Origin: Fragilariopsis cylindrus CCMP1102
Taxonomy: Eukaryota; Bacillariophyta; Bacillariophyceae; Bacillariales; Bacillariaceae
Direction: 5' to 3'
Assembly: GCA_900095095.1 (NCBI GenBank)
Contig: FMBT01000415.1
Location: 1 to 64,000 of the forward strand
DNA length: 64,000 bases
The notes below the pieces were generated by a model, which saw nothing but the letters and a program-made list of their open reading frames with translations, searched no databases and had not been told where the DNA came from. A program made the position numbers and the translations under genes. Below are positions 1 through 64,000 of this stretch, piece after piece (position 1 is the first letter of the stretch; each line of letters starts with the position of its first letter).

Positions 1-895
1 TTTCGTGTTTGACTGTACCTGGATCCAAACAGTTACATGTAAACGATGGATGTAAGTTTAATTGAGTCGGTGAGCCATCTCCATTGTTAACATAGCGACT
101 AACAGTTTCGATTCTGAATACGCAACCGTGTGCAGAATATAATCGCTGTAACATATTGAGGATCGTCCCAATAGTCCTTCGAAGTTTCCAACTCTGTGAT
201 ACGGAAATGCGAATAACGATTCTACTTCTTTATTATTACTATTGCTATTTTTATCATTGCTCCTGTTAGCGAGTAACGTTGATAGTAACATGATGATAAA
301 ATAAAAGGTGCTAACACATTAACCGCAAAAGTCGATTCCAATCCGTCCGGGGTACGAATCAATCTATTCGAATATATTCCGGCGTTATTTACAGGAATCT
401 TTAAATTCATACCATCACCGGTAGAAGAATTGCAACATTCCTTGACTTCTCTCGCTAGATCATAGCATCCTTTTATTGTTGATAGATCTGGTGCTGGAAG
501 GGACGACAAGATTCTTCTCCATTGTCGTAGGCGATGTGACGCTCCCCTTCTTCATCCTTCGTATGTTTTGCTGCTGCTGCTGCTGTTGTTCCTCAATGAG
601 TCCACTGCGATTCGGATCCGATCTTCGTCATCGACCATGAATGAGAACATTGTGCTTATAAAGAATATTTCTTGCCGTTGTGACACCCGATTCCATCTGT
701 GCTGCCGGTGATCAACACAGTATCAGTTAATGCTGTCGCAAAGTAGTTGTAACAGTAGCAATCGCCATCCTGCCAGTACAAGCAGTAGCTGCAAAGGAAT
801 ATAAGACGGAAAATCCGATTAAAAATTTTCCTTGTCGTCATCTGGAGTAGCGCATCTCTTCTGTTATGAAACCAGATGAAAATTTGAGAATGCAA
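1..895 (-). pseudogene. Broken short-chain dehydrogenase/reductase (SDR) gene
   Basis: Reading the minus strand, SDR landmarks appear in the correct order but in different frames. The Rossmann motif TGSTDGIG lies near 686-712, NNAGI near 385, the catalytic YSESK near 105, and the LDPGTV motif of the C-terminal half near 20. Between them the frame changes at least four times; for example, the natural continuation after GIG (VTTARNILY) sits one base off. I could not place splice sites that would remove these shifts without deleting conserved sequence, so I read this as a decayed copy of a retinol-dehydrogenase/protochlorophyllide-reductase-like SDR. The gene runs off the left edge of the window. 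An ATG at 895 opens the first segment, but its first 40 or so residues look unlike an SDR. Family membership is secure. Pseudogene status is inferred and would fall if the frame changes are assembly errors. Confidence 0.75.
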
Positions 896-1953
896 TGTAT
901 ATAGATCCCTGATTACAGTGTATGATGTTAAATTGTTAAATTGTCTGTCGAGAATCGAATCGAGAGAATTATCAGAGATCGAGGATGACTACTAATGAAG
1001 CGTACTAAAACAAGACGAACAGAAATCGGTACTACTGTAATGCTGTACAGTATGTAGTACTGGGTACTGTAGGAAGGTAAGCTTGTAGCATGAAGAAGTA
1101 TGTAAGAAGGTAGGGAGATAAGGTATGAAGAGTATAATGCTGTATGAAAAGTGACATTAACATTAATCAATTTAGAGTTTTGTTCTAAAAATACTTCCAG
1201 CGCTTACTTCGACGACAACGACCCGATTTTTTTCTTTTTGTAGATGCGGACTTTATGTATTTTTCATTCAGACATACTAGAGAGTGTATTTGTTAAATGT
1301 GAATTTCTTATCGCGCGCGGAGTAGACTGTATCACAAAGATCTGTAACATTATTTTCTCAGATACCGTGTTCGTTGAAAATAACAGTTTACTTAATGAAA
1401 CCAAAACTATGTAACTCTCATTATTACAATTATTATATCATTCAAAGTTCTACGACTTGTAAGTCGGACACTTCAACAATCAGTACTTCGAGTATTATTG
1501 TGATCGTTATTCTACTGAAGTACAGTACTTAATTCTCTGTTGATATGGGTTCGCCATTTTCACAATTGCCCTCTTATTGTTCCATTGACTCGCCTCACTA
1601 TAATACTTAGAGAAGAGCCTTCAATTAAATAAATAAGAGGTCCTGTTTTGTATGTCATGAATTCCTCACTTTCTTATCCTCGAGATTTGTGCGTCTTTGT
1701 TCTTTCACAAGTCGTTAGTGTTACTATTTACTCCTGACAATCTCCCCATGACAATCTCCCCAAGAACAACGCGTACTGTGTTATGTATGTCATGATTTCC
1801 TCACTTTCTTATCCTCGAGATTATCACCGCATCATCACTAAAACAAGTTCGAAATTGTTCCTACCGGTATAATATCCCATCCCCATACATCATTATAACG
1901 TTACACAGATATCTTTTTCGTCCCATTTTTCACCTCCTACAAACGGAAAAGAT
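896..1953. other. Non-coding stretch, AT-rich, with local duplications
   Basis: No convincing coding region is seen on either strand. The right part holds two nearly identical 39-nt direct repeats and a 14-nt tandem duplication, annotated separately. The last 200 nt should contain the promoter and 5' leader of the gene starting at 1954. Confidence 0.5.
1649..1822 (+). repeat. Pair of 39-nt direct repeats flanking a 14-nt tandem duplication
   Basis: Positions 1649-1687 and 1784-1822 match over 39 nt with a single difference. They start 135 nt apart. Between them the 14-nt unit TGACAATCTCCCCA is present twice head to tail (1735-1748, 1749-1762). The block lies 130-300 nt upstream of the start at 1954, so it could be duplicated promoter DNA or the scar of an excised or slipped segment. 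Confidence 0.85.
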
Positions 1954-3447
1954 ATGACTATTATGAATCAGACTTACGATACCAGCGGATCCTATCTCGA
2001 AAGGTTGATGCAGGAACAACAGCAACATGTAACACAACAGCAACATGTAACACAACAGCAACTACAACAACTGCATCAGTTCCCAAATGGCAATACGAAT
2101 GCAATTCGAAATACAACAAGTAGTAGTGCATACAACACCTCCTCTGGAAACAACGATCTCAACTCTTCCGGTTTAAGTATGAGTGGTGGTAGCAGTGGTG
2201 CCGATGGCTTTCAATGTGGTTCTTTCTCGTCCGGCGGTCAAATCGGAGCAGGAGGCCTTTTCACTCATCAGCAACAACAGGAAAATCAAAACCGTATGCT
2301 TGTCTTACTAAAGGAACGACAGCAGCAGCAGCAGCAGCAGCAACAACAACAATTTAGCAATTCTGATTTGTCTTCTGCTCGTGGTTTACCCAATAATAAC
2401 GTTGGAATAGATTCACGTTTAGTAGGAGTTGGAGTTGGAGTTGGAGTTGGAGTTGGTTCGAATGCCTGGATGGAAGGAGCGTACAATAATACCGGTAGTA
2501 CCAACGGTGTCGGTTCGTTGTACTCAAACGAACAACAAGATCTTCTCTTAGGTTCTCAACAACGGTATAACCCTCATCATTCACTACAAGGAGATTCCAG
2601 CATCGGCATTAACAACAACCTATCTTTTTCTAATAATGGAGGATTAAACTCGCATCATTCTATGCAACAGAATCATTGTATTACTTCCCCACATGTTACA
2701 TCGAAAACCTTTGCCGATATGGTCTTAGCCAAGCAGGCACAAGTTGCGTTTCTCGAAGCTGCACAATCTCAGCTTCCACGAACGACACGTCTTCCCTGTG
2801 GTGCAAGAGGGATGAAGGCTGATCACAACTCATCGGTAAGTATAATATGATATGCTTCATTTCTTTCGTTCCCCTGCTTTATATGATGATCATCATAATT
2901 TTTGTGTAACTAACGATACAATTACAATGACGATTAAACTTTCTATATAATAATTACACAGACTGCCTTTTTCGATGTTCCCGAAACGGCTAGACACGGA
3001 CAACATCTATTATGTTCGCATTCTGTCTGCCGAGCAGCTGGGGTGAAGTTCCGATATTGCTTTTTCTGCAAAAAACCTGTCACTAAGCAAAACTTTCGAT
3101 CACGGCATTTGCATGCCAACCTCGATCTTCCTACGAGTAATAACAATAATATTAGTAATTCAAATAAGAAGCAGAAGAAGGATAATGTCGTAAAACTAGG
3201 CAACAACAACAACAAAGACGAACGAACGGGCATCAGAGAAAAGAACAACCAGTCGGATATTACCGAGAAGGACACGTCTGGTATACCGTCTAAGGAGGAA
3301 TGCACGAAGCCCGTAACTGATGATGACGACAAATCTAATACAAAAAATGAAGAAGAAGAGGTATTATGTAGCAGCAGCACGGGAGATGATGATTTGGAAC
3401 GACTATCATTAAAGATACGCAAGTTGGTGTCGTCGGCACCGATCTAA
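1954..3447 (+). CDS. Gln-rich protein with a C-terminal Cys/His-rich domain
   Basis: Two exons, 1954-2835 and 2962-3447, joined across a phase-0 GTAAGT...ACAG intron, give about 455 residues. The first two-thirds are disordered: CAA-repeat-like segments near the N terminus, an 11-residue Gln run near residue 125 and a Val-Gly repeat near residue 155. The conserved part spans the splice: ADMVLAKQAQVAFLEAAQ before it, then LLCSHSVCRAAGVKFRYC and FFCKKPV. It has four cysteines followed by RSRHLH, the look of a small zinc-binding fold. From memory, diatoms carry several proteins with this LLCSH..C...G.KFRYC..CK pattern; no function is established that I can name. The tail is acidic and charged. 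A role in the nucleus (DNA or RNA binding) is only a guess. Confidence 0.75.
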
Positions 3448-5244
3448 TAATCTGATACATGGCCTCTATTTTAAAGATGAATTGTTCGAAGAACGCCTAT
3501 CGGATGGTATCTGATGAAGATCCTCGATACGCTTATCAAAAAATGGCACAAAATGACTAATCGACTAGGCTTTAGCGGCTCGTCGATATGAAGTAAGAAA
3601 TTGGAAGAAGTAATTGATACATGTACATACACGAAGGCAAAAACAACTAGGGAGGACACGGTGGGAAAAGAAAAAGTTGTAATCATAATATTCAATGCAT
3701 ACATTTCAAATAGAAAATATCACAATACATAATATATAACTACAAGAATCACTGATCATTTCTCTTTGCCTAAGCACTTGGTACAAGTTAATATTTCATT
3801 CGAGCCTTTGTATCTAGACAAAGATGATGTTCACTTTTCATAATACTATCTACACAATCAAAAAGACTAATCCCACCCACATTCAATAGGCGCGTGTTTA
3901 AACCGAATATTATGTTGAGATTTTTTCTACATTACTCATACAGTACAGTGATGAATGAATTGATATAGATAAGTAGTTTATTGGCGAAGCTTATTTAATC
4001 TGAAATGCTCCAGTCCTAATTCGTATAAGTTGTTGATGCTTAATTGCTACGTGCTTATATAGAGGCAAAGTTTACGGTACACATACTATATCTATCTCTG
4101 GTCTTAGAATATAATGATACGGTTGTCTTCTATATATTTTGTAAGTCTTTCAAGTTTGGTGTTTGTTTTGAATTGCTTTTTGGACTGGTAGTGCAGTGTG
4201 CTTTTGTGGGTTGTGATTGTACAAGGTGTGTCTCATGTATGTGGCTGTTGAATGTATCATCACATGTTGCTACTAATGTGGTGGTACTAAATGCTATATT
4301 ATTTATACCCGGATTTTGAGATAAATTGTATCTGTATCTATTACAAGTTCTTAAGATACTAACTTACTAGTTACTGTTTCTGTGTCTTTCTTTCCAGTAT
4401 TATTTGCTTGTCGCTCAGCTCCCAACACCACCATTCTTTCCATTCAGAATAGTCCTCTATCTTTGGTGGAACCTCTCATTCATTGGACTATCACCTGTTG
4501 CAGCTTCTTGATGGCTATGCCATGTTTCCCAGCACAATCATAACCATGGGACCAGTAGTAACTATCATTTCCATAAAATTGACCTATTGCATAACTTTAA
4601 AGATTACATTATGCTGTCAAAACACAGTTGGCGATACTAGTGTAGTACTGTACTCATCAAAAGTTTCCATTTTCCTTAAATTTAGGGATGTACATAACAA
4701 TATTGAAGTGTTTTAGTTCCTCTTGCTTTTACTTTATTACGCCCAAGATATATTTACTTAGGGATTATGCTGGTAGTGCGTGCACATTAAATAAAAATGA
4801 GATCTCCCAGTTAGGACCTAGGCTCAGTTTCGCGGGTACATTACTATAATTCAAAACGTAAACTACTATTTTAAATAATGATGTTCCAAGAATTATGAAG
4901 GAATGAAATCAATGACTCACATCATCTCATAACCTTCAGAAATTGGGACCTCAGATGCATACAAGTCGTAACATGATTGAAAACTAAATACTTACCGCGA
5001 CTTGCAGTGGACGCGTTTAAGACCATGGAAGTGGTTGCGAGTACAATACTGTATGGAAGTACCATTTGCATCGGCGTCTTCTAAACCAGCACGATAGAAG
5101 TTGATATTGAATGCATTGAACATCGGCGTCTTATCACCCATTTTGACAAAACGTGCGTACTAGTAGCACCAAACAGAGAATTGATTGATTCATATATTAA
5201 ATATATTGATACATATTACATCATCATATTGACTTAAAACAAGG
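3448..5244. other. Long intergenic stretch with one possible minus-strand exon
   Basis: Mostly AT-rich sequence with no family I recognise. Small open frames at 4044-4319 and 4483-4716 lack good starts and look random. The only coding-like piece is the possible minus-strand exon at 4996-5141, listed separately. Confidence 0.4.
4996..5141 (-). CDS. Possible first exon of an unrecognised gene
   Basis: On the minus strand an ATG at 5141 opens about 48 codons beginning MGDKTPMFNAFNINFYRAG and ending near GLKRVHCKS. They run straight into a strong donor, CG|GTAAGT, at 4996/4995. The base composition is less AT-rich than the surroundings and the reading looks protein-like. I could not find a convincing downstream exon in 4300-4990, so this may be a relic exon or the 5' part of a gene whose remainder has decayed. 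No family is recognised. Confidence 0.25.
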
Positions 5245-7230
5245 ATGATGAATTCTGTGTCAATTTTCGCTACTGCGAGGATGATGAGAGTTACGAGAGC
5301 GCGTACCAGTATCTGTATTCATCGTTTGAAGTCGTCTAACGTATCCATCGCCCCCGCGTCCGAACAAAAACAGCATGGCGGCAAGTTTCCGATGACAGCG
5401 GATGTAAAAGAAAAAGACCTAGATCATGATACGTCAAAAACAGTTCTTCCACCGGGACCGTCGAAATTCAATTGCGTGAAAGCAATGTTCACAGGAGAAA
5501 TGTCCAAAAGGACATATATTCAAGATATCCGAACAAAATACAATACTGATACTCCACTAATTTGGTTGTTCCAAGATGCGACACAGATATTCGATCCAGA
5601 TATTTGGATGAATTCTGTTTTGCGAAAAGAATGGAAGTTACCTTACGGTGCCGCGCCACAAGTATGGCCCTTTCAAGTTTACTACCGTCAATTGAGATGT
5701 GACGTCAGTAAAGGTGACAAATTACCTGTCATGCTGACCCACGGCATAGATGAATGGAAACGACCACGGCAAGCGCTTCAAACACATTTGTTTTCACCGA
5801 AAGCTGCAGATTCGTACCAGTCCTCTATCCAAGAAGTTGTCGATGACGCATCACGATTTTTGAGTCTAAACGATGGACAGAATGCTGTCCCTAATCTCGA
5901 ACAGTTTGCGCAGGACGTTTCATTTGAAATGTTAGCGATGGTTATGTTGGATCGACGAATGGGGTTGTTGGATAAGGACAATACTAACAATTCAGAAGAA
6001 GAAAAATTCGTGCATTCGGCTGTTGAGTCGTTTTCACGCGTTGGGTGCGTTATTGATGAAACCACCGATAGAAAATCTGACTTTGTTACGAACCTTTTCA
6101 TCTAATTGGAATAAGTTTGAAAAAGAACATGGACATTGTATGGGATATTGGAATGAAATGGATTATAGAAGCTGAAGTTGATGATAGTTCCCCGTGCCTT
6201 CGTCCAACAGACTCAAAACGCAAGTTGACGGAGATGATACATTGACGATGGATCGACAGGAAACGTTTGGTCAATCTGTTAACTTTATTGCAAGCAGGTG
6301 TTGACACAACGAGCAATTCGTTAGTATGGACGATGATCCAACTTGCTAGACGACCACGAATCCAACGTAGATTGCGTCGAGAATTGGAAGAAACGATGGA
6401 TGGAGACTTTTCAAGGACGGAAGATCTGCCGAATCTTCCTTATCTAAAGGCATTTCTGAGAGAAGTTCAACGCTTCAGCCCATCAGCGGGGGGAAATATG
6501 CGTCGTCTTCCTTTCGATGTGACGGTACCATCCACGAACCCGAACGGGGACAACGACAAAAAACAGGAAGATTACGTCGTTAAGAAAAATACTCTCATCA
6601 TTTTTACCCAGGAAGTGTATTCTTACGATCCAGTATTGTTAGGAGGTGATCCTGATGAATTTTTGCCCGAACGGTGGTTAGCAGCTGAACATGTCCTTGC
6701 GAATGCGAAGTCTGATAAATCGATGGATTTGGATCCCAGGACACCATTGGAAGTTGACCTTGCATCAATTGATTTTGATTTTGGAGACGAATTAGCTACT
6801 GTCGAAGATGAGAGTTCTTCCTCTGCTGTTACTATGAATACTGGTATTATTATGGCACCGGCACCGATCTTGTCGAGTCTTTTGTTGTCATCTCCTTTTA
6901 GTGTCGGACCAAGGATGTGTGTCGGAGCGAGGTACGTTGACGTTTTTCCCAATGAAGCTGCAATGATAATACATAATAGATTCTCGCTAAACACGCACAC
7001 TCGCATTAAACTCATTTCTTTTCTTCCTTCGCGTTCTCTTTGCTACGGCTTGGATTATTGAATAAAACAGGGTCGCTCAAAACGAGATCTATGCCTTTTT
7101 GATACGTATAATCCTTGATTATGAACTGGTCTTGGACCCACCTGATCAACCAAAAACGGAACGCGTCGTCAAGCTATTGCAAACACCTTTTCCGGTTCCA
7201 AAGATTCGATTTGATCCCGTTAATCCTTGA
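5245..7230 (+). pseudogene. Cytochrome P450, frame-broken in the middle
   Basis: The 5' half (5245-6104) starts with an organelle-type leader (Arg/Ser-rich) and a P450 N-domain with the WKRPRQALQTHLF helix-C motif. The 3' half, from about 6260, has the I-helix AGVDTTS, the E-R pair in REVQR, PERW, and the heme loop FSVGPRMCVGAR. An intron (6932-7070, GTACGT...ACAG) follows the heme loop. A second exon (7071-7230) supplies the last helices, ending IRFDPVNP. The pattern resembles the mitochondrial/CYP11-27 side of the superfamily. Between 6085 and 6260 the G-helix region reads in three frames in turn (NWNKFEK, then MDIVWDIGMK, then DDTLTMDR), so at least three frame breaks are needed. No intron solves this without deleting conserved residues. 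An insert of about 70 acidic residues lies between PERW and the heme loop. Substrate is unknown. Confidence 0.75.
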
Positions 7231-7544
7231 GAAGGAATTGGAAGTGGAAGAAGACGACGACGATGTAAAAAGTCAAGAAAACTATTATAATAATGTATGG
7301 ATGTTGACTTGACAAACTGATGCTTGTGTTATCTCTAAGGTATATAGGTATATCACACTTAGTCGCACGCAATCATCAATTCGTCGTTTGATGTTGCAGA
7401 TTTTCCTGTATCTTGTAATATAGTTTTTGGTTCTAAAATTTAAATATTGTAAGAGTTACGAGAACCACCCATAATATCACTATATGCTGTTCCATTATTG
7501 TTATTGTTGTGATGCATGTGTATTTTATTATTTAAGTTATTTTG

Positions 7545-7581
<37 letters not shown>

Positions 7582-8411
7582 TAGTGAATTAGTCTATAGT
7601 ATATATATTAAATACTACATGATAGCCAGAATTGCACTCGAATAGGGGCACTTTTGGTTATCGCGTGTATTGTTGTGTTTGCTCGCTATAGTGCGTAGCG
7701 GGTAGGCTGCCTCTTTGTTTATCAGTCAATGGCTGTCGACTCTTCTTCCAGGCGATGCGATCGATTGATCTGCATGCCTCGTTCCATACGATCGTTCGAT
7801 CCGTATGATCTCTACTCCGGTGGCGACTCTTCGCTCTTTCGGTCGGCACTCACTGTGTCGTCGTGGCACCTCTTCTTAGCCTGTCTCGTTGGCTTGCCAA
7901 TTGGCTTATGCACGGCTTGTTGTATAATATGTTGAACGTTAGTGTGCAGCACATACTTCTATGGGTTAATAAGCTAGTATGGTCATTGTGCGCGCCTGCA
8001 CTTGCAAAGTATGCTGGCGGAGAGGACGACCCAATTCCCGTGTCTCCAAAGTAACTTCTAGCCCAACATGCTAACTTCATAACGCACAGTCTTAGAGCTT
8101 GATTCAGTAGTCTGATTCTTGCGAATGTGTTGCTAGCTATTGACTAGTACAGCTCGGACGATTCTCATATGTTTATTAGTGGCACCTTTTATGACCAGAG
8201 GAACTGCACTGTCCATTTGACCTGCAGTAGATTTTCGTTCGTATTATCACAAAGGTGAGGTTCCTGCACCAAGGATTTTATCAAGACATATCAAGCAACT
8301 GTATCAAAAATGTACCTCGAAAGGCCGAAAATCCCACCATTGATGCAGTGAATGATAATAGTATAAAATAAAGAAGATTATTTGTTGGGCACTGTCATAA
8401 TATATATCAAT
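7231..8411. other. Intergenic stretch with a TA microsatellite
   Basis: Contains the (TA)n tract annotated separately. From about 7640 to 8060 the base composition is richer in G and C, with overlapping open frames on both strands. None shows a recognisable motif or a consistent coding frame, so no gene is called. Confidence 0.4.
7545..7579. repeat. (TA)n microsatellite
   Basis: About 35 nt of nearly uninterrupted TA dinucleotides downstream of the P450 remnant. Confidence 0.95.
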
Positions 8412-9614
8412 CTATGTTGTTGTTTTCTTTGTTGGACTGGGCGGTTCCCCCAATGTGTTTAGGCTTCCGGTGAGAACGGCTGTAATTGCAGTTCCACTCA
8501 AAGAAAGTGTGCTCTCAAATGGATCAATATTAAAAGGATGAAATCCAGCGTCGGCATTGAAGAGCCCAAGTTCTCTTTCAGTTAGCATCACATCATTTGA
8601 CCCCAGCGAGAGTATACCGATGACTGTAAGCTTATTCTGCGGGCCCTCAAGCAAGAGCTCGACCAGTTGCTTTAGATTTTTGTTGGAAACAGGAGTGCCA
8701 AACTTCACCGACAAACTACAGCAGAAACTATACCAACCTCGAGCAGCCCATTGTTGCTCCTTTCTTAGTTCGTGCTCAATCGTAGCTGCAACAGTGGAAA
8801 CGTCGGTAGGATGTCCATTCCGAAGAGCCTCGCATACACCCTGTAGTGTATACACACGACGGTCAAACTTTTCAACAACAGACATCGCTATTTCATGTCT
8901 GCGTCGCCGGTCCTTCAAAGATGCTGGCATCCGTTCAGTTGCGTAAAGCAATGCCTCATCTTGGGGGAAATTTCCTACTTGAATACCAACTACCCGAAGA
9001 TCTTCAAGGTTGCTTAACGCATCAATAGCAGCCCGCGAAAACGAGATATCAACAAGAAACCTCGGTTGCTTCCCTCGCCTGAATGAGTTTTCGTACGAAA
9101 ATGATTTGCACAAGATCAGCACTGCCTCCAAGACCTCCCCTTTGCATCTCGCGTCCATCGTAATCACAATGATAGGCGGAACTCGACACGCCGCGAACAC
9201 ATCTTCCATGAAAACCAGATCTTGCTGGGTTCCGAGCAAGTGGACTTGACTAGACATCTTCTCAATCAACTCTTTTGAGGCTTCATCGTGAGTCTTTTTG
9301 GTGATTTGAATGGATAAAACGCCTCTTCGTCCTTTCAAAGCATAACGGATAAACGATGTTTTCCCACTTCCTCTCTGACCGTATAAAAGCACAGTTTTGG
9401 AACCAGTCTCCTTAAGCGCAGTAGAGAGTATCCCCTGAAGAGTTGGTCGCTTCACAAACTCACCATCATCTATAACCACTTCCTTAATTCGTTTCAATGA
9501 TAGACACCATGAAGCAGTGTGTACGGCAATCCACCTGTTTAATGTTGTGACAATGACAAGCAATGCCGCGAACAATTTCACCCAGAAGTACACATCGGCG
9601 GCAGCATCCATCAT
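8412..9614 (-). CDS. Membrane-anchored P-loop NTPase of unknown role
   Basis: Single-exon gene of 400 residues, ATG at 9614. An N-terminal hydrophobic segment (residues about 9-28, FWVKLFAALLVIVTTL) predicts a membrane anchor. The Walker A loop GQRGSGKTS lies near residue 80. A Walker-B-like hydrophobic strand ending in Asp (IIVITMDAR) lies near residue 150. A conserved-looking ISFSRAAIDAL strand follows and could be the sensor region. The C-terminal 200 residues are helical and should carry the lid/winged-helix part seen in archaeal-ATPase and STAND-type NTPases. I place it in that broad group but do not recognise a named family. Unlike its neighbours it has no Asn/Gln/Asp runs and a more balanced base use, which could mean transfer or strong constraint. 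A 12-G run lies about 160 nt upstream. Confidence 0.8.
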   Translation of the reverse strand: MMDAAADVYFWVKLFAALLVIVTTLNRWIAVHTASWCLSLKRIKEVVIDDGEFVKRPTLQGILSTALKETGSKTVLLYGQRGSGKTSFIRYALKGRRGVLSIQITKKTHDEASKELIEKMSSQVHLLGTQQDLVFMEDVFAACRVPPIIVITMDARCKGEVLEAVLILCKSFSYENSFRRGKQPRFLVDISFSRAAIDALSNLEDLRVVGIQVGNFPQDEALLYATERMPASLKDRRRRHEIAMSVVEKFDRRVYTLQGVCEALRNGHPTDVSTVAATIEHELRKEQQWAARGWYSFCCSLSVKFGTPVSNKNLKQLVELLLEGPQNKLTVIGILSLGSNDVMLTERELGLFNADAGFHPFNIDPFESTLSLSGTAITAVLTGSLNTLGEPPSPTKKTTT

Positions 9615-10259
9615 GGTACAGTAACACGGTACTCCTAACTTCTACGATCTGCGGTCTACGATCCTTTCACTCGTTAGCTCGATATTGTTTCAAGTTTCGG
9701 TCAGGTCAAGACGCCTTGCTTTGCTCTTCAATCGTTGCTTCTTTGCTCTTTTGTGAGGACACGTGACAGCGCGGGGGGGGGGGGTTAAAGGTTGAAGCTG
9801 CTTGATGGTGATTACTTTGTTGTATGAATGTTTGTTGTCTTCCTTTTATGCAACGAACAGTAGCGTTGAAATTTCCAGTATTATTTTATTTGTCCAAATA
9901 CACGCTACAAGCGGCGTTCACTTAGATCTACAAGATTGAGCTTTTCACTTGTACCAGTCCGAACTAGTGACTCATCACTGGGACTCAATTTTACTAGCCA
10001 ATCTACTACAGTACTGTGAAATTAGATTCAATATCTCACTAAGGAGTGCCTTGTAAGAGGATTATGAGTTGCTTAATGGATCTTTTTTAACTTCACGTAC
10101 AATACGGTATCAAATATCAAATTATCAAATATTAACACAATAACACACTTTAACACACAACGCATAAATTATTGAGAACATTCGAGACATCGACAATGGT
10201 CGTTCTTGGCCTACGAAGGATCATTTCAATCTCTTTAACTTACATATATCAAATCAACA
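9615..10259. other. Divergent intergenic region with a 12-G run
   Basis: Shared upstream region of the NTPase (minus) and the phosphatase (plus). It contains a run of 12 G at 9773-9784. No coding region is supported; a small plus-strand frame at 10172 overlaps the phosphatase start in another frame and is not convincing. Confidence 0.5.
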
Positions 10260-11387
10260 ATGAAAGAATTACGTGTACCAAGATACGATCAAAGCCAAGT
10301 CGGTGGGACGTTGATTCATCCGAAACTGCCACAACGAAAACCTACTACAGGCGGAGACGATGACGACATCATTCAGAACCAGAATAGCAATAAAAACAAT
10401 AGATTTGTTATTTGCGCTGATACTCAATACGGTATGATTACTGATAACGAAGAATGGGAAACGGAACTCGAGTATTCTCGAAAAGCAATGAAGTACATTA
10501 ATAGGATGAATCCATTACCATCATTTTGTTGTGTGTGTGGAGATCTAACCGATATGGAAAAATCATTCAAGACGAAGTTTACCGACGAGGAATGTGATAA
10601 GATTCAAAAACAACAACGACATGACTTTAAGATGATATGGTCCGAATTAAATAATGATATTGCACTAGTTTGTGTCTGTGGTAATCATGATGTTGGCAAT
10701 CGTCCAACAAAAGATGCGATTGAATTATTCCGTAATGAATTTGGTGATGATCATCTTGCATTTTGGAGTTCTTCAAATGTATACAACATCGTTGTTAATA
10801 CTACGTTATTTAGTGATCCATCATACGATAAATCTACAGAAGAATTGTACCGGAATCAACTACGATGGTTAGAGGAACGATTAAAGTACGTCCGATCACA
10901 ACCATTGTCACCATCATCATCATCATCATCATTATCGTCACAACCATCAACGACTATATTAATTTTTGGTCATCATCCTTGGTACTTGTACGATGAAGAA
11001 GAAGATGTTGATACTATGACAGGATCATGTGAATGGAAATCAAATATCATACCCGATAGTTATTTCATTATACCAAAACATCGCCGAAAAGTCGTATTTG
11101 AATTATTTCGTAAATACAACGTATCAGCATCCTTCGCAGGACATTTCCATCAGAATCTTGTTACAGAAACATCATTTGGGATGAAAATGATTATTACTGG
11201 TCCATTATCAGCAATTTTAGAAAGTTCTGGGAAGAAAAATACGAAAAATAGCAATATTAATAATGAAAATGACAATGATAATGACAAGGATGAAATAGTG
11301 ACCGAACCTAATACACAGGGATTACGAGTTGTTGAGGTTTTAGATGACGGTTCTATAAACCACGAATTTGTTACGTTATCGATATGA
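10260..11387 (+). CDS. CPPED1: CPPED1-like calcineurin-type phosphoesterase
   Basis: One exon, 375 residues. The metallophosphoesterase metal-ligand motifs appear in order: the D-x-Q form ADTQYG near residue 55, GDLTD near 95, GNHD near 141, GHHPW near 240 and GHFHQN near 296. The D-x-Q (rather than D-x-H) first motif and overall length fit the CPPED1 (CSTP1) group, known in animals as a cytosolic Ser/Thr phosphatase acting on Akt. The substrate in a diatom is not known. Two low-complexity inserts, a Ser run near residue 220 and an Asn/Asp run near 325, sit in loops and do not touch the active site. The ATG at 10260 gives a normal start. No targeting signal is visible, so a cytosolic location is likely. 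Confidence 0.88.
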   Translation: MKELRVPRYDQSQVGGTLIHPKLPQRKPTTGGDDDDIIQNQNSNKNNRFVICADTQYGMITDNEEWETELEYSRKAMKYINRMNPLPSFCCVCGDLTDMEKSFKTKFTDEECDKIQKQQRHDFKMIWSELNNDIALVCVCGNHDVGNRPTKDAIELFRNEFGDDHLAFWSSSNVYNIVVNTTLFSDPSYDKSTEELYRNQLRWLEERLKYVRSQPLSPSSSSSSLSSQPSTTILIFGHHPWYLYDEEEDVDTMTGSCEWKSNIIPDSYFIIPKHRRKVVFELFRKYNVSASFAGHFHQNLVTETSFGMKMIITGPLSAILESSGKKNTKNSNINNENDNDNDKDEIVTEPNTQGLRVVEVLDDGSINHEFVTLSI

Positions 11388-12182
11388 TTGATGTCAATTC
11401 CATTATTCCAAGCACTCAATATTATTGTAGAGTCGAAGAGTGCAGAATGACAAACTATGACAGAATGCATAAATGAAAGTATACCTTAGAAATGATATCA
11501 TAATTGTGCATTATATAGACTTCAATATGAAATGCTTCGAACTTGATGTTCTGTCTATGTATATTTACATTCCTATTTCTATTTCTATCATTGCAGTTTA
11601 TTTGTATTGACACATTATTTGTATCTATTAAGACAAATTATGACCTAAAAAGAGCATAGTGAATATGATGATGGACATGAAAAATGCTATTCCACTCCCT
11701 TACACTGCAATTGAATTAGATAGCAAAATCAAAAGCAGCATAATTGTTGTGCATTTTCTACTTTCATATTCTCGTCAATCTAAATTTTCTTGCAGGAACA
11801 ATAGACTATGATATATTAAGCACTACCCTACCTGGCCCCAAGAACAACCAGGAAAGGTAGCACCAGCACCATATCAACAACAGCAGTATATAATTGATGC
11901 AAAGTCACTGACAAGCAGGGTTTACTAATACTGTAGTCTTTGACTCCTGAATACCTGGTAGGTATACTAGCTAGTATCACAAAAAATCGAAAAACTATGC
12001 ATATGCCTCTTTAGCTTTAACCCTAATCCTCGAATCTTGATTTTTTCGTATTTTTTAAATCAATCGAACTATTTCTACGACGTACTAGTCATACTTGTAT
12101 TCTCTTGTCTCCTCTCTTAGCAGAAGTAGAGCTAGAAGCAGAGAGACTTCGAAGCTATCTCCAAACAACGGAAGCTGCCATC
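11388..12182. other. Intergenic stretch, nothing recognised
   Basis: AT-rich sequence between two same-strand genes. No coding frame, RNA gene or strong repeat is seen. It should contain the terminator of the phosphatase and the promoter of the palmitoyltransferase. Confidence 0.5.
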
Positions 12183-13514
12183 ATGGCTTTAAACATCCTC
12201 GCTGTTACAGCGTTGATTACTTACGTTCTCGTGTGTTGCTTCGTCGTTTATTATTGTATATTATCTTACCCAAATGATAGCGAAATTGCACAATTTGTTC
12301 AAGTTACGATGCCTAACGCAACTTGGTCACGCCTACGACGAATTTTCGGTGATAAGGTTATGAAGATTGTAAGGCACGTTTCAGACCGAGCGTTGGTATT
12401 GGCATATTTTACTATTGTTGGTGGATGTTGGTCGATAGTATTCGGAAAGGTATATCCTTGGTTGTTGTTCGAAAGTCCTACTATATCAAATCTGCATGGA
12501 GTTATGGGTGTCTTCGTTTTCGTAGCGTGCTTCGCTGCGTGGGCGGTCGCAAACAACAGTCATCCTGGAAAAATTACGGCACAATCCTTTCGTCGATACG
12601 ATCATTATCCATACGATCATTTAATGTTTCAATCCAATGTAATATGTCAAACGACGAAATTGTTTAAGATCCCAAGAAGTAAATTCGATCGTATCAAATA
12701 TAATTGTATAGTCCCGCGATACGATCACATGTGTGGATGGACTCATAACACATACGGGGAAGAGAACTATCGTTGGTTTCTCATATTTTTACTAAATCAC
12801 GTTATTATGTGCTTTTACGGTACCTATATATGTTATAGATTATTTTCTGAAGAAATTAAGATGAAAAGATTGATGGATTTGGCATTCTTTGATCGTTTGA
12901 CGGGTGAAACAATTAAAGCCAATTATCATATAATTTTCCAATATGTCTTTGCACGGCGGTCATCAGAAGTCACCTTTATGTTGGTGACGTTCGTGATGGG
13001 GATCGCCTTGTCGTGCTTTTTGGGGTATCACATTTATATTACATCGAGAGGACAGACTACTAACGAGAATTCTAAATGGGGAGACATCAAAGGTTGGTAC
13101 AAGAAACAACAACAACAATATCGAACCGCCGTCCAAGCAGGCAAAGACATCACGAAACAATCATCGAAACGAAATAACAATAATAATAATAATGAGGATG
13201 TTAGCACCGATAATACTACTATTCTCGATGAAGATGTTGTCGATCCTGGTCCGATTCCAAAAAACATTTACGATCGTGGTTTCGTCGAAAATTGGAAGGA
13301 CGTTTTCTTTCCTCTGTCATTAAGGAAGGATGCTCACTCGCGAGGGGGGTATACCAAGGAATCAATTGCAAAGCAAAAGCAGCAGCAGGCATCACAGCGC
13401 GTTGAAAATTCTTCCACTATAATGCGATCTTCGTCTGTATATACAACGGAATCATTAGCAAAAAACGAACAATCATCGACTACTACAAGATGCAGCAAAC
13501 CGAAAGATGTTTGA
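12183..13514 (+). CDS. DHHC-family protein S-acyltransferase with a DHMC motif
   Basis: 443 residues from the ATG at 12183; the frame extends 26 codons upstream but only from a TTG. Four membrane segments are visible: residues about 5-25, 70-95 and 105-125 before the catalytic loop, then 195-215 and 260-285 region after it. The cytosolic Cys-rich loop carries IPRSKFDRIKYNCIVPRYDH followed by MCGWTHNTYGEENYRWF, aligning with the RSKHC..C..CV.RFDHHCPW.NNC.G..NYR.F pattern. The catalytic cysteine of DHMC is kept, but several zinc-ligand cysteines and histidines of the standard loop are absent (KFDR in place of KHC, and CQTT without the second C). Such variants exist in the family (yeast Akr1 and Pfa5 use DHYC). 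A charged Asn/Gln-rich cytosolic tail follows. It probably palmitoylates proteins at Golgi or ER membranes. Confidence 0.8.
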   Translation: MALNILAVTALITYVLVCCFVVYYCILSYPNDSEIAQFVQVTMPNATWSRLRRIFGDKVMKIVRHVSDRALVLAYFTIVGGCWSIVFGKVYPWLLFESPTISNLHGVMGVFVFVACFAAWAVANNSHPGKITAQSFRRYDHYPYDHLMFQSNVICQTTKLFKIPRSKFDRIKYNCIVPRYDHMCGWTHNTYGEENYRWFLIFLLNHVIMCFYGTYICYRLFSEEIKMKRLMDLAFFDRLTGETIKANYHIIFQYVFARRSSEVTFMLVTFVMGIALSCFLGYHIYITSRGQTTNENSKWGDIKGWYKKQQQQYRTAVQAGKDITKQSSKRNNNNNNNEDVSTDNTTILDEDVVDPGPIPKNIYDRGFVENWKDVFFPLSLRKDAHSRGGYTKESIAKQKQQQASQRVENSSTIMRSSSVYTTESLAKNEQSSTTTRCSKPKDV

Positions 13515-13978
13515 ATACAAGAAAAAAAGCATACACAAAACTGTTAACTACAATAGAATAAAGAGTAGTTTGGTTTAATATGCAATCATTACACAGCTTG
13601 ATAGTACTTTGCAACGCCAAATTTAGGATTGTTTCAATTTTTTCCTGTATATTTTGTTTGTGATGATGTACTAGTAGTCATTATTTCTTCCATTGCCGCT
13701 GACACACCAAATGTAACAACAATTCCTTTCAGTTGGAGGAGTGTGTATTCATTGCTCATCTTCAAAATAGAAAAAGGTATATTGACAGATCGTGACTCTG
13801 TTTCAGTCCCGAGCGATAACAAAAATAAAAAATACGTACACATTTTCAATTTCACGCACGGGAGCATCATTATGGCGATTAACAAAATACCCATCTTGCA
13901 TATAAAATGGTACCGGTACTTTAGAAATGTAATATCCACCCAAGAATTGAACGGCGAACAACTCTCACAAAAAAAAAA
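13515..13978. other. Intergenic stretch, nothing recognised
   Basis: Between the palmitoyltransferase and the peptide transporter. Overlapping open frames on both strands are unsupported. An A-run (AAAAAAAAA) directly precedes the ATG at 13979. Confidence 0.5.
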
Positions 13979-16425
13979 ATGGAGTCGTCGTCGTCGTTAA
14001 CGCAACAAGAACAGCAACTAAATCCGTTGATATTGCGTGGCAATAATGACACTCATGTATCGCTTGAACCTTCTCCATCGAACAGCGGTAGCACCTTCGG
14101 TAGTAGCAACGATCCAGAAGCTGATGATGGCTACGATATAAATGACAACGATGAAGAATTACCCAACGACGTGTGCACCGAAAGACAACTTTCTTCGTTG
14201 CCGGTTGTTTGTTTGAACCAAAATTCCAGAACAAAGAAAGAACGACCACTGCGACACGTCGACGAGCACGGAAATGTTTCAACATACTCGTTAAGGCCGA
14301 TGTTTTATTCCGTTATATTCATTTTGATGGTCGAATTGTTAGAGCGATTTAGTTTTTACGGTGTCAATTACACCATGACATCCTTTTTGACCGGTGCTTA
14401 TGATGATAGAAAAAAACATTTACCCGAGTCGGAACGTTGGAACGCTGACATGAATGCAATTTCTGCCTCGTCAATGGTTTCAATTTCAACGGCTGTTGCT
14501 TACTCAACACCATTTTTTGGTGCCATTTTAGCCGATTGCTTTCTAGGTGATTACAAAGCAATGCTGGTTGGTTCGATCGGATTTTACTTACCGGGTTTGT
14601 TATTGATATTGGCTTCTTCTGTGCCACATTTTTGGGGACAAGAAACATTCAATCGTACGGCATTGTCGATAGGCTTGTTGGGTTTGTGGCCCATCGGTAC
14701 AGGAATTGTAAAAAGTATCGTCAATGTGTTTGGTGCGAAACAATTCCATCCATTGTTACAATCATCATTGATTGAATCTTATTACGTCAAGTTTTACATG
14801 TGCATCAATATCGGTGCATTTATAGGTGGAATCATCGTTCCTTTAGTAGCACAATCGGATGTAACTCTAGCATACACGTTCCCTGTAGTAATGCTATTGG
14901 TAGCGATTATACTATTTCTTTCTGGAACACCCCGTTACGTACGACATCCTCCCTGTAAGTGAAGCTTATAACTTAATGAACCACCATCTACAATGGGTGT
15001 GGTTATTCATACACATAGATTTTATGCCTCTCATCTTTTTTCTTTGTACTGTATATTACAGCGGGTGATATGTTAAAGGGAATAAAATGGTATGATAACA
15101 TGCAAAAAAAGAAGAAAAATGTGGTGTCTTCCTCCTCCTCTACTTCGTCCAATAAAAGCTCCGATACCTTAAGCTCGTCGTCGTCGTCGAAGTCGAAATC
15201 GTCGTTGTTGACGATATTTAAAATCAGCGCCTTGATTATACCATTTAATATCGCTTATTCACAAATGGCGACTACCTTTATCATTCAAGGGACCGTCATG
15301 AAACGCGCTTTCGGTTGGATCGATGCCGCGTCAATGAACAACGCTGACGCAGTTTCCGTTTTGGTTTTTGGGCATTTAGTGGGATCGCATTTGTACCCAT
15401 ATTTGAATCGTCATAATATCAAATTAACGACAACCAATAAATTCGCATTGGGGTCAACATTGGGTACGTTAGCAATAGCATGGGCATTGTTCCTTGAACA
15501 CAAAATACATAAACAATATGAATTGGATGGAAAGAAGATTAGCATCTTGTGGCAAGCCTTAGCATACGTTATGATCGGTGCCGGTGAAATTTTTGCAGTT
15601 TCGGCTGCATACGAAGTGGCATTTACTGCTGCTCCACCAGAACAAAAAGTCTTGGCGAGCGCTCTCAACTTATTTTGTGTTGGAGGAATACCAAACCTGC
15701 TGTGCCTCGTTTTGTACAACCTTTGCTCGAGTTGGTTTGTCCCAACAACGAAAAAAATTAGCATTTCAAGATTAGAAGATTATGTGTCTGCGGAAGTTTA
15801 CAAGTACTTTATGGTGTTATTAGGAGTTGCATTATTGGGTGTGATCATTAATCTCCTGCCCGCCGTACAAAACTTCGTCCGATCCGTTGAAGAAGCAGCG
15901 ACAGAATCAATCAAGACACCCAATCTAAAGACGCCCTTAGCGCGACGTCGAAAAGACCGAAAACGAAGTAATGAAAGCGATCTAAACAAGAAACAATATC
16001 GGCGGCAACAGAGTGACGATAGTTCGAATTCGACGGTAGATGAGACCGACGAAGAAGTAGAAGCGTCTCCTTTGTTACGGATGCAACGGCACAAGGCCTA
16101 CCTCAAATACGGAAGTGGTCCGCAGTTGTACAAGGCTGGTTCAATGCGTGCAAGTCATCATAGCCGCGATGACTTAAGTGCTGTAGGCGAGAACAAGAAC
16201 ACCGACCAGAAAAAGAAAGCAAGAAAGTCCTTGAATAAACACGAGGTTGGTAAATTATATCGAAACACTCCTAGTAAAAAAGGTGGAAAATCAAAAAGCA
16301 AATCGTCATCATCAAAAAAACAGGGCGGTCTCGTCATGACTCCGGAAGGGAAACCCCTCCAAGCAGGCAGCATTATGAAGGGCAAAGGGCAGAACTTTCG
16401 CCAGTACAAGCAAGATAGTTTGTAG
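13979..16425 (+). CDS. POT/PTR family proton-coupled oligopeptide transporter (SLC15-like)
   Basis: Two exons, 13979-14954 and 15062-16425, joined over a 107-nt GTAAGT...ACAG intron, give 779 residues. After about 90 polar residues the transporter fold begins with the family hallmark ELLERFSFYGVNY, the equivalent of the E-x-x-E-R-F-x-Y-Y-G motif used for proton coupling. The PTR2 signature follows as FYMCINIGAFIGG near residue 280. About twelve membrane segments can be traced through LGVALLGVIINLL near residue 610. A Ser-rich cytosolic loop lies around residues 335-370, at the exon 2 start. The last 150 residues are highly basic and Ser/Lys-rich with no hydrophobic segment, longer than in most POT proteins and possibly regulatory. 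The substrate is likely di/tripeptides, though nitrate transport occurs in related plant proteins. Confidence 0.9.
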
Positions 16426-16602
16426 TTTTGGTAAGAATAATTATAACATGCATGAACAGTGAAACTATACACTATATATCACATAAATTTGCAGTTAAAG
16501 CAAATCGATATGCTGGACTACTGTAGGAACACATTACTGGATTAATGAACGATATAAAATATTAGGGCCTATTAGCTGGAGAATTTTTTCTGACTACTAG
16601 TA

Positions 16603-18546
16603 CTAAGCCAGCGCTTCTAACGGGATATAATACCGCTTTATGGGTGTTCTTTCGATGTTAGTTTCATTCGGCAACCGTTGAGGCGGATTGTCTCTACGAC
16701 AGTATCCTAACGTTCTTTCAAAGTACCATCCATCTGTTGGGATTGTACGATTCCATTCCTGTTCTAACGAACGTCTAAGTTCAAACCATTTTCGATGATG
16801 ATCTATACACCTCCTAGGATGGCTCGACTTTAAATGAGGACAAACCCAAGGCTTTAAACACTGAGTCAAATGGACTGAATATATTAGTTCCGTCGCCGTT
16901 GTTTTACATTTTGGACGACGAAAATCATAATATTTCTTCTTTCGCCCTTCTGAGTCATCGCGGTCATGTGTCATTGTGTTGAATATACATGGGTTCAATT
17001 CGATAGCGTTGATAGAACGATGATAGTCGTTTTTGTTGTTGTTAGAGCCGGCCGTATTTTGTTGTTGTTGTTGGTGTTGTTCGTTCCGTTTACGTTGTTC
17101 GTTGTCGTTATCGTCACTGTACCAATAGGAAAGAAATCCTTGGATTTGATATTGTCCCCAAAATCCACTGTATTTCTTCGCATGTGGACCCACGGAATTC
17201 CATTCTCCTTTCAGTAGTGTTTTAACCATATCATCTAATACACGACTGTTCGGTCGGACTATAAAAAATCCACCCTGGACTGGTAGCCATGACGACGTGT
17301 AAGTAAAAGGTTTTATCGTATTATGATTATTGTTATTGTTATTGTTATTTTTATTCCGTTCTCGATCTCTCATAGCTAGCATCGCATTTGAATTTTCCTG
17401 TAAATAATCTCGAGTATAAAAGAAATCAATCCTTTTGTTGTTGTTGTTGTTGTTGTTATTGTTAATGCGATTTGTATTTATTGTGATATGGGGTGGTATT
17501 AGATGGTGTAGTCTTTTTATTTGTTTTTCTTGTTGTGGATTAATCTTGTATCTATTACTATTATCATTCCTCGAAATAGATGAGTCTTTTGATGATGATA
17601 GCATCATCGCATCGAAGAGTACGTTTAAGGGTTTGATAAAAAATACATCAGTATCGACATGGACGACAATATCGTGTTCTACGAGAGAATACGACCATAA
17701 CTTCATGAATTCTTTTGAGCCACAACATCCATTCTTTTCGATTTTGTCTCGATATTTTCCACTGATATCGTTAACATCAAATGGAATGTCACTTATAATG
17801 ACATTATATCCCAATGATTCCAAAGCTTGACCACAACCATCTTCAGCCGCAGATGGCAATACGAACGCATACAAAGTGTAGTCATAGTCATAATCGTAAC
17901 TAGTATAATTATACTCATTATCACCATAAGTATTACTAGCTCTTGTTGTTGAGTTCAAGTAAAAAGCCTTCGACGATTCGTGAACTTCACGAATCGATTG
18001 ACTCAACACTGCAGGTCCATCAAATACCGTAGGAGCAAAACGACGACGTGTAGGTGGAGTAGAATTACTATTAATTGTCGTCGTAACGTTTTCTATGGTA
18101 CTCGGACATGATGTAATACTGATAGCGTACGCTACATTGACAATTTTTTTATTCTTCGTCTTTGTGTCATTATCATTGATAATATTTTTCATTTTCGCCT
18201 TCGTCTTCGTTTTCGCATCATCATCATTGTTATTATTATCAAAGTTGTTGCTGTTGTTGTTGTTGACGGAAGATTTTGTTTCCGTTACCAGTGACGGCAA
18301 TTGTCTATATATTCTACCATTGCTATTAGATCTCTCATTGATCAGTACATTTCTGTTTTTAGTATTACTATTGGACGTCACGTGCATGGTAACATCAATG
18401 GGTAAAATAGAAGAAGTAGATGTACTGTCGTTTTCGTTCAAATAATGAATAGTAGTTGAAAATCGTATTAGAAACAATGACCTGTATACTAAACAACAAA
18501 CCGCAACGACGGCGATGATTTGTTTCTTCACGACGAACGAGACCAT
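16603..18546 (-). CDS. Type II membrane GT-A fold glycosyltransferase
   Basis: 647 residues, ATG at 18546, no intron needed. A short cytosolic N terminus is followed by one signal anchor (residues about 9-28, IIAVVAVCCLVYRSLFLI), then a disordered Asn/Ser/Thr stem to about residue 220. The catalytic part shows YTLYAFVLPSAAEDGCGQAL and SLVEHDIVVHVDTDVFFIKP, whose DTD is the metal and nucleotide-sugar binding D-x-D motif. PVQGGFFIVRPN and FWGQYQIQGFLSYW follow, and the Cys/His-rich end contains CLKPWVCPHL. This matches the glycogenin-like GT8 type of Golgi enzyme. Donor and acceptor are unknown. Asn-repeat insertions, encoded by GTT-type repeats on the plus strand, sit between conserved blocks. 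The gene converges on the POT transporter, with 177 nt between stop codons. Confidence 0.75.
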   Translation of the reverse strand: MVSFVVKKQIIAVVAVCCLVYRSLFLIRFSTTIHYLNENDSTSTSSILPIDVTMHVTSNSNTKNRNVLINERSNSNGRIYRQLPSLVTETKSSVNNNNSNNFDNNNNDDDAKTKTKAKMKNIINDNDTKTKNKKIVNVAYAISITSCPSTIENVTTTINSNSTPPTRRRFAPTVFDGPAVLSQSIREVHESSKAFYLNSTTRASNTYGDNEYNYTSYDYDYDYTLYAFVLPSAAEDGCGQALESLGYNVIISDIPFDVNDISGKYRDKIEKNGCCGSKEFMKLWSYSLVEHDIVVHVDTDVFFIKPLNVLFDAMMLSSSKDSSISRNDNSNRYKINPQQEKQIKRLHHLIPPHITINTNRINNNNNNNNNKRIDFFYTRDYLQENSNAMLAMRDRERNKNNNNNNNNHNTIKPFTYTSSWLPVQGGFFIVRPNSRVLDDMVKTLLKGEWNSVGPHAKKYSGFWGQYQIQGFLSYWYSDDNDNEQRKRNEQHQQQQQNTAGSNNNKNDYHRSINAIELNPCIFNTMTHDRDDSEGRKKKYYDFRRPKCKTTATELIYSVHLTQCLKPWVCPHLKSSHPRRCIDHHRKWFELRRSLEQEWNRTIPTDGWYFERTLGYCRRDNPPQRLPNETNIERTPIKRYYIPLEALA

Positions 18547-20029
18547 CTGTTAACAGTGTTCAAATAATAGAATGGTATTGATCTATCGTATATAGTACTC
18601 ATTCATAGCACTTCTCATTCGTTTGCCTCAGCAGATACCAACTCTCATCTTTTTTCATGTTTGTTACTTTATAATGTATAATGTTATTATTTGGAATTTG
18701 GATTGTGTTTTGGGCTTTGGGCCTTTAGTTACTGTACTATTAATTGCATAAAAAAATAGAACGAAAATCATATTTTCTCTGACCCTCCGCCGCCCCCCAA
18801 CAATTTTTTGGAACAAAAAACAAAATCAGTGACAAGTAAGGAATTTGATCATGTCATTTACAGCAATATTCATGAGGTACAACCCAACTACTGGTAGTTA
18901 TCCTCATCTCCTCATCTCATGTATGTAGTAGTACATTCACCACAATAGACAAGTAGCACTCAGTAATAATTGGTAGTGGTGCCATGAACACTGTACTATG
19001 GCGGCAGTCAGTTTATTAGTCTTCAACACAACAACAAGCAACAAACCAGATGAATGCAGAAATCTATAACTAAATTCTTGAAGAACAGTAACAAGAAGCA
19101 AAGCAATACAAAATACCTTGTCTCAACAGCACTATATTACATACCAAGGATGGCCTGAAATAGGTAATCTCTATTTGAGCCGACCAAGTGAAATCTCTAT
19201 TCAAACGATAGCTCAAGGCCAGTCTACTAGCAGCTAGCAGAAGCAAAGGGTCCGTGAGCAATTTCTACAGCCTCAGTCAACTCAAACTGGTACCATTTGT
19301 GTCTTTGTAGAATTGATTCCAACTAAATAAATAATAGCGGCACCTCTATGCTGCTGGGTTGTTGGACCCTCATCTCCATTATTCCCCTCACATTAAACTA
19401 CTATGGTTTATTTCAATTCAGTCAATTGATCTACTGTTGTTGTTTGAATGGGAGTGCATGTACATGTACAAAACAAGATTGTTGACTGGAGACTTGAGGA
19501 AGGAGGACTCGTCCAACAGGATAGACGAAAAATACAGGGCAACAATTAAAAATACATCCTAACAACCTTTCAAAATCAGGGGCCGTTTAATGGTTGTTCT
19601 TCGCATTTGAGGAGACAAAATAAGTTTAGATTTGACACATGACGTCCTTTCTTCAACCCCGGTGTGATGATACCAACTCACCACAAGAGGAGTTACGTGG
19701 ATACCTATACGCTCATAAATATTTTGAGTATTTAGTAGACAGAATAATTATTGTACACATATTATATGCACCATTTCTCTCTCGTGCTTTTACACGTGCC
19801 AGGTTAGATCCCTGCACCTCTTCGCGAATTTTCATAGGGGGCTCCTTCATAATTAATTTTTAAGGGCTTATTACAGCGTAGGTGCGGCCCATACAAATCA
19901 AACGGACTTCTACTGAGTATATAAAAAGACGCGTGCCCTTGAACGGAGACGCGCGCTGTGTCTCAAGATGGGGAGCTAAGTCCGATTTTTGAGGGAGAAA
20001 CACCCCCTTAAATAAAAGACCCCCAGAAG

Positions 20030-20047
20030 GGCTGTCATATGACAGCC
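20030..20047. repeat. 18-nt perfect palindrome
   Basis: GGCTGTCATATGACAGCC is its own reverse complement over all 18 nt. It could be a protein-dimer binding site, a recombination site or the end of an element. It is followed directly by the imperfect tandem repeat. Confidence 0.9.
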
Positions 20048-20051
20048 AATT

Positions 20052-20197
20052 AGATTATGATGTGTATTGTTGATTCGCCGATTCCTCCATGTAATATAGA
20101 TCAATCCATTTTTGTTGATTCACCCATTCTTCCCATATTTTTTTGTTGATTCACCCATTCCTCCCTGTAATATATCAGATTATCATGTGTATTGTTG
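20052..20197 (+). repeat. Imperfect tandem repeat, three units
   Basis: The unit TTGTTGATTCaCCcATTCcTCC occurs near 20068, 20112 and 20152 with small changes. The flank GATTATgATGTGTATTGTTG is also present twice (near 20053 and 20178). This looks like local duplication of roughly 40-120-nt units. Confidence 0.75.
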
Positions 20198-20485
20198 TGT
20201 TTGTATTGTTTATATCAATCCAATTCTCAGTACCATGCCTGGAATTGTTCATCTTCCTCCCAGATCTGATCAAATTCATCATCAATACCACCTGTAAAAT
20301 TTTCATAATCAGGATGATTGACACTACCTTGTTGAACTAATAGTGCATAGATATCATCTGGGAGTAGCTTTTGTGGCTTTTGTGGATTGTACTCATGTTC
20401 TGGTAGTAGTTATCCATCTCTATTGTACTCTGTCATTACACATCCGGTGTGTCATATCTAAGACTGTCTAAACCTCCCACCTCAT

Positions 20486-20960
20486 TCATTTCAACTGACC
20501 AATTGGTGTGGATGGTACTTTCAATGTTTTCTTCACCTCCTTCTGTAGCCATCCTGCTTCATTGTTCTCCTTCCCTCCCTTTAGATGCTTTATTACTGTA
20601 GATGGTAACCACATTCTTGAATCAGCAAGCGTATCATAAATATTCATCGGTCGGTTTCTTTTCTTTTTTCTTCTTCGAGAACTGACTGTTGATGGTGGTG
20701 TTTCTACTGCTGTTGCTGCTCCTTCACCAAATTCAATGATACAACAACAAACACTACAACTAGTATTACTATCAGATGTATGTAGCATAGACATGAGGAT
20801 AAAGTCTTGCTTCAGTAGTAAAAGGAGAGGAATTGACAATACCAATTGAATTTTCAATATAATCAATATCAACTTTTCTTTCCACTACATGAACTGCAGA
20901 AACAAACCAGCACCACCTGCCTTGTAGTGGATGGTCAACTCTAATAACACATACTCCCAT
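20486..20960 (-). pseudogene. Possible coding remnant, unrecognised
   Basis: Two overlapping minus-strand frames look protein-like rather than random. One reads RVDHPLQGRWCWFVSAVHVV and VDIDYIENSIGIVN (20772-20960). The other reads RRKKKRNRPMNIYDTLADSR and LQKEVKKTLKVPSTPIGQLK (20486-20872). They are in different frames and neither has clear limits. The repeat-rich setting suggests a worn mobile-element or gene fragment, but I recognise no family. Confidence 0.3.
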
Positions 20961-21809
20961 AGATATATATCCCTACACATAGGAGGAGGAGGTTTGGTCA
21001 GGGGCGAGAATCATGGTACTGTTGTTGTTGTTGTTGTTGTTGTTTCAGTCTTGAAGAGAAGTAAAGAAGCAACACCCTTTGATTTTTTTTCTTGGTAAAA
21101 AATGGAGTTAGAAGCTCCTACTTTGTGGTGTATCTTCTGCTATCAATCTCAAAGAGAGCACAACAGCTCGGACCTGGATTAGTCCAATACAAGGTCCTAC
21201 ACAGTCAATTTGATGAAATTTTCGCCGATTTGCTTCACCAACAGTCCCAGTTTAGTAAGAGATGATATTTTGGCTACAAAAAGAGGACTTTGAAACTGAA
21301 AAGGAGCGCAATAGTAGTATTTGAGGTGCCTGTTTGAATCAGTATGATTTTGTTTCTATTCACTTTTGGAAGTGGTATAAAATGGAGCCACCACGGTCAA
21401 ATCCACTAGGAGGTGATAAAAAATAATAATGAAATAATAAAGTTGGAAGAAAAAAAGAGAAAAAGAAAAAAAGCTTCAGTTGAACCGTTGAAAGTGTTAA
21501 TTAATTACGCGCAACGACAAGGTACACTGTCTCCACAGTGCTTCACTTAGCTGTATCCAAGTCTTGAGGTTGATGGACGCCTACAAGGCGCCCGGCGCTA
21601 CTAGTATAAACGATGGTTGTCATGTCACACATGCGTAAAAAGTGTGCGTTTACATGTGCACGGAGGAAGTAGTATTTTCTTGTCGTTAAATGTTGACAAA
21701 AATAGGCTTAAACTATCGATTATCCCCTATTAATTTCTTAATTAAAAATTACCTTTTAAGCTGAAGAAATTTCTAGAGAAAGAGAAGAATTTCTCACTCA
21801 TTTGATTGA

Positions 21810-23440
21810 ATGATAAAAATGCAATTCTCCCAATTGTTTATACAGGTATTCAATAGGTGGAAGGAAGTTACCGAACAAAAAAAGTCCAACCAAAAGAAAA
21901 CAATAATATCATCGTACTTTCACAATAAATCGTTTAGGAATCTTTGTCGCAAACCGAAAAAGAAAATGGAATCTCCCACTACGACATCCGGATCTACTCG
22001 TTCGTGCTCTTTCACATCATCATCATCGTCATCATCTTCAGACGATGATGTTAAGGTAGGATATCACCTGTATGGTAGTTTCGAAAATACTACTGATACC
22101 GAATTAAAAGCAGACAAGTCGGTATTCCTGAATGATAAAATTAAAGGAGAGTTGGAAAAGACGTGTCATGATCGACAGATGTCATCGTCACGACGATCGG
22201 ACTTCAAATCAGAGACGGGGATAGAATTAAGATTAGCATATCTAGCACTTAATTGCATCATAGGATCTATTTATACCATGATGCGAAGGTACAGTCAGGG
22301 TGTTTTGAAAGAGAAGTATTCAATCAACGAAGTAATGGTTCTAGCAGAATTTTTCAAAGTTGTTATCAATCTTGTTATGATGTATATACAACGACGAGAG
22401 CTGGGCATGGAAAGGATGGGAAAACAACATCAACACCAACAAAATAATTGTTGAGCTTGTCCAGCGATTCAAACGTGGACGACGTTCCTGTCAAAGCATC
22501 TATCAATGGAGAGCATTCTTTAATCTACACTATATTCAATAGTGGAGAAATAGTTGTTCTTGCCGTGATTTATGCGACCTGTCACGTATCGAACTATATC
22601 GCATTGCGATGTATCACAGCCGGTATGGTGACTATGGCGGGTCAATGCAAGATCCTAAGAACGGCCTTCTTTTCGGTTATAATCGTTGGGCGTCGATATT
22701 CAGCGAAGAAATGGTTAGCTATGGCTCTTCTCGTTGTCGGCGTTGTGTGGTACAGTCAACCTGTTTTACTTAATACTCATAAGAAAGAGCTAAGGCACAG
22801 TAACAATCCTATCATAGGACCCAACATTGTTCTGTTGGGATATGCTGCAATCTTCTTGAGCGTGATTCTTTCGGGGTTAGGATCGGTCATCTTTGAAAAA
22901 ATAGTAAGGACAGATTCTAAACAATTTACAATTTGGGAACGAAACTTTCAATTGGCATTTGTAAGCATTTTTGTCTTTTTGGTTTTCGTTGCCGTCGAGG
23001 GTGGTGGTCCTACAGGTCAAGTTGGAGCTGGATGGTCCATGATGGCAGTACTCCTTGCACTTACTGCAAGTATATCAGGATTGGTTATATCTATGACAAT
23101 TTTTCATTGTAATGCGGAGCTGAAATGTATATCTTCGGCGATGGGGATACTACTGAACAGTGTGTTGGACCACGTACTGTTTGGAGGACCTTTAACAATC
23201 ACCATGTTGTTTGCCACAATGGTAGTCTTCTTGGCATTGTACATTTATTCATCTGAAAGGACATCATCGGCCGTAGATGATAATAATAACAAGAAAAGCA
23301 AGTGGGAGAAAACCAGAAAAAATCTATCTACTGGTTCATATCATAGACTAAGCACACCAGATGTTTGTAATGATTCGACACAGGTTTCACAGCCAGTCTG
23401 TTGCAAAGAACCTGAGGTTACGGCACATGAGTTATTGTAG
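21810..23440 (+). CDS. Nucleotide-sugar transporter, SLC35A type
   Basis: The N-terminal part (ELRLAYLALNCIIGSIYTMM, EVMVLAEFFKVVINLVMM) and the rest (KASINGEHSLIYTIFNSGEI, VTMAGQCKILRTAFFSVII, ILSGLGSVIFEKIVR, SSAMGILLNSVLDHVLFGG) lie in different frames. An 83-nt intron from 22382 (GTATAT) to 22464 (TTGTCCAG) joins them in frame, giving exons 21810-22381 and 22465-23440 and about 515 residues. I prefer this to a frameshift. The pattern, about ten membrane segments with QCKILRTA and SGLGSVIFEK, is that of Golgi CMP-sialate/UDP-galactose/UDP-GlcNAc antiporters. The specific sugar cannot be told. The first 150 residues are a polar cytosolic extension; the true start could be the ATG at 21966. 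It fits functionally with the glycosyltransferase upstream. Confidence 0.8.
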
Positions 23441-23795
23441 GACACCATGTCGTCTTATTTGTTTTGTTGTCGTCAGGGTCTTCCAAAAGTGGCGAAATAT
23501 GATTATTATTGTGACTACTTTGACGCTGTCCACTGCTAATGAGAGACACTTCAAGATAGGGGATATCACTAATTAACCACGAAGGAATAGACATGCTAAA
23601 CGAATAGAAATCTTTTCTGTATGAAAAGATCTTAATTATTTGAGGATACAGTAGAACTTTCTAGCTAAAAATCAATTATGAAGAAGTAAGATATACTCTA
23701 CAAAACTACAAGAATATTCTGCTCTACAAACTGCTCATAGAAATACTGTTGAGTGTTAAGTTATCTTTATATGGTTTGTTGTTGTTAATAGATTG
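23441..23795. other. Convergent 3' intergenic region
   Basis: 355 nt between the stops of the sugar transporter (plus) and the YqgF protein (minus). No coding region or strong repeat is seen; both 3' ends and poly(A) sites should lie here. Confidence 0.5.
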
Positions 23796-25271
23796 TTACT
23801 TCCGTTTTCTTTTCTTCTTCTTTTTCTTTTTCGTACCGTTCCTGCTATTGTCGTCGTCGTCACCACAATTGGCCATAGCTTCTTTTCGCTCTTCCTCTTC
23901 ACGGATTCGATCTTCTTCCATAGCTAGTTTCCTCCATTTCGTTCGTGATTCTCGATTGAGTCCTTCTTCGACTATTTGTTGTCGTTCTTGGCGTCGTGTT
24001 TCTTCGTATTCTAGAGTCAACTTATTAACTAAATCGACATCGGATATGGTAACGATTTCACCATTGAAATATTGATAATTAATAGTATTATCGTTATCGT
24101 TATCGTTATTGTTATTGTTATTGTTATCGTCCTCGACGTCGACGTTGAGATATTGAGTATTGTACTGTTGATGATTTTCTTCATAGTAATGTTCCAATAT
24201 GATTATCGCCGATTCCGCGTCGAGACAACCGTATAAATCACCACTATTGCCACCATTGTCAGAGGCTCTACTACGGATCCTAGCAGCTGCTTCTTTACTG
24301 GTATATCTTTCATCCCATAAAAATATAGGAACATCGGGACCTAATATTCTCAGACTTAATTTTGCCAAATGATCATAAGCAAATTTTCTTGTCAATTTTG
24401 TTTGGTCTGCTTCCGTTCCATTTTTGTGCAAAGGCAATCCAACAACGATCCGGTCGACTTTTTCTCGTCGAGCAAGCTCAACGACCCGTGTGGCCACCTC
24501 AGAACGTTGTTTTTCCAATCGTTCTTCTTCCTCCTCTTCCTCTGTCTTCTCATCTTTGTCCCACTTCTCATTTTTGTCCCAAAAAGACATCGACGTTGAA
24601 GGTTTCGGCCTTGTCCTCGTCGCTAGAGTTTCGTTATTGTACTTTTGCTGGACCTGAGGTAGAACCAGCGGATGGTCGGTTACTATTACTTCTAATGCTT
24701 GTGGTGTGAATCCAATCGTAACTGCAATACCCGTCCTTACTAATCCATAATCAACGCCAATCGATTTAATACCTAACAATGGATTCTTTTTCTTCATCTG
24801 TTGAGCGAAGGCTTCTTCGAGTTCGGTATCGTAACGTTGTCGTTGTTCTTTTCGTGATAGGGTATTAATATCATTTGCAGTACCAGTAACAGTATCATTA
24901 TCATTGCCAATACCACCTTTAACGGACGAAGTAGTATTCGTATTACCAGCATTTATTGCAGTAGCAGTCACTACAAATACCGAGCGTTTTTGTTTATATG
25001 ATGCACGTGGTAACGAAAGGAAGGACGACGATGATGAAGTCGGGATTGAAATCCCGGTGTGACGAAAAGAATGGTGATTGTTGTTTGAAATCAATTGTTG
25101 TACAACGACTGTCCCAAAGGCGTGACTACCAATTATCACCGTCGTCGTAGGGAAAGCAATTAAGATACCGAAAAGCACCAGGACTACTAGACGCCACGGG
25201 TGAGTCGCCATCATCGTCCTTGTACATTCTAAACGAGGACTCATAGTATTTCCCTTTCTCTTTTGTGCCAT
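23796..25271 (-). CDS. YqgF/RuvX family RNase H-fold nuclease, probably plastid-targeted
   Basis: 491 residues, no intron needed. The RNase H-like fold shows the family motifs: SIGVDYGLVRTGIAV with the first catalytic Asp near residue 175, DRIVVGLPLHKNGTE near 270, FLWDERYTSKEAAAR near 315, and LDAESAIIILEHYYE near 347 with the last acidic residue. In bacteria YqgF/RuvX resolves Holliday junctions and trims the 3' end of pre-16S rRNA. A plastid or mitochondrial rRNA-processing role is the likely eukaryotic use. The N terminus has a hydrophobic signal (LVVLVLFGILIAFPTTTVII) followed by SHAFGT, which resembles the Phe-based cleavage site of diatom plastid precursors. An acidic insert separates the first two motifs and an Asn/Asp run follows the domain. 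The C-terminal tail is a charged coiled coil ending in a Lys/Arg run. The start could be Met1 or Met10. Confidence 0.85.
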   Translation of the reverse strand: MAQKRKGNTMSPRLECTRTMMATHPWRLVVLVLFGILIAFPTTTVIIGSHAFGTVVVQQLISNNNHHSFRHTGISIPTSSSSSFLSLPRASYKQKRSVFVVTATAINAGNTNTTSSVKGGIGNDNDTVTGTANDINTLSRKEQRQRYDTELEEAFAQQMKKKNPLLGIKSIGVDYGLVRTGIAVTIGFTPQALEVIVTDHPLVLPQVQQKYNNETLATRTRPKPSTSMSFWDKNEKWDKDEKTEEEEEEERLEKQRSEVATRVVELARREKVDRIVVGLPLHKNGTEADQTKLTRKFAYDHLAKLSLRILGPDVPIFLWDERYTSKEAAARIRSRASDNGGNSGDLYGCLDAESAIIILEHYYEENHQQYNTQYLNVDVEDDNNNNNNNDNDNDNTINYQYFNGEIVTISDVDLVNKLTLEYEETRRQERQQIVEEGLNRESRTKWRKLAMEEDRIREEEERKEAMANCGDDDDNSRNGTKKKKKKKRKRK

Positions 25272-25752
25272 TTAATTTGTTGTCTAATAGTAGCTATTAT
25301 CTATTATCACATAATCATTGTTTAAATTTCTATTTTTAAGTTTTTATTTCGTTATTGGATTTTGAATGTATACGTCCTACCGTAGTACGCGCGTAGTTGC
25401 TTGCTAGTATGATATTAGTACTACAGCAGTGTAGTCGCGTCTAATTCTAATTCTAATAATGCAAATAGATTCTACACATCCATATTAAATAGATTTCAGA
25501 CGTCTTATAATGCTATTGAAAGACTTTTATTTGCTGTTACATGCTACAAAGTGATTTTGGTAGACATTAATTGGGGGGAGGGGGGGGGGGGGGGTGAATG
25601 AAAGCATTGTGCAGATAGTACACACCCTTTAAGACTACTCCTCTATCGCCATCGCCATCGCCATTGTTGTTGATGATAGATTTGTAGTCCAACCAAATAA
25701 TTACATACATACTCCTACATATGAATCTAGGCTCATTGAAGCTCTTGCTTTT
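25272..25752. other. Intergenic stretch with a G-tract
   Basis: Upstream region of the YqgF gene and downstream region of the FAR1-like gene (both minus). It contains a 22-nt G-tract with one A at 25573-25594 and a short GCCATC repeat near 25650. No coding region. Confidence 0.5.
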
Positions 25753-27580
25753 TCAATAAACCCCCGTCCTTGGCTTCTTGCTTAGGACTCCGTCCGGAGC
25801 CGGATCGTTTAGTCCATGTTTGGTTTGTGCTGGATGCTTCTTGGTATCCTCTCGACAAGCAACGTCCAAGCCGGTTTCAATTTTCGTCCTGAATTGGTTA
25901 TCACTAGTTACACTTTCCGGTTTAGGCAACATTGATTCATTCTCTATTGACGTAGAATCATCATAAAGCGAGGCCATGGTGGGCCGAAGCATCGCATAAT
26001 CATCTATGAAGGATTGTTCTTGTGCCTTGTCCTTGTCCTTTTCCTCGTCCTCATCGTTATTGTTAGAGTCTTCATAGTCGTCAACGTCGTCATTATTGCG
26101 ATCATCCAAGTCTCTTTTTCGTCCATCAAAACTTGGGCACAAATCAGCTTCTTCACTATCATCTTTCAAGCTTAAAAAGCGAGAAACATCGTTATCATTT
26201 GAGATTTTATCATCTGCCCTCTCTGTCAAGTTTGGGATATGGCTGAACCCAACCTGTTGCGGTGATAATAATTGCTCAAATGGTAGCATATTCTGAACAT
26301 CTGCAGCGATAGGTGGTAACAAGTCGGCTTCGTTCAACAACAATGAATCAGCGTGTGTAAGCAATGGTGGTTGCTGTTGTTGTTGAAGTTGTTGACGTTG
26401 TTGATGCTGTTGTCGTCGCTGATGTTGAAGTAATTGCTGAAGCTGATGATTGTGTTGCAATTGCTGTTGTTGAAGCTGCTGTTGGAGCTGCAGTTGCAAA
26501 TGTTGCTGTAGAAGCGCTTGTTGTCGCTGTTGCTGTTCTTGTTGTTCTCTTCTCTGCTGAAACAACCGTTGCTGTTGTTGTTCAACGCCGAGACCGCCGA
26601 GACCGCCAAGACCAAACAAGTACCTGTTTTGCTCGATATTCATATTAGAGATTCCATTCATATTAGAGAGTCCGTTATCAACGCCGCCAAGACTACCGAA
26701 GTATGAGTTTCGTCCAATTCTTGTCTCACCAAACAATTCATCATCATTATTAGAGAAATTATCATCGACACCGTCGCCGATCTTGTCACCAAATTTTTGG
26801 TTTAGCTGCTCAACAGTGATGCCATTAGGAGTCATAGCAGTAGCGCACCATCCCTCACCTAGTATACCAATAAGTGCAATCGAATCGCGACGACGACAGC
26901 AGCAATAGAAAGGAAAAAAAATAAAAAAGGACAATTTAGAAGATAATTTTCTATTAGTCGACACCTAAAATAATTGGATTGGTTTTGAATTGGATGATCT
27001 TACCTTCCCTCTCTGTCAACTTCTGAAAACGACGAATCCCAACCTGTTCCGGTAGTAATTTACAGTGACCACAATGAGTTCTGCTACCATTACCGTACTT
27101 TCGTATGTACCATCTATTGGATTTACGACATTCGTACACGGTAACAGAGAAGGGACATTTCTCTTCGACGGTGATAGGTCGGGTCGTGGTGGTTTGTACA
27201 CTCTGTGATTTTCCTCTAGGCGCTCTGGCAATGATCCCTCTTGAACAGACAAGCTGTGCACGACGATCTAATCCCTGTTTGGAGTTCGAAAGAGTAGAAA
27301 TTTTAAAACCACTATGTCTACATACCTCGTTAATATACCGAACAACATCCTCTTTTGATCTGATGCGTGGAGAAAACCAGTAACGGACAGCCTTCTTCAC
27401 TACAAGTGGTAAATTACTTGCCGCTCCCAACGTTTCGCATATATCAAGCTGACTAGGCGGTGATGTGGAATCTAAGCGTTCATTTATTTCCACCATTAGA
27501 CTATGAGAATCCCAGCGAATCGATGATCGAACGACGTCGGGGTTGTTTATTTCTGGGTCATGATTCGTCAGTGATTCCAT
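25753..27580 (-). CDS. FAR1-like zinc-domain protein with a Gln-rich tail
   Basis: Two exons, 27580-27004 and 26858-25753, joined over a 145-nt intron (GTAAGA...ACTAG), give 560 residues. Residues about 80-170 resemble the FAR1/WRKY-GCM1 DNA-binding domain: EVCRHSGFKIS, then KCPFSVTVYECRKSNRWYIR, then SRTHCGHCKLLPEQ. This is a Cys/His set around a W-Y-I-R strand, as in MULE-derived transcription factors. After the splice, NGITVEQLNQKFGD leads into a very Gln-rich segment (residues about 300-375) and then an acidic Ser/Asp-rich tail. The architecture, a DNA-binding zinc domain plus Gln-rich and acidic activation-like regions, suggests a nuclear transcription regulator. Targets are unknown. No transposase core (DDE) is present, so it is not itself a transposon gene. 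Confidence 0.75.
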
Positions 27581-28324
27581 GGTCGATACGTTACTTGTAT
27601 TGAACGAAGGTATTTGTTTTTATTACAGTTATGATGTATTAATACTCGTTGCTGTTGTACGACGCTTCCTCTCGTCTCGGTGAAATAATTTACGGTAGTA
27701 CAGAGCGATCATTAATTCTTAACTAACCACAGTAGTACTTTTTATGTGTTGTGCAATGTATTGAATAAATAAAGTTTGTACAGGCAAAAAAGCGATTTAA
27801 GATAATAAGTACAAAGATTTCAATATTCGAATGTGTACTGTACAAGGCAAATAAAGAATAGAAGGCTCAACAAAATTATGTATTTATAGTGCTCTCGACT
27901 GTTCTCTACAGGGATCAAAAGAGCGAGCAGGTACTTTTTATGTGCATTTTTCCGATTTTACACGCGCACTAAACTCTCAGCCACGTTCTAATTTGCTTCG
28001 TATGATTATGAATTACCAATCATATGCATATTGTAACACACGAATGAGAGTTAGAAAAATCGCGCGAAATGCGCGCTTCAATATATAATTCCTTCTTGCT
28101 CTTCTACATTTATGCGCGGTAGCTTTGTTGCTTGTTTGCTACCGGTAATAACGTTACACACTGTTGAACTGCGCCAGCATTCATTTTTAATTGACTTGAA
28201 ATCAGTTTTCTTTCTGCAGCATTGCTTTTTCTGTCCCACAACAAGCCTGTGTCGTTGTAGAATAAAATAGCAAACAAAGGAGAGGAAAGGAAACAATCAG
28301 GAAGAAGAAATAGCAGCAACAACA
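27581..28324. other. Divergent intergenic region
   Basis: 744 nt between the FAR1-like gene (minus) and the Nse1-like gene (plus), likely holding both promoters. Small frames near 28080-28390 on the minus strand overlap the next gene's start and are not supported. Confidence 0.5.
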
Positions 28325-29113
28325 ATGAACGCGACCGAACCACTCCCTCGGGGCCAACAAATGTTGCTCCAAAGACTCATTGCTAAGCATTGCATTACAA
28401 GCGGCAAAGCGGAAAAGGAATTCAAGACGTTAGTGGCAAACTGGAAAGATTATGCCAGTAGAAACGATGATGACGACGACGACGACGACGGAGAAGAAGA
28501 GGAGAATCAAAATCAAGGAAAGGTCAACTTCATGGGACCTGGAATCAACACTCTCGAAGATGCATTCGTTAGTATTAATCGACAACTCAAACCAGGATTT
28601 GGCTTAGAAATTGTTACACTCGTCGATACCTTCGATAACAACACGCATTATATTGCTGTCATCAATACAATGGCAGATGAAATCGCAAAGAAGGAAACAG
28701 TCTTCGCAAAATCATGGAATCCACACGAACGTGCTTTCGTAAGACTGGTAATGAGGTCATTAGTTGATCAAGCTGAAAACGAGGACGACGATGATGACGA
28801 CGACGACGATGATGACGATGATAAGAACTCTCGTCCATCCATTCGACGAGCGGATCTAATCAATTTGAGATCAGATTTAGAGGGTGGTTTTAAGCTATCA
28901 CTCGATCACGCGACACGAGTCGTTGGGATTTTGTTGGAAGAAAAATGGTTACGAACATCATTGACAGGTGATTCTGAAAAACAACACCGTCGAGAATCAG
29001 TACAAGCAAAAATAGAATTAGCTCCTCGAACTTTCTTAGAACTTTCTCATTACATAACAAGTCTTGGATTCGATGAACGAAAATTACCACAATTTTTATT
29101 CCATCGTGATTAA
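28325..29113 (+). CDS. NSMCE1: Nse1-like subunit of the SMC5/6 complex, no visible RING
   Basis: 262 residues in one exon. The order of blocks fits Nse1: QQMLLQRLIAKHCITSGKA at the N terminus, INRQLKPGFGLEIVTLVDTF near residue 85, HYIAVINTMADEIAK, FAKSWNPHERAFVRLVMRSL near residue 140, and LSLDHATRVVGILLEEKWLR near 205, which correspond to tandem winged-helix domains. In the known complex Nse1 joins Nse3 and Nse4 to bind DNA and repair stalled or broken replication forks. The normal protein ends in a Cys-rich variant RING that supports Nse1-Nse3 ubiquitin ligase activity. Here the frame stops at FLFHRD just after the ELSHYI block, and no Cys-rich exon is visible in the next 900 nt. Two Asp runs are inserted in loops. 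Confidence 0.75.
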   Translation: MNATEPLPRGQQMLLQRLIAKHCITSGKAEKEFKTLVANWKDYASRNDDDDDDDDGEEEENQNQGKVNFMGPGINTLEDAFVSINRQLKPGFGLEIVTLVDTFDNNTHYIAVINTMADEIAKKETVFAKSWNPHERAFVRLVMRSLVDQAENEDDDDDDDDDDDDDKNSRPSIRRADLINLRSDLEGGFKLSLDHATRVVGILLEEKWLRTSLTGDSEKQHRRESVQAKIELAPRTFLELSHYITSLGFDERKLPQFLFHRD

Positions 29114-30043
29114 ATTAAATTATTAATACATCTGTATACTATTCGTGAGAATATATTCGATTTTTGATAAATCACCAAGGGGGTAAGTAACTTCGTGCAG
29201 TATATTTTGGTGAGAGAAGATAGAAGACGTGAGATAACATATATATATATATATATATATGTACATCTATATATGTAATATTGTCTATATTAGAACGTTG
29301 AATAACATTAGTAGTACATAGATTGTGGTTCGATGATCAAGAAAAATGAGAGAGATATATATATACAATTTCGGGGAAATAATGTAAGGTATCATACATA
29401 ACATATTGCATGTAGGACCTATATTATTGGTGTGTTGTATATTAATAATAAATTGATATTATAGTTTATCTGAATAGATCATTTACTACTAGTACCTTTT
29501 TTATTAGCACATTATGGCAAGATGAATGAACTGAAAACATACTATAATATTAGATCTCTGCGTCTAAATTTCTTCTCTTTCTACAAATCACCAACTTAGT
29601 AAGAGTAACTGGGTTATCATACTATAATATGTACCCACTGCTGTACTACGTTGAACATGCTTATTTAAATTCAGGAGACTAATCTTTACATTGGATTTGT
29701 AATTTGTGCTACATTTTACTTGTTGCCGACGTACTTCAGAAGTAGTAATAATAATAACATTTAAAAATAGAAAATAGTCAAGGGTTCATTGATGGGACTC
29801 AATAAATATTGAGACACGGACATCAAACAACACAACCACAAAAATAAATAAAAACGACAATAATAAACAAACAAATTTTTAAAACTGATGAAACTACTAC
29901 TATTATCCGATAAATCAGATCTTGTATTCCAATCCGACTAACAAGCATCCGAGATATATTGCACATCATCGCCTTTAGTTTCAACTGAACAACGACAAGA
30001 GCTATATATACAACCTTTGATTCCGTCACTCTCCGGCGTTTAT
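29114..30043. other. AT-rich intergenic stretch with an AT microsatellite
   Basis: Contains an (AT)n tract near 29238-29260 and otherwise unremarkable AT-rich DNA. I looked here for the missing RING exon of the Nse1-like gene and saw no Cys-rich reading. Confidence 0.5.
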
Positions 30044-31302
30044 ATGTGTCAAAAAAATTATAGTACCGGTAGATCTAGACGCCGAGAAAGAAGCACCATC
30101 CGACGAAAACAGTTTTTCTTGTCGACTATTGTATTACTGTCCGCTACAGAGGCTATTATGAGTCGATTATTTGGTGGCGTATCATCACTGTCTTTCAGAA
30201 GCAGTTATCATTTTCGTCGTACTCCGGGCCATCGTGTCCGACACTTTCACCGGTCCGTTTCTTGTAATCTGAATCGATTCTTGTTCAGCCCAGAGGAAGT
30301 AGTTCGAAGTACGGAGGACTCAACGAGCATAGTAGAAATAAAGTTGCCGAAAGATGATTATCGTACGATCCATGCCGCCAAGACTTTAGGTTTGAAAAAT
30401 GGTGATTTAATACGTGCTGGTCTCGTCGGTGGCTCCTCAGGTGATGACGCTGGTCAATGGACGGATGAAGCCACGGTAGAATGGATACCGATTCCGCCTG
30501 TCAAAAAGGCAGAGGTACTGAAAAACGGAAATCCTCCTGGGTTTCTATCGATTCGATTAAACAATCTCAAGTCTATTGATAATGATTCTCAGTCCTCTCC
30601 AGCGACTGATCCGATAAACGTAAGTCTCATATTAGCGCTACCAAGACCACTACAATTAGGAAGGATCCTACCAATGATATCGCAAATCGGAGTAGATCAT
30701 TTAGTTCTGACGTCAGCTAAGAAAGTACCGAAGGAATATTTTGGTTCACATTTGTTTAAAAAACCAGAGCTCCTAACTGAAAAATTAATCGAAGGTCTAT
30801 GTCAAGCCGGGGATGTACGGTTGCCCCAACTACATCTTGTTCGGAATTTTCGGAATTTCCTCTTGTCGGAAGAGTTCGACAATTTATTTCCAAAAGAAAC
30901 GTATGCTCGCGTTTTATCGCATCCAAAGAGACAAAGCGATCTGGAAGAACCGCTCCGGATGAGTCAGGTCGAGTTTCCCCAAAACATCACCTTCTCGGAT
31001 TGTTGTTGCCGTTGGTCCCGAGGTGAGTGAAATACGATGTTTCATGAAAAGAAGAATTATAGCGCATTGTACTGTACTCACATATTGTTCTTGCTTTGTG
31101 TGAATGTTTGTAATGAAAGGGTGGCTGGGAAGAGCCATATGAGCTAGATATGTTGAAAAACGATTGCGGATTCCAACAAATCACCCTTGGATCCAGGACA
31201 CTTCGGTCGGACGTTGCTGTTTGCGGACTACTCAGTCTGGCACACGAAGCATGTTATAGTAACGATAAGAAAATGCTGTCAGATCCAGATTCATCATCAT
31301 GA
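30044..31302 (+). CDS. RsmE-type rRNA (uracil-N3) methyltransferase with an apparent frame offset
   Basis: Exon 1 runs 30044-31022 and exon 2 31120-31302; the intron is GTGAGT...GAAAG. The protein has an Arg/Ser-rich organelle leader, then a PUA-like part (LKNGDLIRAGLVGG). The SPOUT domain follows: LILALPRPLQLGRILPMISQ, IEGLCQAGDVRLPQL, RIVVAVGPE joined across the splice to GGWEEPYELDM, and ITLGSRTLRSDVAV. Bacterial RsmE makes m3U1498 in 16S rRNA, so an organellar ribosome role is likely. The reading frame slips by one base between VEFPQNIT and PSRIVVAV (near 30977-30990, beside a CCCCAAAA run). An alternative 67-nt intron (30901-30967) would restore the frame but would delete the expected RVLSHP region. 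I therefore favour a one-base indel, real or from assembly. Confidence 0.8.
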
Positions 31303-32290
31303 TCAACAACTATAAAAAGTGCTATAAAGATGGAGATAGTATCATCGCGAGTCACAATATGAAAGGTATAAGATCCCTATCAATACAAAGTTTCTTGTTA
31401 ACGAAGCATAACAAGCCAAACTACTCGTACATAGTGTGCAACGCATATTAATATGATGAACAATTTTGTTATAGTCAGGTTCTAGTGCTTCCATTCGTTT
31501 TCAATTAATCTGCATTGTGCAGTTCAGTATATTTGATCCCAATAATCTCAATATTTCCCTAAGATTAGCATTTGTAAGATACAATCAATGCTATTCAAAC
31601 TTGTTGCATTATCTGCTAGAGGTGGAGGAGGAATTGCTCAATCGCAACCAATGTCATTGTCATAATCGCTTGTCATCTTCGCAAATTGCTCGATACAGAG
31701 AATAAATTGTGAATCACATGCGTACAGTACAATAGCCAAGTTATAAGTCACCACATTGTTACCCAAAAAGCCGCATTCGGTCGGAGGCCCACCTTCAACC
31801 TGTTGTTGTTGTTGTTGTTGTTGTTGCTGTTCGAGTACACCCAAACTACGTGACTTTGCCATTCAATCGGATACTATCAATTAATTTGACTTTTGACTGC
31901 ATTCTTGTTCATACTAGATAGCTAGGTATACATATTATGAAAAGTCAGGTTTGAATCGAATGAATCGTGCTGTGTAAAGTACAGTACGAGATCGGGCATA
32001 AATGTTACAATGGGTTCAATGAATGAATCAATCGTACATTAAATAGGATTTCGGTGTAAATCAGGAGATCTAAAAAGGCGCGACGTATCAACGAAAAATG
32101 TACAGGAAACATAATAGCTAGTACCAACAAAACTTCACATATACCTGCATAATTACTGCATAGCAACGCCATTACCGTAAAAGAATAATGGTATCACTGT
32201 TACAGTATTTTGCCCTTCTCATAATTTCAAAATAAATAGACATAAGCAATCAAATCAAACCAGATAAATAAATAAATACTAGTTAGCACC
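31303..32290. other. Intergenic stretch with a small GTT repeat
   Basis: No clear gene. A minus-strand frame at 31638-31862 begins MAKSRSLGVLE and then has a ten-Gln run, but it has no recognisable domain and is not called. The rest is AT-rich. Confidence 0.4.
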
Positions 32291-33502
32291 ATGGAAGTCA
32301 TCAGCAACAGCAACATGAGCATAAACAATAGCATAAACAATAGCATTAACTCATCAAGCAATCATTCATCATTCAAGCATTGCAATCATCAAACGTCGTT
32401 TCAAAGGAAGAGGTCATCATTGTACCTCGAAAGCGACAAATCTTGTATAGATGACGACGAAAGACGAAACGACAACAATGTAAATGGAAAACATGTTAAC
32501 CAAAGGAGTAAAAATAATACCCTCAATGACGGAGAGTTTAAACCGATCGCTGGATCGACTTCGATTCAAATCGAAAATCCAACCGATCCCGCAATTGATG
32601 AAGACGGAAATGTACTCGCTGGATGGAGAAATGTTGATCCTTCACTGATACAAGTTAGAGGAGTCGGATATAATCAAAGTTATAGAAAAATCAATAGTCC
32701 AGGAGACTTATATAAATGTATAAAAGCAGATGTATTTGAATCTGATAAGCGTTATCCTGATATGGCAAGTCGTGTAATACTTCCAAAGGTTGTATTCGAC
32801 GATGATGATTTTACAAAAAAACATAAAACGTGGACTGCACCAGATCTATTCGTTGTTACTACGGCATTGCCAACAAGTCAACCAAAATTTATGGGGGGAG
32901 AAACCTCTGATGGTGCAGGATATACCGTTACTATGTATTTCGCTATGCAACAAGAAACACGAGACATACTTCGACGAATCACTGCAGATGGATATAAAAG
33001 GGAAGATGACAACTGCGATTCTATTAATAATAATCAAAGTAAGATCAATGCCGTTCGTCTATTCGAAGAATGGTGTCGACGTGCTCCCATCGATGAAGAT
33101 TTTATGTCAAAATTCAAAGTGATTTCTAGAGCGGAAAACCTAGAGGAGATTGGTCTACCATCATGGATTTCTAAGTTTAATGGTAAACCATTCTTAGTAA
33201 GACGACCGGGACAGACAGGATTTTTATTCAACCATCCAGAACAATCATGTATGGAATTTGATGTTTCTTTACATCCATTTCCGTATCTTGCAAAGAAGGG
33301 TATTTGTTACATGAAAGATTCGTACTTTCAAAAGACGGTAGTCACATTCGCCTTCTGTATAGAGGGACGAGAAGAAGATGAATTACCAGAATGTATACTC
33401 GGTGCCTTCCAATTGTGTTATCCGAATCCTGTCCACGCAATTCGAGGGGAAGACTTCTTTGCAGGGAAATGTCAGACGAGTAACAAAACAATAGCTACCT
33501 AA
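32291..33502 (+). CDS. EDR2 C-terminal domain (DUF1336) protein
   Basis: 403 residues in one exon; the ATG at 32291 has a good context (CACCATGG). After about 95 Ser/Asn-rich residues, the domain characteristic of plant ENHANCED DISEASE RESISTANCE 2 and related lipid-transfer regulators fills the rest. It starts at AGWRNVDPSLIQVRGVGYNQ, continues through DLFVVTTALPT and FNGKPFLVRRPGQTGFLF, and ends after MEFDVSLHPFPYLAKKGICY and LPECILGAFQLCYPNP. In plants this domain accompanies PH and START domains; here it stands alone. It may bind phosphoinositides or other lipids at membranes. Function in diatoms is not established. No signal peptide or membrane segment is visible. Confidence 0.85.
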   Translation: MEVISNSNMSINNSINNSINSSSNHSSFKHCNHQTSFQRKRSSLYLESDKSCIDDDERRNDNNVNGKHVNQRSKNNTLNDGEFKPIAGSTSIQIENPTDPAIDEDGNVLAGWRNVDPSLIQVRGVGYNQSYRKINSPGDLYKCIKADVFESDKRYPDMASRVILPKVVFDDDDFTKKHKTWTAPDLFVVTTALPTSQPKFMGGETSDGAGYTVTMYFAMQQETRDILRRITADGYKREDDNCDSINNNQSKINAVRLFEEWCRRAPIDEDFMSKFKVISRAENLEEIGLPSWISKFNGKPFLVRRPGQTGFLFNHPEQSCMEFDVSLHPFPYLAKKGICYMKDSYFQKTVVTFAFCIEGREEDELPECILGAFQLCYPNPVHAIRGEDFFAGKCQTSNKTIAT

Positions 33503-33896
33503 CTAATTAACTAACTAAATAAATAACTAACTAACTAATAATTCGGAATTATTATTCATTCATTCATTCATTCTCGTAGTTTTTATAATAATTATTACTA
33601 TTATTACTATCCAAAAAGTAAAGCATAGTGCAATGTTAGCTTATTGTCGAGTTTGCAACAGGCATATTGAATATCGTATTAGTCATAGTTTTGGCAAATT
33701 GGGGGAATATACGATTTCTATATTTTGGATTCCCCCTTTACAACTTTTTCCGCGCCGCCATTTATGTCGTAAATTGCTTCCAACAAAAATCAAAGAATGC
33801 GAAACAATGTGATGGTGTGATGACGACGATGGGATCATAAAATTAGATCACCTTGCTTTGACCACAAATTCGAACAGAAGACGACAACCAAAGCAA
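33503..33896. other. Intergenic stretch, short tandem TAAC/ATTC repeats
   Basis: Directly after the EDR2-C stop there are short simple runs (CTAA-type near 33502-33540, then CATT repeats near 33555). No coding region. The promoter of the HemW-like gene should lie here. Confidence 0.5.
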
Positions 33897-35017
33897 ATGG
33901 TTGCTTCCAATTTTGCATGGATTCAGGTGGCGTGGATTGCTACTGTTATAGGTGTTACCGGTGTTTTGTCGTTTTCGTCGTCCCTCGCAATTTCTGTTGG
34001 ACCTTACGGGTGCTATAATAATAAGTACTCCGTCAGTAGTGCGCTTAGCGCCGCTACAGCTTCAGCTTCAGCCACAGCCACAGCCAAAGTAAGTACTGAG
34101 GCTGACAAACACAACAATGTAGGTTTGTATATTCATATTCCTTACTGTCGTCAACGTTGTCGGTATTGTGATTTCGCAATCGTACCGATTGGAGATCATA
34201 ACAATACTAACGAGGATGATCAACTGCGACGACGCGAAAAGGGTTTTCTTCGCATGGACAACCGGTACGTATCTGCCGTCGTTGAAGAATTGAAACAGAT
34301 AGCAGCCGATAAAAGCAACAAAAATAATTGTAACAACAACCAAAAAATACCTTTGAAATCTATATATTTCGGTGGGGGAACGCCAAGTTTGGCACCGATA
34401 GATTCGATCAAAAGAATTCTGTATCATGTTTGTGGACTGGACAATCCCGATGCACCGTTTTGTCTCTTACAACATGATGACACAACTGAAATCAGTATGG
34501 AGATGGATCCGGGAACATTCGATTTAGATCAACTGCTTGCATTGCGCACATTGGGAATCAATCGTATTTCCTTGGGCGTACAGAGTTTCGATGATGATTT
34601 GTTACAAGGAATGGGCCGTACTCATCGACGAGCTGATGTATTTCAAGCCATTAGTGATATTGCATCCGTCTTCGGAGGAGACGGCGACAACGATAACAAA
34701 GTCAATTATTCCATCGATCTGATATCTGGGGTTCCCGGCTTGACATTAGCTAAATGGGCTGAGACCTTAGAAGAGGCTACCGCTGGAATTGATAATAGCT
34801 CTATGATGACGAAAAAACAACCATTGTTGCTGTCGTCATTACCACCTCCAAGCCATATTTCTGTATATGATATGCAAATTGAAGAGGGAACGCTTTTTGG
34901 AAAATGGGCAACGGAAGCCAAAGCGGCCGCGGCCAAAAGTGGGAAGCATGATGATGACGACCATAATGATATGGATGAAGATGAATCCAGAAGTTTCACC
35001 GTGACGATACCGATCGA

Positions 35018-35051
<34 letters not shown>

Positions 35052-35908
35052 ATTGAAGTCGACACCGCCGCTGTAGTACGACAATCAAATCAACCAACCC
35101 AGCAACGTCTCCTTCGTTTACCGACAGAAGAAGAATGCGCCTTTATGTACAAGTACGCTGCGGGTTATCTCAGAGCAAAAAACTACGAACACTATGAGGT
35201 GAGCAGCTACGCCGCATTTCATGATAATAAAGACGACGACGACGACGATATTATCAGGAAAAAAAACAGCAACAAAAAGTCACCTCTTGGTTCTATCAGC
35301 AAACGCAGTCGACACAACCAAATATACTGGGATTATGATGGTCAATGGTACGCCGTCGGATTGGGTGCGACAAGCTTTGTTGAATCAAAACTGGTAGCAC
35401 GGCCAAGACAAATGAACGATTACATTGAATGGGTCATGCGCGAAAACAATGATACGAAAGCTAGTAATGTCAACAATGAAGATGAAACCGACGATAGCTT
35501 TTTGTCCGACATTATTTTGAAACGATTGAGAACAATTGATGGGCTAGATCTTACCTGGTTGGAGACCAAATTTGGAATGGAAGCCGTCGTAGCTGTGATA
35601 GATGGAGCAAAACTTGGTCTAGAATTAGGTATAGCCGAACGAACCACCGACAATATACTCCGACTCAAGGATCCAGAAGGGTAAGAAGTACATAGTATGT
35701 GTATGTGATAGATTATATATGCAGGATCTTCACTTTTGCACTGTCATTTTTGATAAAAGTAAAATGGGAACTCACCTGATGTATCTACTTTTCTTAAATT
35801 GTTTCACTGTATGATACCTTTCTTTTCTTATTTTATGCTCTTCGAAGTTTGCTTTACTCCAACTTTATTATTTCCAGTATCTTTGCAGAGTTGGGATGCA
35901 CATCGTAA
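33897..35908 (+). CDS. HemW-like radical SAM protein (RSAD1 group)
   Basis: Start at the ATG at 33897; the frame upstream begins only at a TTG. Exon 1 runs to 35680 and a 31-nt terminal exon (35878-35908, after TTCCAG) adds the last ten residues, IFAELGCTS, for 604 in total. An N-terminal hydrophobic segment (WIQVAWIATVIGVTGVLSF) precedes the core: IHIPYCRQRCRYCDF with the C-x3-C-x2-C cluster of radical SAM enzymes, YFGGGTPSLAP, EMDPGTFD, ISLGVQSFDDDLLQGMGR, DLISGVPG and HISVYDMQIEEGT. The HemN-specific fourth Cys is absent, which favours HemW, a heme chaperone, over coproporphyrinogen dehydrogenase. The C-terminal HemN domain is present (RHNQIYWDYDGQWYAVGLGA). Asp runs encoded by GAC repeats are inserted in loops. 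An organelle location is likely. Confidence 0.85.
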
Positions 35909-36224
35909 ATTATCAACGTATATTTGATTTGGAGAATTAATACAATCGTTCTTACTCAAACGCACAAAAGAGAGAAAAGATAGAGAAGAAGATATCATCG
36001 AATGGTAAATTCTACACACGCATCAAATTTATTCATAGAGATAGATAGAGAGATGCTGGTAAACTTCCCTAGAGACCATTGTTATACTTCGTGCTATTTG
36101 ATATATTTATGTCTATAATAGGAGTTCATTGATTTATGTGTGCTGTGTGTTCTTTGTTCGTTTTAATCTTCTAATTTGTAAATAAATGTATTCGTATTTT
36201 TTGGTTTGCATTATGTGTAAAATA
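35909..36224. other. Convergent 3' intergenic region
   Basis: About 315 nt between the HemW-like and ATP-grasp gene ends. It contains a short GATAGATAGA repeat near 36040 and nothing coding. Confidence 0.5.
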
Positions 36225-38835
36225 TTAGTAGATCTCATTAGAAGCCGCCTCGCTAGTAATCGATCCGATCTGGTCCAAGCCGATGATAGATGGCGATTTC
36301 ATATACCCGGCTTGCTTCTCGAATGTAAATAGTTGGTTGTTCTTTTCCATGTCCCGTATGCGTCGGATATCTTCTTCCAACACGTTCGCATCTTTGTGCA
36401 TCAAAATAACACTGCCGATACCTGTGAATAGATCCACAGTGTAGTCAACCCTGGAGCCAGGCCTTACACCAGTCTCGAGATAGACAAAGGATTGCATCTG
36501 CTTGATGTCTTCGAATCCTGGTGTTCCCTTGACAACCCCTCGCCCAAAACTTACGAGAATCACTTCTTGACCTGATGCCTTAAATGGACTTGGTGGTTTG
36601 TTGGGAATCAACGAAAATTGTCGCTTATCCAAAAAGGCGTCTACAGTGGCTTCAACTTGAGAGTAGCCACCAGTGAGGTGATTGCAAAGTGGTCTCCAAT
36701 TTCCATCACCGCCATGTGCTCTACAGTTCATTTCCACCAAACAAGGCCCATCCGGTGTCATCATCACCTCGCCGTGTGAAGGCCCGTTCTTAAATTCTAA
36801 TGCATCTAGAACACCTCGGACATAGGGAATGACAATTTTGGCTTCGAGAGACTCAGAATCGACCGGAACGCAACCAAAATAAACGAATGCTGATCCGTGA
36901 CAAGGACGTTTATCGTACACCCACACCATAACAGTTTTGTGATCCCCGTCTCGAGAAACATGGTCAACCACATATTCTTTTCCGCGCAAAAATTCTTGAC
37001 AGAGAACTGAAGGACAATCACCTCCGTTGACCATCTGACTATTCATAAGTACTCGAAAATGTTCCTCGGCTTCGTCAAAGGAATGACAAAGTTTAACTCC
37101 GTCAGATCCAGCACTCTCGGTCGGCTTCAGAACAACAGGGAACGGCTCGACTTGAAGAAAATCTTTCACATCGGCAAAGTCACTACCACCCGCTTGTCGC
37201 ACGGAACGTAGACCGTGCTTTCGTATGATTTCTTGTTGAACCTTCTTATCTCGTCGGTTGGGAATAGACGTTCCATTCGTTCGGACTTCGATGTGCTCCG
37301 AAAGAGCATCCGCGAGGTCGACACCAGCCTCTCCACCAGCCAGACAAGCCACGACGCGTAACGTTCCTGCAGCATCGTACATAGCTTGGGAGGTACCCGC
37401 CAGGGTATCCCTTTCATCAACTTCCGCTAGATAATTGAGCGTCCCACAGCTTAGCGGGATATGTTTCTTCATTTCTGGTGAAAATCCTTGGGTCCATAAC
37501 GCAATTACACTAAATCCACGCTTCATAATTTCTTCTGCCACACAACATCCTGTCGAGTATGGATCGATTAGTACTACAGCCTCTCGAGATGAATCGACTG
37601 TCGTCCCACGTTTGGTTAACATCCCCATACCACCCGATCCACCCAATTCTGGACGGTCATTTGACATGATACGAACCAAATTTGGCCCGTCCGAAGAGAA
37701 TACATGTTGGTGATGTTTCATTTCGAAATCTCCTGTAGTATTATTGCGTCGATGACTGCCGTGTGGAGATTTCGGGGGTTTCCCACCGACCACATTCTTG
37801 AACTTAACGACGGCGTCTCCGCGAGGACGTTTGAGATTTTCTAGTTTCGTTTCATACACGAAAAATCCATTGATGTCTTCTAAATACCGGACGAAATCAA
37901 TATCACGTTGCACAACATTCGGGTTCTTATGCATCAGAATCACGGAACCAATTCCTGTTACAAGATCAACGGTGTAATCGACGGTTGATCCCTTTGAAAT
38001 CATTCCATCCATATGGAGGAAACTTGGCATCATTTTTATAACATCATACCCCGGAGATGCTTTCACGATTCCTGTCGACTTATTTACGAAAATTACTTCC
38101 TGTCCAGCCGCCCTGTAGGGATACGAAGGCGTATCGGGAGTCCTAGCAAAAGCCAACGGATCGACGAATGCGTCCACTGCCATTTCAACTTGACTATATC
38201 CTCCCGTTAAAGCTTTAGCTAAAGGACGGAAGGTTCCATCTCCACCGTGAGCACGACAGTTCACTTCGACCAAACATGGTCCATCTTCCGTCATCATCAC
38301 TTCACTATGAGTAGGACCATGTAGGATTTCCATAGCATCTAAGACTCGTTTTACGTAATTGATTAGGATACTGGCTAATGGCGTGGTCGGGTCGACTGGT
38401 TTCATTCCAAAGTACACGAAATTCGCACCATTCGCTACTCGTTTGTCATAAACCCAGATCATACATAGTTTGTGTACTCCATCCCTTGAAACATTATCAA
38501 TGACGTATTCTGTTCCTTCCAAGAATTCCTGACAGAGTACAGATGGACAATCACCACCGTTGACCAATTGTCCCTTCATTAATGTTTCAAAATGATCTTT
38601 AGCATCATCAAATGTATAGCAAAGTTTTACTCCGTCAGATCCAGCACTCTCGGTCGGCTTCAAAACAACGGGAAATGATTCTGTATTCAAAAATGCTCGA
38701 ACACCTTCATCGAATTTATCGGATCCGGCTATATGTACAGAACAACAAAGAACAAAAATAAAATAAGAAAACATTTTCAATAGCATCTCCATTCTTTACT
38801 ATCCTGTATGGCAATAAAATATCTTGATTATAACG

Positions 38836-38876
<41 letters not shown>

Positions 38877-39490
38877 AGCAACAACAATAGCAACAACAAC
38901 AACAATAGAAATAATGACAATGACAATGACAAAAATGACAATAACAATAACATACCTTGTCTAACAGATCGCAATCCTGCTTGTTTACACAATTCTTGTT
39001 GTATATACTTGTCACGACGGTTTGGAATTGATGTTCCATTGGATAAAATCTTGTCGTTACTTGTTCCTGCTCTGATCCGTTCTTCTTCAAGATATTCAGA
39101 AAAGGCGTCGGCATAATCAACACCAGCTTCGCCTCCTGCCACACAGCCATAGATAGTCCGACCATCAGCAACCTGTAACAATTCTAATAATGTATCAGAA
39201 TGAGAATTTGGTTTCTGGTCGATTTGTCCAAAGTATTCCATCTTACCACATGATTTTGGTATATGTGTTTTCATTTCTTCTGCAAAACCAATCGTCCATA
39301 ATGCAACAATTAAATATCCACGTTTTTGTAATTCTTGAGCAATAACACATGCTGTACTATACGGATCAACCATAACGATAATAGGAAGTTCACGGTGTCG
39401 TTTCAACCAATTACTTTCATTACCATTACTGCTTCCACTATCACCAGCGCTGATTAAACTTGAATTTGAATTTGAATTTGAATTCGACAT
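36225..39490 (-). CDS. Double ATP-grasp ligase (tandem duplicated)
   Basis: Exon 1 is 39490-38956 and exon 2 is 38728-36225, across a 227-nt intron (GTATGT...ATATAG), for 1012 residues. The protein is two copies of one unit. Each has a pre-ATP-grasp part (VMVDPYSTACVIAQELQKRG near residue 36; VLIDPYSTGCCVAEEIMKRG near 565), then GEAGVD..A, NGTSIPNRRDK, and the ATP-grasp core. The core has FPVVLKPTESAGSDGV near residues 200 and 713, CQEFL.G.EYV, and the Mg-site Asn in VEVNCRAHGGDG near 332 and VEMNCRAHGGDG near 845. Both copies keep the ATP Lys, Gly-rich loop and Mg ligands, so both may be active. The build resembles amino-acid ligases (BacD/YwfE-like) that join amino acids through acyl phosphates; the product is unknown. 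No targeting signal is seen. Confidence 0.85.
38836..38950. repeat. AAC/CAA trinucleotide-type repeat inside the ATP-grasp intron
   Basis: About 115 nt of AAC triplets (plus strand) with later AAT/GAC variants. It occupies about half of the single intron, whose donor is at 38955. Coding-length frames across it on either strand are repeat artefacts. Confidence 0.9.
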
Positions 39491-40624
39491 CGTTACTGAT
39501 TACTATGGACTCGACGACGACGACAACAATTTTTTGTTTTCTTCCAACTTTCTTTCGCTTTCTTGTAATGTTAGTGCGGTGTGTCCCTTTTGGATGTCGT
39601 TGACTTCTTTTTGTAGACTGTGAACTTTGTGCAATATACAGTAGTGCCGATACAATAATAGAATGAATGATCGGGACACGACCACGTCTTCTATTGGAGA
39701 ATGCAGATTCACTACAGTAGTTCGCATTAAAGTAACGGATAGATGATACCGGTACTATAGGTGATGGAAGATGTATGAAATTGTTTTGTCAAAAATCCGG
39801 ATCTTTCTAATTTTCAAACACGTCAAGGAGGCGAGCTACTAGTACTTGTAGTCGTCACAATTAACACGCTATTATACGGACTGTAAACAAACAGTTCAAA
39901 GTAAATATTATATAAAGAGAAATTCAAAAATAAAGAGAGCAACTCCGATTGATTGATTCCTGCTTCGCGACATCGCGTTGCTTGCTTCTTGGTGGTCACC
40001 TTCGAAAATTCATCTTGAAAACAGTTAGTACGAATGAAAAGGCTGAAAAGCCGGTTCTACTAGTAATTGGCTGCACCAATTTCACCTCTTGCGCGTTTCG
40101 GCGTAAAGTGACGCCCTTAATTGAATAAATTAGTTTCTTTACCGGTAACACAATTTTTTTTTTTTAACTAATTCATCGTGTTAATTTTAATGCTTAATTT
40201 GTGCCGCAGCACATTTATGGCACAAATTCCTCGTGCATAAAAATACCCTCGCGCGGCACAAATTGAATAAAATTAGTTTCTTTGTTTGAAACAAATCAAA
40301 TCGTACAGGGTCGTCTTCTTCGTTCCATTTTTATTTAGCGCGCGGTAAAAAAATCGCTTCTTGGTGATCAAAAAGGCTTTACGACTCGACTCAATCGACT
40401 AGTTCGACTTTTCTATTTAAGTTGAAGACGTATCTATCAAAGCTAACAACAGTACAGGAACAAACAAGGCGTAGAACAATACGGTCGACGATCGTCTGCC
40501 GTATGTTGATTGTGCGTTCTTTACTTCTATTAAGCTACGTACAGTATCGTTACGGTATTGTTGCTATTGTTAGTAACAGTCCAAGCAGTTTTATTTAAAT
40601 AAATTTACATTATACTAATCAACA
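39491..40624. other. Divergent intergenic region upstream of the light-harvesting gene
   Basis: 1.1 kb between the ATP-grasp gene (minus) and the FCP gene (plus). It contains a duplicated block and an inverted repeat (40119-40283, listed separately). A minus-strand frame at 39503-39727 could be an upstream ORF of the ATP-grasp transcript but has no support. Confidence 0.5.
40119..40283. promoter_or_regulatory. Direct and inverted repeats in the FCP upstream region
   Basis: A 22-nt block (40119-40140) recurs at 40261-40283 with one extra A. Between them AATTTGTGCC (40196-40205) and GGCACAAATT (40219-40228) form a perfect 10-nt inverted repeat with a 13-nt loop. GGCACAAATT recurs a third time at 40255-40264. 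They lie 340-500 nt upstream of the FCP ATG, so they are candidate binding sites for light-responsive regulators, or a small duplicated insertion. Confidence 0.5.
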
Positions 40625-41754
40625 ATGATGAAGGCAACAATCCTCACTGCTCTAGTAGCAAGCGCTTCGGCTTTTGCTCCTGCTTCACAGGTACGTAAGG
40701 TTTACGGTATTAGTCATACTTGAAATTGAATTTGATTTGGATTTGGATTTGGATTTGTATATCTGAACAGTAGTATCGTATTTATGATGTGATGTGATTT
40801 ATATACAGTAGAGACAATACGCTAGTAGACGGATTGGGTTAAATTTAGTAACAGCAACAGTACGATAAATTCTCATCTCATATTATTTGCTTCCCCTCAC
40901 TTTCTTTCTCTCTCTCTCTCCTTTTTCTAAAAATATATTATATTTATTGATTCTACCGTAGACTGCTCAAAAGTCCGTTGCACTTAATGCGGAACAATTT
41001 TCAAAGGCGGTCCCTTTCTTAGTCGTACCTGATAAACTCGATGGATCCATGCCTGGTGATATGGGATTTGATCCTATGCGTCTGTAAGTAAAATATGCAC
41101 TGTTTTACATTGTATCTAATCGTGTACTACAGTATGTGAAAGGAAGGAAGATGTACATTTATTCAAAAATTAAATATTATACTCACACACACCCAATCAC
41201 TCCCTCCCTCACTCACAACATTACAATGAATACCGCAATAACACAATAATTTTGCACACACAAACATACATTTTTCCATCTATAATACTATATCAATATA
41301 CTGAACAAAACAAAAAACGATTAAAACAACACAACACAGTTCGGATATCCAAACTGATTTACGATACGCACGTTGGGCTGAAATCAAGCATGGACGTATC
41401 TGTATGCTTGCCCTTGTTGGTATGCTAGTACAACAATCTGGAATTCACTTTGCCGGTGACGCATACACCAATCCTGATATTTTTGGTGCAGTCAAAAGTG
41501 TTGGATTTGGTGTTAATGTACAAATTTTTTTAACAATCGGTATCATTGAAGCAGGCAACTTTTACAAGCATTATGACGATGAAACTATTCCCGGTAACAT
41601 TGAATGGGGATCATCAGTTTTGACTAACTTATCACCAGAAAAGCAATTATGGCGTCAAGAACAAGAAATCGTTCATGGACGTCTTGCTATGATCGCATTT
41701 GTTGGTGCACTTGTCCAGACAGCTATCTTCGATAAACCACTTTTGTCATTTTAA
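40625..41754 (+). CDS. Fucoxanthin chlorophyll a/c-binding light-harvesting protein
   Basis: Three exons (40625-40690, 40962-41083, 41340-41754) with GTACGT/GTAAGT donors and TAG/CAG acceptors give 200 residues, the usual FCP size. The leader MMKATILTALVASASAFAPA is a signal peptide with the ASAFAP cleavage motif that directs import into the complex plastid. The mature part has DGSMPGDMGFDP, helix 1 with YARWAEIKHGRICMLA and helix 3 with EQEIVHGRLAMIAFVGALVQ. The two E-x-x-x-GR motifs bind chlorophyll and pair the helices, and the middle helix is NVQIFLTIGIIEAG. The protein sits in the thylakoid membrane, harvesting blue-green light. The subclass (Lhcf, Lhcr, Lhcx) is not decided by eye. The first exon ends exactly after the transit motif, so leader and mature protein are on separate exons. 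Confidence 0.95.
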
Positions 41755-42451
41755 ATACATACCGTACTTACTGTAGCAAAAAAGAGCGTAAGGCCTTTTT
41801 CTTCCTTAAGAAAGAGAAGATCTTAGAAAGAGAAGATAGATAAACCATTACACATGTACTACTTTGTACAAGCAAGATCAAACAAATACACAACCGATTC
41901 TTTTTCGTTGCCTTTCATTTCTGTATTATTATAATTAGAATGCGTAGTTCTCGTTTATATAGGACTACTGTAGCTAGTATTTCTTGTAATAATACACCAA
42001 CGGTATTACATTCGAGCAAGGTAATATGAGAGGGGGAATGAGAACAAAACAAATCCATACTAGTGCAAATAGGAGTTATTCAAGTATCAATGTAGATGCT
42101 GTGATACTACCGTAGTCGTATATCCGTTCATCTTTACCGTGTATGCAATCTACTGACGTCTTGGTCCGTTCATGAAAGGAAAACTCACAGCCAGCCAGCC
42201 AGCAAAACGACCAATGTCTGTTACTATTGTTTGTTAACGCTTCTGTTTTGAAGAGTATCCACCACAAGATTTAACTAGCTACTACTATTAGGAAGAACAA
42301 GAGGAAAACGTAATCGTACTACCACAGTAGTTGTTAATAAATCTTTAATATCTATAGATAATCGATTAGTGCAAAATATATGTCAATCGTTATACTGCCT
42401 TTTTTCTCTTCTTCTACTACTCTCCCTCTTTATTCATATTCATATTCATAT
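41755..42451. other. Intergenic stretch, nothing recognised
   Basis: Convergent 3' region of the FCP gene and the next minus-strand gene. No coding frame with support; AT-rich with a short TTCATA run near 42430. Confidence 0.5.
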
Positions 42452-44719
42452 TCACAAGTAAGTGTGATTTCCTTCGATCATACGGGTCAAAGCTTCCGCA
42501 GCTACAGTTTGTGATTCAGACGTTAATGACGATACATTATGTTCGTTGTAATCGTGTCGACGAAGATTGCTGTTTCCCGTATTAATGTTGCTATTGAATT
42601 TATTTATTTCATTTCGTTTTTCTTGTTGATGTTCTTGCTCTTGTTGTGATTGTGATTGCGGAGTTAGAACATCCACCACATCAAAAATCCCTAAATGTGG
42701 GACGCGTCGACTGACATCATCGTTGACTTGACTCTTATTATCTTTACTATTATCACTACTGCTATTGTTTCTTATAGCTTCGCCCTTGTTGTTCGTATCG
42801 TCGCCGTCTTCGGGGGGATCGTCAATAGAAGAATCATCACTCGCTGAGTATTTATGAGGATTCTTGTTGTTGTTATTGTTGTTGATTTCGTAACAACCGT
42901 CAACTTTCTGTACTTCTTTCTGCTGTTGATGAATAGAATTTGTAACCTCCCGATTGTGACTGTGATTATTATAACTGTGGTGTGTATCATGCTTATTATC
43001 GTTAGATTTAGCTGCTAGTGACAACATGACGGCAGCTGCCCCTGCGCTTCTCTGCGAAAAAATCATTGTCGAATCATCCGTACTTGCAGAACCCGCTATT
43101 ACTGACCGCGATGACGATTCGCTACTACCAGTCCGAGAAAGATCAGACTTTGACTTTAATTTTAAATTTCTATCCTGCTGCTGCTGCTGCTGCTGTTCGT
43201 TACCTATAGTCAATTCTTTTCCTGCTTGATCGTTCGCGATAATATTTTTACCTTCCATCACGAAAAGTTTTTCACAGAATTCCTTTAATGGTATCATGAC
43301 TTCCTCGAGAGATAATAAAGAATGATCGTCGTCGCCGTTGCCTTCATCATCACCACCAGCACTTTGATCATATGAACCCTTCTTATCATCATCATTCTCG
43401 TTTTTGCTTTTGCTGATGTTGTCGCCACCACCAGTCCTTACAACGGTAGAGAAAGACGACGAAACTTGACTTTCTTTATTGTTCTTTTTACTATTTGTAG
43501 CAGCTGTGGTAGCGGCAAATAATTTTATCTTGCTAGACGATGACGATAACGCCGTCGTATCTTTTTCTTCGATATAACCACCATTATTATTATTATTATT
43601 ATTATTATTGTTATTATTATCATTGCCACTACCACTACCACCGTCATGTTCATTATTATCGCGAGGAAAACAGAAGATTTTCAAAAATGATCTTATCCGT
43701 TTCGATAAATGGTCTTGTAATTCGGCAAGTGCAATCTTTTCTTCTGCCAGTATCTGAACAGGTGAAGAAGAAGAAGAAGAAGAAGGAGGTTTTTTTCTTC
43801 TACGGCTGCCACCATCATTCATATCTTCATCATCTTCTCCTTCTTCGTCTTCTTCTTGTTTCTCACAACAATCAATCATATGCATAAAGCATTCTCGGTT
43901 TTGATCAGCAGAATTTTCCAAATCGGACACACAGAAATATTGTAATTCATATGTCAACTGTGTCATTCGATTGTATATGTAGTGAAGTATATTATTATTC
44001 TGATGGTGGTTTTGTTCAGAAATGGGTATGTGTACTTGTTGTTGTTGTTGTTGTTGTCGGCGGCGGATTGGTTGCTGCGGTTGGTTTTGTTGTTCCATTA
44101 CGTCCAGTATTGGTCCTAATGTTGTCAACCATGGATTCTTCCAGGGAGCTGGTGTATTTCTAATAGTAGTATTTGTAGTAGTGTTGGGTTCTTTTTCTTC
44201 GCCTTCATTATCATCTTCCTGATGTTTTCCTTGCAATAATACATCACGACGGAATCGTTGAGCATATCGTTGTCTATTTAATACAGTACCTGCTAAATCT
44301 ACCAAGACATCAATTTCTTGCGCTAATAATGTAACTCGAAGGAATTTATCTACTTCAGGACGTGTCAATAGGGGTCGTTGTTGTCGACGATTTGTTACTT
44401 TATTATCTCGATCGGTATCCGTTTCTTTATTTTCACTACCTCCCACCTGACGAAATAGAATTTCGACCGGTACTCCCAAGATCGATTCAACAGAAGAACA
44501 ATAGTATTCGTCATCATCATCATCACATGCTAATAATGGATTCGTTTCGTTATCATTTTGGATGTCTTTGATACTATCAGTATTTGTTGTAGTCGTATCA
44601 CGAGTAATTGTAGCCGCCATCATCGTATCATTTTCAACTGCCCCATCTATAGCTAGTTGTAGACGCTGTCGTTTGGAGGATGGAGGTTGCATACCATGGT
44701 GATCACGATCCGAGGACAT
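42452..44719 (-). CDS. Low-complexity hypothetical protein
   Basis: A 755-residue open frame without introns, ATG at 44719. A more ordered N-terminal third contains SSVESILGVPVEILFRQVGG, RPEVDKFLRVTLLAQEIDVL and VDLAGTVLNRQRYAQRFRRD, then YIYNRMTQLTYELQYFCVSD and ALAELQDHLSKRIRSFLKIF, which look helical. The rest is Asn, Ser, Gln and Asp runs. There is no signal peptide, membrane segment or motif I recognise. The long uninterrupted frame in an otherwise stop-rich region, and the start context, support a real gene. Nuclear localisation is possible from the SSKRQRLQ patch near residue 14. Function unknown. Confidence 0.6.
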   Translation of the reverse strand: MSSDRDHHGMQPPSSKRQRLQLAIDGAVENDTMMAATITRDTTTTNTDSIKDIQNDNETNPLLACDDDDDEYYCSSVESILGVPVEILFRQVGGSENKETDTDRDNKVTNRRQQRPLLTRPEVDKFLRVTLLAQEIDVLVDLAGTVLNRQRYAQRFRRDVLLQGKHQEDDNEGEEKEPNTTTNTTIRNTPAPWKNPWLTTLGPILDVMEQQNQPQQPIRRRQQQQQQQVHIPISEQNHHQNNNILHYIYNRMTQLTYELQYFCVSDLENSADQNRECFMHMIDCCEKQEEDEEGEDDEDMNDGGSRRRKKPPSSSSSSSPVQILAEEKIALAELQDHLSKRIRSFLKIFCFPRDNNEHDGGSGSGNDNNNNNNNNNNNNGGYIEEKDTTALSSSSSKIKLFAATTAATNSKKNNKESQVSSSFSTVVRTGGGDNISKSKNENDDDKKGSYDQSAGGDDEGNGDDDHSLLSLEEVMIPLKEFCEKLFVMEGKNIIANDQAGKELTIGNEQQQQQQQDRNLKLKSKSDLSRTGSSESSSRSVIAGSASTDDSTMIFSQRSAGAAAVMLSLAAKSNDNKHDTHHSYNNHSHNREVTNSIHQQQKEVQKVDGCYEINNNNNNKNPHKYSASDDSSIDDPPEDGDDTNNKGEAIRNNSSSDNSKDNKSQVNDDVSRRVPHLGIFDVVDVLTPQSQSQQEQEHQQEKRNEINKFNSNINTGNSNLRRHDYNEHNVSSLTSESQTVAAEALTRMIEGNHTYL

Positions 44720-45145
44720 CTTCTGCGATGATTAATTTTCCAAAGACCTTCTATTCACGTTCTACTTCCTCTTTTTCTTCGTAAGTATGATATTTTCGAT
44801 ATGGTTGTCTATGATCTGCCTTCGGTGACAAACAGCACATCTAGTACAGAAGTAAAGCTAGCTAAGGAGAGAGATTAATAATGGGGTTCCAAATCGACAT
44901 TGGTGGCATTGTTTCTTTTTTATTGTTTATTGCGGCGCGGTCCTGGCGGTAATGAGGGATCGATGGGGGATATATTCCTCCAATAAAATAAAATCAAAAG
45001 GGGGCGAGATGAAAGATCGAAAGATCTGCATGGAAAAAATCTAGTTTCAGAATTTAAGAAAGAAACTACGCAACCCTGCAACATAAACTAACTTCAAGCG
45101 AGAAAACTTAGAACAAAGGCACAAGGTATTCTATCCGTTAGAAGA
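44720..45145. other. Divergent intergenic region
   Basis: Between the low-complexity gene (minus) and the mutarotase-like gene (plus). No coding region or repeat is recognised. Confidence 0.5.
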
Positions 45146-45582
45146 ATGACAAAAGAAGCAAGTCCCTTCTCCGAGAATGAAAAATTAGTAGCAGAGAGCA
45201 AGCGAAAGTCCGCTCCCGGAAATGCCCGGAAGGTTTTCCATACAACCTGTCGTGAAGGGATGATCGAAAAATATATCAATCGACATAACAATATACCTCC
45301 TGAGGTATGTGCCGGTCTTCGTATTGCTGGAATAACATATTTATCTATACAGCGTCTTCCAAACACGGATATTCTTGTATTATCAATGGAATTGGTAGGT
45401 TGTGGACAACTTGATTTGGAAAAAGCTACAGGACCAGGATCAACATATCGAAAGAATATATATGTTGTCAATGGGAGATTGATATGGAGACACAGTATCA
45501 TAATGGATGGACTGAACTTGAAGAGATTCATAGTAGTGACGTAGAATGGAATCAAAGTTTAGGCTTACCCTTATTATTGTAG
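45146..45582 (+). CDS. L-rhamnose mutarotase-like protein with an apparent frame offset
   Basis: The start at 45146 gives MTKEASPFSENEKLVAESKR, then the family core: VFHTTCREGMIEKYINRHNN, PPEVCAGLRIAGITYLSIQR and ATGPGSTYRK. This matches the RhaM/DUF718 dimeric alpha-beta-barrel fold, where E-Y-x-x-R-H, the W/P-P-E and the Y-S-I strand form the sugar site. These enzymes interconvert alpha and beta anomers of L-rhamnose. The natural continuation, CCQWEIDMETQYHNGWTELE and SSDVEWNQSL, is in another frame from about 45455 and stops at 45582. The switch falls in the short AATATATATG repeat. No intron explains it without losing conserved residues, so an indel in the repeat (real or from assembly) is likely. 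Size would then be about 145 residues, a little above the usual 105-120. Confidence 0.65.
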
Positions 45583-46101
45583 AATATATGAAATGAATTT
45601 GAAATATGAGTGACGATCTATTTTTTTTCTTCTTTTTCTGTAGAAATAATGTAAATCAAGGTCAAGAAAGACATAATACGTCGATTGTTCTCCCGGTTCA
45701 TTTCATTTCATTCTTGCCCATAGTTGACCGAGCTAAAACCAAGTTAGAACATTTTTCGTGTGGTCTTTCATTTGAAATTGATGTTCTAGTTGCCATTTTC
45801 TTTTTTCTTTTCGAATACATCTTAGCATGATAAAAGAATTCGATCCAACTGAACAACAATATTCATATGCGTGCGTACATCAGATTTTTCTTCTTTTTTT
45901 TTTGTTTCATTCAACTATAAGTGCATTAGAATAAAGACTCGCCATTGCATTTTGGGCATAGTAACATTATTGCTGATATAGATCTACAATTTTCGCGTCC
46001 AAAAATATCTTAAATTAGAGCCATATCCAAATCGCTAGAAGGAAAGAAAAAAAGTCTCGCAGTATAAAACCATACGATGTAATTTTTGTCTCAAAAAAAG
46101 G
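45583..46101. other. Convergent 3' intergenic region
   Basis: Between the mutarotase-like gene and the GPCR gene end. T-rich tracts (45620, 45895) but no gene. Confidence 0.5.
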
Positions 46102-49100
46102 CTAAGACGTACTAACTACGGGATCTGCTGCATCCTTACAAGTACAAATGCAATCGGGTAGATGCGTTATTTCTTGCTGTTCCTTTTTACGCAACAGCGT
46201 TTGCAGTTCATGGACTTGTTTCACAAGATTACTTGCAGACTGCGTCGTTAATATTTTTTCGCCTATATTCTCGCTACTTTTTTGATCATCTCGAGTAGAA
46301 ATGAAGACTAGAGTACTTTTCTTGCCATCATCCTTCTTTTCGTAATGAAAGCGAATTTTTGGCACAAACAGCAACAAGAGTATGTTCATGCAGACTTACA
46401 AATAATAATACAGGCAGATTATGACTGTGAGTTATATATATATATATTATTCCACCTCAATTATGAAGGATACAATTCCATTAATTAAAGTGTACTTACA
46501 AATCAGAATTGCGGAACTATAAACGAAGAGTATGGTCTTCGGACTTGAACTTGACATGATGATTACCGGTATCGCAACCATAAACAAAGTTAACGTAATT
46601 ATTAGGGCAGCAAAAATGTACTGACTCTCTGCAAACTCAGTAGAGAGTTTTCTTGCTTCCCAAGATTGATATGCAGATAGTAAAAGGATCAATACATTTA
46701 TGATACCAAGAGCTATTAAATATCGCATTTGACCATAAGCGCAATAACCGTAGGTATCTTCCGGTCGACCAAACGAATCCGTAGTCTTAGTATCTCTCAC
46801 ATAGATTGGGGGATTCTTTGCCGTCATTACTGATAACGTTATAATGTTCACTACATGACGACGAAAATAAAATTCATAAAGATGTTAGCAGAGGAATATG
46901 TTAAACCAATAGTTCGCGATAGGAAGAGTAGAGTAGAATAGAACAGTAGCTAGAACAATAAGTGAACTCACAAATCAACATAACTGCCATCGTCGTTAGT
47001 GTTTGCCGTATTGTCACCTTGATCCTTCGAAACTTTTTCGAATTTTTCATGATTAGATTAATTCGATAAGTTTTGGTAAACAAAGCCGAAAATACAATTG
47101 AAATTCCTGGAAATAAAAGCCAAAGTACAGCGGTACATGCCCAGCTGCAATCTTCAGTTTCCAAATTCCTGTTTTTATCATTAATAGAATATGGAATAAT
47201 AGAGGCTGCAACCATGATGACTCCTGTACAAACTAGATATAGAAAAAACGGCTGACTTGCTTGGATGACTCTAGTAGATCTTTTAAACCATGTCCAGAGC
47301 CCGAATCCAAACGCCGTTACGATGGAAAATGCACAAAAGAACAACGCCAAGCCTCGTAAAGAATCGGGAGGATAATTAGGATCGCCTGATGGTGGGGGTA
47401 GATCTTTTGGTTGAGTATAATTTCCGTCGGTGTAAATAAATGCTTTATCTGTCACATTCTCTCCATCAAACCATACTCCTTCCTGGTAGATAGAAGCTGT
47501 GTTCATTACGAAACGTACTATTTTCTTTCCAGTTTTTTCGTTTATTAGCTCCTCGTCCACATAGTTGAATAATTTGTAATTCGTACTATTCATTGTCCTA
47601 GAACCTGTTTTGTTGTTGAATATTACATTCCCAGTAGCACCAAAAAATCTTGTTCGCTCTAGCAGTTCATCATACTGAGTATGGCCAGTAAAGTGCGTTC
47701 CATCATATGTCCCTACTGCAAGACATGCCGAAATACCCATGGCTATTGTCGCGTCATACGTAAAAGCGGCAGAATCGTGATTATTTAGTTTTTGTGAAGA
47801 GTCATACGTGGTGTTGGTATTAATAGCGATGTTGTTGCCGTTGCCGCTGTTATTGTTATTGTTTTCAAAGCTGTTGAAAAATATGGATAATTTCTCCCTT
47901 GAATCAATACTTTGTGGAGTCACGCTATGGAAGTATTTCATGTCTTCTGTGTTCCTAGAAAGACTATCCAGTTGATGCACGAACGTATTATAGTACTTAT
48001 GTCTCCCCGCGCTCGCTTTGAACACACCGGTACGATTATATGCAAGCTGTAATGTTTCGGACGTCGTCACTCTATGCTCGAACGAGTCTGAGAAGTACCA
48101 CTGCTGTATTCCATTCCCAGCTAATCCCATACTATATGCACTTTCTAATAGTATGTCGTACTGAACCATGTTAGGCATGACCGCCAGAATGTATCTATAC
48201 TGAGAACGTTTCAACTCTTCCAAGGCTTCGGTAATACCATCACCGCTGCTATCGATAGTGATGCGCCGGATGATTGGAGCCCCCGTTGTCTTATCCTTCG
48301 CGAGCTGAAGTGATTCGACAAATGAGTTTCCGTACGCTTCGTTCATAGAAATTACCGCCAAGTGATCAAGTTTGAGAACGTCAACAAAGTAATTCATAAT
48401 GGGAATCACGTTTTCGGTATCCGGTGGGATTGTTCTTCCAAAATTCGGATCTATAATTAAGTGGTCAAGAAGGATTAAATGTTAGTGAGCTATAGAATGC
48501 GTACCGAGCATGTGTTGAATGAGAAACAACACATATGCTGTGAAGCGTTGTTCTGCTATGATAACTTACATTGAACGTGATCATCTAGCTGAAATCCTGT
48601 GCTGCTACCCGATAATTCCATGTACCCTTTATGCCCAGTTACTAAAGCAGCTGGGATTGTAACAGCAGAACGAGCAGCCCCGACAAAAGAGCATGGTGTC
48701 CTATAACCGCTATTTTCTATTGTTCGTCCAGTGACGTTGAAGACCTCGTCAATTGTGACACCTGGATCGTCTTTCGTGTCAATAAATTCAAGCGTAAATG
48801 TCAACTCGCTACAAATTGATTCACGAAGCTCTCCTAGACTCCTAACGATTGAAGAGTTGCCGGTATTTAGATGTTGCAATGCGAGAGCGATCGAGGATGC
48901 ATGCTCCGTTGTCGTAGGATTCGTATCGGTCGAAAACCTCTGTGAAAAGGGTAACATGCCTATCACGTGACAATTGGGCACTATCAGAAACGGCGACTGG
49001 TATAAGTCCTCGCTCTCGTTGTCAGTCATTAAATCAGAGATTCCATCCAAGTCGATCCCGATTAGGTTGTTAACTTGCGAAGTCGTTTGTCGCGTAATAT

Positions 49101-49263
49101 TCTCGGACGGGACACTCTCGAATATTCTATCAAACACAGGGAGAGTGTATAACATGCCGCTTTGAGGTATATTGGTTATCAATTGGTCGATTGTGAAATT
49201 TGTGAAATTTGTGAAATTTGTGTTGTTCGGGTTCATGGGTTCAAAGGCCGATATGAATGCCAT
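46102..49263 (-). CDS. Class C G-protein-coupled receptor (GABA-B/mGluR-like)
   Basis: Four exons (49263-48570, 48450-46972, 46850-46500, 46394-46102) separated by three short GT-AG introns, all phase 1, give 938 residues. Residues about 60-590 form a Venus-flytrap ligand-binding domain: VIGMLPFSQRFS, SSIALALQHLN, YPNFGRTIPPDTENVIPIM joined across intron 1, LDHLAVISMNEAYGNSFVES, and TYDATIAMGISACLAVGTYD. Seven membrane segments follow. The first is LRGLALFFCAFSIVTAFGFG, the fifth spans intron 2 (MAVMLI|LNIITLSVMT) and the seventh spans intron 3 (SSAILI|FCMNILLLLFVPKI) with the typical F-V-P-K end. The cytosolic tail has a coiled-coil stretch (NLVKQVHELQTLLRKKEQQE) like GABA-B receptors. A signal peptide is not visible before residue 40, so an upstream exon or later start may be missed. 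The ligand is unknown. Confidence 0.85.
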
Positions 49264-50452
49264 CGTGAACTATATAATTCTGTGCTTGTATACGAAAGCA
49301 ATAATAGAGCCGAGTGCTTGTTAGTGTTGTTGTTGTTGTTTGTTGTTGTTGTTTGTTTGTTGTTCGATTGTGAATTGTTACATTATTCATTATTGTTCCA
49401 CATTTCTTATGAAAGAAAGTTTGACATCATTCATACATTTTTTATAGCAATTACGAACGTTGAGAAGTTTCGTAATTGCAAGCAGTCGTGCATACTATGA
49501 CTATCCAATCAGTGTACGAGGACTCATTTTCGAAACTAGAAAAAGCATTAGTTAATTAAAAAATGTATGCGGTATGGTAAGTTAGTGGTGCGCAGATTTA
49601 TGTTTTCATTTTTAGGTTTTTTGATGTCGGACTAAATTTTGTTAAGTAATAGTATATTCGTATCAGTCATATTATATACAAACGTATATGTATACTATCT
49701 ATCCAAGATATAGGAACCTTGTTCTACACATATGATGCAAGGGCCTGAATTCTAGACCAACTTTGAGACCTATATGAATAGGGAAATGTAATTGCAAAAG
49801 TATTCATAAGTTTCTTGTGAAATATTGATAGTCTAAATCCATCTACAAAAAATAAATATTGATAATAACTGAGGAAATGAAATATCCCTATTTAGATTTC
49901 AGTTGTATAAACTATCTATTCAAAAATTAAAAATAACAATCAAAAGCATATAGTCCTAGTATCTATCTTGTCTGTCATCAACCAAACCACCTAAGGACAC
50001 AGTAAATATGCAGGCTCTAAGAAAGTAGAAGAAGAAAAGTAGGTAATGTACGAATCAAATATTATATTATTATGAAATATTTTTTCATTTTGGCTTTTGA
50101 GGAAGTACTTGCATTCAATTAATGTGTTCGAAAGCAAATTATGTCTTCACTTTACATTCAACGGAGTATGCCATAGCTAAAATGAATCCTAATAGGTGAA
50201 ATTCAGTCGAGCTGAATATCCCCTGTTGGCAAGGCTCTTGCACACGTATCCAGTATGAGCATAGAAACAATTCCACCAAAAAAACTAATTTCTCAAAGCA
50301 AACGCGCAGTGATTGCTTCGAGAATGTATATCTCTATATGTAGTCAAATATGAATCATGTAAGATCCAACAGATCTAACCATTTCTATGAAATGATTCCC
50401 TTCAATTTTTTCTAAATTCTCTCTCGCAAAATCTAACTCATCTAAATGAGTC
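49264..50452. other. Intergenic stretch, AT-rich
   Basis: Upstream of the GPCR gene a GTT-type repeat lies near 49323-49365 (plus strand). I looked here for a signal-peptide exon and saw no clear one. The rest, to 50452, is AT-rich with no gene. Confidence 0.45.
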
Positions 50453-53400
50453 CTAACGATTGGCATTTGATGGATTCCAGTTGAAACGTGACTCTTCAGG
50501 ACCGTCCTGGGAGTTGGGTATGTCGTTCGAAAATATATTACCAATTGATGAAACGTTCGGCGCAGCGAGGCCCGAATCATTGACGCCACTTCCTTCGTTT
50601 TGACACCAACCTTCTGTCAACGCAGAGGAGCCCCATAGACCCGATGATTTTGTCCCATCTGATTCATTAGACAGTGACAAGGAATTGAAACCAGTCACTA
50701 GGCTATTATTAGCGGCAACATTTGACGATTGAATGCCGCTATGACCCCCGAATAAATTATCGATCATTAGTGAATCGTCATTCCTTTGTCCTGATGGAGT
50801 CGAACCTGAAAAGTTCGTTGCTGTATTAATTCCCAGTGTATTTGTGTTTTGAAGATTTTGCCGAGAAGAAAGGTTAGAGTTGTAACCAAGCGGATTAGAA
50901 AAACCGGGACCAGTCTCGTTCATTTGTTGTTGCTGTTGTGATGAGAATCCCATTGAAGCTGGGTTGTAACCAGAAGATGATCGGGGCTGTAATCCAGAAG
51001 GTTGAGACGGTAACACAGAAGATGAATAAGGCGGATTGCCGGAATTCCACAATCTACTACCATCGTCTCGAAATCCCGAAGTTCTCATTGGAGATGAGAC
51101 GGTAGGTGCACCACCACCACCCGTATGGTGCATCAAGTCTCTCAATGGAGTTGTCGCTATCGCACGTGCGGCAGATAGCCCCTCATTGCCATATAAATTA
51201 TAAGGTGCGTTGCCGTTTGGTGCAGAATGAATATTGGGAGGTTGTATATTATTTCGAATGTTTGGATTGTTAAATTGAGAACCTTGACCCATGGGCATTC
51301 TATGTGAGACCTGACTAGTGGGACCAAATGACTGCGAAATTTGTTGCTGACGATGGTTATGGTTGTTTTGAGGGTGTTGTTGTTCGTGCATCAAACCATT
51401 ATTCATCTGAAGCGCTGGCTTCCCCTGAGAGTACATGAGCTGGTTTTGCTGTTGATGGAGTTGCTGTTGAATCTGAGGATGTGATCCCGGGCCCTGGGGC
51501 ATAACCATACGACCTACACCCTGCATCCCAATTTGTCCAGCATTGCCGGCATATAATGCCTGAGGAGCCACTGCAACTCGAGGCCCTGATCCTCCTCCTC
51601 CTGATGATGATGGCCACAATCCTCTCGCCCCCGCAGCATCCGACATTGCCATTTCTGGCTGCAAAAACGGTCTCGGAACTGGTTGCGATGGGTTATTTCC
51701 ACTGTTGTATTGTTCTGTGGCAGGAGGGAGTAATGGACCATTCTGAAGATGCGACGCGATGAATCCCTTCGATGATGAAGCCATGGAAGGTTCTGGAGTC
51801 GATGAAAGTGAAGACGATGCCGAAATAGCACTTTTCGCATCCCCTACCATTGGTGGCGGCGATTGTATCCGCTCACCATTCTCCTCTTGCCTTGGCATCA
51901 TCTCTATTGTCGCGTCATGCTCCAAGACGGCTGAAGCTGCGAGAAGTTTCTGTTTGGTGGGGGTTGAGACTGGAACAGTTTCTTCAGAATGTTCGATATC
52001 AGATATCAAAATAGGTAGAACACCATATTCATCGTCGTCCATTTCTTCTGAAGATTGTAACTGAGCGTGGGGATAGCTCAGAACATCTTTGACCATTGTT
52101 ACGGCCTTGTCGACATTTGCTTTGCTGCCCGAAATTCTTACTTGACGAGGAGTCACAGTTTGATCGATGTCTACTCGTGCACCACTGTCATCTTGAATAT
52201 GCTTGATAGTCCATCCCCGCTTTCCGATCAATAAAGGAACAAATCTAGCCTCGCACGCAACTATCTCTGTGGTCCCGTCATTGGATTTATGTTTAGGATT
52301 TACTATCAGTGAAGAAGTTTCTGCCAGATTTACCACATCGACACCGATATCGTTCACTGTCATCTCCACCACTTTTTCATTATTTACCGATTCGATTGCA
52401 GGCTCAGATGTTATTTGGGCTTTGGCGTCCTCCTTAACACGACTTGACGTAGACGCAGAAATTATCGCAGGTGGTTTAGGTACTGTTCCTGCGACACGGA
52501 CGTCCACTCCAACGTTGCTTTCTAAAGCCTTGCCCCATGCCGATTTAACTTCCGTAGTACCAGACACCCCAGCCGAAACTGTAGGACGATCCAATGCAGA
52601 CGATGTCACTAAACCTGTTGTCTTGCTTGAATTATCAACTGGTTTAGAGGATAATGACATGCTGGCCATCGCAGTTGTAGCTGTGGCTGCCGGTGCAGCA
52701 GTCGAACCTTGGGGTGGAGGCGCGTTGGTTATTACATCCTTAACGAGGAGCACCGCTTGATCCACCTGTTTGGGATCTCCACTAATGTATACATTTCTAG
52801 TTTCTTGGCCCTTGAACTTCTCTTGATCGATCCAGATCTTGGCTCCACTCTCTTCCATTAGGTCACGGATCCGTTGTCCATTTTTCCCGATCATCCATCC
52901 AACAAGTCTAGAGACAATCTCTACAACAGCCTCGTTGCGGTTGTCATCGTCATCACTTTTTTGAAGAGATGATTTTGGATTAGATTTACCGGGACTACTC
53001 GCAGCCTTTGAAGAAGTTCTCTTGGATATCGCTTTCGCCTCCATTGCAAGCGCCGGGTTCTTGCCTGACGTAGAAGAGGATCGATTCGCCGATACAGCTG
53101 CCTTCTTTTCGTTCGCTTTATTTCGTACTTCTACTTCGAATTCTGGTGGAGCAGGCGGAGGAGGATTTAATTCTAACTTTAATCGTTTTAGAGCTTTTTT
53201 GGCATTCTTCCGGAGAGCGGCTCTTCCCGGAACACCCTTGAGACGAAATAGAATTTCCTCTATCCCTTCTAAATTGAAATTCTTCACACATTCGACTAAT
53301 TCTTTTTCGATAGGGTCAATTTTTCCCTCTTTGTCCTTCTGTACTTCATCATCAACTCCTCTTCTGATGTTTGTGTATTCGTTTGAATCTGCTTCGGATA

Positions 53401-55557
53401 CAAGATCTGCATCCATGTCTACTTCATCATCAGAGTCCAACGATGCCGTGTCGCTATAACCTTTTTGCGTTTTCGTTCGATGTCGTGTTTGTAGTGCATC
53501 GTCATTATCATCATCGTCGTCGTCGTCATCATTTTGGTGCTTGCTAGCAGTCTTCCGTTCCTTCTTTTTTTTCTTCTTTGATTTCTTTTTTTCTTTAATT
53601 TCTTCTTCTTCTTCTAATTCAGCCAACAATGCATCGGCCGCCGCGTCTGCTTTTTTTTGTTCTGCCAGGTAATTTTGTTCTAAATCTTGACAAAATTTGT
53701 GTGGTAATACTCCCGCGGCGGCTCCCATCATCATTGACATGGTCGGGTCGCTGCTACCATCCTCATCGTCGTGATCTCCCACCATATCTTGAAGCGTAGT
53801 TGGTTTGTTTCGTCGAGATCTCCCACCGTGCCCAGCTTTGTTCTTGCTGCTGCTGCTGCTACTATTACCGTGGGGGTTGCTATTGCTTCTATTCATGTTG
53901 CTGCTCATCCCGCCACTTCCTCCAATCGCTTTGCTGTTGCTTGATATATTATTATTATTATGATTGGAACTGGACGAATTGTTTGGGTCACCGCCGCCAT
54001 TGCTATTGCTGCTACTTTTGAAGGCCTTGTAGATGCTCTTAAGACGCAAATGAACTAGTTGTTCCATACGCTTGGAGGGTCGATGACCGCACCGTACACA
54101 AGGATCCTTGCTCCCGCTGGCCAAACACACCAAACAGTACGAAAGTCGACAGGTGTCGCAATCGACTGCAAACTTGGCGTCGCGACTGCACAACACAATA
54201 CCACAACTATTCCGGGCGATTGAGTGGTCGTTGTTAGTAAGTATAACAAAAGGTAAACCATGGTGTGTGAGAAAGAAAGGGTGCTAAAAGAAGGAAAGAA
54301 ATTACACGAACGAAAAAGTAACAAAATCGGTTTTTTCCTTCCGTTGTTTTGCTTCAATGATGATCAATGAACCGTGTCATCATAACTTTGATAACAAATA
54401 AAAAGATTGATTGAATAGACGAAGGAAAAAAAAACTTACCGTCCGCATGCTGTGGCACATTCTTCACATAGTCCACCACCGCAAAATTTGCAACTTAACA
54501 ATGTCGAACATGATCCACAAACGACCTCACCACAATCATCACATTGGTCCATTTCATCACATCCACGACAATAAAATGCATCACATCTATCACACACCCG
54601 TATCTCATGATTCGCTTGGAATTCATGACACCAATGGCAGCCATTACAAATATATCTTCTACAATCATCACACCGGACCTGGATGTTCCCAGCACAACCA
54701 CTATGGTTATTAGGATCATCATCATCATCATCATCACCGTCGTCGTCATCATTTTCAGAATTACCATGATTATTTTTATTACTGTTACTATTATTGTCGC
54801 CATCGTCATCGATGACACGGATCCGTGGCATGTTTTTAACTCGTTGATGACAGTGCAAACATCCATCATCATCCTCATCGTCGTCATCATCATCTTCTTC
54901 GTCATCTTCTTCGTCGTCGTCATCGTCATCATCATGATGATATACAGCTCTTCCTTGTCTTCGTTGCAGCTGATGCTGATGGAGCTGTTCCTGTTTGCTG
55001 TCTTCAGTAACTAGCTTACAGTAAGGTTGTGCATGAGGTACCTGTTTTGTTGTAGTAACGACAACTGATGTAGACGATGATGAGCTAGCAGTGCTCTTTG
55101 TCTTTCTCGTTGTTGTTGTTGATGATGCAGCTGAACTATGTGTTTTCATATTATTCGCATTTCCAATACTAGTCGCAAAGGGTGGTAAAAGAGAAAACTT
55201 CTTTCTTTTCTTCCCCGTCTCGTAAGTATCAGCCGCCGCCGCCGCACTTGTCGATAGGTTTTGTCGATGATCATCATCGTCATAATCATATTCATAATCA
55301 CCAACTCCGACACCCTTCGCAGTAGAGGTCGTATTTTTATTATTATAATTATTATTATCATCATCATTTTGTTCGTTATTGTTATTGTTATTTGTGTTCG
55401 TGTTACTACTATTAGTATTACTACTGTTACTCATACATGCCGCTATATGATCTTGTTCTTCCCTTCGTCTTTTTTCAGCTGCTTGGATGGCAGCCGAACG
55501 GGCTGCAGTAGCCGAAGTTTTACCGGAAGGACCACCACGACGTCGTGACGGTGCCAT
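50453..55557 (-). CDS. Cys-rich zinc-finger protein with two KH domains
   Basis: Exon 1 is 55557-54440 and exon 2 is 54185-50453, across a 254-nt intron (GTAAGT...GTGCAG), for 1616 residues. The N-terminal quarter is disordered with Asn and Asp runs. The Cys-rich region begins near residue 295 with VRCDDCRRYICNGCHWC. It continues VCDRCDAFYCRGCDEMDQCD and CKFCGGGLCEECATAC, and across the splice DCDTCRLSYCLVCLA and CVRCGHRPS, a string of C-x2-C pairs that should bind several zinc ions. KH1 (VSRLVGWMIGKNGQRIRDLM, near 800) and KH2 (ARFVPLLIGKRGWTIKHIQD, near 1020) both keep the G-x-x-G RNA-binding loop. The remainder is Gln/Asn/Ser/Pro-rich. It is probably a cytoplasmic RNA-binding regulator; the Cys-rich part could be a protein-interaction or E3-like module. 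Confidence 0.8.
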
Positions 55558-56766
55558 TTTTATTATTGTTATTATGTGTTCTTATGTTATGCGTACGAGT
55601 ATTATTTAGTATACGTGTTGTATCGGTGCTACTCTTCTCGTCTCGTCTCAGCTCGGCGAGTTGATTCCCCTTAATCTCGACTACTATGTTCTTCTATCTT
55701 TCTGTTGGGGGTCAGATGCAACTTCCGACATCTACTATTTCTATGAATATAATTAATGGTAGCCTTTTACGAATAGACTAGACCTTAACTCGCTGTAATG
55801 TGCTATGTGTTGTTGTGTGTTGTTATTGTTTGTGTTGTTAACGCTAAGTTAATGTCGTCGACAAGCACATAATATTATTATGATGTACAGTAAACTCTAC
55901 ACAGTACGTGTACACGCGCTTCAGGCACATCTACAGTGCCACCACTACGGTACCCGTTGCTTAAAAGACAGTATGTTTAGCAGTGAGGAAATTTTACCTT
56001 TCTGACCACTGCGTGGCGTCAGCTAGAGTTCATACTAGTACGCTGTATGTACGGCGTACGCTCCTTATCGAGAAAATATATATGAATAAAACATACTTTC
56101 ACATTGCCTCCAATTGTTAATTGAACTAAGTAGAAATGAGGAACCTATAGTAATCTAAATATTACTGTTTACTGTTTTTTCTTAGTTTTCATATTAAAAA
56201 TAAACGACATCGCTTATAATAAATTATGGCATAAATCTTAATCAACTAAGCGATTTTTCATAAATGGTTAACGAGTCGGTCAAGGCGACATTTTTTTTCT
56301 ATCATACTCGGCATTACAAACTATCCCTCCGACCTCCAAACTCAAATAAACGACAAGCAAGAGCGAAAGAAACCAAGGGCCAAAAGAAGCAAGAAAATTA
56401 ATTATTGAGCAACTCACTCGATCATCATACTATACAGCGCAGCGGAGTCTCGTTTAACCACTGTCCGTTTTTCTATCGTTATCACGACGGGTATATTATC
56501 TTTTCGAAATAATAAGAAACTGAAGTTGGAAAACATACCTAGTCAAGTGTGAAAAAGTCTCACTATTGGATTTAGATTGAATGAATGAATTGAAATTAAA
56601 TTGAATTGAATTGAATCGATTTTACTTAACTTAGTGGAGTCAGTCAGCATTGGAAGAATAGCAAATCTCTACATAACATATGTTCGTTTATGCATTCATA
56701 AATACATCGTAGTACATCACAAATATATAAATAATCGAATTTTGAGTAGACAGTAAAAAAATTATC
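55558..56766. other. Divergent intergenic region, 1.2 kb
   Basis: Between the KH gene (minus) and the PrsW gene (plus). No coding region is recognised. It should hold both promoters. A short GAATT-type run lies near 56580-56620. Confidence 0.5.
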
Positions 56767-59700
56767 ATGCCTCGACGGTCTAACAGCGGAAGTGGAAGTG
56801 GAGATAGCAGGAATGGCAATGCAGGAGGAGGACGAAGCAAACGATGGAGGTCTCGATCTCGTAGTCAGGGTCGACTCGGTAGTAATGGTGGTGGTGGTGG
56901 TGGTGGTGGTGGCGATCAATCACATGACGGTACCAATAACGACTCATCGGTAGGGTATGCCTCTACTGCTACTGGTGGAGCATCATCTACGGTCACGGGT
57001 GCAGATAATAATAGTAATAATAACAATGGTAATAATGACTTTTGCTATACGTCCCCTCCTCCTGTTCGTAAATCTGGTCTTACCGGGAATATTTCTAGTC
57101 TCTTCCGGACCGCCTTCAATCGCGGAAGTAGTGGTGGAAGTGGAAGTGGAAGTGCCAACGATCAACAACAAACCTAATGCATTGGATCAAGAATCTCAAG
57201 GCTACACACCGCCGTTGGGATCTGTGATGTCACCGGAACGTAACGTTGCATATAATGCTGCTGCTTATAAAAGGAATAATAGTGGTACGCAATGGCTCGA
57301 TTCCACTAATAATAATAATAATAATACGTCCAAACAAAAACGAAAAGGTTCACGCTTCGGATTCGGTGGCGGTAGTAACAATGACAATAACAAGATTAAC
57401 AACAATCTAAGCGTCAACAGTGAAAGCACGGGTCGTGCACCCAGTATTAGTAGAAGTCATTCTCGGTTGTTCTATTCGAACGCTGATGACGATTCTGATT
57501 CAGACAATTCGTTCGACGAACGTAGTCGATCCAGTCATCAAAGTGGTTCTAGGGCGACAACCCCAAACACATTCGCAACTGGCGATTACACCCAAAGTAA
57601 CGAAACCAATTCATATAAATACGACGACGAAACTGCTACAAGTTACATAACTGATGGAACTGGTACATTGTCAAAATCTCAATCATCTCGTGGTCAAAAT
57701 CGTAAATCATCATCATCAAAAACAAATAAAAAGGGCCAACGTCGACGGCATCCGAATGGAGAGGAGTACGATGATGACGATGATGATGACAGTGTTCCCA
57801 GCACAACAATTTTAAGATATCGAGGTTTTTCTACCAGTATTCAGTCCCTTTTTCTCGATGAAGCATTGGTTTGTGCCAGTATGGGATGCTTTGGACTTAT
57901 CCTATCAAATCGTACCGAATTCCTTCTGCAGTTAAGAAATGACCGTCGGGGTGTACAATGGGGACGTAGTTCAAGTCGAAGAACTTTACCCAGCCGGATT
58001 GTTGCATACGCTCTTCTTTTGACATTGCTTTTGATCGGTATAACATTTGTGGTCTGGGGATTCGGTAGTAACTCTGACAATAAAAATTCCTACGCTTTCA
58101 ATAACGGTAGTTACAACAAGGGTGGCAGTTCAAGTAGTGGTAGTGGTAGTAGTAGTAGTAGCTACAACGACGATATGGCCAACCAAAACGACGATGGTGG
58201 CGGCAACAACAACGATGATAATAATGGAAATGATGACAACGCGAACAACAACAATAATGATGATGGTGGTAACGCTGATGATGGAGGAAACAATAATTAC
58301 TACTACAACAATGACGACGGAGGAAACAATCAAGCTGTAGACGATGACGACGCAAACGCTGCTGCCAATGATGACGGAAATTATAATGTAACAACGATGA
58401 TGAAGGGAATAACGACGACTACGATGGCAACGACGATGCCAATGGAGGACGACAACTCGACCGTCAAGCGACACGACGTCGACGACAGAGCTCTGCGAGA
58501 ATTGATGATGCGAAAGAAAACACAAGCACCTCATCTGCGTTTCCGCAACAACGACAACAACATAGAATGAATGGAATTTTTAAGATTCGCAACATGAAAG
58601 ATGCAATTTGGGAGCCGGCCATCGATTTCCTAAGCGATGAATGGTATCGTCCATACGAAGAAAAACATTCGGCGAGACGAATGAAGTACCAAAAACAGCA
58701 TAAATACAGCCATCGCACCCGTATACGTGAACTTGAGAATACGGACGACAACTACGCTGATAACGGGGATGCATCTTCTTTGTCATCGGGGTCAACGCGA
58801 GACTTGGCTTCTGACCTAAGAATGTCTTTGATCGTTGCATTTTTGGTCGTATTGGGTATCCTCGGTCGTCGCCGTCGAATGAGGACAAGATATTATCTGG
58901 TTCGAGCAAGAGCTCAAGAAGATCACCTTTTCTACGCCTCGTCCGGCACAGGCATAAAGCGTGTTGGCTTTCAAGATTCTCGCGAAGATCAGTACGAGGG
59001 CGCATGCAGCCATACACTATGCGGATGTTACCCCATTGATCCACCGCGAGAGGGAGACGAGATCGAAGATGAAGTCCAAGTCAACGATGAGGGCGTCAGT
59101 CAACGAAAGAAAAAGCCTCACAATGAAGATTGTATCAGTCGAGGATTCAATTGCCTTATGGGGTTATGTTGTGGTTTCATTTGCAAATGCTGGTTCCAAT
59201 GCTTGAGTATTTGCTCCTTGGCACAGGAAGCTAGAGAAATACGTCTTTTAGTTCCAACACGATTTCAACGAGTCGATTATATCACTCATCAACCCTTCCA
59301 CGAATATCAAAAGGAAGTGAGCGATCTTCGACGAGGATGGATGGGAAAGACGCGCAAGAAGTCAGGGATTATGCCTCATTTTAACGCATTAAGTCGACTC
59401 TCGCGGTATATCTTGATCCTTTCTCTTTCATTGACAATCGTTATCGCTGCGACTCTATTCTTCAATCCACGAGCTTCTTTCTCTTGGCCTGATGTAATTA
59501 TCCTGTCTGCCACGTTCCTCCAGTCCTTCTTGGTCATCTGGGTAGTTCACTGGATTTTTCACAAGAGCGATCTAAGCCTAGATGCCGTTATCAAGTTCTT
59601 TGCAGCAGGATTTGTCATAGCCGTTCCTTCTGCATTTTTCTTTGAGGGCGTATTGGTCAACTTTACTCTTTCCTCTGCCTATATGGTATACGGTTTAGGA

Positions 59701-60708
59701 GATTTTATGGGAGGAGAAGGCTTTGCAGAGTGGATCACCCAGCACTACCGACTACTTTGGATCGTTGTAGAGATATTCAACGCTTATGTTGTTGCTGCTG
59801 TTACTGAAGAGTTATGCAAGTATTATACCTTTCGATGTATGGAACACCCTGACCTGCTATTTTTGACAGGATTGGTTTCAACCACCCAAGATGAACGTGC
59901 CATGGAGGGCGGTGTAGTCAAGTATCCTTTCAGCTCTCACCAAGTCCAACAGACCAATATGAAAAATCCATATGATGATGACGCATCAGCCTACTCAAGA
60001 AGTTCAAGAAACTCCCATCGCAGTAAGGGGAAAAATGCCGATCTAGATTCGGAGGAAGAATTTGACGAAGATGAACAAGATGTAAGAACGTATAGGCAAA
60101 AGGCAGCCGCCGTCACGACGTCTATGATATGTGTTGCAGTCGGTCTAGCTTGTGCGGAAAATTTTCTATATGTCTTCTTGCTGGGCGGTACTGGAGATAT
60201 GGAAGACGGTGCTTCGGCGATGGATGGATATCTCCAGGAATGGATAGTCTTATTCTTTCGGTCCGTTTTTCCTGTACATGCCCTCGCAGCCGCCATGCAG
60301 AGTGTTAACATGATTCGAAAATTCGTCGAGACAGAAGATATCAACGGACATCGAATTGGTGTGGGTCGAATCATCCTCCCTGCTGTTATTATGCACGGAA
60401 GTTTTGATGCTGTTCTACTTGGTATAAACTTCTTTATAGAAACCTCATGGGACGATTACATGAATGAAAATGATGGTGAGGTCGCTGAGGGAGACTCATC
60501 TCCATACAATCCAGTTCTAGTTAATATCATAGCCTGGTTGAGTATCGTTTTGGTTATGTTAGTTGGGTTTCTATGGTACTACAATGAGAATCGGAGTCAA
60601 AGATTGCGATTAATTGAGCTAGAAGAACGGGAAAAAGCAAACCAGGCAGGATCTTCAGGGTATAAAAGCCCTAAAGCACCCCATGTTTCTGACGTCGAAC
60701 TTGTTTGA
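56767..60708 (+). CDS. PrsW-type intramembrane protease with a long disordered N terminus
   Basis: The membrane protease part (about 58570-60708) has the PrsW/PrsW-like motifs: VVAAVTEELCKYYTFR with the E-E-x-x-K pair, LACAENFLYVFLLGG, FFRSVFPVHALAAAMQ and VIMHGSFDAVLLG. These supply the glutamates and histidines of this CAAX-protease-related metallopeptidase superfamily. About eight membrane segments are visible. PrsW in bacteria cleaves an anti-sigma factor; the eukaryotic role is unknown. The N-terminal half is low complexity with one membrane segment (IVAYALLLTLLLIGITFVVW). The frame goes 1, 2, 1 along the gene. Introns at 57128-57191 and within 58269-58405 would join it in frame as 1246 residues, but both sit in repeat-like coding DNA, so one-base indels are an equal alternative. 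A 31-residue Cys-rich loop (CCGFICKCWFQC) precedes the second membrane segment. Confidence 0.75.
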
Positions 60709-60942
60709 AATAGCTAGCTGAAAAAATCTTATTAAGCCATTGCACATTGAGAAATCATTTTTTTAGATACTAAGGTTTATTATAAAGTACAGTATTACGT
60801 AAGTGATATTTAGCTAAATTAGAAGATAATTTGTGCGTATCTGTGAGAAATCAAAATAGATTTGCCCCTAGCTGTCTTGGGATTTTTTTATTTTATTTTA
60901 GATAAGTTCATTTGCATACATCAATTATTGTCGGGGAATTAT

Positions 60943-61845
60943 TTATTCTTTGGACACTGGTGGATCAGAAACAAATCTTGAGGTAAAATCACCATCAAAA
61001 TCTAATCGGCATGAATCTTTCTTACCAAATACGAATCGGTTACCAGAAACAACTTTATATACTGTTTCTCGTAAAAATGAAGGTGTGTTCTGTCCTATCT
61101 TTCCCACGACCTGTAACTTCGGTAGATCGAGTTCTGCCAATATATTAGATACAGCCTCAGAAGAATAGTATGCTGTTGTAGGTGTTACCAAAACGATATC
61201 GGCGGTTGTTATTGGATCCTGTCCCTCTCGAAGGAGAAGACTTTTTGCGACATTGGATTGTAATGATGCGAAACGGAATTTTCCCGTTTCGTCATGATCG
61301 ATTACGAAATTAGCAGCATCATTACAAAGATTACAAACACCATCAAATAAAACGATCGGTTTCGAATGTGGATGTATTTTTTGTTGGTCTTTACTATTAT
61401 TCTTGTTATCATCCTCGTTGTCGTTGTCGTCATCAGCCTCACTACTACTTGTAGTGTCAATGGAAGTATCGAATACGTAACTAGAAATAGATTTCCAATA
61501 ATTGTTGTTGTCGTTATCATCGGTTGCTGACGACGAATCACCATCCTTTTCGTAAATATCTGTTTGGGAAAGATGAAGCATATTATCCAATACTACTTTC
61601 GTTGTTGCATGAGCTGTTGTTGTGATTCTTGTAGAAGGAACCGTAAAAGATTCCACTACTGATATACCTTGTGTCATCAAACACAGGGATACTACTAGTA
61701 CTGTTACGGAAAATAAGTTTAGTAGCAGTATTCCTCGATGATACTTCTTCGTATGAGTAAACGCGGATGTCGTTGTTGTCGATTTCATCATTGTTTCGCT
61801 ATTATCGACTTCCAACGTAGCTGCTTCTCTTTTTGAATGAATCAT
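60943..61845 (-). CDS. DCC-family thiol-disulfide oxidoreductase-like protein, plastid-type leader
   Basis: 300 residues from the ATG at 61845; the frame extends 14 codons upstream only to a TTG. The C-terminal 130 residues are the DCC (DUF393) domain: PIVLFDGVCNLCNDAANFVI with the D-x-x-C-x-x-C motif that names the family, FRFASLQSNVAKSLL, ADIVLVTPTTAYYSSEAVSN and RETVYKVVSGNRFVFGKKDS. It is thioredoxin-like but its substrate is unknown. The N terminus has a hydrophobic stretch (GILLLNLFSVTVLVVSLCLM) followed by VESFTVPSTR, similar to the Phe-containing cleavage motif of diatom plastid precursors, so a plastid location is plausible. A Ser/Asp/Asn-rich linker separates leader and domain. Stops of this gene and the PrsW gene are only 234 nt apart. 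Confidence 0.85.
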   Translation of the reverse strand: MIHSKREAATLEVDNSETMMKSTTTTSAFTHTKKYHRGILLLNLFSVTVLVVSLCLMTQGISVVESFTVPSTRITTTAHATTKVVLDNMLHLSQTDIYEKDGDSSSATDDNDNNNYWKSISSYVFDTSIDTTSSSEADDDNDNEDDNKNNSKDQQKIHPHSKPIVLFDGVCNLCNDAANFVIDHDETGKFRFASLQSNVAKSLLLREGQDPITTADIVLVTPTTAYYSSEAVSNILAELDLPKLQVVGKIGQNTPSFLRETVYKVVSGNRFVFGKKDSCRLDFDGDFTSRFVSDPPVSKE

Positions 61846-62648
61846 TTTTTTCAAATTTAAATAATCATTGGTCGTTCGTATTGACAACTTGATATGAATA
61901 TTATTTTATGTGTATATATAAGTAAATCAATTATACTTGTGTATGAATGAAGTATGAAGTCGATAGGACAGAGGAAAGGGGAAGGTACGCACAGTATGAG
62001 ACGATGTGAAGTTATCGCCGCTTGGCTTTGCCTACATTATTTATGTGGTGCCGATCATCATACAGTACACCCCGGTCTAATTATTCATTCATTTATTTAT
62101 TGTTGTGTGTAAAGCATGTTCTTCTTGTATGTGTGGCGAAATTATGTGGTAACGTTACTGTGTATTGGAAACCTTCACTCCAATTGTGTCGATTACTAAT
62201 ACTGTAGGGTTAGGGAGTTCAGTCCTGAACGGACGACGGACAGATTTAATGGTAAACCCCCTTTTTATTCATTATTAGGGGTCATAAATTATTTGGTACC
62301 TCTGTTTTTATGCGCATTATTTACCGGAACGTCTGATTTACGTAATACCACGTCATGAAAGTCTTGCACAATAATTCTAAATCAATAACGATATCCGAAA
62401 GCATGTCTTTTTCAAGCAAAACCTGGAACCCATCGGCATGCTGACCACGTCGGTTTCTTCGTACAGTAAAGAAAGCGAAAACGTCGATGTTCTTTGAACC
62501 AACAACAACTTCTTTTTTTTCTGAAAATCTGCCGATGTACGAAAGGATTGATTATTTCTTTTAGACACAATTATAGCAAGGTCCTAATATTTGATCCGAT
62601 ACATACAAGCAAATAGGTACAATTAATTTCTGTACAAGTGTGGTGAAG
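61846..62648. other. Divergent intergenic region
   Basis: Between the DCC gene (minus) and the desaturase (plus). Small frames on either strand are unsupported. No RNA gene is seen. Confidence 0.5.
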
Positions 62649-64000
62649 ATGAAGTATTGTTTTGTTAACAATGGTTGTCCGTCACAATCGGTGTTGCTAT
62701 GTCTATTCGTTGCTGTATTTGTAGCACGGACTGAAATCGCTCATTCCTTTTCTGTACCGGCACATACACATACTCATACTCATAAACATACGAGTAGTAC
62801 CTATACAAGTACAACAACCAAATACAACGGAATTGGAAGAAATAATGTTGCATTAAAGGTCGCAACTGGGATGATTGCTCCTCCTCCTGTCTTGGAGGAC
62901 GAAACCAAAACTAGTAGTATTAAAACGACAAATGAAAAAAATAACGATCTATTATCGTATGATAAAGAAGGATATCCAAAACTTGGATCGATTATGAAGG
63001 CATTACCGGATGAAGTCTTCCAAGTTAGTACAAAAACATCTTTATTTTATTTCGCTATCGATTCTATTGCAGTTATTGCTAGCATCGGATTGTTACACGG
63101 AGTCGTTACATCGAACATATACCACTCTTTAGCATTGTGGCAACAAGCTCTTACTGTGGCACCGTTCCAATTATTGGCAGGATTTGCTATGTGGTGCCAG
63201 TGGTGCATCGGTCATGATGCAGGACATTCATTAATATCAAAAAAATACAAATGGTTAAATAATTTTGTTGGCGAAATATCACATTCAATGTTCTGCCTAA
63301 CACCGTTCGTACCATGGCAAATGTCACATCGAAAACATCATATAAATCATAATCATGTCGAGAAGGATTATAGTCATCAATGGTTCGTGAGAGAAAACAA
63401 AGATGAAATGGTATGGTGGATGAAAGCTAGTCATGCAACAAGAAATATTCAACTTCCTATACTATACTTCGTATACCTAATGGTGGGCGTACCAGATGGA
63501 GGACATGTTATACCATTTTATGGTCGTCTTTGGGAGGATCAAACACTTAGAACTAAATTCCGTGGACTATTATCATCGTGTTTATCAATAGCAACAGCGG
63601 GTTCACTTTGGAATGGATGGGAACAGCTGATTTTAGTGTTGTTTGTATGGTCCCATGGATGGTTATGTCATTTTGGTTGTTCATGGTAACGTACCTGCAA
63701 CATCATAGTGAGGAAGGTAAATTATACACAGACAAGACACATACATTCGTAAAGGGTGCATTTGAAACTGTTGATCGATCGTATGGAAAATGGACGAATA
63801 AATTATCACATCATATGATGGATGGACATGTTATGCATCATTTATTTTTTGAAAAGGTACCACATTATCAATTAGAAAAGGCAACGAAATCCTTAACGGC
63901 AGTATTACAAAAAGAAGATCGAATGGATTTATACAAATCAATTGAAACAAAATCATACACAAAAGAAATTGTGAAGCAATTCAATGACAACTGGTTCTTT
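62649..64000 (+). CDS. Membrane fatty-acid desaturase, 3' end beyond the window
   Basis: The ATG at 62649 is preferred over the GTG at 62640. An N-terminal hydrophobic segment (SVLLCLFVAVFVARTEIAHS) is followed by FSVPAH, a plastid-precursor-like site. The three histidine boxes that hold the di-iron centre are present: HDAGH near residue 190, HRKHH near 230 and HVMHH in the last part (about 63825-63845). The block WQMSHRKHHINHNHVEKDYS and the late TYLQHH resemble plastid or ER omega-6/omega-3 (Delta12/Delta15) desaturases acting on lipid-bound acyl chains. The frame changes once near 63640: LWNGWEQLILV reads in one frame and CMVPWMVMSFWLFMVTYLQH in another. A one-base offset at the GTTTG site, or a 59-nt intron (63578-63636), would explain it. 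The intron would delete a membrane-helix stretch, so I favour an indel. Confidence 0.8.

Follow-up and report, generated by a model that had tools for sequence, protein, structure and literature searches.

Does one gene of the diatom Fragilariopsis cylindrus CCMP1102 encode two complete ATP-grasp ligases on a single chain and, if so, what might such a protein do? The question arises in the window, by which we mean the whole stretch of 64,000 nucleotides analysed (contig FMBT01000415.1, positions 1 to 64,000), where an initial annotation made from the letters alone had placed a tandem of two whole pre-ATP-grasp plus ATP-grasp units at positions 36,225 to 39,490.

Gene structure and integrity of the tandem

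The tandem is indeed present at that place, on the minus strand, and it is interrupted by an intron. By splice model and translation, 39490-36225 gives a 1,013-residue spliced product with one intron and two pre-ATP-grasp/ATP-grasp units, its reading frame being split between two exons (39490-38956 and 38728-36225). Exon 1 (38956..39490) carries the start codon (39490), a low-complexity N-terminus and the pre-ATP-grasp domain of the N-terminal (N) unit, and by itself matches the ATP-grasp ligase subfamily model NF005543 (4.2e-10). The modelled intron (38729..38955, 227 nt, GTATGT...ATATAG) is rich in TTG repeats, has canonical splice sites and falls inside the N unit, where it separates SVRQ from AG. 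Exon 2 (36225..38728) is a frame that stays open without a break from the N-unit ATP-grasp domain through a linker and the entire C-terminal (C) unit to the stop codon at 36227-36225. The N unit (residues 35-473; 37845..39388, spanning the intron) rests on alignment of the halves, its NF005543 match and the tree, and the C unit (residues 560-984; 36312..37586) on a structure model, a Foldseek search and its NF005543 match. Between them lies the linker (residues 474-559; 37587..37844), which is predicted to be disordered.

The same genome carries a second tandem gene, on a 1.02-Mb contig. It encodes 933 aa, its N and C units are 65% and 69% identical to those of the window gene, and its intron occupies the equivalent place in the protein, displaced by one base. 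The linkers of the two genes align at 70% at the protein level (E 2.8e-13), and the motif FSSDGPNLVRIMSNDRPEL (37700-37644, minus strand) is identical at 17/19 positions in the second gene; this protein-level conservation indicates that the linker is translated through. This bears on whether two adjacent single genes have been read as one through an error of assembly or annotation. The assembly is redundant and indels distinguish its contigs, which speaks for such an error, but the frame is open across the junction and both redundant contigs agree; together with the linker conservation, this makes an artefact very improbable.

Family assignment of the two units

Searched separately against families and structures, the halves match NF005543 nearly end to end but score just below its cut-off of 302 bits, which neither unit reaches singly (C unit, 283.2 bits with 409/416 model positions aligned; N unit, 272.0 bits with 405/416); the 498.3 bits obtained for both units on one chain exceed the cut-off only as a sum. 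The next model is that of DdaF (NF041595), with 149.8 bits for the C unit and 143.5 for the N unit, both far short of its cut-off of 840. PF13535 (ATP-grasp_4) passes in each unit (45 and 46 bits, cut-off 27), and GARS_A and ATP-grasp_3 are also above cut-off in each. LAL_C2 stays below the Pfam cut-off (one C-unit stretch, 23.5 vs 29.4 bits), and neither unit searched by itself shows it at E 0.001; as the bacterial relative P0002 likewise yields no LAL_C2 match at E 1e-5, this domain is a weak criterion for the branch.

A sequence search of the PDB returned L-amino acid ligase 30vh as the best match (4.4e-46), followed by BL00235 (1.7e-10), and then by GAR synthetases and BacD. A 42-row family profile found the same kind of enzyme (30vh, 400 bits; BL00235, 127; RizA, 96; BacD, 70-72), and the 42-row profile A3 aligns with 30vh end to end (1.3e-118). 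The structure model of the C unit (36267-37586) has a pLDDT of 88.6 and a pTM of 0.89, and with it as the Foldseek query ranks 1-6 were all L-amino acid ligases (3vot, BacD/YwfE and RizA). The domain plan of these ligases, in which about 420 residues form first a pre-ATP-grasp domain and then the ATP-grasp and C-terminal domains, was recovered, the whole-unit model being that of the C unit only. Each unit is, on these matches, L-amino-acid-ligase-like.

BL00235 (3vot), BacD/YwfE (3vmm, 3wnz, 3wo1), RizA (4wd3) and 30vh share the C-unit fold; they are single units of 413-474 residues, whereas the diatom protein has two units in one frame. To our knowledge, all characterised L-amino acid ligases have one unit per polypeptide, and we found no description of a tandem form among the matches listed in the open-licence literature. 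The double form of such an enzyme is unusual. Within the C unit, the position of the BacD pocket residue Trp332 (numbered in our own scheme for that chain) is occupied by Gly, so that the amino-acid pocket is probably wider than that of BacD.

Duplicated ATP-grasp halves on one chain also recall carbamoyl phosphate synthase, in which the intermediate made by one half is channelled to the other; its large subunit, CarB, is likewise a tandem and is the two-domain ATP-grasp case in a prokaryotic survey (PMC11915815). Besides this shared logic, CPSase_L_D2 passes on the exon-2 chain (29.7 vs cut-off 19.8 bits), and the 42-row family profile picks up large chains of carbamoyl phosphate synthase among PDB entries (59 bits, 3.4e-15), a similarity at the level of a distant superfamily. 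However, the same profile gives an L-amino acid ligase 400 bits, CPSase_L_D2 is not found at E 0.001 when each unit is scanned by itself, the large-chain model TIGR01369 gives 32 bits where its cut-off is 1027, and there is no carbamoyl phosphate synthase chain among the 11 PDB matches. Whole units match L-amino acid ligases, far better by both profile and structure. Neither did we see a fixed channel, since the linker is predicted to be disordered and the pTM of the exon-2 model is only 0.56; this model (833 residues), in which the mutual position of the units is not fixed, leaves out the N-unit domain that exon 1 encodes. A channelling enzyme of this kind is therefore extremely improbable, and nothing in Pfam, the curated models or the PDB that is like carbamoyl phosphate synthase or is a characterised double ligase matches the protein along its whole length.

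Age of the duplication and a tract of local identity

The tree of the halves pairs N units with N units and C units with C units across the two tandem genes (support 96/93 and 100/98), and at 23 positions the two genes share a fixed difference between their N and C units. A recent internal duplication, with the N and C units of the window gene as one clade, was rejected (p-AU = 1.56e-07). This indicates that the duplication is older than the split between the two tandem genes of this genome. A clade of all four tandem units without a single-unit paralog was also rejected, although weakly (p-AU = 0.014, for a grouping chosen after the first tree), so that either two diverged genes may have been joined or one unit may later have been lost in the paralog.

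The two halves of the window gene are 57.6% identical in amino acids and 59.4% in nucleotides over 429 aligned residues, and their longest run of nucleotide identity is exactly 34 nt, between 38629..38662 in the N unit and 37096..37129 in the C unit (both minus strand). The initial annotation had reported this identity and had placed the C copy correctly, but its N copy, at 38640-38673, was 11 nt off. In simulations that redrew codons according to the codon usage of this gene at residues common to both units, other positions being treated roughly, the longest run averaged 14.4 nt and reached 34 nt in 1/2,000 cases. The identity thus exceeds chance. Elsewhere the synonymous sites look saturated: the units use the same codon at 100/247 common residues, compared with 104.8 expected from codon usage.

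Gene conversion and codon-level constraint had both been offered as causes of the identical tract. Constraint can be discarded because other genomic copies (the second tandem gene, C335/C81 and C674) encode the same residues with different codons, for example serine as TCG where both window units have AGT. Gene conversion fits, and the tract is best read as its product.

Conservation of the two active sites

The ATP-binding loop and the Mg site described for each half by the initial annotation are present in both units. The loop reads KPTESAGSDGV in the N unit (38628..38660) and in the C unit (37095..37127), and the metal/catalytic block is VEVNCRAHGGDG in the former (38235..38270) and VEMNCRAHGGDG in the latter (36702..36737), all on the minus strand. 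Six residues (K114, K154, E273, E285, N287 and R289, numbered as in the C unit) are shared by all four units of the two tandem genes; the five other than N287 vary little or not at all across the 42-row family alignment and align with catalytic Lys, Glu and Arg positions of BacD and BL00235. We take them to be ATP-binding lysines, Mg-binding glutamates and the catalytic arginine. The retention of ATP, metal and catalytic positions in both units agrees with the earlier suggestion that both copies are apparently active.

Two-unit enzymes often specialise, and one unit might alone be catalytic, with the other acting as a regulatory or structural partner in a built-in (pseudo)dimer that replaces a homodimer. 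The 23 positions that separate N from C units would suit such specialisation, as would the small drift in the C unit of the second tandem gene, where the ATP loop is KPNEAAGSEGV and the metal block VEMNVRTHGGDG. We nevertheless consider a single catalytic unit distinctly unlikely, given that all four units retain the six ATP, metal and catalytic residues although synonymous sites between the units of the window gene look saturated. Because both active sites have been kept through long divergence in two paralogous genes, both are probably in use.

Relatives beyond this genome and gene neighbourhood

We searched prokaryotic genomes, viral contigs, phages and plasmids for tandem relatives. No second copy was found in the best-hit frame at any of 81 prokaryotic loci (0/81), and no frame had two family matches among the 29 places listed from samples of 1,578 genomes. 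On genome contigs, 82/251 stretches were confirmed with query A2, of which 80 were kept, and 0/42 with query A1. On viral contigs the linker plus C unit gave no match, query A1 had 0/121 stretches confirmed, and query A2 had 1/92, which was single-unit. The phage search gave partial matches in four records, and the plasmid searches gave matches in 261 and 246 records, from which six regions (L028-L033) were retrieved. Two long prokaryotic frames were rejected as tandems: the longest in the sampled genomes, of 958 aa (L125), is a fusion to a glutamine synthetase domain, and one of 705 aa (L089) is fused to a methyltransferase domain. At E 1e-5, four bacterial frames of about 830 aa match no Pfam family beyond those of the ligase unit; they are probably just long GC-rich open frames. 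The sampled prokaryotic relatives are, as far as their frames tell, single-unit.

The window units resemble NF005543 / PRK07206, an uncharacterised ATP-grasp ligase subfamily, in length and domain order, but the sampled prokaryotic members have one unit per frame and the diatom gene has two. DdaF, the dapdiamide A synthase of Pantoea, is a ligase of the same type, the nearest equivalog by name and about 28% identical to the C unit; it differs in being a single unit within an antibiotic gene cluster. Among five window frames scanned, a subset of the window genes, we found no biosynthetic or dapdiamide-pathway neighbours; these frames matched radical SAM, chlorophyll a/b-binding, EDR2_C and RNA methyltransferase families, and one had no Pfam match.

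The initial annotation had further named this gene as the best candidate in the window for an undescribed enzyme. This was not supported, as the units are L-amino-acid-ligase-like and diatom relatives are already in print under the name 'dapdiamide A synthase', in a tree that places diatom, haptophyte and dinoflagellate (Symbiodiniaceae) sequences in one clade (PMC8399598). The words tandem, domain and ATP-grasp are absent from the main text of that paper, whose diatom rows may include the double form.

Proposed function

The window gene probably encodes a tandem ligase that acts like an L-amino acid ligase twice over, with two carboxylate-amine ligase units on one chain. A flexible linker of about 85 residues would join the two complete units. 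In each of them Mg-ATP would be bound and used to phosphorylate a carboxylate, probably that of an amino acid or of a small acid; an amine, probably that of an amino acid, would then attack the acyl phosphate to give an amide and ADP, as for L-amino acid ligases. With both active sites in use, the likeliest purpose of the fusion would be the formation of two successive or paired amide bonds by one protein.

Prokaryotic relatives are 23-37% identical to the window units in the best segments, which is too low for their substrates to be transferred. It is possible, if doubtful, that one or both units, though of this fold, accept an acid that is not an amino acid, or a different amine, as relatives in antibiotic pathways do. 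DdaF is the nearest named equivalog, and bacterial relatives lie in clusters of an antibiotic-like kind; ddaF, for instance, shares its cluster with ddaG and an NRPS gene, and three ATP-grasp genes follow one another in Pantoea alfalfae. On the other side, this level of identity does not reveal a substrate, and among solved structures the nearest belong to amino acid ligases. A bolder reading, which we think rather unlikely, is a eukaryotic assembly line of ATP-grasp units: two differently specialised ligase units on one polypeptide would form two successive amide bonds and so yield a defined tripeptide or pseudotripeptide with no need of a ribosome, an NRPS or a carrier protein, the intermediate being handed along a linker with a conserved, possibly phosphorylated RxxS control motif.

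Stand-alone ATP-grasp ligases serve as amide-bond biocatalysts, and a naturally fused pair whose units both appear active would offer a two-step ligase ready for use. The bacterial pathways considered here divide two such bonds between separate proteins, DdaG and DdaF in one case (PMC12568646) and PhtQ and PhtU in another (PMC4530439). The fusion would also be a lead to small diatom peptides not yet known, and it raises a question for an algal family labelled antibiotic synthase by similarity, namely what these organisms make with it.

Other family copies in the genome

Besides the two tandem genes, the genome holds one broken single-unit paralog and several degraded family copies; these show that parts of the family decay in this diatom, which counts against the proposed function.

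Structure of the tandem gene

We reconstructed, by splice modelling and translation, a gene of two exons on the minus strand of the window (39490-36225), coding for 1,013 residues; the window lies on contig C223 of an assembly of 67.9 Mb in 818 contigs. The silicon transporter family marks the genome as that of a diatom, with 27 matching places here, whereas 14 control genomes gave zero. The initial annotation had drawn a tandem double ATP-grasp enzyme at 36225..39490, and both location and tandem organization hold: the N unit (residues 35-473) and C unit (560-984) share 57.6% amino-acid identity across 429 aligned residues, and exon 2 stays in one open frame from the remainder of the N unit, across the linker, through the whole C unit. 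What needs correction is the first unit, which is split by a GT-AG intron (38955-38729). Within this intron a long CAA/TTG-type repeat (38828-38950) gives spurious frames on either strand. A radical SAM protein gene (33813-35681, plus strand), HemN-like by eye and carrying long aspartate-rich insertions, lies tail to tail with the ligase gene.

Similarity to L-amino acid ligases

When the halves were searched separately against protein families, each exceeded the cut-off for Pfam ATP-grasp_4. The NCBIfam model NF005543 (PRK07206) is covered over nearly its full length in both units, at 283 and 272 bits just short of the 302-bit cut-off (exon 2 reaches 498 bits as a sum), and the DdaF model gives 150 and 144 bits, one per unit, against a cut-off of 840; the units are not formal members of either. 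Among PDB sequences, 30vh (4.4e-46), an L-amino acid ligase, matches best, and BL00235 comes next. The predicted structure of the C unit, built from a 42-row alignment, is confident (pLDDT 88.6, pTM 0.89), and L-amino acid ligases occupy ranks 1 to 6 when it is compared with solved structures by Foldseek, 30vh being absent among the 50 matches listed. As far as sequence and fold can tell, the units are L-amino-acid-ligase-like. A match to carbamoyl phosphate synthase along the full length had also been considered, but the likeness is at superfamily level only: the family profile yields 59 bits for that enzyme versus 400 for 30vh, and the enzyme's own model scores 32 bits on the window protein against a cut-off of 1027. 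The general domain CPSase_L_D2 is above cut-off on the exon-2 chain.

Both units look active, as initially proposed. Contig C324 carries a second tandem gene, and K114, K154, E273, E285, N287 and R289 (C-unit numbering) are the same in both units of each tandem gene. In BacD and BL00235 they line up with lysines of the ATP site, metal-site glutamates and an arginine. Although 38 of 38 compared positions are identical in the four units, this count is no test because most were picked for being invariant in those units. The independent support is that all of the six except N287 are invariant or nearly so across 42 relatives, and that synonymous sites between the window units look saturated (same codon at 100 of 247 shared residues; 104.8 expected).

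Paralogs and age of the tandem

A whole-genome search (25 matching places), with retrieval of loci, yielded the family members in this genome. A segment of contig C207 (G000:C207:4000-13500, L027) repeats window 33539-43043 over 9.5 kb without a mismatch and with 10 gap positions, and is a haplotig or assembly duplicate. The C324 gene encodes 933 residues in five exons. A single-unit paralog, on contigs C335 (L020, 3481-4356) and C81 (L019), changes frame within the first domain on either contig, which may reflect a pseudogene or an assembly error. Decayed copies are dispersed in the genome, with stops and missing segments: a single unit with an in-frame stop (C674, L018) and ligase-family fragments (C682, L021; C464, L022; C117, L025). 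More distant relatives lie on C356 (L023, 1900-4000) and C209 (L026), a single ATP-grasp ligase that contains acidic low-complexity inserts and keeps the VEVNCRQH block, and on C245.

In a tree of 18 rows that included the halves, the window N unit groups with the C324 N unit (support 96/93) and the C unit with the C324 C unit (100/98); the C units have the single-unit paralog as their sister (98/98). Both pairs recur in a quick tree of 91 rows, which carries a long-branch warning for other rows. Forcing the window's two units into one group costs 79.5 log-likelihood units and is rejected (p-AU 1.56e-07). The tandem is real and old, and its two L-amino-acid-ligase-like units both look active. 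The branch to the diatom clade is long (1.33), and the nearest prokaryote is therefore unsure. The C324 gene has an intron in both halves at identical place and phase (after GGE[A/T], within the following Gly codon); a further one, in the N unit of that gene, lies at the place of the window gene's only intron, offset by one base.

Identity at the ATP-binding loop

The 34-nt identity between the window units, at the KPTESAGSDGV loop, exists, although its upper copy sits at 38629-38662 rather than 38640-38673; simulation puts its chance occurrence at about 1 in 2,000. Gene conversion or codon-level constraint had been offered as causes. In the surrounding 16-codon block the window units have 46 of 48 bases equal, versus 28 to 36 for other pairs among seven copies, a range that includes the orthologous pairs (33 and 30); we left aside C335 and C81, identical at 48 of 48, as one gene on two contigs. 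The first serine codon of the loop is AGT in both window units and TCG in C324_N, C335, C81 and C674, and C324_C has alanine there. Constraint would affect all copies, yet the others differ, whereas a local transfer between the window units need not touch them. We therefore discard constraint and read the tract as probable gene conversion of a short stretch, a single event in one gene.

Proposed mechanism and linker

L-amino acid ligases form an acyl phosphate from ATP and one amino acid, which the amino group of a second then attacks (PMC6920838, PMC12568646); by analogy, the window units would act likewise, an amine attacking the acyl phosphate. Among the residues that PMC6920838 names as important, Trp332 of BacD, which narrows the amino-acid pocket, corresponds to glycine in the window protein, and Pro85 of BL00235 to alanine in both units (alignment and chain numbering by our own reading). 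These replacements point to wide amino-acid pockets. Two coupled ligations by one protein would be the natural reading of the architecture, though the units may instead be independent copies serving dosage. Fixed differences between N and C units at 23 positions in both tandem genes suit distinct substrate preferences, but neutral divergence predicts them too.

The linker (474-559) is predicted to be disordered. It carries FSSDGPNLVRIMSNDRPEL, identical at 17 of 19 positions in C324, while the remaining linker varies in length and sequence. It may be the former tail of the first unit, because the single-unit paralog ends in a C-terminal tail whose three [R/K]-x-[I/V/L]-S runs (APFLQKTISLRKT, DGPPTMIRTVSLQKT and SSGPSMLRTLSIQKE) we judged similar by eye; as search queries, neither linker nor tail retrieved the other. 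R-x-x-S is a common kinase motif, and control of the linker through phosphorylation would be a guess.

Relatives outside this genome

The prokaryotic relatives sampled are single-unit. In none of 81 loci (80 bacterial or archaeal and one viral contig) does the frame that holds the best hit contain a second copy; some loci are truncated at contig ends, and several have a separate copy nearby. Evenly drawn samples from four phyla (398, 396, 392 and 392 genomes; thresholds 1e-60 or 1e-50) gave matches in 26 of 1,578 genomes, including four centre genomes picked for having one, and none of the 29 places listed has two matches in one frame. The sole tandem-length frame in these genomes (L125, 97-2958, minus strand, from the sample centred on an alphaproteobacterium) is a 953-aa fusion of an NF005543-type ligase (484 bits) with a glutamine synthetase catalytic domain. 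The two-domain case given by a survey of prokaryotic ATP-grasp proteins is CarB (PMC11915815).

The window gene had been ranked as the best candidate for an undescribed enzyme, a view we do not share. Besides the resemblance to 30vh and BL00235 and the Foldseek ranking, the family, labelled dapdiamide A synthase, has already been noticed in diatoms, haptophytes and Symbiodiniaceae, and an antibacterial role has been suggested for it (PMC8399598); the main text of that paper leaves tandem units unmentioned. The two-unit form is a variant of a known enzyme kind.

A Methanospirillum MAG (L089, 203-2317, plus strand) has an NF005543-type ligase fused with a methyltransferase domain. On a Pantoea alfalfae plasmid (L029, 3828-7488), three adjoining ATP-grasp genes stand by a dioxygenase, an aminotransferase and an FMN monooxygenase, a group that looks like a small peptide pathway.
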